Assembly: GCA_019246795.1 (NCBI GenBank) | Contig: JAFAPY010000053.1 | Span: 1-41,305 of the forward strand | DNA: 41,305 nt | Direction: 5' to 3' | Source of the DNA: Streptosporangiaceae bacterium | GTDB taxonomy: Bacteria > Actinomycetota > Actinomycetes > Streptosporangiales > Streptosporangiaceae | In this document: piece by piece, positions 1 through 41,305 of the stretch | Numbering within the stretch: position 1 is the first letter of the stretch | Layout: the number at the start of each line of letters is the position of its first letter | The notes under the pieces: generated by a model | Told to the model about the DNA's origin: nothing | Seen by the model: the letters and a program-made list of their open reading frames with translations, nothing else | Database searches by the model: none | Made by a program: the position numbers and the translations under genes

Positions 1-204
1 CTGGTGGCGGCGATGACGGTGGGCTGTTTCGGCGTGACCGGCATGGCCGCCCGGGCCTTGCTGGGTCAGACGCTGCCCGCACTGGCCGCGGCGGTCACAC
101 TCGGGGCGGCTGTCTACGCGGCTGCCTTGTACCTCGCCCGGAACCGGCTGGAGCTTACCGGGATCTACTCAGCGTTGCGCCTGAGGCCGCCCTGGCGCGG
201 TTAA
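1..204 (+). CDS. C-terminal fragment of a polytopic membrane protein (polysaccharide flippase/MurJ-like), truncated by window edge
   Basis: Open from window start; two hydrophobic helices (ALLGQTLPALAAAVTLGAAVYAAALYLA) and a basic tail, next to EPS glycosyltransferases. Confidence 0.45.
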   Translation: MVAAMTVGCFGVTGMAARALLGQTLPALAAAVTLGAAVYAAALYLARNRLELTGIYSALRLRPPWRG

Positions 205-1548
205 CCGCTTGCGCGCCGTATGAGACCCGCAAGCCTCGTCGTAGACGCGCAGCGTCCGATCGACGATGACGTCCCAGTTGTAGCGCGATTCCACCCGGCG
301 CCGGCCGCCGGCGCCGAGCTGGGACCGAAGCCCGGGATCGCTCGCCAGCCGCATCATCGCCTGCGCCAGCCCCTGCACCATGGCCGCACGCGAGGATACA
401 TCGACGAGAACCCCGGTGGTCTCATCGACGGAGGTGAGGTGGCCGCCCCACGCTGTAGCGATCACCGGACGTGCGGATGCCATCGCCTCGAGGACTGCGA
501 CGCCGCCCGCCTCTTGCAAACTCGGCGACACGTAGACGTCGCAGGCCTGAATGCGCCGCGCACAGTCCTCCGGCTTGAGCCAGCCAACAAAGGAGATGCC
601 CGCGGCGCAACCGGTGCGGTAGGCCTGGTCAGCCAGGCTAGCTCGCTCGGGCCCATCGCCCACGATCTCGAGAAGCGCCGGAACGCGCTCCCTTACCAGG
701 GCGAATGCGTCGAGGAGTATGTCGACTCCCTTCAGGCTGACAAGGCGGCCGACAAACAGGAAGCGGGTCACGCGGCCGCCTGTGGCGGCATCGGTTCGGG
801 CCGGAGGCTCATCGTGCGCCGGCCACGAACCGAGTACCACCCCGATGTCGGACAGCTCAGTCACCCTCTTCCGGGCGGACTCGGGCAGCAGCAACCGCGT
901 CCGGTCGTTGGCCACCAAGACGACGTCCGCTTCCGCCCGTCCGCGCATGAGGCCGTTCAGAGCCGATGCCACCACCGGGCGGGCTGCCTTGGTCAGTGCG
1001 TACAGGCGAGAGTCGCGGTTCCTGAACGACGGCGGCAGCTCCATACCGCCGTTGAGCGGTCCCATGACTACCGGCGCGCCGAGTCGGGTCAGCGGCGAGG
1101 GAATGACAGGCGACACGCTGATGGGCTGATGCACAACCTCGATCGCGAGTTCGCGGACGAGCCTGCGGGCCACCGGGACCATCGCGACCTGCCGCTCGAT
1201 CTGAGTCACCGACCAGGCGAGGGTCCGCAGCCCAGTAGGAAGCCTCTTTCCGAGTGTGTAGACCGGGCCGAACCCGCGCGTGCCGCCGGCGAAGATCACT
1301 CGCTCGAATTCAGCAGCCGGCAAGAGCTGCATAAGTTCCGCCCGGGCACTGACGTGCGTCAACAGCCAGGTCTGGACACCTCGCGCTCGCAGCCTTCCGA
1401 ACAGCCGGAGCGGGATCGAGCCTTCCCCGCCGCTGCGCTCTGATGCATAGTGCGCGACGATGAGCACCCTGCGTCCAGGCCGGCGGTCATCGCCAGCGCT
1501 GTCCGGCCCGCCTTGCGGCTTCACTGCCCGCTCAGGTCCTGTGACCAT
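169..1548 (-). CDS. Glycosyltransferase family 4 (GT-B) protein
   Basis: 459 aa; RVLIVAHYASERSGGEGSIPLRLF N-term, FLFVGRLVSLKGVDILLDAF and VSPSLQEAGGVAVLEAMASARPVIAT GT4 motifs. Confidence 0.9.
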   Translation of the reverse strand: MVTGPERAVKPQGGPDSAGDDRRPGRRVLIVAHYASERSGGEGSIPLRLFGRLRARGVQTWLLTHVSARAELMQLLPAAEFERVIFAGGTRGFGPVYTLGKRLPTGLRTLAWSVTQIERQVAMVPVARRLVRELAIEVVHQPISVSPVIPSPLTRLGAPVVMGPLNGGMELPPSFRNRDSRLYALTKAARPVVASALNGLMRGRAEADVVLVANDRTRLLLPESARKRVTELSDIGVVLGSWPAHDEPPARTDAATGGRVTRFLFVGRLVSLKGVDILLDAFALVRERVPALLEIVGDGPERASLADQAYRTGCAAGISFVGWLKPEDCARRIQACDVYVSPSLQEAGGVAVLEAMASARPVIATAWGGHLTSVDETTGVLVDVSSRAAMVQGLAQAMMRLASDPGLRSQLGAGGRRRVESRYNWDVIVDRTLRVYDEACGSHTARKRLTAPGRPQAQR

Positions 1549-1810
1549 GGTGGTTCGCCGGCAGCAGGACCCGCGTCCTACGTTGACAGGCGCCCCGGCT
1601 GCCCGGCCTCAAGAAGCAGCTCGTCCGCGGTCTAATAATCATCGTCACCGGAGAACGCTATCAAGACTTCATAGCAAGCGGCTATGCCTGGCGTTGCGGC
1701 GCTGGCAGCCGCGGCACCGCGTGTTGACCACCATCCCCGTCGCCTCCGATGGGGCAGGTTCACGTGACAGATCTTAAATCAGAGAGGTAACATGTCGTGT
1801 ACCACATCCG

Positions 1811-2770
1811 GTGTTAGGTACAACGTACATGCCCACTATTCGTCAAAAGACTGTCGCCGCGATCGCCCGTCGGTACCCGCTCTATAGCGGCTGCGGTCGT
1901 CTGGCAAACCACCCGGTTCTGCAGCGTATAGCTGGGCCGAGCACTGAAATCGCCTGGGCCAGAGTCCCTGGTGGATATTGGGCGCCTTCTCCGTTGTCGG
2001 ATCATGTGGGGAGGGCCATCTTCTACTGCGGAGAGCTAGACCGGAAGGTTACGTGGGTTTGTTCGCGGCTTGTGCGACCGGGTGACTGCGTTCTGGATAT
2101 CGGCGCGAATCTTGGTTTGGTAAGTCTGACACTGTCGGCGCTGGTCGGGTCGGCGGGTAACGTGCATGCGTTCGAGCCGAATCCCCAGATGCAAGCGCTT
2201 ATCGAAGAGGCGATCGGACGCAATAAGCTGACCAACATTAAATTGTATCGATGTGCGCTGGGAGCGCAAGATGGCGAACTAAGGCTTTCTGTACCACGGA
2301 GGAACGCGGGGGCCGCGTCCTTCGTCGCGGCTCGCCGAAACCCAGACAGTACTGAGGTGCTAGTACCGGTTCGGACACTTTCCTCAGTAATGGCGGATCA
2401 GAGCGTTGGTCATATCCGGCTGGTTAAGATGGACGTAGAAGGTTTCGAGCCCGAGGTGCTAGCTGGCGCAATCGAATTTTTTTCGCGGGAGCCTCCGGAT
2501 GCGCTCATATTCGAGTTGAACGAAGCTGCTGGCGGCTTGGGTCGTCACCCGACCATGCTAGCGCTTTCCAGTCTCGGGTATGGTTTTTTGGGTCTGCCGC
2601 GAAGGCTGACGCACATGCGCGCGTTCCGATTCGATCCTCGAGACCTTAGCATGACGCCAAGAAGTCATGATTTCGTTGCCGCGCGAGTCGGGCGGATTTA
2701 TGATGAGGTGGCAGAGCGGCTACGCGCCGGGAAACCTCAAGATATCCTCGATGACCGTCAGGTCCATTAA
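1811..2770 (+). CDS. FkbM family methyltransferase
   Basis: GDCVLDIGANLGLVSLTLSALVGSAGNVHAFEPNPQ SAM motif and VKMDVEGFEPEVLAGA; GTG start at 1811, alternative ATG at 1829. Confidence 0.88.
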   Translation: MLGTTYMPTIRQKTVAAIARRYPLYSGCGRLANHPVLQRIAGPSTEIAWARVPGGYWAPSPLSDHVGRAIFYCGELDRKVTWVCSRLVRPGDCVLDIGANLGLVSLTLSALVGSAGNVHAFEPNPQMQALIEEAIGRNKLTNIKLYRCALGAQDGELRLSVPRRNAGAASFVAARRNPDSTEVLVPVRTLSSVMADQSVGHIRLVKMDVEGFEPEVLAGAIEFFSREPPDALIFELNEAAGGLGRHPTMLALSSLGYGFLGLPRRLTHMRAFRFDPRDLSMTPRSHDFVAARVGRIYDEVAERLRAGKPQDILDDRQVH

Positions 2771-3805
2771 CCGACAGGCTGAGCGCGCGACTGCCTTCCG
2801 CCACGCCTCAATCGAGGGAGCGTCGTTCAGATCTCCCCAGCGAGCTCCCGGCGGGTCGAACAAGATTCCAAACAGGGCGCCGCTGCTTTGGAGGTAGTTG
2901 GCGACCTCGGTCAGCCATTCAGGCCTGCCCGACTGGGTGGCGAGGGCGAACTCGGCGAAACCGAACGGCAAGCCCACGCTCCTCGATGCAGCCACCGCTG
3001 GACCCATGAAGTCGGCCGGTGGCGTCGCCTGCGGATTCTGGTCATGCACACTCCCCGCCGGGTAGGCGTCCCACCCAAGGGTAGTGATCACGCCAGCAGA
3101 AGGCAGGAAGTTCTTCCAGTTGATGCCAGAATCAGGGGTTAGATCCCACGCCATCATGATCAAAGTGGATCTGAGTTCGGAATTATGCGCGGCATCCGCG
3201 AGCGCCGCTATGTGGGCCCAGGCTGCCTTATACGCGGTTAGCGTGAAATAGTCTCCGGTGATGAACGGCTCGGGCTCATGGTAGTAAGAATAGAATATAG
3301 GGTAACCGGTCGGCGCGGTATCGAAGAAATGCGATAGCGCAACATCATCCACGCCGGACAAGATTATCGAGGGCGGCACTCTGAAGCTCACGACGACCGC
3401 CGACTTGTTAATCCCCTGGACACCAGTTGTCCACAAGGCAGGATCAGGCAAGCCATTGTAGTAGACCCGGAGAATGGGCAGGTGCCCGAACTCCGAGGTT
3501 ACGTTTGCGAGTCGGGCTGGGTTACCCGCATCGACGCCGAGCAGGGTATGAGCGGGAGAGCCGGCACCGCGCCCCTGCACGCCGCATGTCGTCGCAGGAT
3601 TGGCCACGGGGGACGCGCCGTCGACGGCAGTGCGAATGACCGCCGCCGCCAACAGGGCAACAAGTCCTGCGGTGACGATGAACCATGGAGATCGTCGCAT
3701 TCTCTTGCGCTTAGGCGAAGTGCTAGCCCCGGCATCTGCTCCGGCAGACTGTGTTGAATGTCGCGCGTGTCCCGGGAGAGGCGATTCATACCTGCTGTGA
3801 GGCAT
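2720..3805 (-). CDS. Membrane-anchored GH26-like glycoside hydrolase family protein
   Basis: N-terminal TM anchor (WFIVTAGLVALLAAAVI); FYSYYHEPEP and PFGFAEFAL resemble GH26 acid/base and nucleophile segments; RBS GGAGGAGC before ATG. Confidence 0.6.
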   Translation of the reverse strand: MPHSRYESPLPGHARHSTQSAGADAGASTSPKRKRMRRSPWFIVTAGLVALLAAAVIRTAVDGASPVANPATTCGVQGRGAGSPAHTLLGVDAGNPARLANVTSEFGHLPILRVYYNGLPDPALWTTGVQGINKSAVVVSFRVPPSIILSGVDDVALSHFFDTAPTGYPIFYSYYHEPEPFITGDYFTLTAYKAAWAHIAALADAAHNSELRSTLIMMAWDLTPDSGINWKNFLPSAGVITTLGWDAYPAGSVHDQNPQATPPADFMGPAVAASRSVGLPFGFAEFALATQSGRPEWLTEVANYLQSSGALFGILFDPPGARWGDLNDAPSIEAWRKAVARSACRLMDLTVIEDILRFPGA

Positions 3806-4074
3806 GAAGCTCCTCCCTCCGCGCCTGCCAGGCTAGCTGACTGGTTCGGGCCGTAGCAACCGTGCCGGAGCAGGCGGACACGGCCACATCTCACCCTTCG
3901 CGCGAACCTGCCCTGAGCATGTCGCCATGAACGGCATGCGCACAGCGGCCAAGGGTAGGCCGATCAGGGAGATTCTCACTTCCCTTGGACGAAACGCGCT
4001 TGTTGCGGGTTCCGGGCGTTCCCGGCATGCCCGGCCCGTATGCGAACGGGTTGTTCCGTTCTTCTTGGTGGGCC

Positions 4075-4351
4075 ATCGACATCTTCACCGAGGCCTGGCC
4101 GACGGCGTGCGGCTGAACTTCGTGTCTGCGACGAGGTGTACGGTTCGTGCGCCCAGCTGCGCGAGTTCTGCGAGGATCATGGCCAGGCTTACGTATTGCG
4201 GGTCCCCTTCCAGCCTCCGGCTGACCGCTGCTCCGCACGCCGCACGGGAACCGCCGCACGATCGCCGGTGTTCCCAGACCAGGCCCTGTCACGCTGGTAT
4301 CACCCGCGGACAAGGCTCGACCGCGATGCCGCAACCGTCCAGGTCAGATAG
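4075..4351 (+). pseudogene. IS701-type transposase remnant, frameshifted
   Basis: LADGVRLNFVSA in one frame continues as DEVYGSCAQLREFCEDHGQAYVLRVP in another; matches the IS701-like 'ADEVYG..LR..CE..G..YVL.V' core with an apparent 1-nt deletion. Confidence 0.65.
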
Positions 4352-4380
4352 CGAATGGCTGCTGCCGTACTACGGACGCG

Positions 4381-4913
4381 GTGGTTTGTCCAATGATGGT
4401 AAATTCGTGGGTTATTCATGACAACTTACCGATCGGGCCAAGCGTCGATAAGATGTCCGCGGCGCTCCCGCGACGCGGTCTCACCTGTTCAGTCTCGGCA
4501 ACTGAGAGTATGCGAAGGGGGGACGTGAAGAGTCTCGGGCTGCGCACCGCAGGGGCCCAGCCGTTGCTCCGCGACAAGATCAGCATCGGCATCGCATCTG
4601 ACGCAACCCCGGCTCAGCTGGCGGATAACCTGCTGCGCGGATGCCTACACCTGCTGTTTTGTCGGGTTCCAGCCATCGCCGTCGGCGATGGCTGCCGGTC
4701 GTACCTCAAGCCAGTGCTGCACGTCTTCAACATGAACGGGACACCGCTTGGTTACAGCAAGGCAGCGAACTTCGGCGAGTGCTCCGGCTCGTGGATGACC
4801 AGATCACGGCCGTCGCCTCGCGGAATCTGCGTCTCCGCCAAGACCAATATTTCGATGCTCGTCCGGCGATCAGGGCAGCCGTCCCTAGCGGTGACGTGAT
4901 GGAGGATAACTGA
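4381..4913 (+). pseudogene. Degraded phosphotransferase-like protein typical of actinobacterial EPS loci
   Basis: LLRDKISIGI...KPVLHVFNMNGTPLGYSKA resembles 'KPVLQL..DGT.LGFAKVG'; similarity stops mid-frame without a domain C-terminus. Confidence 0.35.
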
Positions 4914-4915
4914 CC

Positions 4916-6727
4916 ATGAGTGTGCGACAGCCTCCGGTTAGTGATGATTTCGCGGCCGAGCCGCGTTCGGTCGACTTGCGCGATTACTGGTCGATACTTC
5001 GTCGCCGGTGGCGGCTGATCGCGGCAATAGCACTGGTCGGCGGCCTTGCCGGGGTCGGATACTCCGTCGCACGCGGGCCTTCGTATACGGCGACTGCCGA
5101 GGTGGTGGTTCAGCCCGTGACCGAAGGGCCGCTGAACCAGCAGCCGGCCCAGGCCGGCTCCCAGGTCAACATGAGCACCGAGCAGGCAATTGCTCAGTCA
5201 GAGCCGGTAGTCCAGCAGGCCGCCGGCATACTTAGGGTTCCCGCGAGCAAACTAGAGTCGGTCGCAGCCAGCAAGCTCTCGGTCACGGTTCCTGCAAGCA
5301 CGCTGACCATCTCAAACGTGCTGCAGATCAGCTGGCAGGCCAAAAGCAGGCGAGCCGCCCAGCAGGGAGCCGACGCATTCGCCAGCGCGTACCTGTCCTA
5401 TCGACACCATGAGCTGGCAGGCCAGATCTCCGTCCTGGAAGGCACGCTGCAGCAGCAGATTAACTCGCTACGCGCCCAGATGGAGACGCAATCCGCGCGG
5501 CTGGCCGGAACTGTCTCGGCATCAACCCGCCAGATCCTGACCATCCAGCTGAATCAGCTGAGCAGTCAGGCCAGCACCGCCGAGGCCCAGCTGAACGCGC
5601 TGCCCACCTACAACGATTCGGGCGGCACCATGATCCCGGCCGTCATGCCGGGCAAGCCATCAGGCCTCGGCCGCTCCGTGCTTGCTGGCATCGGACTCAT
5701 CCTCGGCCTGCTGGTCGGCTTGGCGGTTGCTTTTGCCCGGGACTTCTTCGATGACCGTGTGCGCGATGCGACGCAACTGGAGCAGTGCTTGGGCGCTCCA
5801 CTGCTCGCGATCATGCCCTCGGCCAAGGCTGTCGCCGCCAGCGACCAACGCCAGCACAGGCTCCAGTCTGCGGCCGTGGCGATCGCCGCCGACCCGGATA
5901 GCAGTGCCGCTGACGCAGCACGCATTCTCCGCGAAACTGTCATGGCGGTGTCGTCGCGGAGGGATTTGCGCGCGCTCATGGTAATCGCGGCGGACACCAG
6001 CATATCTGCTGGCCTGATCGTGGCCGAACTTGGCGTGGCGCTGGCCCAGTCGGGCAAGCGAGTCTTGCTGGTGGCCTCCGATACGCAAGGCTCTGTGCTG
6101 CCGCAGATCTTCGACGTTGGCGAGAACGCCGGGCTGAAGGAATTGCTCATCCGAGGCGGCGATCCCGAAGCATTCACCCAGTCACCCAAGCAGACCGCAG
6201 GTGTCGTGCTGCCGACGGAGGTTGCAGATCGGCTGACAGTGCTGCCGAGCGGCCAGGGACCGGCGTATCCGCTCTCGGCCCTGGACTGCGACAGAATGGC
6301 CAATGCGCTGCACAAGCTGCGTGAAGCGCATGACCTCATGCTGCTGGACGCGCAGTCAGGAGCGGGCGCGGACATCTTTGCGCTTGCTTCTCACGTTGAT
6401 GGCGTCATCGTGCTGGCTCGGGAGGCGCACACCAGGAGCAAGGAACTGATGGCGCTGCGTCATCACCTTGGCCAGGTGGATGCCCCCGTCGTGGGCGGGG
6501 TCCTGGTCAGGAAGGTGCGTTCAGGCCGCAGCCAGCACACGTCGGTCCAGCCCGCGCCAGCTGGCGACCGTCCCGCTGTAGCGGCGCCAGAGCAAGCACC
6601 GCAGCCAGAGCCAGCATCAATAACGACCCTGCTGGAGCCCATGGAAGACGCCCCGACAATCACATTTCCCGTCCCGTCCGCCCTCAAAGGAACGGGCAGC
6701 AGCCGCCCCAGTGACCAGGGCGCTTGA
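4916..6727 (+). CDS. Wzz/Wzc-like polysaccharide chain-length/BY-kinase family protein with degenerate kinase domain
   Basis: LRDYWSILRRRWRLIAAIALVGGLAGVGYS N-TM, second TM at SVLAGIGLILGLLVGLAVAFARDFFDDRV, cytosolic AELGVALAQSGKRVLLVASD fold but no P-loop GK[ST]. Confidence 0.85.
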   Translation: MSVRQPPVSDDFAAEPRSVDLRDYWSILRRRWRLIAAIALVGGLAGVGYSVARGPSYTATAEVVVQPVTEGPLNQQPAQAGSQVNMSTEQAIAQSEPVVQQAAGILRVPASKLESVAASKLSVTVPASTLTISNVLQISWQAKSRRAAQQGADAFASAYLSYRHHELAGQISVLEGTLQQQINSLRAQMETQSARLAGTVSASTRQILTIQLNQLSSQASTAEAQLNALPTYNDSGGTMIPAVMPGKPSGLGRSVLAGIGLILGLLVGLAVAFARDFFDDRVRDATQLEQCLGAPLLAIMPSAKAVAASDQRQHRLQSAAVAIAADPDSSAADAARILRETVMAVSSRRDLRALMVIAADTSISAGLIVAELGVALAQSGKRVLLVASDTQGSVLPQIFDVGENAGLKELLIRGGDPEAFTQSPKQTAGVVLPTEVADRLTVLPSGQGPAYPLSALDCDRMANALHKLREAHDLMLLDAQSGAGADIFALASHVDGVIVLAREAHTRSKELMALRHHLGQVDAPVVGGVLVRKVRSGRSQHTSVQPAPAGDRPAVAAPEQAPQPEPASITTLLEPMEDAPTITFPVPSALKGTGSSRPSDQGA

Positions 6728-6842
6728 GTCAAGCCATCTAGTACCGCTAGCTACAGACGGCAGCCCGGCCGGCATGGCCCAGCGGGAGCTGCGTGGAACC
6801 CACAATAGGCATTTTCTCCCATGACGAAGAGGAGACAACCCC

Positions 6843-7748
6843 ATGATCCGCGAGGGTAGAGGGCCAGTCAGCCGGGCGGTGCGCGAGTCCACCAAGCGCA
6901 TCCTGCGCGGTTACGGTGAAGCCACTGCCGGCCTGCGGCGCGGGCCAGACTTCGTGATCATCGGGGCCAAGCGGGGCGGCAGTACATCACTGTACAACTA
7001 TATGCTCGAGCATCCGAATATCGTCCCGCTGTTCCCGGGCCGCCAGCACATCAAGGGACCGCATTACTACGATACCCAGTACGCGCGCGGCCTGGCCTGG
7101 TACCGGTCGTATTTCCCGATCGAAGTCTGCGGCCGTCACCTGGCGCGCCCGAAGCTGAGGCCAGCCCTATGCGGCGAAGCGAGCCCGTACTACCTGTTCC
7201 ATCCGCTCGCCGCGGAGCGACTGGCACGCGACCATCCCCACGTGCGCATCATCGCCGTCCTGCGCGATCCGGTGGAGCGGGCGTATTCGCACTTCAAGGA
7301 ACGGACCCACCACCGCGGCGAGAGCCTGAGCTTCGAAGACGCGCTCGACGCCGAGGCGGACCGGCTGCGCGGCGAGGAAGAGCGCATCATCGCGGAGCCC
7401 GGCTACCTGAGCGCGGAACATGAGAACCACTCCTACCTGGCGCAGGGGCGGTATCTCGACATGCTTCCGCGCTGGTTCAAGTTCTTCCCTCGCGAGCAGA
7501 TCCACATCGCCGTGAGCGAGGAGTTCTACGCGGACCCCGACCGCCACGTCAACGAGGTGTGGACGTTCCTCGGCCTGCCGCCATGCCGGCTGGCAAGCCA
7601 GGTGCGGTACAACTACATGCCTGCTCCAAAGATGGCGCCGGAGACGCGCCGCCGTCTGCAGCAGTCCGTGGCCGAGCATAACCGTGATCTTGCCGACCTG
7701 CTCGGGCGCCCGCTGCCCTGGCCAGCGCCAGCGGCATCGGTCCGGTGA
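6843..7748 (+). CDS. Sulfotransferase (PAPS-dependent) domain protein
   Basis: FVIIGAKRGGSTSLYNYMLEHPNI (5'-PSB) and VLRDPVERAYSHFKERTHH (3'-PB). Confidence 0.92.
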   Translation: MIREGRGPVSRAVRESTKRILRGYGEATAGLRRGPDFVIIGAKRGGSTSLYNYMLEHPNIVPLFPGRQHIKGPHYYDTQYARGLAWYRSYFPIEVCGRHLARPKLRPALCGEASPYYLFHPLAAERLARDHPHVRIIAVLRDPVERAYSHFKERTHHRGESLSFEDALDAEADRLRGEEERIIAEPGYLSAEHENHSYLAQGRYLDMLPRWFKFFPREQIHIAVSEEFYADPDRHVNEVWTFLGLPPCRLASQVRYNYMPAPKMAPETRRRLQQSVAEHNRDLADLLGRPLPWPAPAASVR

Positions 7749-8671
7749 CCGAATCCGCGCCGACTGGCGCCTGGCCCGATGTGAGCGTGATCGTCGCCAC
7801 CAGAGGGCGACCGCAGCTACTGAGCCGGGCCGTGGCAAGCATCCTCGGCCAGTCCTATCCGGGTCCGCTGGAGTGCGTGCTGGTCTTCGACCAAAACGAG
7901 CCTTCGGACGTACCGGTCGAGGCGCGGGCCGGGCGGCGGCTGCAGGTACTGACAAATACCCGCGCTCCCGGCCTGGCAGGTGCAAGGAACACCGGGATAG
8001 CGGCCACCGACGGCCCCCTGATCGCGTTCTGCGATGACGACGACGCATGGCAGCCCAGCAAGCTCGCGTTGCAGGTTGATTTGCTTGAGCGGTCGGCAGC
8101 CGGCTTCATCGCGTGCGGCGTCCGCATTCACCATGGGGGCCACACGGCCGACAGGCTTCCACCAGCGGAGGTCAGCTTCGGCGAGTTGGTGCGGGACCGG
8201 GTGACGGCGCTGCACCCGTCCACGTTCCTCATACGCCGGTCGGCCCTGACCGCGATAGGTCTGGTGGACGAGGAGATCCCCGGCTCCTACGGCGAGGACT
8301 ACGACCTGCTGCTGCGGGCCGCCAGGAACGGCCGCATCCTCTCAGTGCGGCAGCCGCTGGTGGACGTGTTCTGGCACGAGCAGTCATATTTCGCCGAGCG
8401 GTGGCAGACGATCACCGACGCGCTGCGCTTCCTGCTGGGCAAGCACCCCGAGCTCAGCGCGGATCCGGTCGGCCGGGCCCGGATCGACGGCCAGATCGCA
8501 TTTGCAGAGGCAGCCCTGGCTCGCCGCCTAGCCGCCTGTCGGTCGAGTTTGAACGCCTTGCGTGGCAATCCCCGTGAGCGGCGAGCATACCTGGCACTCG
8601 CAGTGGCCGCCGGCGTGATTCCCGCGAAATCAGTCATCCGCGCCGCAAATCGCCGAGGCCACGGAATATGA
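7745..8671 (+). CDS. Glycosyltransferase family 2
   Basis: VSVIVATRGRPQLLSRAVASILGQSYPGPLE, FCDDDDAW DXD motif; GTGA overlap with upstream stop. Confidence 0.92.
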   Translation: MTESAPTGAWPDVSVIVATRGRPQLLSRAVASILGQSYPGPLECVLVFDQNEPSDVPVEARAGRRLQVLTNTRAPGLAGARNTGIAATDGPLIAFCDDDDAWQPSKLALQVDLLERSAAGFIACGVRIHHGGHTADRLPPAEVSFGELVRDRVTALHPSTFLIRRSALTAIGLVDEEIPGSYGEDYDLLLRAARNGRILSVRQPLVDVFWHEQSYFAERWQTITDALRFLLGKHPELSADPVGRARIDGQIAFAEAALARRLAACRSSLNALRGNPRERRAYLALAVAAGVIPAKSVIRAANRRGHGI

Positions 8672-8710
8672 GCAACACCAGCTAGCAACAAGAAGATGGC
8701 AGGTAGGATC

Positions 8711-9358
8711 ATGGTCAAGATTCCGAAGTCAGCAGCAGCCATGCTGATGCTCATGGGGCTCGTAGCAGCCTGCAGTTCCTCCCACCCGGCCGCGTCGGGC
8801 ACTGCGTCGAGCACCTCCGCAACAGGGTCCGCGGAAGCCGCGTCGAGCGGCACGGCGACGGCGGCTGCCCCAGGCTCGGCAGGCGGCAGCACGCACAAGA
8901 CGCCAAAGAAGGACATCATTGCCGGCCTGATCAGCTTTAACGGCAAAATCAGCGTTTCCGGCGGGCAGGACCTGAATATGCCATTCACCGCTTTTCCCGG
9001 CGTCACCAGCCCGAAGGATTCCTGCGCGCGCATTGCTGCGGTCGGTACGCCTGCCGGTAAAGGACGCTCCCAGCAGTTCCAGATTCCCAGCCCGCCACAA
9101 GGCGGCAACGTGACGGTCACAGCCGAAATATTGCCTTACCGAGGTCCCGGCGCGTACCAGAAAGCCTCCCTTGTTGCCGCCGGCCCTAGCGTGGTCATCG
9201 GGAACGCCTCGTATAACCTGCTCGCGGCGGGCGCCACTGTGACAGTAACGTTCCGGGCTGACGGTTCGGGCGAGCTTACCTTCGCCGGCGCCGCAGCCGC
9301 CGACTCAGGGCAGCCCGCTCTGTCCGGCACGATCCAGTGGACCTGCTCCGTGCAGTAG
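8711..9358 (+). CDS. Secreted lipoprotein, unknown function
   Basis: Signal peptide plus lipobox MLMGLVAACSSS; Ser/Ala/Thr linker; upstream in-frame start possible at 8696. Confidence 0.7.
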   Translation: MVKIPKSAAAMLMLMGLVAACSSSHPAASGTASSTSATGSAEAASSGTATAAAPGSAGGSTHKTPKKDIIAGLISFNGKISVSGGQDLNMPFTAFPGVTSPKDSCARIAAVGTPAGKGRSQQFQIPSPPQGGNVTVTAEILPYRGPGAYQKASLVAAGPSVVIGNASYNLLAAGATVTVTFRADGSGELTFAGAAAADSGQPALSGTIQWTCSVQ

Positions 9359-9391
9359 CCGCGGATCAGCCGCGAGGCGCACGATCTCGGG

Positions 9392-10069
9392 CTAGGCAAG
9401 TTCACCCGGCCGGGTGCCTCCGGCCGCCCTGAGCAGCGAGCGGAGGATCAGCCACCCGAACAGCCATCCGCCGAGGATGTCTTCGGGCCAGTGCCGCCCC
9501 AGGTAAAGCCGTGAGCCGCCCTGGGCGGCGATCACCGTGAGCACGACGGACCACAGACCACGGCGTTCCGCTGGCAAGTTCCAGCGCTCGGCCAGCAGGT
9601 GGGCCAACAAGCCGAAGATGATGACCGTGCGGGCTGCGCCGCCTGAAGGGAAGTCCCCCGGCGGCCCCACCGAGTCCTCCTCCGGCGGCTTGCTGCCCTT
9701 CACCAGAATCTTCAGCACCTTCTGCAGGTAGACCTCGGCGGCCAGGCCGCCGGCGAGCAGCGGCAGCGGCCGCCAGTCCCGGCGCTCGTATGCCACGAGC
9801 CCGCCGACCAGCAGGGAGAACGGGACAAGCACCGGGTAGTCGCCCATGCCGGTGACCGCCTGCTCGAGACGCCGGGCAAGCCGTGGCGACCGGCGCGCGC
9901 GGACGTAGTCGTAAATCTCTCGCGACGGCCGGACTATCAGGTCTGTCTGAACGAGCCTACCGACGGCCCAGCTGATCAAGACTGTCGTCGTGCCGCCCGC
10001 GGCCAGCGCACCGGCCAGCCTTCCCGCGCGGCCGGGCCAGGCCGGCCCGGCATTGGTCGCTTTACGCAC
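9392..10069 (-). CDS. Phosphatase PAP2 family protein
   Basis: KILVKGSKPPEE, PSGGAARTVIIFG, RLYLGRHWPEDILGGWLFG acid-phosphatase signature; ORF extends to ATG at 10093 but GTG at 10069 avoids the divergent overlap. Confidence 0.85.
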   Translation of the reverse strand: MRKATNAGPAWPGRAGRLAGALAAGGTTTVLISWAVGRLVQTDLIVRPSREIYDYVRARRSPRLARRLEQAVTGMGDYPVLVPFSLLVGGLVAYERRDWRPLPLLAGGLAAEVYLQKVLKILVKGSKPPEEDSVGPPGDFPSGGAARTVIIFGLLAHLLAERWNLPAERRGLWSVVLTVIAAQGGSRLYLGRHWPEDILGGWLFGWLILRSLLRAAGGTRPGELA

Positions 10070-10091
10070 TGGATCACAATAATGTATTCGC

Positions 10092-10838
10092 ATGGCTGAG
10101 GAGCGGGACCTGCTCGACTCGTATTTCGCTGCTTCGGAAGACAGGCAGCGTCTGTTGCGGACGACGAAGCCGTCGGACGCCCGTGGACGCGTGCTGCTAA
10201 AGCCCCTGATTCCGGTGCGCTATCGCGGGACTGGCAGGGTAATTCTTACCGACCTTGTGCGGCCGCGTGAGCGGCGCAAGGCCCGCCTGGCCGCCGGCCA
10301 GCGTGAGGTCCGTCTGCATCTTGGCTGCGGCGGTGAGCCCAAGACCGGCTGGGTTAACATCGACCTGCTTGGCGATCCTGTCGACGTGGCCTGGAATCTG
10401 GCCAGCCCGCTGCCGTTCGACTCTGGGTCAGTTGCGGCGATCTTCCACGAGCATCTGCTCGAGCATCTGCCGCTGAGAGCCGGTGACGTCTTCATGCAGG
10501 AGTGCTACCGTGTGCTGGGTCCCGGCGGGATCCTGCGCGTCGGCGTTCCTGATGCCGGCAAGCTCATCAGGTCGTACGCGGGCGACCAGAGCTACCTGAA
10601 TGACCTGCATCCCGGCAGGCCCACCGCGCTCCTTGCGGTGCAGGAACTGTTCTACTGGCATCGCCACTGCGCCATGTTCGACGCCGAGACGCTGGGCCTT
10701 CTCTTCCGGGCAAGCGGATTCCCTGATCCGCGCCCGCGCGAGTTCGGTGATACCGATTTGGACCAGGCACCCGACACCGAGCACAGGCGGGCCGAGACGC
10801 TGTACATGGAAGCCCGCAAGCCAGCCAGCCGGAGCTGA
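10092..10838 (+). CDS. Class I SAM-dependent methyltransferase
   Basis: RLHLGCGGEPKTGWVNIDL, HEHLLEHLPL, ECYRVLGPGGILRVGVPD. Confidence 0.85.
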   Translation: MAEERDLLDSYFAASEDRQRLLRTTKPSDARGRVLLKPLIPVRYRGTGRVILTDLVRPRERRKARLAAGQREVRLHLGCGGEPKTGWVNIDLLGDPVDVAWNLASPLPFDSGSVAAIFHEHLLEHLPLRAGDVFMQECYRVLGPGGILRVGVPDAGKLIRSYAGDQSYLNDLHPGRPTALLAVQELFYWHRHCAMFDAETLGLLFRASGFPDPRPREFGDTDLDQAPDTEHRRAETLYMEARKPASRS

Positions 10839-11078
10839 GCCGCAGTCCCTACCTTCACGAGGGTGTGGCGCCGACGGTAAGGCACCCCTTCGGCTCGTTC
10901 GGCGGCAGCGCGTGACGGCTGCCTGCCGATCCGGACGCCGGATGGCCTTGGCTGAGGACCGGCGAGTGTGCCGCGAAGTTCAGCGGGGTCAGCCCCTCGT
11001 GCGCCGCCGGTGTCCTGAGAGATGCTGCCAGTGTGCCCGCGCCGAAGGCGCGGGCCGCGGACGCGGCAAGGAGGCGCC

Positions 11079-12734
11079 ATGGCGAGCGACAGGGAGACAT
11101 GCGAGGTGGAACCGACGGCCCGGCGCAAGTTCTGGGGCTGGGGCCTGGAGGGGGAGGGTCTGTCCGCGGCCGAGATTGAGCAGCTTGGGGCCGCCTTCGC
11201 CGGGCGGTTCGGCATCGGCGGGATGCGCGTCACCGAGCCGCCCCGGGTCGAGGAGCTGGAGCTGCCCGCGCCGCGGCTGGCGCCGCCGGGGTCGCTCGCG
11301 GCGGCGTTCAGCGCCGATCCGTACGACCGGGCGGCCCACACCTACGGCAGGTCGTTGCGCGACCTGGTCCGCGCGTTCCGCCGTGATTACGCGCACGCGC
11401 CCGACCTGGTGGCGTTCCCCTGCGACGAGGCCGAGCTGGTGTCGGTGCTGGAGTGGTGCGGCGGCACGGGCGCCGCGGCGATCCCGTTCGGCGGCGGCTC
11501 CAGCGTGGTCGGCGGGGTCGAGCCCGACGTCGGCGACGGCTACCGCGGCGCGGTCAGCGTCGACCTGCGCCGCCTGGCCGGCGTGCTGGACGTGGACCGG
11601 ACCTCGCGGGCGGCGCGGATCGCGGCCGGCACGCTCGGCCCGGCGGTGGAGGCGCAGCTGAAGCCGCACGGCCTGACGCTGCGGCATTTCCCGCAGTCGT
11701 TTGAGTGGTCGACGCTGGGCGGGTGGATCGCCACCCGGTCCGGGGGTCATTTCGCGACGCTGCACACCCATATCGACGAGTTCGTCGAAGCCGTCCGCGT
11801 GGTGACCCCGCGCGGCGTGCTGCAGACCAGGCGGCTGCCGGCCTCCGGCGCCGGCCCGTCGGCGGAGCGGCTGTTCTGCGGGTCCGAAGGCACGCTGGGC
11901 GTGATCACGCAGGCATGGATGCGGGTCCAGCCGCGGCCGCGGTTCCGCGCGGGCGCGTCGGTGTCCTTCGCCGGCCTCGCCGATGCGGTGGCCGCAGCCC
12001 GGGAGGTCGCGCAGTCCGGGCTTGATCCGGCCAATTGTCGGCTGCTGGGCCACGAGGAGGCACTGCTGTCCGGAGCCGGTGACGGATCGCAGGCGATCCT
12101 CGTGCTCGGCTTTGAGTCCGCCGACCACGAGCTGGGGCCGTGGCTGGCCCGGGCCCTGGACATCTGCGCCAGCCATCACGGCGAGGCCCGCGACTCCGAA
12201 CGCGACCCGGCGGCGGTGTGGCGGGCCGCGTTCCTGCGCGGCCCGCACCTGCGCGACGCCCTGACCCGGCTCGGGGTCGTGCACGAGACCTTCGAGACGG
12301 CCATCACCTGGGATCGCTTCTGGGACTTCCACGAGGGCGTGCTGGCCGCTGCGGCGCAGGCGGTGCGCCGGGCGTGCGGCGGCGGCGCGGTCTCATGCCG
12401 TTTCGCATATGTGTACCCGGACGGCCCGGCGCCGTATTACTCGGTGTTCGCGCCCGGCCGCCCGGGTCAGGAGCTGGAGCAGTGGGATGAGATCAAGCTC
12501 GCCGCGTCGGAGGCGATCGCGGCGCTCGGCGGCACGATCACCCACCACCACGCAGTCGGGCGTGACCACCGGCCCTGGTACCTTCGCGAGGTGCCCCAGC
12601 TTTTCGCCGCCGCGCTCCGCAGCGCCAAGGCTGAGCTCGACCCGTCCGGGATCATGAACCCCGGCGTGCTGCTGCCGCCGACCCGAACGGTGAGCGGGCA
12701 GGACACGCCGGTCGGCAGGGCCCAGCCCGGCTAG
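11079..12734 (+). CDS. FAD-binding oxidase, alkyldihydroxyacetonephosphate synthase (AGPS)-like
   Basis: RKFWGWGLEGEGLS, PFGGGSSVVGGV FAD/PP motif, SEGTLGVITQAWMRV; RBS AAGGAGG before ATG 11079. Confidence 0.88.
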   Translation: MASDRETCEVEPTARRKFWGWGLEGEGLSAAEIEQLGAAFAGRFGIGGMRVTEPPRVEELELPAPRLAPPGSLAAAFSADPYDRAAHTYGRSLRDLVRAFRRDYAHAPDLVAFPCDEAELVSVLEWCGGTGAAAIPFGGGSSVVGGVEPDVGDGYRGAVSVDLRRLAGVLDVDRTSRAARIAAGTLGPAVEAQLKPHGLTLRHFPQSFEWSTLGGWIATRSGGHFATLHTHIDEFVEAVRVVTPRGVLQTRRLPASGAGPSAERLFCGSEGTLGVITQAWMRVQPRPRFRAGASVSFAGLADAVAAAREVAQSGLDPANCRLLGHEEALLSGAGDGSQAILVLGFESADHELGPWLARALDICASHHGEARDSERDPAAVWRAAFLRGPHLRDALTRLGVVHETFETAITWDRFWDFHEGVLAAAAQAVRRACGGGAVSCRFAYVYPDGPAPYYSVFAPGRPGQELEQWDEIKLAASEAIAALGGTITHHHAVGRDHRPWYLREVPQLFAAALRSAKAELDPSGIMNPGVLLPPTRTVSGQDTPVGRAQPG

Positions 12735-14038
12735 GCTTCTGCGCGCCTGATCGTCAGGCCGAGCGTGGAGAACTGCTCGAACGGCCGGTGGTAGCCGCGC
12801 TCGATGTGGTGGACGCCGTGCAGCACCGAGGACCGGTCCGCGACCGCGGCGGCCAGCACCGCGGAGAACCCGGCCCGCACGTCGGGCATGGTGACCTCGG
12901 CGCCGCGCAGCTTCGACACGCCCCGGATCACCGCGGAGTGCACCGCGTTGGTGTCCTGGTAACGGCACGCCGGGCCGCCCAGGCAGGCGGCGAACACCTC
13001 GATCTCGCAACCCATCGTCTGCAGCGCGGGCACATACACCAGCCGGTTCTCGAACACGGTCTCGTGCAGCACCGACAGGCCCTCGGCCTGGGTGAACAGC
13101 ACCATCAGCGGCTGCTGCCAGTCGGTCATGAACCCGGGGTGGGTGTCGGTGTGCACCGCGGCGGGCCGCAGCGCGCCCGGCGCCGTGGCGGAGATCCACT
13201 CCTCGGTGATGTCGAACTGCGCGCCCATCTTCGCCAGCGTGGTGATCGCGGTCACCAGCCGGTCCTGCGGGCAGCCGTGCACCCGGACCTCGCCCCTGGT
13301 GACCAGCCCGGCCACCAGGTAGGAGAACGCCTCGATCCGGTCGCCGGCCAGCCGGGTGGAGGCGCCGCGCAGCCGGGGCACGCCCTCGATGACGATGCGC
13401 CGGTCCGGGCTGAGCTCGATCCGGGCGCCCATCCGCTGCAGGAACAGCGCGAGCTCCACCACCTCGGGCTCGGTGGCGGCGCCCCGCAGCACGGTCTGCC
13501 CCTCGGCCAGCACCGCGGACAGCAGCACGGTCTCGGTCGCGCCCACGCTCGGGTACGGCAGGTCGATGCGGTTGCCGCGCAGCCTGGCCGCCCGCGCGGT
13601 GATTCCGGCCGGCCCCTCTTTCACCTCGGCACCCAGCGCCCGCAGCGCCGCGAGGTGGAAGTCCACCGGCCGCCGGCCGATCGCATCCCCGCCGACCAGC
13701 GGCACGAACGCCTCGCCGGTGCGGTGCAGCAGCGGGCCGAGCATCAGGATCGGGATCCGGTTCAGCCCGGTGAACGCCTCGGGCACCCGGGCCAGGGGGG
13801 CGTCGGCCGGGGCGATCGTGATCTCGCCGCCGCAACGGCCCACCCGGTACCCCAGGGCCTCCAGCATCTCGGTGGTGATGTCGACGTCCCCGACCTCAGG
13901 GGCGTTGCGGATCACGCTCGGGGTGTCGCCAAGCATCGCCGCGACCATGTGCTTGGTCACCGCGTTCTTCGACCCGCGCACCACGATGTCGCCGCGCAGC
14001 GGCCCGGACGGCTCCACATGCCAGGTCTGCTCCCTCAC
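12731..14038 (-). CDS. murA: UDP-N-acetylglucosamine 1-carboxyvinyltransferase
   Basis: RGSKNAVTKHMVAAML, GGDAIGRRPVDFHL, PGFMTDWQQPL; probable GTG start at 14038 avoids overlap with the upstream gene. Confidence 0.9.
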   Translation of the reverse strand: MREQTWHVEPSGPLRGDIVVRGSKNAVTKHMVAAMLGDTPSVIRNAPEVGDVDITTEMLEALGYRVGRCGGEITIAPADAPLARVPEAFTGLNRIPILMLGPLLHRTGEAFVPLVGGDAIGRRPVDFHLAALRALGAEVKEGPAGITARAARLRGNRIDLPYPSVGATETVLLSAVLAEGQTVLRGAATEPEVVELALFLQRMGARIELSPDRRIVIEGVPRLRGASTRLAGDRIEAFSYLVAGLVTRGEVRVHGCPQDRLVTAITTLAKMGAQFDITEEWISATAPGALRPAAVHTDTHPGFMTDWQQPLMVLFTQAEGLSVLHETVFENRLVYVPALQTMGCEIEVFAACLGGPACRYQDTNAVHSAVIRGVSKLRGAEVTMPDVRAGFSAVLAAAVADRSSVLHGVHHIERGYHRPFEQFSTLGLTIRRAEA

Positions 14039-14087
14039 GCGGAACACTGTACGGGTACGGGCGGCCCCGTCCGGTAACCCGGTGAGG

Positions 14088-15038
14088 TCAGCGCACCCGC
14101 GCGTCGTCGACAGGGCCGACAGGGTCACCCCGCGCGGCAGGCGGCATGCCGGGCGCCGCCACCGTCGGCTCGTTCGGCTGGATCATCCTGCGGCCCAGCC
14201 AGTACCCGCCGGCCACCACGACTACGGCGCCCAGCGTCACCCCGACCGCGGTGGTGCCGACCCCGACGTACTTCAGCCCGGACGCGAGGATGACCAGGGT
14301 GATCACCGGCCTGATGTAGCGGTCCGGTGCCCGCGAGGACAGCATCGCGCCCGCCAGCACCGCCGGCACGCTGCCGATCACGATCGACGCGGTCACGCCG
14401 AACTCGACGTGCCCGAACGCGAGCGCGCCCAGCGCCGCCGCCGCGGTGAGCGGGACCGCCTGGGTCAGGTCGGTGCCGACCAGCTGCCGGGCGGACAGCA
14501 GCGGGTAGGTGAACAGCAGCAGCACGATCATCAGCGACCCGGATCCCACCGAGGTCATGCCGACGATCAGCCCGCCGATCATGCCGATCGCCACGGTCGG
14601 GACCGGGCGGACCTGGACCTGGCGGACCATGGCGGTGCGCTGCCGCGCGGACCTGCGGTCCAGCACGGCACGGAACACCATCGCCGCGGCCCCGGTGAGC
14701 AGCGCGGCGCCCAGCGCGGTCTCCACGTTCTGCTGCGCGCTGTGGCCGTGCCCTACCCGGCGCAGCAGCCAGGCGCCGAAGAACGCCATCGGCACCGAGC
14801 CGAGCGTCATCCAGCCGACCAGGCGCAGGTTGACGGTCCGCTTGTGCAGGTGCACCGCCGCGCCGACCGGCCGCATCACTACGGCGGCGACCAGGTCGCT
14901 GGAGATGGCCGCGGACGGCTTGATCCCGAACAGCAGGATCAGCATCGGCGTCATCAGCGCGCCCCCGCCGGCCCCGGTCAGCCCGACGAGCAAGCCGACC
15001 ACGGCGCTGCCCAGCACGACGTAGAAATTTATGCTCAC
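14088..15038 (-). CDS. TauE/SafE family sulfite exporter-like permease
   Basis: GLLVGLTGAGGGALMTPMLILLFGI and IGGLIVGMTSVGSGSLMIVLLL repeats typical of TauE/SafE. Confidence 0.9.
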   Translation of the reverse strand: MSINFYVVLGSAVVGLLVGLTGAGGGALMTPMLILLFGIKPSAAISSDLVAAVVMRPVGAAVHLHKRTVNLRLVGWMTLGSVPMAFFGAWLLRRVGHGHSAQQNVETALGAALLTGAAAMVFRAVLDRRSARQRTAMVRQVQVRPVPTVAIGMIGGLIVGMTSVGSGSLMIVLLLFTYPLLSARQLVGTDLTQAVPLTAAAALGALAFGHVEFGVTASIVIGSVPAVLAGAMLSSRAPDRYIRPVITLVILASGLKYVGVGTTAVGVTLGAVVVVAGGYWLGRRMIQPNEPTVAAPGMPPAARGDPVGPVDDARVR

Positions 15039-15179
15039 GGGCCCCCTCGGTGCTCGCCGCCGATGAACCCCACCAGACTAATCTCGATAGTCGACATTGC
15101 AACCCCCACATTCCCAGAACGGACGGTGCTACTCGGCCCCCGGCCTGTATCTGGTGCTGGTCACCGCCGGCATGAAGGG

Positions 15180-15229
15180 GATGGTTGGCGCAACATGCCC
15201 CCGGGGTGGCGATGGTTGGCGCAACCTGC
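15180..15229. repeat. 19-bp direct repeat pair (gatggttggcgcaac[a/c]tgc), 31-bp period
   Basis: Copies at 15180-15198 and 15211-15229 differ at one position. Confidence 0.85.
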
Positions 15230-15270
15230 GCCTTCGCGGGCTCTGGGGCTGCCCCGTACCTGGCACTCGC

Positions 15271-15351
15271 CCCGACGCGCGCGCTCCAGGCAGCACTGAG
15301 CGGCCGCGCGGCGGCTTGCCCGACGCGCGCGCTCCAGACAGCACTGAGCGG
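15271..15351 (+). repeat. 48-bp-period tandem repeat (~1.7 units); second copy inverted at 36918-36973
   Basis: CCCGACGCGCGCGCTCCAG[G/A]CAGCACTGAGCGG repeated at 15271 and 15319. Confidence 0.9.
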
Positions 15352-15365
15352 GTAGACAGGCAGAC

Positions 15366-16814
15366 GTGGACAAGCTGCAGCGGTACCGGGACAAGCGCGA
15401 CCCGGCGCGCACGCCCGAACCGGTTCCCGCCGGGACCCCGCAGCCGGCGGCTCCGCAGCCGGCGCACAAGGACGGCCAGGCCCGGTCGTTCGTCATCCAG
15501 GAGCATCACGCCCGGCGGCTGCACTGGGATTTCCGGCTGGAACGCGACGGCGTGCTGGTGTCCTGGGCGCTCCCGAAGGGCGTGCCGTACGACCCGGCGG
15601 CCAACCACCTGGCGGTGCACACCGAGGATCACCCGCTGGAGTACGGCAGCTTCGAGGGGGTGATCCCCAAGGGCCAGTACGGGGCGGGCCAGGTCACCAT
15701 CTGGGACCGCGGCAGCTACGAGACGGTGAAGTGGGCGCCGGACGAGGTCAAGGTCGTCCTGCACGGGCGGCGGGTGACCGGGGGCTACGTGCTGTTCCAG
15801 ACGCACGGGAACCAGTGGATGATCCACCGGGAGCGCCAGCCGCTGCCCGCCGGGCTGCGGCCGATGTCCGCCGTGTCCAGGACCGCGATGCCGGGCCACG
15901 CCCAGGACTGGGCCCTGGAGATGAAGTGGGACGGCGTCCGGGCGCTGGCGTACGTGGAACGGGGCCGGGTCCGGCTGGCCTCGCGGACCGAGCGCGACAT
16001 CACCGCCACCTACCCGGAGCTGGCCGCCCTCGGCAAGGCCACCTCGCACAAGCAGCTGCTGCTGGACGGGGAGATCGTGGTGTTCGGCGAGGAGGGCTGG
16101 CCGAGCTTCGAGGCGCTGCAGCCGCGCATGCACGTCAGCTCGCCGTCCCAGGCGGTCATGCTCGCCGGGCAGAACCCGGTCACCTACCTGGCGTTCGACC
16201 TGCTGCAGCTGGACGGCAGGCCGCTGTTCGACCTGCCGTACCGCGAGCGTCGCGACCGGCTGGAGGAGCTGGGCCTGTCCGGGGCGTACTGGCAGGCCCC
16301 GCCGTCGTTTCCCGGTGAGGACTTCCGCTCCGTGCAGGCCGTCTCGGTCGCGCACGGCATGGAGGGCGTTGTCGCCAAGCGGCTGGACTCCAGGTACCTG
16401 CCCGGCGTCCGCAGCGACCAGTGGCTGAAGATCAAGAACTCCCACCGCCAGGAGGTCATCGTGGCCGGGTACAAGCCGGGGAAGGGCAACCGGACCGGGC
16501 AGGTGGGCTCGCTGCTGGTCGGGGTGCGCGATGCCTCGGGGCGGCTGTGTTACGGCGGGCACGTCGGGACCGGGTTCAGCGCCGAGACGCTGACAATGCT
16601 GGGGGACAAGCTCGCTCCGCTGCGCCGTGCCGGCTCGCCGTTCGACGAGCCGGTCCCGCCCGAGCATGCCCGCACCGCGGTGTGGGTACAGCCACGGCTG
16701 GTGATCGACGTGACCTTCGATCGGTGGACCAAGGCGGGCCGGATGCGGGCGCCGGTGTACAAGGGGCTGCGCGACGACATTGACCCCGCGGACGTGACCC
16801 GTGAGCCTTCCTGA
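15366..16814 (+). CDS. LigD-type ATP-dependent DNA ligase with N-terminal 3'-phosphoesterase domain (PE-LIG)
   Basis: EHHARRLHWDFRLERDG...EYGSFEGVIPKGQYGAG (PE); EMKWDGVRA ligase nucleotidyl-Lys motif; VAKRLDSRYLPG, WLKIKN. Confidence 0.95.
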   Translation: MDKLQRYRDKRDPARTPEPVPAGTPQPAAPQPAHKDGQARSFVIQEHHARRLHWDFRLERDGVLVSWALPKGVPYDPAANHLAVHTEDHPLEYGSFEGVIPKGQYGAGQVTIWDRGSYETVKWAPDEVKVVLHGRRVTGGYVLFQTHGNQWMIHRERQPLPAGLRPMSAVSRTAMPGHAQDWALEMKWDGVRALAYVERGRVRLASRTERDITATYPELAALGKATSHKQLLLDGEIVVFGEEGWPSFEALQPRMHVSSPSQAVMLAGQNPVTYLAFDLLQLDGRPLFDLPYRERRDRLEELGLSGAYWQAPPSFPGEDFRSVQAVSVAHGMEGVVAKRLDSRYLPGVRSDQWLKIKNSHRQEVIVAGYKPGKGNRTGQVGSLLVGVRDASGRLCYGGHVGTGFSAETLTMLGDKLAPLRRAGSPFDEPVPPEHARTAVWVQPRLVIDVTFDRWTKAGRMRAPVYKGLRDDIDPADVTREPS

Positions 16815-17778
16815 CAAGATCGCGGTGCGCGTCGACGGCCGGGCGCTGACGCTGACGAACCTGGCCAAGGTGCTCTACCCCGAGAACGGGTTCACCAAGG
16901 CGGAGGTGCTCGACTACTACCAGCGGGTGGCGCCGGTGCTGCTGCCGCACATCGCCGGCCGCCCGCTGACCCTGCGCCGTTACCCGGAGGGCGTGGACGG
17001 CGAGGCCTTCTACCAGAAGAACGTCAGCGAGTACCGGCCCGACTGGGTCCGCACCGCCCGGCTCAGCCCGGCAGGCTCGCGCTCCCGCGGCCGCGGCGCC
17101 GACGTGACCTACTTGGTGGTAGACGACCTGCCGTCGCTGATCTGGGCGGTCAACCTGGCCAGCCTGGAGCTGCACGTCCCGCAGTGGCGGCTGCCCGCCG
17201 TCCGTGAGCCGGACCTGCTGGTCTTCGACCTGGATCCGGGCGCCCCTGCCACGATCGTGGACTGCTGCCGGGTGGCGCTTGACCTGCGGCCGCTGCTGGA
17301 AGGCGAGGGCCTGACGCCGCTGGCCAAGACCTCGGGCGGGAAGGGGCTGCAGCTGTACGCGGCGATCTCCGGTGTCACCTCGGAGCAGGCCAGCCAGCAG
17401 GCCAAGCGCTTCGCCGAACTGCTGGAGCAGGCCCAGCCCCGGCGTGTGGTCTCCCGGATGACCAAGGTGCTGCGCACCGGGCGGGTGCTGATCGACTGGA
17501 GCCAGAACAACGGGTCGAAGACCACCGTGGCCCCGTACTCGCTGCGCGCCCGCAGCGCCCCGAGCGTGTCGACGCCGGTGACCTGGGACGAGGTGGCGGC
17601 CTGCCGCGCGCCGCAGGACCTGTTCTTCACCGCCGGCGACGTGCCGGACCGGGTGTCGCGGCACGGTGACCTGTTCGCGCCGCTGCTCGAACCGTCCGGC
17701 GCGGCGACTTCCGCTAGCCGCCGCGGCGCTCGCGCAGCAGCAGCAGGGCGTAGGCGGCAAGGGTCGAGTCGTCGGTGA
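16801..17778 (+). CDS. LigD-type NHEJ polymerase domain protein (POL)
   Basis: LTNLAKVLYPENGFTKAEVLDYY, LVFDLDPG metal-binding motif, KTSGGKGLQLYAAI; GTG start overlaps upstream ORF. Confidence 0.94.
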   Translation: MSLPDKIAVRVDGRALTLTNLAKVLYPENGFTKAEVLDYYQRVAPVLLPHIAGRPLTLRRYPEGVDGEAFYQKNVSEYRPDWVRTARLSPAGSRSRGRGADVTYLVVDDLPSLIWAVNLASLELHVPQWRLPAVREPDLLVFDLDPGAPATIVDCCRVALDLRPLLEGEGLTPLAKTSGGKGLQLYAAISGVTSEQASQQAKRFAELLEQAQPRRVVSRMTKVLRTGRVLIDWSQNNGSKTTVAPYSLRARSAPSVSTPVTWDEVAACRAPQDLFFTAGDVPDRVSRHGDLFAPLLEPSGAATSASRRGARAAAAGRRRQGSSRR

Positions 17779-18277
17779 TGACTCCAGCGCCGATCATGTC
17801 CTCGAACCGGGCCCTGGGCACCCACGCCTGGCGCATGTCCTGTTCTTCGGTTTCCCGGTCCTGCGGGCCGGGCTGCAGCCCGGTGGCCAGGAAGTAGTGG
17901 GCGCCCTGGCTGGACATGCCGTGGGCGCAGTGCGCGAAACCCAGCCTGGTCAGCGTGGCCGCGCGCAGCCCGGTCTCCTGGGCCAGCTCCAGCCTGGCCA
18001 GCTCCTCCGGGGTCCCGGTCTGCCCGGGCGCGAAGCCGCCCTGCGGGAAGGACCAGGTGCGCCGCCTGATCGGGTACCGGTATTCCTCCACCAGGTGGAA
18101 GCCGTCGTCTTCGGCGGGGATGACCAGCGCGAAGTCGCGCCTTTCCACGTAGGCGTAGCTGCCTCGCGACCCGTCCCGCCGCTCGATCTGGTCCCGGCGC
18201 AGCCGCATCCAGCGGTCTTCGTAGACGATGCCGGTGGCCAGCGTGCGGACGTCGGCACCCTCCGGGGCTTCGGCCAC
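17714..18277 (-). CDS. NUDIX hydrolase (ADP-ribose pyrophosphatase-like)
   Basis: GGFAPGQTGTPEELARLELAQETGLRA is a NUDIX-like box. Confidence 0.85.
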   Translation of the reverse strand: MAEAPEGADVRTLATGIVYEDRWMRLRRDQIERRDGSRGSYAYVERRDFALVIPAEDDGFHLVEEYRYPIRRRTWSFPQGGFAPGQTGTPEELARLELAQETGLRAATLTRLGFAHCAHGMSSQGAHYFLATGLQPGPQDRETEEQDMRQAWVPRARFEDMIGAGVITDDSTLAAYALLLLRERRGG

Positions 18278-18280
18278 CGG

Positions 18281-19801
18281 TTACGGTACCTGCTCGGCTG
18301 CGGCGGCCGCCAGCTCGCCGGCGTGCCCGGACGGCGTCGGCGCGGCGGCACGGCGGCGGCGCCGGGCCAGGGCGGCGGCGAGCGCGGTGGCGCCGAGCGC
18401 GCCGGCCACCGGCAGCGTGACCAGGGCGGGCAGCTGGTAGCGCCAGGAGAACTCGTACAGGTCCGCGCCGAGCAGCACCGAGACGGCGGTCCCGGTGATG
18501 AGCAGGCACGCCAGGGCCAGGCCCCGGTCTCCCTGGCCGCGCCGGCCGCGGCCGGTGACGATCCCGGCGATCCCGGCCAGCAGCAAGGCCAGGAACACCG
18601 GCCCCGGCGTGTACCCGCCGTGCCGCTGGTAGGCCCGCAGCGCGGCGGCCGCCGGCCGCCACGCGCGGGCCTGGCCGCCGCCCGCCAGGGCCAGCAGGTT
18701 GTTCACGCTGTGCGGGCCGTGGCCGGCCAGGCCGGGCGGGTAATAGGGGTAGCTGGTCTGGAACTGCCACCGGGAGACCGGCGGGTCGCCCTCGGCGGTG
18801 TTCCGGGTCAGCGCGAAGATCTTCACCGAGTCCCTGGCGATGTCGCCGACGACCCGCAGCGGCTGCTGGCGCAGCACGGCGTAGGCAAGCTGGCGCTGCA
18901 GCGGCACCGTGTCGATGAGCTGGCCGAGCCGGACGTTGACCGGCTGGTAGAGCGCCCGCGGCGCGTCGGCGGAGTTCACCAGGCCGTCGACGCCGAGCGT
19001 CGCGGCGGCCTGCGGGCCCGGGCACAGCGGCCGCTCGTCGGCGGGAATCCTCAGCGCGGCGCAGTCCGCGGCGTGGGCGGTGCGGCCGTACAGGTAGGCA
19101 TCGCCCATGTTGGACAGCTCGAACCCGTCGTGCAGCGCAGCCGCCGAGTAATCGGCGTAGCCCAGCACGGGAAGCGCGAAGCACGCGGTCAGCACGGTCC
19201 CGCTGAGCAGGCGGGCGCGCCAGCCGGCGGTCGCTGCGAGCACGTAGACCAGGGCGGGCGCGATCAGCGCCTCGCCGACCTGGCGGACCGGCGCGGAGGC
19301 GCCGAGCGCGAGCCCGCCCAGGGCGACGAACGGCAGTGCCGGCCTGGGCCGCCATGCCAGCAGCACGATGCCCGCCACCAGCAGGGCCTCGAATGCGACG
19401 TCCGGCATGATGGTCTGTTCGGCATCGAGCTGGTAGGCGTCGAGCAAGGCCGGCGTGACCGCGGCGGCGGCAAGCCAGGGGGCCACGCCGCGGCGCAGCA
19501 TCAGCGCGTACAGCGCGGCCGCCATCGCGATGCCCAGCGCGTGCTGGAGCAGCGCGACCAGGCCCAGGTTGCCGAACAGCAGCACCGGCCGGAGCACCGC
19601 CAGCGCGTACCCGACCGGATCGAACGCCGCCCAGACGGAGGTGGGGGAGCGGGCGCCGAGTATGTACTTCTTCGAGTCGACGAACACCAGCGCGGGCTGG
19701 TAACCGACCTGGGCGAGGACCCGCAGCACCAGCCCGGCGGCGAGCAGCAGCGCGAACAGCCAGTGCCTGCAGACCCCGGCGCGCTTCATGGCATCGGACA
19801 T
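18281..19801 (-). CDS. Polytopic membrane protein, GT-C glycosyltransferase-like
   Basis: 506 aa, many TM helices; FVDSKKYILGARSPTSVWAAFDPVGYALAVLRP and YQLDAEQTIMPD pattern of GT-C-like integral proteins. Confidence 0.6.
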   Translation of the reverse strand: MSDAMKRAGVCRHWLFALLLAAGLVLRVLAQVGYQPALVFVDSKKYILGARSPTSVWAAFDPVGYALAVLRPVLLFGNLGLVALLQHALGIAMAAALYALMLRRGVAPWLAAAAVTPALLDAYQLDAEQTIMPDVAFEALLVAGIVLLAWRPRPALPFVALGGLALGASAPVRQVGEALIAPALVYVLAATAGWRARLLSGTVLTACFALPVLGYADYSAAALHDGFELSNMGDAYLYGRTAHAADCAALRIPADERPLCPGPQAAATLGVDGLVNSADAPRALYQPVNVRLGQLIDTVPLQRQLAYAVLRQQPLRVVGDIARDSVKIFALTRNTAEGDPPVSRWQFQTSYPYYPPGLAGHGPHSVNNLLALAGGGQARAWRPAAAALRAYQRHGGYTPGPVFLALLLAGIAGIVTGRGRRGQGDRGLALACLLITGTAVSVLLGADLYEFSWRYQLPALVTLPVAGALGATALAAALARRRRRAAAPTPSGHAGELAAAAAEQVP

Positions 19802-19894
19802 TCTGCCGCATCACGCGGTGGCAGGTGTGCCGGAGCGCGACATTCCGCCGGTGGCGCCGGCCGGCCCCGTGCACGGATGCCGGGGTGGCCGCGG

Positions 19895-20530
19895 TCAGAA
19901 GGCCACGGCGTTGATGACGCGCTCGACCGCGGCGTCCCGTTCGGCGGCCGGCAGGCCGCGCAGTGAGCCGCTGGTGAGCAGGGTGGCGATGCCGTGCACC
20001 GCCGACCAGGCGACGTATTCGGCTCCCGGCCGCGCGGCGGAGGGGATGGCGCCGGAACTGGCGAGCTCGTCGAGGACTGCGACGAGGATCCCGAACAGGC
20101 CGGGATCCCCCTCGGGCGCGGCAGGCGGCCCGAGCGGGATGGCGAACGCGGTGGCGAACCATCCGGGCTCGGCAAGCGCGAACTCCACGTAGGCATGCCC
20201 GGCCGTGCGCAGCCGCTGCCAGGCGCCATCGGGGCCGGGCAGCGGCCCGGTTCCGGCCAGGCGGGCCCGCATGAGAGCGGCCATCCGCTGCTGGCAGCGC
20301 GCTGCCACGGCACGCAGCAGGTCGTCGCGGTCGGTGAAATGGCGGTAGGCGGCGTTGGGGGACACCCCGGCGGCGCGGGTGGCGGCGCGGAGGACCACCG
20401 CGCCGGGGCCGTCGGTCCGGGCTGCGGCCAGGGCGGCCTCGACAAGCGCCTCCCGCAGGTGGCCGTGGTGGTAGGGCTTCTCGCCGTTCTTCTCACCATT
20501 CTCGGATTCCAATGTTGACACCGTACACAC
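19895..20530 (-). CDS. TetR/AcrR family transcriptional regulator
   Basis: HGHLREALVEAALAAARTDGPGAVVLRAATRAAGVSPNAAYRHFTDRDDLLRAVA HTH. Confidence 0.93.
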   Translation of the reverse strand: MCTVSTLESENGEKNGEKPYHHGHLREALVEAALAAARTDGPGAVVLRAATRAAGVSPNAAYRHFTDRDDLLRAVAARCQQRMAALMRARLAGTGPLPGPDGAWQRLRTAGHAYVEFALAEPGWFATAFAIPLGPPAAPEGDPGLFGILVAVLDELASSGAIPSAARPGAEYVAWSAVHGIATLLTSGSLRGLPAAERDAAVERVINAVAF

Positions 20531-20531
20531 T
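20511..20531. promoter_or_regulatory. Second TetR operator-like site overlapping the tetR start
   Basis: AATGTTGACACCGTACACACT matches the site at 20546-20566 at 16 of 21 positions. Confidence 0.6.
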
Positions 20532-20545
20532 CCTCTGCTAGCTTC

Positions 20546-20566
20546 AATGTAGACATCGTTTACATT
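20546..20566. promoter_or_regulatory. TetR operator-like imperfect palindrome between tetR and MFS gene
   Basis: AATGTAGACATCGTTTACATT; 6-bp perfect outer arms AATGTA/TACATT plus inner AC/GT matches. Confidence 0.75.
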
Positions 20567-20583
20567 ACAGCAAGGAGACCGGG

Positions 20584-22167
20584 ATGCCCGCCATGCCCGC
20601 CATGACCGCCCGCCGCCGGATCGCCGTGCTGGTCACGGTCTGCCTGGCGGTGCTCGCCATCAACCTGGACACCACCATCGTCAACGTCGCCCTGCCCAGC
20701 CTGTCCCGCCAGCTGCACGCGGGCACCGCGGCCATGCAGTGGGTGGTCGACGGCTACGCGCTGGCGTTCGCCGCCCTGGTGCTGGCTGGCGGGTCGGTCG
20801 GCGACCGGTTCGGCCGCCGGCCCGTGCTGCTGGCCGGCCTGGGCGGCTTCGCCGCCGCCAGCATCGGCGCCGGCCTGTCGGACAGCGTCGGCGAGCTGAT
20901 CGCCTGGCGTTTCGTTATGGGCGCCTTCGCCGCCGCCATCTACCCGACCACCCTGTCGATCATCGCCAACGCCTTCCCCGACCGGGCCGAGCGGGCCCGC
21001 GCCATCGGCGTGTGGGGAGCGGTCACCGGCCTGGGCGTGGCCGCAGGACCGGTTACCGGCGGGTTGCTGCTGGCACACTTCGGCTGGCAGTCGGTGTTCT
21101 GGGCGCTGGTCCCCATGGCCGCCGCCGCGGCCGTGCTGGCCGCCGTGCTGGTTCCCGAGTCCAGGGCCCCCTCCGCCGGGCGTGCCGACCTGGCCGGCCT
21201 TGCTGCCGCCTCGGCCGCTATCGGCACCTTGGTCTACACCGTCATCGAGGCGCCAAGCCGCGGCTGGCTGTCGGCCGCCAGCCTGGCCGGTTTCGCCGCC
21301 GCTGCGTCTGCCGCCGCCGTCTTCGTGGCCGTGGAGCGGCGCAGCCCCCACCCGATGATCGACGTCAGCCTGTTCAAGGTGCCCGCGTTCTCCGCGGCCA
21401 GCGCCTCGGTGACCATCGCCTTCTTCGCCCTGTTCGGGTTCATCTTCCTGGTCACCCAGTACATGCAGATCGTGCGCGGCTGGGGCACCCTGTCCACCGG
21501 GCTGCGCATCCTGCCCGTCGCCGCCGCCATCGGGGCCGGCTCGGCCTTCGCCCCCCGGCTGGTCGCCCGCTACGGGACCCGCCGGGTGGTCATCACCGGC
21601 CTGATGCTGTTCGGCGCGGCCCTGGCCTGGATCGCCGTGTCGCCCCAGGACCAGCCCTACGCCCAGATCGCCGCCGAGATGGTGATCATGGGCACCGGGC
21701 TCGGGCTCACCACCACCCCGGCCACCGAATCCATCCTGTCCGTCCTGCCCCCCGCCAAGGCGGGCGTCGGCTCCGCGGTCAACGACGCCACCCGGGAGGC
21801 CGGCGGCACCCTCGGCGTCGCCGTCATCGGCTCCATCTTCAGCTCCATCTACCTCCACCACCTGTCCGGAACCGCCGTCGCGCACCTGCCCGGCGGGGCC
21901 GTCCGCAGCGCCCGCGGCTCGGTCGCCGCCGCCATGGCCATCGCCCGTCACGCTCCCGGCACCGCCGCCGGCACCCTCACCCACGCGGTTTCCGCCTCGT
22001 TCATGAGCGGCTTCGCCGTCGCCTGCCTGGTGGGCGCCGCCATCTGCGCACTCGGTGCCCTCGCCGCCAGCCGCCTGCCCGGCCGCCCGGCGGTCGCGGC
22101 CACCCCGGCCGGCGCCGACCGGCACCGGGTGGTGTCCGCAGAGCCGGCACGCCAGGCCGCGGCCTGA
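20584..22167 (+). CDS. MFS transporter, DHA2 (EmrB/QacA-like) drug:H+ antiporter
   Basis: 14-TM pattern; INLDTTIVNVALPSL motif, GGSVGDRFGRRPVLLAGL, divergent TetR regulator. Confidence 0.93.
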   Translation: MPAMPAMTARRRIAVLVTVCLAVLAINLDTTIVNVALPSLSRQLHAGTAAMQWVVDGYALAFAALVLAGGSVGDRFGRRPVLLAGLGGFAAASIGAGLSDSVGELIAWRFVMGAFAAAIYPTTLSIIANAFPDRAERARAIGVWGAVTGLGVAAGPVTGGLLLAHFGWQSVFWALVPMAAAAAVLAAVLVPESRAPSAGRADLAGLAAASAAIGTLVYTVIEAPSRGWLSAASLAGFAAAASAAAVFVAVERRSPHPMIDVSLFKVPAFSAASASVTIAFFALFGFIFLVTQYMQIVRGWGTLSTGLRILPVAAAIGAGSAFAPRLVARYGTRRVVITGLMLFGAALAWIAVSPQDQPYAQIAAEMVIMGTGLGLTTTPATESILSVLPPAKAGVGSAVNDATREAGGTLGVAVIGSIFSSIYLHHLSGTAVAHLPGGAVRSARGSVAAAMAIARHAPGTAAGTLTHAVSASFMSGFAVACLVGAAICALGALAASRLPGRPAVAATPAGADRHRVVSAEPARQAAA

Positions 22168-22278
22168 TCGTCCCGCGGGACAGGCTTGCCCTCTTCACCC
22201 CGCGTGATCGGCCCCGGCACGGGCGAGCACACATCACCGCACCAAGATCCGCCATATGCAAAAGCAAAGGAGAGAACC

Positions 22279-22750
22279 ATGACCAGCCCGGACCTCGCCG
22301 TCGCGGACGTAATCGGCGCACTCGACAGCTTCTACTGCCACAACCTCGTCGTGTCACTGTGGGCGGGCGCGGTGGCCAACCGGCTGGAGGGCCTCGCCAT
22401 CTACCTGCTGAGCGATGAGCTGCCAGAGGTTGCCGACCACGCGCGGGCAGCAGCCCGCCGCCTCGCTGACCGGATCGGTGACCTCGGCGGCGCGGTCACC
22501 GCTGACCCCGGGCAACTCCTTGACCGCACACCAAGGCGACTACGAATTCACCATTCCCGACTGCGCAGACCCCCGCGCGATCGTCAGCTACGCCGTGCAG
22601 CGCCTCAACGCCATCATCGCTGCATACCAGGCATTCCTCGATATGGTACGCGGACACGACGATGTCTCCTTCGCGCTCGTCGTCGACCTGCTCGCGGCCG
22701 AGACCCACCGCCGGGCCGACGCCGAGGCTGCCCTGGCTCAGGGGCTGTGA
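22279..22750 (+). pseudogene. Dps/ferritin-like protein, interrupted by +1 frameshift near 22533
   Basis: N-half LDSFYCHNLVVSLWAGAVANRLEGLAIYLLSDELPEVADHARAAARRLADRIGDLGGAVTADP in frame 1; C-half GDYEFTIPDCADPRAIVSYAVQRLNAIIAAYQAFLDMV...ETHRRADAEAAL in frame 2. Confidence 0.7.
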
Positions 22751-23136
22751 ACCGCCAGCACTGAAATGCGGCGGCCCATCGGCCCGTCGGTCACAAGATA
22801 CGTCGCGGTGAACCGGCTGATCTCCTCGCCGTCGCTCTTCTGGCGCGAGAACGTCGCACGGTAGAGGGCGGATGCGGAATTCAAGACGGTGATCTCGGAG
22901 TCGAGGATCTCGCTGCGGCCGTAGTCGGCCGCGCGCATCGCGTCGACCTGCTGCTGCATCACCGACACCACCTGGTCGTCGTTCGTCAGCGGGTAGAACC
23001 CGCCGTCGGTGGTGAGCAGCAGCGGAACGCCGTAATACGCGAGCAGTGCAGCGGTGTCGCTCTCGCCTCGGCCGCAGGCTGCGAAGGCGTTGAGGTATTC
23101 ACCGAACCACTGGCTCACGTCGTTGTCGTCCACCAT
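22738..23136 (-). CDS. NTF2/SnoaL-like small protein
   Basis: 132 aa from ATG 23136: MVDDNDVSQWFGEYLNAFAACGRGESDTAALLAYYGVPLLLTTDGGFYPLTNDDQVVSVMQQQVDAM. Confidence 0.7.
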   Translation of the reverse strand: MVDDNDVSQWFGEYLNAFAACGRGESDTAALLAYYGVPLLLTTDGGFYPLTNDDQVVSVMQQQVDAMRAADYGRSEILDSEITVLNSASALYRATFSRQKSDGEEISRFTATYLVTDGPMGRRISVLAVHSP

Positions 23137-23367
23137 TACGGACCATACCGGTGCGGGCCGAAGGTTGCGCTTGCCGGCACCGCGCGAAAACGTCCACTTC
23201 GTGGATCTGCTGGCCTCGGCGCGGCGCCGAGGGTGCCCACCCTCCCGTAGGCCACGGGTTGCTGCGGGCCGGCGTTTTGTCGGTGCCGGGCCGTAGCGTC
23301 GTCGTATGCGCAGGACGAGGGCGGCGATCGCAGCGGCCGGACGCCCGCGATCGCACGAGACGCCGAC

Positions 23368-24174
23368 ATGACCTGGGACGTGCTGCGGGCGCGGCTGCGG
23401 TCCGCGCTGCCGCTGTATCCGGTCGGGCCGTCGGTGGCGAACGCGCCCGAGGGCCCGGCGGGCTGCGTCGTGTGCCGCGGCCCGGCACGGCCTGGCTTGG
23501 TCCGCTGCTATCAGTGCGGGCGTCATGAGCTGACCGGTCACGGGCTTCTCGCGGACGCGGTGGTGCCGGTCTGCTATGCGATCAAGGGCACGGCGTTCGC
23601 CGGGGCGCTGTGGCGCTACAAGTCGTGGACTGCGCCGAGCGCCGCGGCACGGAGATGGCTGGCTGCCCTGCTGCTCTCCTTCCTGCACGACCACGGCAGC
23701 TGCGTGTGGCGGCACGCGGGCATGCCGCCGCCCGGCCGCCTGGCCGTGGTGCCGACCGGGTGCGGCCGCCCGGGACCGCACCCGCTGCTCGAGCTGGCGT
23801 CCCCTTACCTGCGGCTGCCGGTGACCCGGCTGGCCGTCCGTCCCGGCAGCCAGGGCCGTGACTTGGACGTGGACCGGTTCCGTGTCGGCAAGTCGGCGGC
23901 TGGGGCCGGCGTGCTGCTTATCGACGACACCTGGGTATCGGGCGCCAGCGCCCAGTCGGCCGCCGCCGCGCTCAAGCTGGCCGGGGCCAGGCACGTCGCC
24001 GTGGTGGTGCTCGGCCGGCACATCAATCCGGCCGATCCGCTCGCCGCCCAGCTGACCGCGAGGCTAGCTCCCGCTCGGTACTGTGCATCCGCGTGCGCGG
24101 TACATGACCCAGAGCCGCCCGCGGGGGCGACCCCGGACTCGACGGCGCGCCTAAGCTTGAGTAGTGACCGCTGA
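23368..24174 (+). CDS. ComF-like phosphoribosyltransferase family protein
   Basis: CVVC/CYQC zinc-ribbon-like N-term and PRPP motif [19 protein letters not shown]. Confidence 0.8.
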
Positions 24175-24925
24175 GCCCTTGCCGCCTGCCGCCCCGGTCC
24201 CTCGCCGCCGATCCAGGCGCAGCATCGCGCCCGAGTCGCAGACCGCCCTGGTGCGGCGGGCCCGCCGGATCAACCGCGAGCTGGCACTGGCGTACCCGGA
24301 CGCGCACACCGAGCTGAACTTCTCCACGCCGCTGGAGCTGCTCATCGCGACGATCCTGTCCGCGCAGACCACCGACAAGCGGGTCAACATGGTCACCCCG
24401 ATCCTGTTCTCGCGGTACCTCACCGCGGCGGACTACGCGGCCGCCGACCGCGACGAGCTGGAGAAGATCATCCAGTCAACCGGCTTTTTCCGCGCCAAGG
24501 CGAACAGCCTGATCGGGCTGGGGCGCGCGCTGTGCGACAGGTACGGCGGCGAGGTGCCGCAGCGGATGGCCGACCTGGTCACGCTGCCCGGCGTGGGCAG
24601 GAAGACCGCGAACGTGGTGCTCGGCAACGCCTTCGGCACCCCTGGCATCACCGTGGACACGCATTTCGCGCGGCTGGCCGGGAGGTTCGGCTGGACCAGG
24701 AGTACCGATCCGGACAAGATCGAGGCCGAGGTCGGGACGCTGTTCCCGCGCCGGGAGTGGACGGCGCTGTCGCACCGGCTGATCTGGCATGGCCGCCGGG
24801 TCTGCCATTCGCGGCGGCCCGCCTGCGGAGCCTGCGTGGTGGCCCGGTGGTGTCCTTCCTACGGGCTGGGCCCCACCGATCCGGAGGTGGCGGCGAAGCT
24901 CGTCAAGCCCGGCCCGTTCTCGTGA
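24164..24925 (+). CDS. nth: Endonuclease III
   Basis: [18 protein letters not shown] Hh[18 protein letters not shown]6CX2CX5C Fe-S cluster ([17 protein letters not shown]). Confidence 0.96.
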
Positions 24926-24931
24926 CGGCCA

Positions 24932-25004
24932 GGGGGGTATGGGGGGGCGCGAAACCCCCCCATGAGCAGGGGGGGCCAGGGGGAACGGGGGGCGGGGGCC
25001 CCCC
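24932..25004 (+). other. Poly-G tract with G-quadruplex potential and GC hairpin downstream of nth
   Basis: G runs of 6,7,7,5,6,5 in 67 nt; GGGGGGG-CGCGAAA-CCCCCCC hairpin. Confidence 0.75.
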
Positions 25005-25089
25005 GTGCGCGAGAGTAGCGGGGGATCGTTCCCCCCGGGGCAGCAGAGCGCCTGCGTGGCTGCGCCGGCTGGCCGCCGCCGCGACCACG

Positions 25090-25697
25090 ATGCAGATAAC
25101 CCCGGCTGCGCTGCCGCCGGAAACCGGCGGCAGGCCGTCGGCGGTGCTGGTCTTGTTCGCCGAGACCGCGCGCGGCCCCGACCTGCTGTTCATCCAGCGC
25201 AGCCAGGTCCTGCGGCACCATGCCGGGCAGCCTGCCTTCCCCGGCGGCGCCATCGACGCCGCAGATTCCGGGCCGGTCGCGGCGGCGTTGCGCGAGGCAG
25301 CCGAGGAAGTCGGCGTCGACCCGGCCGGCGTCGACGTGCTGGCCACCTTGCCGGAACTGTTCATCCCGCGGACCGGGTTCCGGGTCATTCCGGTGCTCGC
25401 CTGGTGGCGGCAGCCGGGCGCGGTCGCCCCTGTCGACCCCGGCGAGGTGGCCGCGGTCGAGCGCATCGGCGTCGGCGAGCTCGCGGATCCGGCCGCGCGG
25501 CTGATGGTGCGCGTGCCCGGCGGGCGGCTCATGCCGGCCTTCCGGGTCAGGGGCATGCTCATCTGGGGCTTCACCGCCGCGCTGGCGGACCGGCTGCTCG
25601 CGCTCGGCGGGTGGGAGCGGCCGTGGGATGCCGCGACGGTGCAGGATCTTGCCATCGCGGGCGGGACGGGGACCCAGGAAAACCCTATACGGTTAGG
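25090..25697 (+). CDS. NUDIX hydrolase, CoA pyrophosphatase-like (3' end undefined: frame stays open to 26484)
   Basis: PAFPGGAIDAADSGPVAAALREAAEEVGVDP NUDIX box with CoA-type RSQVLRHHAGQPAFPGG; located between nth and marP as in mycobacteria. Confidence 0.85.
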
Positions 25698-25699
25698 GA

Positions 25700-26899
25700 G
25701 TGCACGGAGATGTGCTCGACCTGATCCTTGTCGTGGTGGCCGCCGCGTTCGCGGTATCCGGTTACCGGCAGGGATTCATCGTCGGAGTGCTGAGCTTCCT
25801 CGGCTTCGTCGGCGGCGCGCTGCTGGGCGCCGAGTTCGGCCCCGCCATCTCCCGGGCCCTGGTCGGCGGGCAGACGCAGCAGGATGTCGTCGCCGTCGTG
25901 CTGCTGGTGGCCTTCGCCGTGCTCGGGCAGTTCATCGCGTCGGCCATCGGCGCTGCGATGCGGGACACGGTCACCTGGCACTCGGCGACCGTGCTCGATT
26001 CGGCGGGCGGCGCCGCGGTCAGCGTCGTGTCGGTGCTGCTGATCGCGTGGATGGTCGGTTCGGTGATGAACCAGTCGCCGTTCCCGGTGGTCGACCAGCA
26101 GGTGAACAACTCAGTCGTGCTGCAGACGCTGGACAGGTTCATGCCGACGCCGGCCAGGACCATGTTCTCCGACTTCCGCAGGCTGCTCGCCAGCAACAGC
26201 GCCTACGCCGAGGTGTTCAGCGGGATCGGCGCCGAGCGCCTTTTCCCGGTCGCGGCGCCGGACCCCGCCGTGCTGAACAGCCCCGGCTACCTGGCCGCGC
26301 GCGGCAGCGTGGTCAAGGTGCAGGGGGTGGCGCCGAGCTGCCAGCGGTCCATCGAGGGCTCCGGGTTCGTCGTGTCCCCGCAGCACGTCGTCACCAACGC
26401 GCATGTGGTGGCCGGCGTCACCGAGCACCAGACCGTCACCACCGCCGAGGGGCAGGTGTTCGCGGCCACCGTGGTGGCCTATGACGCCCAGGTGGACATC
26501 GCGGTGCTGTACGTGCCCGGGCTGGACCTGGTCCCGCTGCGGTTCGCCGGGCCGGCCGGTCCCGGCGATGACGCCGTGGTGGCGGGATACCCGCTCAACT
26601 CGCCGACCCTGCAGGCCGCCCCGGCCAGGATCGGCGGCGTGCAGAACGTGCAGGGCCTGAACATCTACCAGACCTCCACGGTGACCCGGCAGATCTATGA
26701 GATCAGGGCCGTGGTGGAGTCCGGCAACTCCGGCGGCCCGCTGCTGTCACCGGCCGGGACCGTCGACGGTGTGGTGTTCGCCGCCGCGGTCGGCGTGTCC
26801 GACACCGGCTTCGCGCTGACCGCGGACGAGGTGCGCGACGACGTCACCAACGGGGAGAACACCACCGCGCCGGTGTCCACCGGCCAGTGCGACGTTTGA
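25700..26899 (+). CDS. marP: MarP-like membrane serine protease (CvpA-like N-term + trypsin-like domain)
   Basis: CvpA-like TM region; TNAHVVAG (His), DIAVL (Asp), GNSGGPL (Ser) triad; nth-NUDIX-marP order. Confidence 0.9.
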   Translation: MHGDVLDLILVVVAAAFAVSGYRQGFIVGVLSFLGFVGGALLGAEFGPAISRALVGGQTQQDVVAVVLLVAFAVLGQFIASAIGAAMRDTVTWHSATVLDSAGGAAVSVVSVLLIAWMVGSVMNQSPFPVVDQQVNNSVVLQTLDRFMPTPARTMFSDFRRLLASNSAYAEVFSGIGAERLFPVAAPDPAVLNSPGYLAARGSVVKVQGVAPSCQRSIEGSGFVVSPQHVVTNAHVVAGVTEHQTVTTAEGQVFAATVVAYDAQVDIAVLYVPGLDLVPLRFAGPAGPGDDAVVAGYPLNSPTLQAAPARIGGVQNVQGLNIYQTSTVTRQIYEIRAVVESGNSGGPLLSPAGTVDGVVFAAAVGVSDTGFALTADEVRDDVTNGENTTAPVSTGQCDV

Positions 26900-26925
26900 C
26901 GGCCGGCTTATCCCCGGCCGCGGGC

Positions 26926-27462
26926 TCACGGCTCGGGCGGAGCCGGCGGCCGCGGGGCCCGCAGCAGGCCCGGGCGCAGGGCGGCCGCCGGGATGCCGTC
27001 CAGGCCGTGCCGCTCGATGCGGGCGGCCAGGTCCTCCGCGGCGGCAAGGAACGTCTCCAGGTCCATCCCGTAGGGACGGTCGCCGGCCCGCGTCGGCCCG
27101 TACCGGATCTGGTAGCCGCGGGCGCGCTCGGCGCCGCGCCGCAGCAGCGCCATCGCACCGCGGGCGTTGCCGCGGCGGGCGTGCGTCAGCCCGACCGCCA
27201 CCTGGGCGAGTCCCTGCCACAGATCACGCTCGTCCGGCGGCCCGGACTTCCACGACGCCTCGAGCACCTCGTGCGCGTGGAACGGGCGGCCGGCACGGAG
27301 CAGGCGGTCGGCCAGCCGGGCCGCGTCCGGCCCGGCAATGCTCAGGTCATCGGGGATCCGCGCCTCGGCGTCGTCGCGGCCGCCCCGAGGCAGCGGGCGT
27401 CCCAGGGCGTCGCGCGGACGGGCGTTGCGCGGCCTGCCGGCCGGATCGCGGTCGCGTCTCAC
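26926..27462 (-). CDS. DUF309 domain-containing protein
   Basis: FHAHEVLEASWKSGPPDERDLWQGLAQVAVGLTHARRGNARGA. Confidence 0.88.
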   Translation of the reverse strand: MRRDRDPAGRPRNARPRDALGRPLPRGGRDDAEARIPDDLSIAGPDAARLADRLLRAGRPFHAHEVLEASWKSGPPDERDLWQGLAQVAVGLTHARRGNARGAMALLRRGAERARGYQIRYGPTRAGDRPYGMDLETFLAAAEDLAARIERHGLDGIPAAALRPGLLRAPRPPAPPEP

Positions 27463-28391
27463 CGATCCGGTTCGGGATCGGTGAGCCAGCCGCGCAGCTC
27501 AGTGTCGAACGCGGCGGCGCGCTCCTCGTGCGGGAAGTGGCCGGCGCCGTCAATCACGTGCCACCGGTACGGGCCGTCCACGTAGCGGCCGGCGCCGCGG
27601 GCGGTGCGCGGCAACACGCAGCTGTCCATGGCGCCGTGCAGGTGCAGCGTCGGCGCCTGGATCGGCGCCCGCATGTGCCGCGCGTAGCGCAACCCGTCCG
27701 GGCGGACCCGGCTGCGCACCAGCCAGCGGTGGTACTCCAGCGCCGAATGGGCCACCGAGGGGATCAGCATCGCCGTGGCGTAAACCTGCTTGGTCTGCTC
27801 GTCGGGCCAGCCGGGCGCGGACCAGGTTTCCAGTATCCGGCCCACCCGGGCGGCGCCGTCCCGGACCAGCTGCCGCTCCGGCAGCGCCGGCAGCTGAAAG
27901 CCGAACGCGTAGCTGCTGCGGCGGCCCTGGCCAAGCGGGTCGCTCAGCACCGCCGCGCGCATCTGCAGCGGATGCGCCATGGACACCACCGCGAGCCGCC
28001 GGACCACCTTGGGGTAATAGGCGGCCAGCGTCCAGGCGATGAGGCCGCCCCAGTCGTGGCCGGCCACGGCCGCGTTCGCCTCGCCGAGCGCGCGCACCAG
28101 CCCGGCGGCATCGGCGGCGGCCGTGACCAGGTCGTAGCCGCGCGGCGGCTTGTCGCTGCCGCCGTAGCCGCGCAGGTCCACCGCGACGGCGCGGAAACCC
28201 GCCTCCGCCAGCCGGGTCAGCTGGTTCCGCCAGGTCCACCAGAACTCGGGGAAGCCGTGCAGCAGCAGCACCAGCGGGCCGTCGCCGGCTTCGGCGATGT
28301 GGAACCTGGTCCCGTTGGCGCTGACCGACCGGTGCTCCCACGGGCCGCTGATCTGGACCGCGGATTCGGCCGAAACGGCCATCGCGCTCAC
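27459..28391 (-). CDS. Alpha/beta hydrolase, EphE-like epoxide hydrolase family
   Basis: LLLHGFPEFWWTWRNQL, GHDWGGLIAW nucleophile elbow, HFPHEE catalytic His; synteny with marP. Confidence 0.88.
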   Translation of the reverse strand: MSAMAVSAESAVQISGPWEHRSVSANGTRFHIAEAGDGPLVLLLHGFPEFWWTWRNQLTRLAEAGFRAVAVDLRGYGGSDKPPRGYDLVTAAADAAGLVRALGEANAAVAGHDWGGLIAWTLAAYYPKVVRRLAVVSMAHPLQMRAAVLSDPLGQGRRSSYAFGFQLPALPERQLVRDGAARVGRILETWSAPGWPDEQTKQVYATAMLIPSVAHSALEYHRWLVRSRVRPDGLRYARHMRAPIQAPTLHLHGAMDSCVLPRTARGAGRYVDGPYRWHVIDGAGHFPHEERAAAFDTELRGWLTDPEPDR

Positions 28392-28392
28392 C

Positions 28393-28833
28393 TCACCCAG
28401 GCTCGCGGGCGGTGATCTCGGGATGGGAGTTGTCGCGGCGCAGCACGGCCATGTCCTCGTTGAGCGTCTGCCTCGTCCGGCTCAGGCCGGACACGCGGCG
28501 CAGCCCCAGCGCGGCGATGCCCACCGCCGCGGCTCCCAGCAGCCCCAGCGTGCCTGCCACGATGAGGAAGGCCGCCCACGCCCATATCCCCGCGGCGACC
28601 AGCCCGTAGGCGTAGGCGAAACAGAGCATCACGAGCAGCAGGCAGCCGACGAACCCGGCGATTCCGCCCAGCGCCCCCGCCCGGGTAACCCGCCGCATGT
28701 CCCCGCGCAGCTCGGCCTTGGCCAGGTCGATCTCGTACCGGACAAGCTGGGATACATCCTTGGCCGCCAAGGCCACGAGATCCCCCAGTGACTGGTCGGC
28801 GCCGGCCGGTCCCGGCGTTTGACTGCGGACCAT
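28393..28833 (-). CDS. Actinobacterial holin-X/phage-holin superfamily III-like membrane protein
   Basis: LVALAAKDVSQLVRYEIDLAKAELRGDMRRVTRAGALGGIAGFVGCLLLVMLCFAYAYGL; internal ATG (MVRSQTPG) preferred over ORF start at 29010. Confidence 0.8.
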   Translation of the reverse strand: MVRSQTPGPAGADQSLGDLVALAAKDVSQLVRYEIDLAKAELRGDMRRVTRAGALGGIAGFVGCLLLVMLCFAYAYGLVAAGIWAWAAFLIVAGTLGLLGAAAVGIAALGLRRVSGLSRTRQTLNEDMAVLRRDNSHPEITAREPG

Positions 28834-29014
28834 GGCGTCCCTTTCCCGTCGTGCGGACGACTCCGCTGCCTGTACAGCAATCTGCGCCCGCGCCCGATAG
28901 ACCCGCGGGTTGCTAAGAGCACATGCCTCGGCGATTCGCCTGATATGGTGCCACGGTTCGGCGAGTCCCGTCACGTAGCGGCCGCTGCTGTCGCGCCCGG
29001 AGGACAGCACAGCA

Positions 29015-29041
29015 AGCGGCGCCCCTAGCAGGGGCGCCGCT
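29015..29041. other. Perfect 11-bp stem-loop
   Basis: AGCGGCGCCCC-TAGCA-GGGGCGCCGCT. Confidence 0.85.
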
Positions 29042-29487
29042 GCGAAGCACGCCGCGCCTGGCTACCAAGCGTGCACCCTCTCTGTCAGTCAGGTCGGCCG
29101 CTTCCCGTCGCACACAGCGACGAACGGGCGGCCTACCTGCACTGACACGCCTCCCGCGGCTGGTCGCGCGTGGGTACCTGGCTGCCGTGCCCGAACGCTC
29201 CAACGTTCGTACCACCGTTCTACGCTTAAATGCCCGGCCTGAAAAGACCTCCGGCGTGACCGATTCGTGATGTCAATCAGTCGCGGCGATCACATGCGCC
29301 AGGCAGCGGCATACCGCGCGGCCTTCCCGGGTCCCGGATGTCAGGAAACGCCCCGCGTCGCGGGCCAGGGTGCGGTAGAACTTGTTCATCGCGCTTCGGC
29401 TCGCGCTCCAGCTCATGTGCCCCAGCTCATGTGCTACGTCGGATGAGGGTACCGGTGGTCGATTCGGGTTCCCGGAGCGGCTAGCAT

Positions 29488-29575
29488 GTCCCTAAGGACG
29501 GAGCCGGCCTCCCCCCCCAGGGCCGGACCGTGCGCGCGGCCCCCGCTATCCCCCCCGGCGGGGGCCGCCTTCTTG
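29488..29575 (+). ncRNA. 6C small RNA (two C-loop hairpins)
   Basis: CCGGCC-TCCCCCCCCAG-GGCCGG followed by GCGGCCCCCGC-TATCCCCCCCG-GCGGGGGCCGC then CTTCTTGT; preceded by GTCCCTAAGGACGG; located in the chromosomal neighbourhood where 6C RNA is known in actinobacteria. Confidence 0.85.
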
Positions 29576-29628
29576 TGCGCGCACAACCCCGTCCTCCTCC
29601 TCCGCTGGAACCGGTAATACCCCGGGCG

Positions 29629-31971
29629 TCACGGGCACCCGGCGAGCACCGTGCCCAGCAGCGCCACCGCGCCGTCCTTCGCCAGCGGGTGGTTTCCGTT
29701 GCCGCACTTCGGCGACTGCACGCAGCAGGGGCAGCCGGCCTCGCACTCGCAGCTGGCGATCGCCTGCCTGGTGGCACCGAGCCAGTCCCTGGCGGCGGTG
29801 AAACCGCGCTCGGCGAACCCGGCGCCGCCGTCATAGCCGTCGTAGACGAACACGGTGAGCCGCCCGGTCGCCGGATGCACCTCGGCGGACACCCCGCCGA
29901 TGTCCCACCGGTCGCAGGTGGCGAACAGCGGCAGCAGGCCGATCGAGGCATGCTCGGCGGCGTGCGCGGCGCCGGCCAGGGCGACGCCGGCGGCGTGGAG
30001 CTCCGCAGCCGCCGCGGCGGAGACGGTCCACCACACCGCCCGGGTGAGCAGGCGCCGCGGCGGCAGGTCCAGCGGGACGTCGCCGAGCGGGGCCCCGGTG
30101 TCGGCGCGGCGCCTGGTGTAGCCGAGCACCTGACGGGTCACCTGCACGTCACCGAAGCAGACCTCGGCCTCGCCCCAGGTCATCCGGCGCAGCTGGCCGC
30201 GCACCTCGACCTCGGTCACGTCCCTGGCCGTGGTGGTGTAGCCGGGGTCGCCTGGCTCGACCAGCGCCACCCTGTCGGCCAGGTCGAGCATGGCGACCAG
30301 GTAGCTCTCCCCCTGGTGCACGTAGACGGCGCCGTCGTGGACGAGCAGGTGCGCCGACGGCTCGTCCACCGTCCCGACCAGCCGCCCGGTCGCCTGCTCC
30401 ACCACCCGGACCGGCGCCAGCCCGGCACCGCGCAGGGCCGCCCCGGCCGTGTCACGCCGGGTGCCGTACCAGCCGGCCGCGCGCCTGCGCAGCCGCCCCG
30501 CGCGGGCGAGCTTGGCCACCGCCGGGCGCGCCCCCTCGCCGAAGATGTCCATGTCCTGGTCGGTGAGCGGCAGCTCGGCCGCCGCGGCGCACAGGTGCGG
30601 GGCGAGCACGTACGGGTTGGCCGGATCGAGCACCGTGGCCTCGACCGGGTGCTGCAGCAGCATCTCCGGGTGGCGCACCAGGTAGGTGTCGAGCGGGTCG
30701 TCGCGGGCGATGAGGACCGCGGCCGCGCTGCGCCCGGCCCGCCCGGCCCGCCCGGCCTGCTGCCACAGCGATGAGAAGGTGCCCGGCCAGCCCGCGATGA
30801 GCACCGCGTCGAGGCCGGTGATGTTGACGCCCAGCTCCAGGGCGGTCGTGGCCGCCAGCCCGACGAGCCGTCGCTGGCTGAACGCGGCCTCGATGCTCCG
30901 CCTGTCCTCCGCCAGGTAACCGGACCGGTAGGCGGCCACCTTCCCTTCCGGATCGTCGTGGCCGCCGAGCGCCCTGCGTGCGGCCAGCGCGACTGTCTCG
31001 GCGCCGCGGCGGGACCGGATGAACGCCAGCGTCTGCACGTCGTGGCGGACCAGCGTGGCGAGCAGCTCCGCCGCCTGCGCGGTGGCGGACCGGCGCAGCC
31101 GGGCGCCGGCCTCGCCGCGGGCATCGGTCAGCGGCGGCTCCCACAGCGCCAGCGCGAGCGGCCCGCGGGGCGAGCCGTCCTCGGTCACTTCCTCCGCGTC
31201 GAGCCCGGTCAGCAGGCTGGCGCAGGCAGCGGGGGACCCGACGGTTGCCGAGGCGAGCATGAACACCGGCCGGTCCGTCGCCCCGGGCGGCGCGTGATGC
31301 GCCACGACCCGGCGCAGCCGCCGCAGCACGTGCGCCACGTGCGAGCCGAAGACGCCACGGTATCCGTGGCACTCGTCGATGATCACATAGCGCAGCCTGC
31401 TGAAGAACCCGGACCACCGCGCGTGCCCGGGAAGCAGCGCCCGGTGCAGCATGTCCGGAGTGGTGAGCAGGTACCTGGCGTGGCTGCGCGCCCATGCGCG
31501 TTCGGCCGCGGTCGAGTCGCCGTCGAACGTGGCAGCCTGGACCCCGGCGATGGCCAGCGCGCGGATCGACGCGAGCTGGTCGGCCGCCAGCGCACGGGTA
31601 GGCGTGACATACAGGACGGTGTCCCCGGCCAGCACCGCCGCCAGCGCCGGCATCAGGTAGCCCAGCGACTTGCCGGACGCCGCGGGCGTGGAGATGATCA
31701 CGTTGCGGCCTGCCCGCGCGTGGCAGGCGGCGGCGGCCTGATGCGACCACGGAGCGCCGATGCCGCGGGCGGACAAGGCGGCAACGACCTCGGCGGGCAG
31801 CCACGGCGGCCAGGGCACCTCCCGCCCGGCCCTGCCCGGGATGTGCTCGACGTGGACCGGCCTGCCGGCGGCGCCGCCGAGCAGGATGCCCAGAGCGGGG
31901 TTGGCGTGCGGGCCGGGCACGACGGCAGGCGCCCGGTGTCCGGCCGGAGGGACGGGCGTGATCATCGACAC
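29629..31971 (-). CDS. DEAD/DEAH-box helicase, MrfA/YprA-like with C-terminal Zn-binding DUF1998-like region
   Basis: STPAASGKSLGYL (Walker A), VIIDECHGYRGVFGSHV (DECH), QQAGRAGRAG, CECEAGCPCCVQSPKCG Cys cluster. Confidence 0.93.
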   Translation of the reverse strand: MSMITPVPPAGHRAPAVVPGPHANPALGILLGGAAGRPVHVEHIPGRAGREVPWPPWLPAEVVAALSARGIGAPWSHQAAAACHARAGRNVIISTPAASGKSLGYLMPALAAVLAGDTVLYVTPTRALAADQLASIRALAIAGVQAATFDGDSTAAERAWARSHARYLLTTPDMLHRALLPGHARWSGFFSRLRYVIIDECHGYRGVFGSHVAHVLRRLRRVVAHHAPPGATDRPVFMLASATVGSPAACASLLTGLDAEEVTEDGSPRGPLALALWEPPLTDARGEAGARLRRSATAQAAELLATLVRHDVQTLAFIRSRRGAETVALAARRALGGHDDPEGKVAAYRSGYLAEDRRSIEAAFSQRRLVGLAATTALELGVNITGLDAVLIAGWPGTFSSLWQQAGRAGRAGRSAAAVLIARDDPLDTYLVRHPEMLLQHPVEATVLDPANPYVLAPHLCAAAAELPLTDQDMDIFGEGARPAVAKLARAGRLRRRAAGWYGTRRDTAGAALRGAGLAPVRVVEQATGRLVGTVDEPSAHLLVHDGAVYVHQGESYLVAMLDLADRVALVEPGDPGYTTTARDVTEVEVRGQLRRMTWGEAEVCFGDVQVTRQVLGYTRRRADTGAPLGDVPLDLPPRRLLTRAVWWTVSAAAAAELHAAGVALAGAAHAAEHASIGLLPLFATCDRWDIGGVSAEVHPATGRLTVFVYDGYDGGAGFAERGFTAARDWLGATRQAIASCECEAGCPCCVQSPKCGNGNHPLAKDGAVALLGTVLAGCP

Positions 31972-32107
31972 AGCTTTTCAAGTCTCTCACCCGCGAGGGA
32001 TGCCGGGCGGCATGATTTCGTATAGACATGACACCGGAGCGTGGTCTGCCCGGCATGACAGATCACGCGCGGACGCTAGATGACGCCTTGATGGCGCTGG
32101 AGGATTT

Positions 32108-32458
32108 GTGGATCTCAAGCTGGGTCACTACAACAAGGACGGCATCGAGGTCGTCGACGTCGAAGGCGAGATCGATGTCTACACGGCGCCGCGGCTCCGC
32201 GAGCTGCTCATCGATCTGGTCAACAAGAACAACTACCAGCTCGTCGTCAATATGGAGAAGGTCGAGTTCCTCGACTCCACCGGCCTAGGCGTCCTGGTCG
32301 GCGGCCTGAAGCGGGTCCGGGCACACGACGGCTCGCTGGACCTGGTCTGCACGCAGGAGCGGATACTCAAGATCTTCCGGATCACCGGGCTGACGAAGGT
32401 CTTCGGCATCTACGCCACGGTCGATGAGGCCATCGCGGCCAAGAGGGCCGAGAAGTAG
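32108..32458 (+). CDS. bldG: STAS-domain anti-sigma factor antagonist BldG
   Basis: [80 protein letters not shown] closely resembles BldG as I recall it; GTG start with GGAGGA RBS. Confidence 0.95.
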
Positions 32459-32484
32459 CACCGGCCGGGACCCGAAGTCCTGCG

Positions 32485-32967
32485 ATGGCCACCGTCGAAG
32501 TCTCATTCACGCCTCTGCCCGCGCATGTCCGCACCGCGCGCCTGGTCGCGACCGCGGTGGCGCGGCGCAGCGGGGTTGACGAGGCGCTTCTCGATGAGGT
32601 CCGCCTCGCCGTGGGCGAGGCCTGCTCCCGCGCCGTCGAGGCGCACCGGCGGCACTGCCCGGCCGAGCCGGTCAAGATCGAGATGACCGACGCCGGGGAG
32701 CGGTTCGTGGTCGTGGTGAACGACGCGGCGACCGGCGACGCCGCGGCAGGGCCCGGCGTGTCGCCGGGCGGCAGCGGCAACGGGACCGTGGAGGGCCAGG
32801 CCGCCCCGCCGGCATCCCCGGCCCGAGGCGCGGACGACGAGGGGAGCGCGACCCCGCCGGGGTTCGGCCTCGCCATGATATCCGGCCTGGCCGACGACGT
32901 CCGGGTGCTGTCCACCGGTTCCGGGATGAGCATCCGGATGAGCTGGCCGTCTGCCGCCGCCGGATGA
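32485..32967 (+). CDS. ATP-binding anti-sigma factor (HATPase_c, RsbW/SpoIIAB-like), partner of BldG
   Basis: LLDEVRLAVGEACSRAVEAH N-box-like and GFGLAMISGLADDV G-box-like; directly downstream of bldG. Confidence 0.88.
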   Translation: MATVEVSFTPLPAHVRTARLVATAVARRSGVDEALLDEVRLAVGEACSRAVEAHRRHCPAEPVKIEMTDAGERFVVVVNDAATGDAAAGPGVSPGGSGNGTVEGQAAPPASPARGADDEGSATPPGFGLAMISGLADDVRVLSTGSGMSIRMSWPSAAAG

Positions 32968-33247
32968 GCCAGCCGTCCGCCGCCGGATGAGCCGGCCGGC
33001 CCTGACCGCGTTTCGCCCGGGCGGCGCCGGCCGTCACCGCCTCGCCTCAGGCTGCCGCCGGACCCCTGCCGCCGCGTCATTACCGTGCTGTACCGTGTTG
33101 GTAATTTTCGGATAACGTCAACGGTCAGGGAAGAGGCCGGATTCGTGGTTCGGGCCGTGCATGCGTAGACTCCCGCCCGACCCGCTTGCTTCCCGATCGG
33201 CGCCTTGATCGAGGCACCGTCTGCGCGCATAGCTCCGAGGAGGATGA

Positions 33248-35650
33248 ATGTCCAGGCTCGACCCCGCGCTGGCGGCGAACCCCGTCAGCGTGAGCGGCAA
33301 CAACCTGACCTGGGTTGTCGTGGTCGCGGTCATCGCGCTGCTCGCGCTCGGCGTGGCCGGCACGCTGGTGCGTGAGGTGCTGGCCGCCAGCCAGGGCACG
33401 CAGCGGATGCAGGAGATCGCACGCGCGGTGCAGGAGGGCGCGGCCGCTTTCCTGCGCCGCCAGTTCCAGACCCTTGCCGTGTTCGTGGCCGTCATCTTCT
33501 TCATCCTGCTGCTGCTGCCCGCGGACGGCACCTCCGTGCGCTGGGGCCGCAGCATCTTCTTCCTGGTCGGCGCGCTGTTCTCGTCGCTGACCGGGTTCGT
33601 CGGCATGACGCTGACCACCCGGGGAAACGTCCGGGTGGCGGCCGCCGCCCGCGAGGCCGGCGAGCGGCCCGCGATGCGGATCGCGTTCCGCGCCGGGGGC
33701 GTGGCCGGCATGTTCACCGTGGGCCTCGGCCTGCTCGGCGCCGCGATCGTGGTGCTGATCTACCGGGGCAACGCGCCGAACGTGCTGGAAGGGTTCGGCT
33801 TCGGCGCGGCGCTGCTGGCCCTGTTCATGCGTGTCGGCGGCGGCATCTACACCAAGGCCGCCGACGTCGGCGCGGACCTGGTAGGCAAGGTGGAGCAGGG
33901 CATCCCCGAAGACGACCCGAGGAACCCGGCCACGATCGCGGACAACGTGGGCGACAACGTGGGGGACTGCGCGGGCATGGCCGCGGACCTGTTCGAGTCC
34001 TACGCGGTGATGCTGGTCGCCTCGCTGATCCTGGGTAAGACGGCGTTCGGCGATGACGGGCTGGTGTTCCCGCTCATGGTGTGCATGATCGGGGTGATCA
34101 CCGCGGTGATCGGGATCTTCGTCGTCTCCCCGCGCAAGAGCGACCGCAGCGGGATGACCGCGATCAACCGGGGCTTCTTCGTCTCCGCGGTGATCTCGGC
34201 CATCGGGGTGGCGATCGCCTGCTTCACGTTCCTGCCGTCCAAGTTCAGCTCGTTCCAGGGCATCACCGATCCGCGCATCGCGGCGTTCGCCGCCAACCCC
34301 CGCTGGCTGGCGCTGGGGGCGGTGCTGATCGGCATCGCGCTGGCCAGCGCCATCCAGCTGCTGACCGGCTACTTCACCGAGATGAACCGGCGGCCGGTCA
34401 CCGATGTCGCGCGGAGCTCGCAGACCGGGGCGGCCACGGTCATCCTGGCCGGAGTGTCGCTCGGCATGGAGTCCGCGGTGTACTCGGCGCTGCTGATCGC
34501 CGGCGCGGTCTTCGGCGCGTACCTGCTCGCGACCGGCAACGCCACGGTCGCGTTGTTCGCGGTGGCGATGGCCGGGACCGGGCTGCTCACCACGGTCGGC
34601 GTGATCGTGTCCATGGACTCCTTCGGCCCGGTGACCGACAACGCGCAGGGCATCGCGGAGATGTCCGGCGACGTGGAGGGCGACGCCGCGGTGGCGCTGA
34701 CCCACCTGGACGCGATCGGCAACACCACCAAGGCCATCACCAAGGGCATCGCGATCGCGACCGCGGTGCTGGCGGCGACCGCGCTGTTCGGCTCGTTCCG
34801 CACCTCGGTGGTGTCCGCGCTGCCCGCAGCCGCGAACAACACCTTCCATCTGGACGTTTCCCGCCCGAACGTGCTGGTCGGCGTGATCCTCGGCGGCTGC
34901 GTCGTGTTCTTGTTCGCCAGCCTGCTGATCATGGCGGTGGGCCGCGCCGCGCAGACGGTGGTGCTCGAGGTGCGCAACCAGTTCCGCACCCACCCCGGGA
35001 TCATGAAATACACCGAGAAACCCGAGTACGGCCGGGTTGTCGACATCTGCACCAGGTACTCGCTGCGCGAGCTGATCACCCCGGGCCTGCTCGCGGTCCT
35101 CACCCCGATCGCGGTCGGCTTCACCTTCGGCTACGCGCCGCTCGGCTCCTACCTGACCGGCGCGATCGCGACAGGGGTGCTGATGGCGGTCTTCCTCGCC
35201 AACTCCGGCGGCGCATGGGACAACGCGAAGAAGGTGGTCGAGGACGGGGCGTACGGCGGCAAGGGCTCCGACGCGCACGCCGCCACCGTGATCGGCGACA
35301 CGGTGGGGGACCCGTTCAAGGACACCGCGGGGCCAGCGATCAACCCGCTGATCAAGGTGACGAACCTGGTCTCGCTGCTGATCGCGACCAGCATCGTCAA
35401 GTACAGCAGCAACACCGGGCTGCGCGTGGGGGTGGCTCTGGCCGCGGTGCTCATCATCGTCGCCGCGATCGTGATCTCCAAGCGCCGCTCCGTCGACATG
35501 GGCCTGGAGGAGCCGTCCGGCACCGAGGTGACCGGCGCTGTCTCCCCGGCGCTGGAAGAGGTTTCCGGACCGGCCGCGAGCACCACGCCGACCGCGGCGC
35601 AGGGCGACATGGCCGACCGGGAAACCGCCGCCAAGCGCAGCCCCGACTAA
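33248..35650 (+). CDS. hppA: Membrane-bound proton-translocating pyrophosphatase (K+-independent type)
   Basis: GGGIYTKAADVGADLVGKVEQGIPEDDPRNPATIADNVGDNVGDCAGMAADLFESY; GNTTKA signature. Confidence 0.97.
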   Translation: MSRLDPALAANPVSVSGNNLTWVVVVAVIALLALGVAGTLVREVLAASQGTQRMQEIARAVQEGAAAFLRRQFQTLAVFVAVIFFILLLLPADGTSVRWGRSIFFLVGALFSSLTGFVGMTLTTRGNVRVAAAAREAGERPAMRIAFRAGGVAGMFTVGLGLLGAAIVVLIYRGNAPNVLEGFGFGAALLALFMRVGGGIYTKAADVGADLVGKVEQGIPEDDPRNPATIADNVGDNVGDCAGMAADLFESYAVMLVASLILGKTAFGDDGLVFPLMVCMIGVITAVIGIFVVSPRKSDRSGMTAINRGFFVSAVISAIGVAIACFTFLPSKFSSFQGITDPRIAAFAANPRWLALGAVLIGIALASAIQLLTGYFTEMNRRPVTDVARSSQTGAATVILAGVSLGMESAVYSALLIAGAVFGAYLLATGNATVALFAVAMAGTGLLTTVGVIVSMDSFGPVTDNAQGIAEMSGDVEGDAAVALTHLDAIGNTTKAITKGIAIATAVLAATALFGSFRTSVVSALPAAANNTFHLDVSRPNVLVGVILGGCVVFLFASLLIMAVGRAAQTVVLEVRNQFRTHPGIMKYTEKPEYGRVVDICTRYSLRELITPGLLAVLTPIAVGFTFGYAPLGSYLTGAIATGVLMAVFLANSGGAWDNAKKVVEDGAYGGKGSDAHAATVIGDTVGDPFKDTAGPAINPLIKVTNLVSLLIATSIVKYSSNTGLRVGVALAAVLIIVAAIVISKRRSVDMGLEEPSGTEVTGAVSPALEEVSGPAASTTPTAAQGDMADRETAAKRSPD

Positions 35651-35681
35651 GGCAGGTCCGCGGCGGGCAACGGGCCGGCGC

Positions 35682-36863
35682 CTAGGGCCCGGCGGCAGCG
35701 GCGTCTTCGCTGGAGATGCCGAGCAGGTACAAGATCGCGTCCAGGTACGGCACGCTCAGCGAGGTGTCGGCCGCGTCGCGGACGCCGGGCTTGGCGTTGA
35801 AGGCCACGCCGAGCCCGGCGGCGGCGATCATGTCCAGGTCGTTGGCGCCGTCCCCGACCGCCACCGTCTGCGACAGCGGCACGCCGGAGTCGGCGGCGAA
35901 CCGGCGCAGCGCCTCGGCTTTCGCCGCCCGGTCCATCATCGGCCCGCGCAGCCGCCCGGTCAGCTTGCCCACGGCGATCTCCAGCTCGTTGGCGGCCACG
36001 TAGTCGATGCCGAGCCCGGCGGCCAGCGGCCCGATCACCTGGACGAAGCCGCCGGAGACGATCCCCGACCTGAAGCCCAGCCCGGCCAGCGTCGCGATCA
36101 GCGTGCGGGCGCCCGCGGTCAGCCGCAGCCCGGCACGGACGTCATCGAGGACCGCCGCGTCCAGCCCGGCGAGCAGGCCCACCCGCTCGCGCAGCGAGGC
36201 GGCGAAGCCAAGCTCGCCGCGCATGGCGGCCGCGGTCACCTTGGCCACCTCCTGCTCGCAGCCCGCCCGGGCGGCGAGCAGGTCGATAACCTCGTCGCGG
36301 ATCAAGGTGGAGTCCACGTCCATCACGATCAGCCGCATCGCCCGCCGGTGCAGGCCGCCGCGCTGGACCGCCACGTCGACCCCCTGCTCGGCGGCCGCGC
36401 GGGCCAGGTCCTCGCGGAGCAGCGCCGGGTCCGCGCCGGAGACGTCCATCTCGATGCAGGTCACCGGGTGCCGCGCCAACCGGCCGATCCGGTCGATGTT
36501 GGCCCCGCCCGCGGCGATCCGCCCCGCGATCGCGGTGATCGCCGGCGGCGTCAGCGGGCTGCCGAGCAGCGTGACGTGCAGTCGGCCGCCCCTGGCCGCG
36601 AGGTCGCCGGACCCGGTGGTGATCTCCGCCTCCAGGCCGAGGTCGGCGGCCAGCGCGGTGACCGCGGCGTGGATGCCGGTCAGGTCCGGCGGCGCGTCAC
36701 AGCCGAGCAGCACGCCTAGCACCAGCCTGCCGCGGATCACCACCTGCTCGATGTCCAGCACCGACAGCGGGTGAGCGGCCAGGACGGCGAACAGCCGTGA
36801 CGTCACCCCCGGCCGGTCCCGGCCGGTGAGCGTGATGAGCAGGGTGATCCGCGGCGTGGTCAT
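35682..36863 (-). CDS. serB: Phosphoserine phosphatase with N-terminal ACT domain(s)
   Basis: LLITLTGRDRPGVTSRLFAVLA (ACT), VMDVDSTLIRDEVIDLLA, AVGDGANDLDMIAAAGLGVAFNAKP. Confidence 0.95.
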   Translation of the reverse strand: MTTPRITLLITLTGRDRPGVTSRLFAVLAAHPLSVLDIEQVVIRGRLVLGVLLGCDAPPDLTGIHAAVTALAADLGLEAEITTGSGDLAARGGRLHVTLLGSPLTPPAITAIAGRIAAGGANIDRIGRLARHPVTCIEMDVSGADPALLREDLARAAAEQGVDVAVQRGGLHRRAMRLIVMDVDSTLIRDEVIDLLAARAGCEQEVAKVTAAAMRGELGFAASLRERVGLLAGLDAAVLDDVRAGLRLTAGARTLIATLAGLGFRSGIVSGGFVQVIGPLAAGLGIDYVAANELEIAVGKLTGRLRGPMMDRAAKAEALRRFAADSGVPLSQTVAVGDGANDLDMIAAAGLGVAFNAKPGVRDAADTSLSVPYLDAILYLLGISSEDAAAAGP

Positions 36864-36917
36864 GGCGCGGCCAGGCTACCCGAAAACGCCCCGGGGCTTC
36901 GCAAACGCCCCGCGCGG

Positions 36918-36973
36918 CCGCTCAGTGCTGACTGGAGCGCGCGCGTCGGGCAAGCCGCCGCGCGGCCGCTCAG
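36918..36973 (-). repeat. Inverted copy of the 15296-15351 repeat
   Basis: Reverse complement matches 15296-15351 over 56 nt with one mismatch. Confidence 0.92.
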
Positions 36974-37995
36974 GGCAGCAGCAGGTGCACGTCGCCGAAC
37001 TCGTGCCACAGGTAGCTGCGGCTGACCGCGGCCTGGTAGCACCGGCTGAGCAGCTCGGCGCCGGCGAAGGCGGCCAGCATGCGCAGGTGGGAGGAACGCG
37101 GCTCGTGCAGCCCGGTGAGCAGCCCGTCGACCGCCCGGACCCCGGTCGCGGGCGTGACCACGTGCGACGTCCAGCCCGCGGCGGGCCGCACCGCGCCGTC
37201 CGGTCCCGCGGCCGTCTCCAGCGCCCGGACCACCGTGGTGCCCGAGGCGATGACCCGCCCGCCGTTAGCCCGCACATGATTGACCAAACGAGCCGTGGCG
37301 GGGGGCACGTCGTAGGGCTCGGGGTACGGATCCTCATCCGCCTCGATCGACGACACCCCGGCGTGCAGGGTGACCGGGGCGACCAGCACGCCGCGGGCCG
37401 CCAGGGCGGTGACGACGGCGGGGGTGAACGGGCGGCTGGCGCTGGGCATCTCCGCGCTGCCCGGCCGCTGCGCGAACACCGTCTGGTAGTCCGGCAGCGG
37501 CCAGTCGCGCCGCACGTAGCCGTACCTGATCGGGACGCCGTGCCTGCGCAGGTACGGCAGCACCGCCGCCGACAGCCTGGCCCGCCACAGCCTGGCCGTG
37601 GCCTTGCGCTCCAGGGTCAGCACTGCCCCGGACGGCAGGCTGATCTCCTGGCCAGGTACCCCATGGCCGTTCGGCAGAGAAATCTTGTCTTCGACACGGC
37701 GCAGCTCCACGAGCCAGGCGCCGTCGGGAAGCGGGGTGGAGAAGTGCACCGCCAGCGTGCCGCCTGCGGCACGCACCTGGGCGGCCAGCGTCGCGGTGTT
37801 GTTGATGACGAGCAGGTCGCCGGGCAGCAGCAGGCCCGGCAGGTCCCGGAACGCATGATGGCTGATCTCACCGCAGGCCCGGCGGCTGACCAGCAGCCGC
37901 ACGCCGTCCCTGGGCAGGCCGCGCGCCTCCGGCGGCTCGCGTGCTTCCAGCTCGGCGGGCAGAGCGAAAGCGGGCAGGGCGGAAGCGGTGATCAT
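36970..37995 (-). CDS. QueA-like (S-adenosylmethionine:tRNA ribosyltransferase-isomerase family) protein, divergent actinobacterial type
   Basis: LLPGDLLVINNTATLAAQV, YQTVFAQRPGSAEMPSASRPFTP, VIASGTTVVRALETAA; start ATG 37995. Confidence 0.88.
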   Translation of the reverse strand: MITASALPAFALPAELEAREPPEARGLPRDGVRLLVSRRACGEISHHAFRDLPGLLLPGDLLVINNTATLAAQVRAAGGTLAVHFSTPLPDGAWLVELRRVEDKISLPNGHGVPGQEISLPSGAVLTLERKATARLWRARLSAAVLPYLRRHGVPIRYGYVRRDWPLPDYQTVFAQRPGSAEMPSASRPFTPAVVTALAARGVLVAPVTLHAGVSSIEADEDPYPEPYDVPPATARLVNHVRANGGRVIASGTTVVRALETAAGPDGAVRPAAGWTSHVVTPATGVRAVDGLLTGLHEPRSSHLRMLAAFAGAELLSRCYQAAVSRSYLWHEFGDVHLLLP

Positions 37996-37999
37996 GGCA

Positions 38000-38704
38000 T
38001 CACCGTCCTGCGGGCAGCAGGTGCGCGGCGCGGTACCTGCCGCTGGGCAGGCGCCGGGTGACCAGGGCGGCGAACGCGGGCACCACCGATTCGGGCAGCG
38101 GCCGGTCGGAGATGTCCTCGCCGGGGAAGGCCTGCTGGTGCATGTCGGTGCGCAGGTCCCCCGGGTCGGCCCACCAGACCCGGATCGCGACCTCCTCCGC
38201 GGCCAGCACGTTCGACACCTGCTCCAGGGCGGCCTTGGCGGCGCCGTAGCCGCCCCAGCCCGCATACGCCTCCACCGCCGCGTCCGACGTGATGTTCAGC
38301 ACCGCGCCGCCGCGGCTGCGCAGCATCGGCAGCAGCAGCTGGGTCAGCGCGACCGGCGCGATCACGTTGACCTCGAACGCGGCGCGCAGCCGGTCCAGCG
38401 GATAGTCCGCGAGCGCGGGCAGCGGGCTGGCGCCCAGCGTGCCCGCGTTGTTGACCAGCAGGTCCAGCCCGCCTGCCTGTTCGGCTGCCCGGCGCAGGTC
38501 CAGGCGATGGCCCGGGTCGGTGATGTCGCCGGGCACCGCGGTGACGCTGCCGCCCGCGGCGCGGATCTGCTGCGCCGCGGCGCGCAGCGCATCGCCGTCC
38601 CTGGCGTCGGTGATCAGGTCGTAGCCCTCGCGGGCCAGGCCGGCTGCCAGCGCGCGGCCGAGCCCGCGGGAGGCCCCGGTGACCATGGCAATCTTGGTAT
38701 CCAT
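38000..38704 (-). CDS. SDR family NAD(P)-dependent oxidoreductase
   Basis: AMVTGASRGLGRALA (TGxxxGxG), NNAG, YGAAKAALE; start ATG 38704. Confidence 0.93.
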   Translation of the reverse strand: MDTKIAMVTGASRGLGRALAAGLAREGYDLITDARDGDALRAAAQQIRAAGGSVTAVPGDITDPGHRLDLRRAAEQAGGLDLLVNNAGTLGASPLPALADYPLDRLRAAFEVNVIAPVALTQLLLPMLRSRGGAVLNITSDAAVEAYAGWGGYGAAKAALEQVSNVLAAEEVAIRVWWADPGDLRTDMHQQAFPGEDISDRPLPESVVPAFAALVTRRLPSGRYRAAHLLPAGR

Positions 38705-38824
38705 GGCAGCCACGCTAGGGGTCGCCGCGCCCGCGCGCATCGGCCAGGCGGCCGGGACGGCCTGCGCCGATGGTCCTAGGACCGCCTGATGCGGCCACGC
38801 CGCCGCCCGGATAGCGTCGATGTC

Positions 38825-39997
38825 ATGAGCGAAGGGCTCAGCGAGCTCTACCAGGTGAGCCAGGCGGTGCTGTCGGTCACCAGGCAGATGTCGGTCCGTG
38901 ACGTGCTGCAGGTGATCGTGCGGTCCGCGCGGTCGCTGGTCGGCGCGCGGTACGCGGCGCTGGGCGTGCCCGACGAGGGCAACTCGTTCGCGGAGTTCGT
39001 GGTCGACGGGATGAGCCCGGCCGAGCAGGCCGCGATCGGCCCGCTGCCGCGCCGGCACGGCATGCTCGCGGTGCTGCTGAACGAGGGCAAGCCGGAACGG
39101 CTCGCCGACATCCGCGCCGACCCCAGGTTCGAGGGCTGGCCGGGCGCCCATCCGGACATGACGCATTTCCTCGGCGTCCCGGTGCGGGACGGCGACCGGG
39201 TGCTCGGCATCATCTTCGCGGCCAACAAGACCTCCGCGGCGGCGGCCGGGCGCGGGTTCACCGAACGGGACGAGGAGATGCTCTCCCTGTTCGCCGCGCA
39301 CGCGGCGATCGCGCTGACCAACGCCAGGCTGTATGAGCGCAGCCGTGAGCTCTCGGTGCTGACCGAACGCGCCAGGCTGGCCAGGGACCTGCACGACGCG
39401 GTCACGCAGAAGCTGCTGGCGATCCGGGCGCATGCCCGCGCCGCAGCGGTGCTGGCCGGCAAGCAGCCCGCCGACCCGGACCGGGTGCGCGCCGAGATCG
39501 ACGTGGTGGGGGAACTCGGCGCCGAAGCCCACGCCGAGCTACGCGCGGTCATCGACGGGCTGGCGCCGCCCGATCTGGCGGCCGCCGGGCTGGCCGAGTC
39601 CATCCGCAGGTATGCGGCACTGGCCGGGCGGGCGCACGGCATCCGGGTCACCGTCAGCGCGGACGGGCTGGCGGCCGGCGGCCGGGCCGCTGACGGGAAG
39701 CCGGCTCTCGGTCGGCGCGCGGAACTCGCGGTGTACCGGGTGGCGCAGGAGGCGCTGCACAACGCGCTGCGGCACTCCGGGGCCGGCCTGGTCCGGGTGT
39801 GCCTGACCCGGAGCGCGCGGCGGGTCGTCCTCGAGGTGGCCGACGACGGGCACGGGTTCGCCGGGGAGGCGCCGCCCGGCGGGCTCGGGCTGGCCTCGAT
39901 GCGGGAGCGCGCGGCTGCGGTGGGGGGTGCGCTGGCGATACGCTCCGGCAGCACCGGGACGGTGGTGCGGCTGACCGTGCCCGTCGCGGGGAGGTGA
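38825..39997 (+). CDS. GAF-domain sensor histidine kinase (NarL/DesK-type HisKA_3)
   Basis: GAF (HFLGVPVRDGDRVLGIIFAANK), ERARLARDLHDAVTQKL H-box, VADDGHGFAGEAPPGGLGLASMRERA. Confidence 0.93.
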   Translation: MSEGLSELYQVSQAVLSVTRQMSVRDVLQVIVRSARSLVGARYAALGVPDEGNSFAEFVVDGMSPAEQAAIGPLPRRHGMLAVLLNEGKPERLADIRADPRFEGWPGAHPDMTHFLGVPVRDGDRVLGIIFAANKTSAAAAGRGFTERDEEMLSLFAAHAAIALTNARLYERSRELSVLTERARLARDLHDAVTQKLLAIRAHARAAAVLAGKQPADPDRVRAEIDVVGELGAEAHAELRAVIDGLAPPDLAAAGLAESIRRYAALAGRAHGIRVTVSADGLAAGGRAADGKPALGRRAELAVYRVAQEALHNALRHSGAGLVRVCLTRSARRVVLEVADDGHGFAGEAPPGGLGLASMRERAAAVGGALAIRSGSTGTVVRLTVPVAGR

Positions 39998-40000
39998 TCG

Positions 40001-40711
40001 GTGGCCCAGCCGATCCGCGTGCTGATCGTCGATGACCACCCGGTGGTCCGCCGGGGGCTGCGCGTGCTGCTCGAGGTGCAGGACGGGTTCGAGGTGGCCG
40101 GCGAGGCCGGCGATGGCCCCGCGGCGCTGGCGCTGGCGGCCGGGCGCTCGCCGGACGTGATCCTGCTCGATCTCAAGCTGCCCGGCATGGACGGCATCGC
40201 CGTGCTCGGCGAGCTTGCCGCGCGCGGCTGCGCGGCCCGCGTCCTGGTGCTCACCAGCATGACCGAGCCGGCGTCGGCCGGCGCGGCGCTGCGTTCGGGC
40301 GCGGCGGGGGTGCTGTACAAGGACGTGGACCCGGACGCGCTGGTCCGCGCGGTCCGCGCCGTGCATGACGGCCACCTGCTGCTCGCGCCGGAGGCGGCGG
40401 GCCCGCTGCTACGTTCGGCCAGCCGCGGCGTGCCGGGGCTGGACGCGCTGACTCCCCGGGAGCGGGAGGTGCTCGCGGAGATCGCCAGGGGCCGGTCAAA
40501 CCGGGAGATCGCGCGTGCGCTCGGCGTCGCGGAGAAGACCGTGAAAACCCATGTGAGCTCGGTGCTGGCCAAGCTCGGCGTCCAGGACCGCACCCAGGCC
40601 GCCCTGGTCGCCGTGCGGCACGGCAATAGCTTACGGCGAGCAGTGCAGCGGGCTGGGGTTGAAGGGGGGGCTTCGCCCCCCATGGCTAAATCATGTGGGC
40701 ATACACGATGA
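40001..40711 (+). CDS. NarL/FixJ-family response regulator (REC-LuxR HTH)
   Basis: RVLIVDDHPVVRRGLRVLLE, DVILLDLKLPGMDG, LTPREREVLAEIARGRSNREIARALGVAEKTVKTHVSSVLAKLGV. Confidence 0.95.
   Translation: MAQPIRVLIVDDHPVVRRGLRVLLEVQDGFEVAGEAGDGPAALALAAGRSPDVILLDLKLPGMDGIAVLGELAARGCAARVLVLTSMTEPASAGAALRSGAAGVLYKDVDPDALVRAVRAVHDGHLLLAPEAAGPLLRSASRGVPGLDALTPREREVLAEIARGRSNREIARALGVAEKTVKTHVSSVLAKLGVQDRTQAALVAVRHGNSLRRAVQRAGVEGGASPPMAKSCGHTR
40664..40681 (-). terminator. GC hairpin downstream of sortase, inside the 3' end of the response-regulator ORF
   Basis: GGGGGGG-CTTCG-CCCCCC, 5 bp beyond the sortase stop on the minus strand. Confidence 0.55.
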
Positions 40712-41276
40712 TGTTGTCCAGGTAGTGACCGGTGGCCGCGTCGAACGGGCCGCCGCAGGTGACCAGGCGCAGCCCTGGGTAGTCGGCCGTGCCGTAGACG
40801 GCGGCGGTGGGGAAGGCTGTCTTCGCGGTCTTTTGCACCCCGTCCACGGCGAAGACCGCCACCTTGCCGTCCGCGAGGCTGACATAGACCCGGTCGCCGG
40901 CCCGCAGGTACTTCAGGTCGTAGAACACCGAGATGCCGGTGGTCGAGTCCACGTGGCCGAGGACCACCGCGTCGCCGCGCTGGCCCGGCGCCGGGCCGTA
41001 GGAGTACCAGCCGGTCAGGTTGTGGTCGTTCAGCGGCGGCACCTGGACCGTGCCGTCGGCGTTCTTGCCGACCTCCATGACCGGGGCGCTGACCCCGATG
41101 GCCGGGATGCGGATGTGCACAGGAACCGACCGTGCCAGCGCTCGGACCTGCGGGGCGTCAGGCTGCCTCGGCACCACGGTGCTCACCGATGCCGGGACCA
41201 TGGTGGCCCCGGCATCGGCATGCATCCCGCCGCCCAGCGCGAACGCGGCCACGCCCACGCCGCCCGCGCAGCCCAC
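40686..41276 (-). CDS. Class F sortase (N-terminus may extend past window end)
   Basis: IRIPAIGVSAPVMEVGKNADGTVQVP, AVVLGHVDST (His), LRLVTCGGPFD (Cys); frame remains open to 41305. Confidence 0.9.
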   Translation of the reverse strand: MGCAGGVGVAAFALGGGMHADAGATMVPASVSTVVPRQPDAPQVRALARSVPVHIRIPAIGVSAPVMEVGKNADGTVQVPPLNDHNLTGWYSYGPAPGQRGDAVVLGHVDSTTGISVFYDLKYLRAGDRVYVSLADGKVAVFAVDGVQKTAKTAFPTAAVYGTADYPGLRLVTCGGPFDAATGHYLDNIIVYAHMI

Positions 41277-41305
41277 CGCACCCGTGATGGCGGCCGCCAG
41301 GGCCC

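Follow-up and report, generated by a model that had tools for sequence, protein, structure and literature searches.

Introduction

What becomes of a polysaccharide co-polymerase (PCP) when its built-in kinase is apparently dead? In the current model of Wzc-type export, cycles of tyrosine phosphorylation drive the assembly and disassembly of an octamer. A 41,305-nucleotide contig of a Streptosporangiaceae bacterium (JAFAPY010000053.1; this whole stretch is referred to below as the window) encodes a Wzc-like protein for which an earlier note, made from the sequence, claimed loss of the kinase motifs and suggested either a pseudokinase scaffold or a regulator of chain length, possibly acting with a separate kinase. 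The source is described as a soil-type actinobacterium, and its genome is a 4.28 Mb draft in 424 contigs that is 92% complete. The locus raises the questions of whether the loss is genuine, whether it is peculiar to this protein, and what the remaining domain may do.

Architecture of the Protein

The Wzz-type transmembrane and periplasmic architecture proposed in the earlier note is borne out by a match to the Wzz family PF02706 that exceeds the family cut-off (E=2.2e-12) and by hydropathy peaks at about residues 33 and 255, corresponding to two transmembrane (TM) segments (Table 1). Likewise, the cytosolic part aligns with BY-kinases as claimed, resembling the EpsG (E=2.2e-19) and Wzc (E=1.8e-15) models in profile searches and matching the solved structures of Wzc, CapB and Etk (E-values from 2.4e-14 for PDB Wzc to 1e-7) as well as those of BceF and CapAB, while its TIGR01007 score of 58.7 bits lies under the cut-off of 108.05. 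An AlphaFold model from a two-sequence alignment is too poor to read (pLDDT 45.5), though full-length Wzc provides its top Foldseek matches. The PCP and pseudokinase parts are fused in a single open reading frame, rather than occurring as a stand-alone pseudokinase and a kinase-less PCP.

Table 1. Features of the polysaccharide locus and of the PCP within it, in window coordinates. Identities refer to the genomes of the nearest orthologue (G003) and of a second orthologue (G085).
Feature	Position	Strand	Basis or remark
Wzy_C polymerase/ligase-like C-terminal end, cut by contig edge	1..201	+	76% identical to end of L041:3160-6408 (PF04932)
GT4 glycosyltransferase of cluster	169..1548	-	82% identical in G003
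FkbM-family methyltransferase	1811-2770	+	no counterpart at syntenic place in G003
Possible glycoside hydrolase (GH26-like HEPE motif, no Pfam match)	2720..3805	-	75% in G003
PCP-2a polysaccharide co-polymerase with BY-pseudokinase domain (603 aa)	4916..6727	+	ATG 4916, stop 6727
Wzz N-terminal domain including TM1 (about residues 33-52)	4967..5218	+	PF02706, hydropathy
TM2 (about residues 249-278)	5660..5749	+	hydropathy; G260, G264 and G268 unchanged across 14 homologues
EX2RX2R-type interface motif (residues 333-339, DAARILR), retained	5912..5932	+	motif role from PMC3795738
Degenerate Walker A (about residues 357-369, IAADTSISAGLIV)	5984..6022	+	alignments with intact relatives
Degenerate Walker A' (residues 384-393, LLVASDTQGS)	6065..6094	+	alignments with intact relatives
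Degenerate Walker B (residues 476-487, LLDAQSGAGADI); Asp478 kept	6341..6376	+	alignments with intact relatives
Sulfotransferase	6843..7748	+	70% in G003, 62% in G085
GT2 glycosyltransferase	7745..8671	+	68% in G003, 61% in G085
Possible lipoprotein (LVAAC lipobox)	8696-9358	+	no family match; no tblastn match in G003
PAP2-family phosphatase	9392..10093	-	63% in G003
Methyltransferase	10092..10838	+	85% in G003

Loss of the Kinase Motifs

The motifs were compared by aligning the window protein with intact GEGKT relatives from the same order. At Walker A, SPAAAEGKTST of the relatives is replaced by AADTSISAGLI, so that the core residues G, K and T become S, A and G, respectively, and the reported absence of the P-loop Lys, with AADTSISAGL in place of GEGKT, is real. 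Walker A' (LVSCDLRRP in relatives, LVASDTQGS here) is mostly lost, as the LLVASDTQ reading had implied, its second Asp being retained and its Arg gone. The description of Walker B as LLDAQSGAG needs qualifying: the motif (LVDSPPVLPVTD in relatives, LLDAQSGAGAD here) has lost its PP pair but is not wholly gone, for Asp478 is still there. No Tyr occurs beyond residue 451, which leaves the protein with no C-terminal Tyr tail, in agreement with the missing Tyr cluster noted earlier. A search for an intact P-loop elsewhere found none in the protein, where GK pairs stand only at residues 246 and 380 and neither belongs to a P-loop, and no GKT in either alternative frame at the Walker A position. As judged from its sequence, the protein is confirmed as Wzc-like, with a built-in tyrosine-kinase part that lacks the usual ATP-binding residues.

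The retained Asp478 and single Walker A' Asp would be the natural basis for a domain in which a non-canonical pocket still permits nucleotide binding or phosphorylation. This reading is highly improbable: all three P-loop residues G, K and T have been exchanged, the window protein and its two orthologues share no conserved substitute Lys, and there is no Tyr tail to phosphorylate; the domain would be expected not to bind ATP.

A Shared and Probably Old Loss

The nearest homologue, 49% identical, is encoded in a Streptosporangiaceae MAG (G003, contig C111 = JAFAZE010000021.1) and carries CADASISPS at Walker A, AANIRGS at Walker A' with the Arg kept, and an intact LDSPP at Walker B. A second orthologue (G085, 42% identical), which lies across two contigs with a 107-base overlap, reads SADPSVSAG, GADLRGS and VEAPP at the same positions. 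Close homologues with GK[ST] would have pointed to a local sequencing problem; the two orthologues are instead also without the Lys, which is the loss common to all three proteins, whereas the decay of Walker A' and B is uneven and strongest in the window protein. That a sequencing or assembly error conceals an intact P-loop might be suspected of a draft in 424 contigs, but the probability of this is negligible: the possibility is ruled out by the two independent orthologues, by the other frames at the site, which are closed or without GKT, and by the synteny with G003 that supports the contig.

Collecting orthologues more widely, as the earlier note had advised, places the protein, there viewed as a single odd case, in a large actinomycete clade of Lys-less forms. 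Among 80 aligned homologues, which are mostly top matches from the order and hence not a random sample, the Walker A position holds GK[ST] in 10, GR[ST] in 3 and other sequence in 44, and most of the domain is missing in 23. An ML tree was built from the domain-bearing rows and 22 intact BY-kinases taken from other parts of the phylum, with the Walker columns excluded and the very long-branched L010, L026 and L090 omitted. The 42 degenerate and 3 K-to-R rows, which make up all 45 Lys-less ones, fall together in one clade with support of 100/98, nested inside canonical BY-kinases. The alternative topology, in which the window's clade groups with intact Streptosporangiales BY-kinases and would represent a separate loss, is rejected (AU p=0.004). 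Given this support and this rejection, a single loss is the simplest reading, and the loss of the P-loop Lys is probably old and shared, with the caveat that attraction among fast-evolving rows may affect the grouping. The same loss in a large, old group of relatives marks it as a real biological variant.

A class-wide search with P0001 returned distant homologues only, and none of the five newly aligned has GK[ST]. A genome of the same genus (G001) holds a different, very divergent PCP (L090) with GKS in place. Four PCP homologues (L074, L076, L093 and L158) have GR[ST] for GK[ST], with the Walker motifs otherwise fairly well kept, and are possibly an intermediate stage of the loss. At most of another set of loci, mostly of genus code g82 (L053, L055, L057-L062, L064-L066 and L069), two PCP genes lie close together: the product of one has about 550-760 aa and a degenerate kinase domain, whereas that of the other has about 430-480 aa, with the domain mostly or wholly missing or eroded; a hetero-oligomeric pair is possible.

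Constraint on the Dead Domain

In ten close pairs of degenerate rows (neither K nor R), dN/dS of the domain is 0.04-0.25, vs. 0.15-0.57 for the N-terminal/periplasmic part, and is below that of the rest of the same proteins in 10/10 pairs, which are not all independent. Within such close pairs of the wider clade, purifying selection acts more strongly on the dead domain than on the remaining parts of the protein. The stronger constraint is not seen in a more distant pair (L011/L017) and in one K-to-R pair. When the window protein is compared with its nearest orthologue, dS exceeds 1 and both halves give a dN/dS of about 0.37, so no strong selection is evident on the domain of the window protein itself.

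The EX2RX2R motif forms half of the BY-kinase octamer interface and matters for polysaccharide synthesis (PMC3795738). It is kept by all three members of the window's clade, as D-x2-R-x2-R in the window protein and E-x2-R-x2-R in the other two, and by 19 of 41 other degenerate rows, mostly in one subclade, while another subclade has lost it (QxxHEL). An ATP site lost together with an interface kept is, we infer, the pattern expected of a scaffold.

Against a scaffold stands the possibility that the domain is simply in decay, the cytosolic part drifting after loss of the kinase while only the Wzz part works, with the domain-less members as the end point. Such members exist (23/80 rows), and their loss of the domain altogether implies that it can be dispensable; Walker A' and B have decayed differently among the three orthologues, which also counts against the scaffold reading; for the window pair, the domain shows no lower dN/dS than the remainder of the protein; and the PCP gene, at 48% identity, has diverged faster than the genes around it (63-85%). 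Decay is nevertheless unlikely in view of the ten close pairs of the wider clade, in which the dead domain is the more constrained part, and of the window's own clade, in which the domain is nearly full length (93-98% of aligned columns) and EX2RX2R is retained.

The Question of a Separate Partner Kinase

The separate kinase envisaged in the earlier note would place the protein in mixed oligomers with an active BY-kinase, or have it tune one allosterically, a role of the kind suggested for CapB1 (PMC3795738), and three genomes (G085, G017 and G036) do hold an intact BY-kinase together with a degenerate or K-to-R PCP. The search for a second intact BY-kinase that the note had advised found none in the 92%-complete window assembly, where no other TIGR01007 match exceeds 31 bits and the five best others are ParA-like ATPases and one BagA; nor was there another Wzz gene above cut-off in this genome, or a BY-kinase above cut-off in G003. 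An intact BY-kinase may lie in the missing 8% of the window genome. Across the order, a PCP match at E<=1e-15 is present in 263/347 genomes and a BY-kinase above the TIGR01007 cut-off in 94/346, which leaves at least 169 genomes with a PCP match and without such a kinase, a figure that is approximate because the number of candidates scored was not the same in both searches. Partnership with a separate kinase is not supported by the window assembly or G003, and we regard it as very unlikely; the pseudokinase scaffold of the earlier note is well supported by the clade-wide loss, the selection in close pairs and the kept interface motif.

The Surrounding Gene Cluster

The probable product of the cluster to which the PCP gene belongs is a sulfated exopolysaccharide assembled via the Wzx/Wzy pathway, as far as the gene content indicates. 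Gene order is conserved with G003, in which a Bac_transf sugar-phosphate transferase lies some 10 kb upstream of the PCP gene; the latter is about 48% identical between the two genomes, vs. 63-85% for its neighbours. In G085, the order is GH26, PCP, a Wzy_C-like gene just below the Pfam cut-off, sulfotransferase and GT2, and the adjoining GH26 is weakly resembled by the product of the possible glycoside hydrolase gene of the window. No Wzx was identified in the window cluster, and its Wzy is represented only by the contig-edge fragment. Elsewhere in the genome, contig C338 carries a GH26 gene, which gave no matches to the cluster regions.

Third-position GC is 0.69-0.83 in the polysaccharide genes (window 1-11000), against mostly 0.85-0.97 in the remainder (11000-41305), a low value typical of a variable surface-polysaccharide region. 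In that remainder, a LigD-type DNA ligase stands beside a LigD primase-polymerase on the forward strand (15366-17778), a bacterial NHEJ set.

Proposed Role and Known Relatives

The reading we favour, at a probability of roughly three in four, is that of a fused, phosphorylation-independent co-polymerase of PCP-2a type, whose BY-pseudokinase domain acts as an oligomerisation and docking scaffold within a Wzx/Wzy-type cluster with a sulfotransferase. The protein would probably set polymer length and assembly through a ring that surrounds the Wzy polymerase or sits next to it, and the exported polymer whose length is controlled is probably a sulfated sugar polymer. The dead domain would be a structural oligomerisation and docking module, taking the place of octamer assembly and disassembly driven by Tyr phosphorylation. 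Phosphorylation of the Tyr tail destabilises the Wzc octamer (PMC11986026); with neither an ATP site nor a Tyr tail, assembly and disassembly, if they occur here, would be governed by binding alone, as has been proposed for EcpK and HfsB (PMC12004946).

The protein shares with Wzc, Etk and CapAB the Wzz domain, the two TM segments, a cytosolic domain of ParA/BY-kinase fold, an EX2RX2R-type interface motif and a Wzx/Wzy-type cluster, but it differs from these active BY-kinases in lacking the P-loop Lys and the Tyr tail and in the degradation of its Walker A' and B motifs. A BY-kinase-like domain that serves a PCP-2 but has neither Walker motifs nor Tyr tail is found in EcpK/EpsV of Myxococcus and HfsB/HfsA of Caulobacter, which are pairs of separate proteins from Gram-negative bacteria, whereas the window protein is one fused polypeptide from an actinomycete (PMC12004946). 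Members of the PCP-2 BY-pseudokinase subfamily are defined by being required for polysaccharide synthesis and by stabilising the PCP; the window protein has their BY-kinase-like domain devoid of Walker motifs and Tyr tail.

BY-pseudokinases serving PCP-2 are already established, fused ones being known from proteobacteria (PMC12004946), and the window protein belongs to a known kind. Fused forms are named from S. meliloti (SMc01795), Brucella ceti, Mesorhizobium and Vibrio vulnificus (PMC12004946, after Cuthbertson et al.); these proteobacterial proteins combine PCP and pseudokinase as in the window, a likeness drawn from their description. A search of open-licence papers returned no report of actinomycete PCP pseudokinases, and within that literature the old actinomycete clade and its relatives without the domain appear to be undescribed.

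By analogy of gene content, the closest studied actinomycete parallel appears to be the wps-1 cluster of Actinoplanes missouriensis, which encodes Wzx, Wzy, Wzz, GT2, GH26 and two sulfotransferases, and in which deletion of the Wzz-type WpsK yields squashed, deformed sporangia (PMC13390465). WpsK is, like the window protein, an actinomycete Wzz-type protein, and it is encoded in a Wzx/Wzy cluster with sulfotransferases, GT2 and a GH26. The overlap with wps-1 is partial: Wzz, GT2 and a sulfotransferase are present in the window, its Wzy is a contig-edge end, its GH26-like gene is a weak match and a Wzx was not seen.

Implications

We tentatively propose a history, itself quite open to doubt, in which a large, old actinomycete clade lost the P-loop Lys once, selection preserved the dead domain for its part in oligomerisation, and several lineages later discarded it. 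If this is true, phosphorylation-free control of chain length would be a standard mode in these Gram-positives, including for sporangium-type polymers. The occurrence of the domain as intact, dead or absent in related bacteria provides natural separations of function, and the A. missouriensis wpsK deletion would offer a genetic entry point, should WpsK prove to be of the pseudokinase type. A clade that keeps the machine without phosphorylation would show that the phosphorylation cycle is not essential to Wzc-type export.
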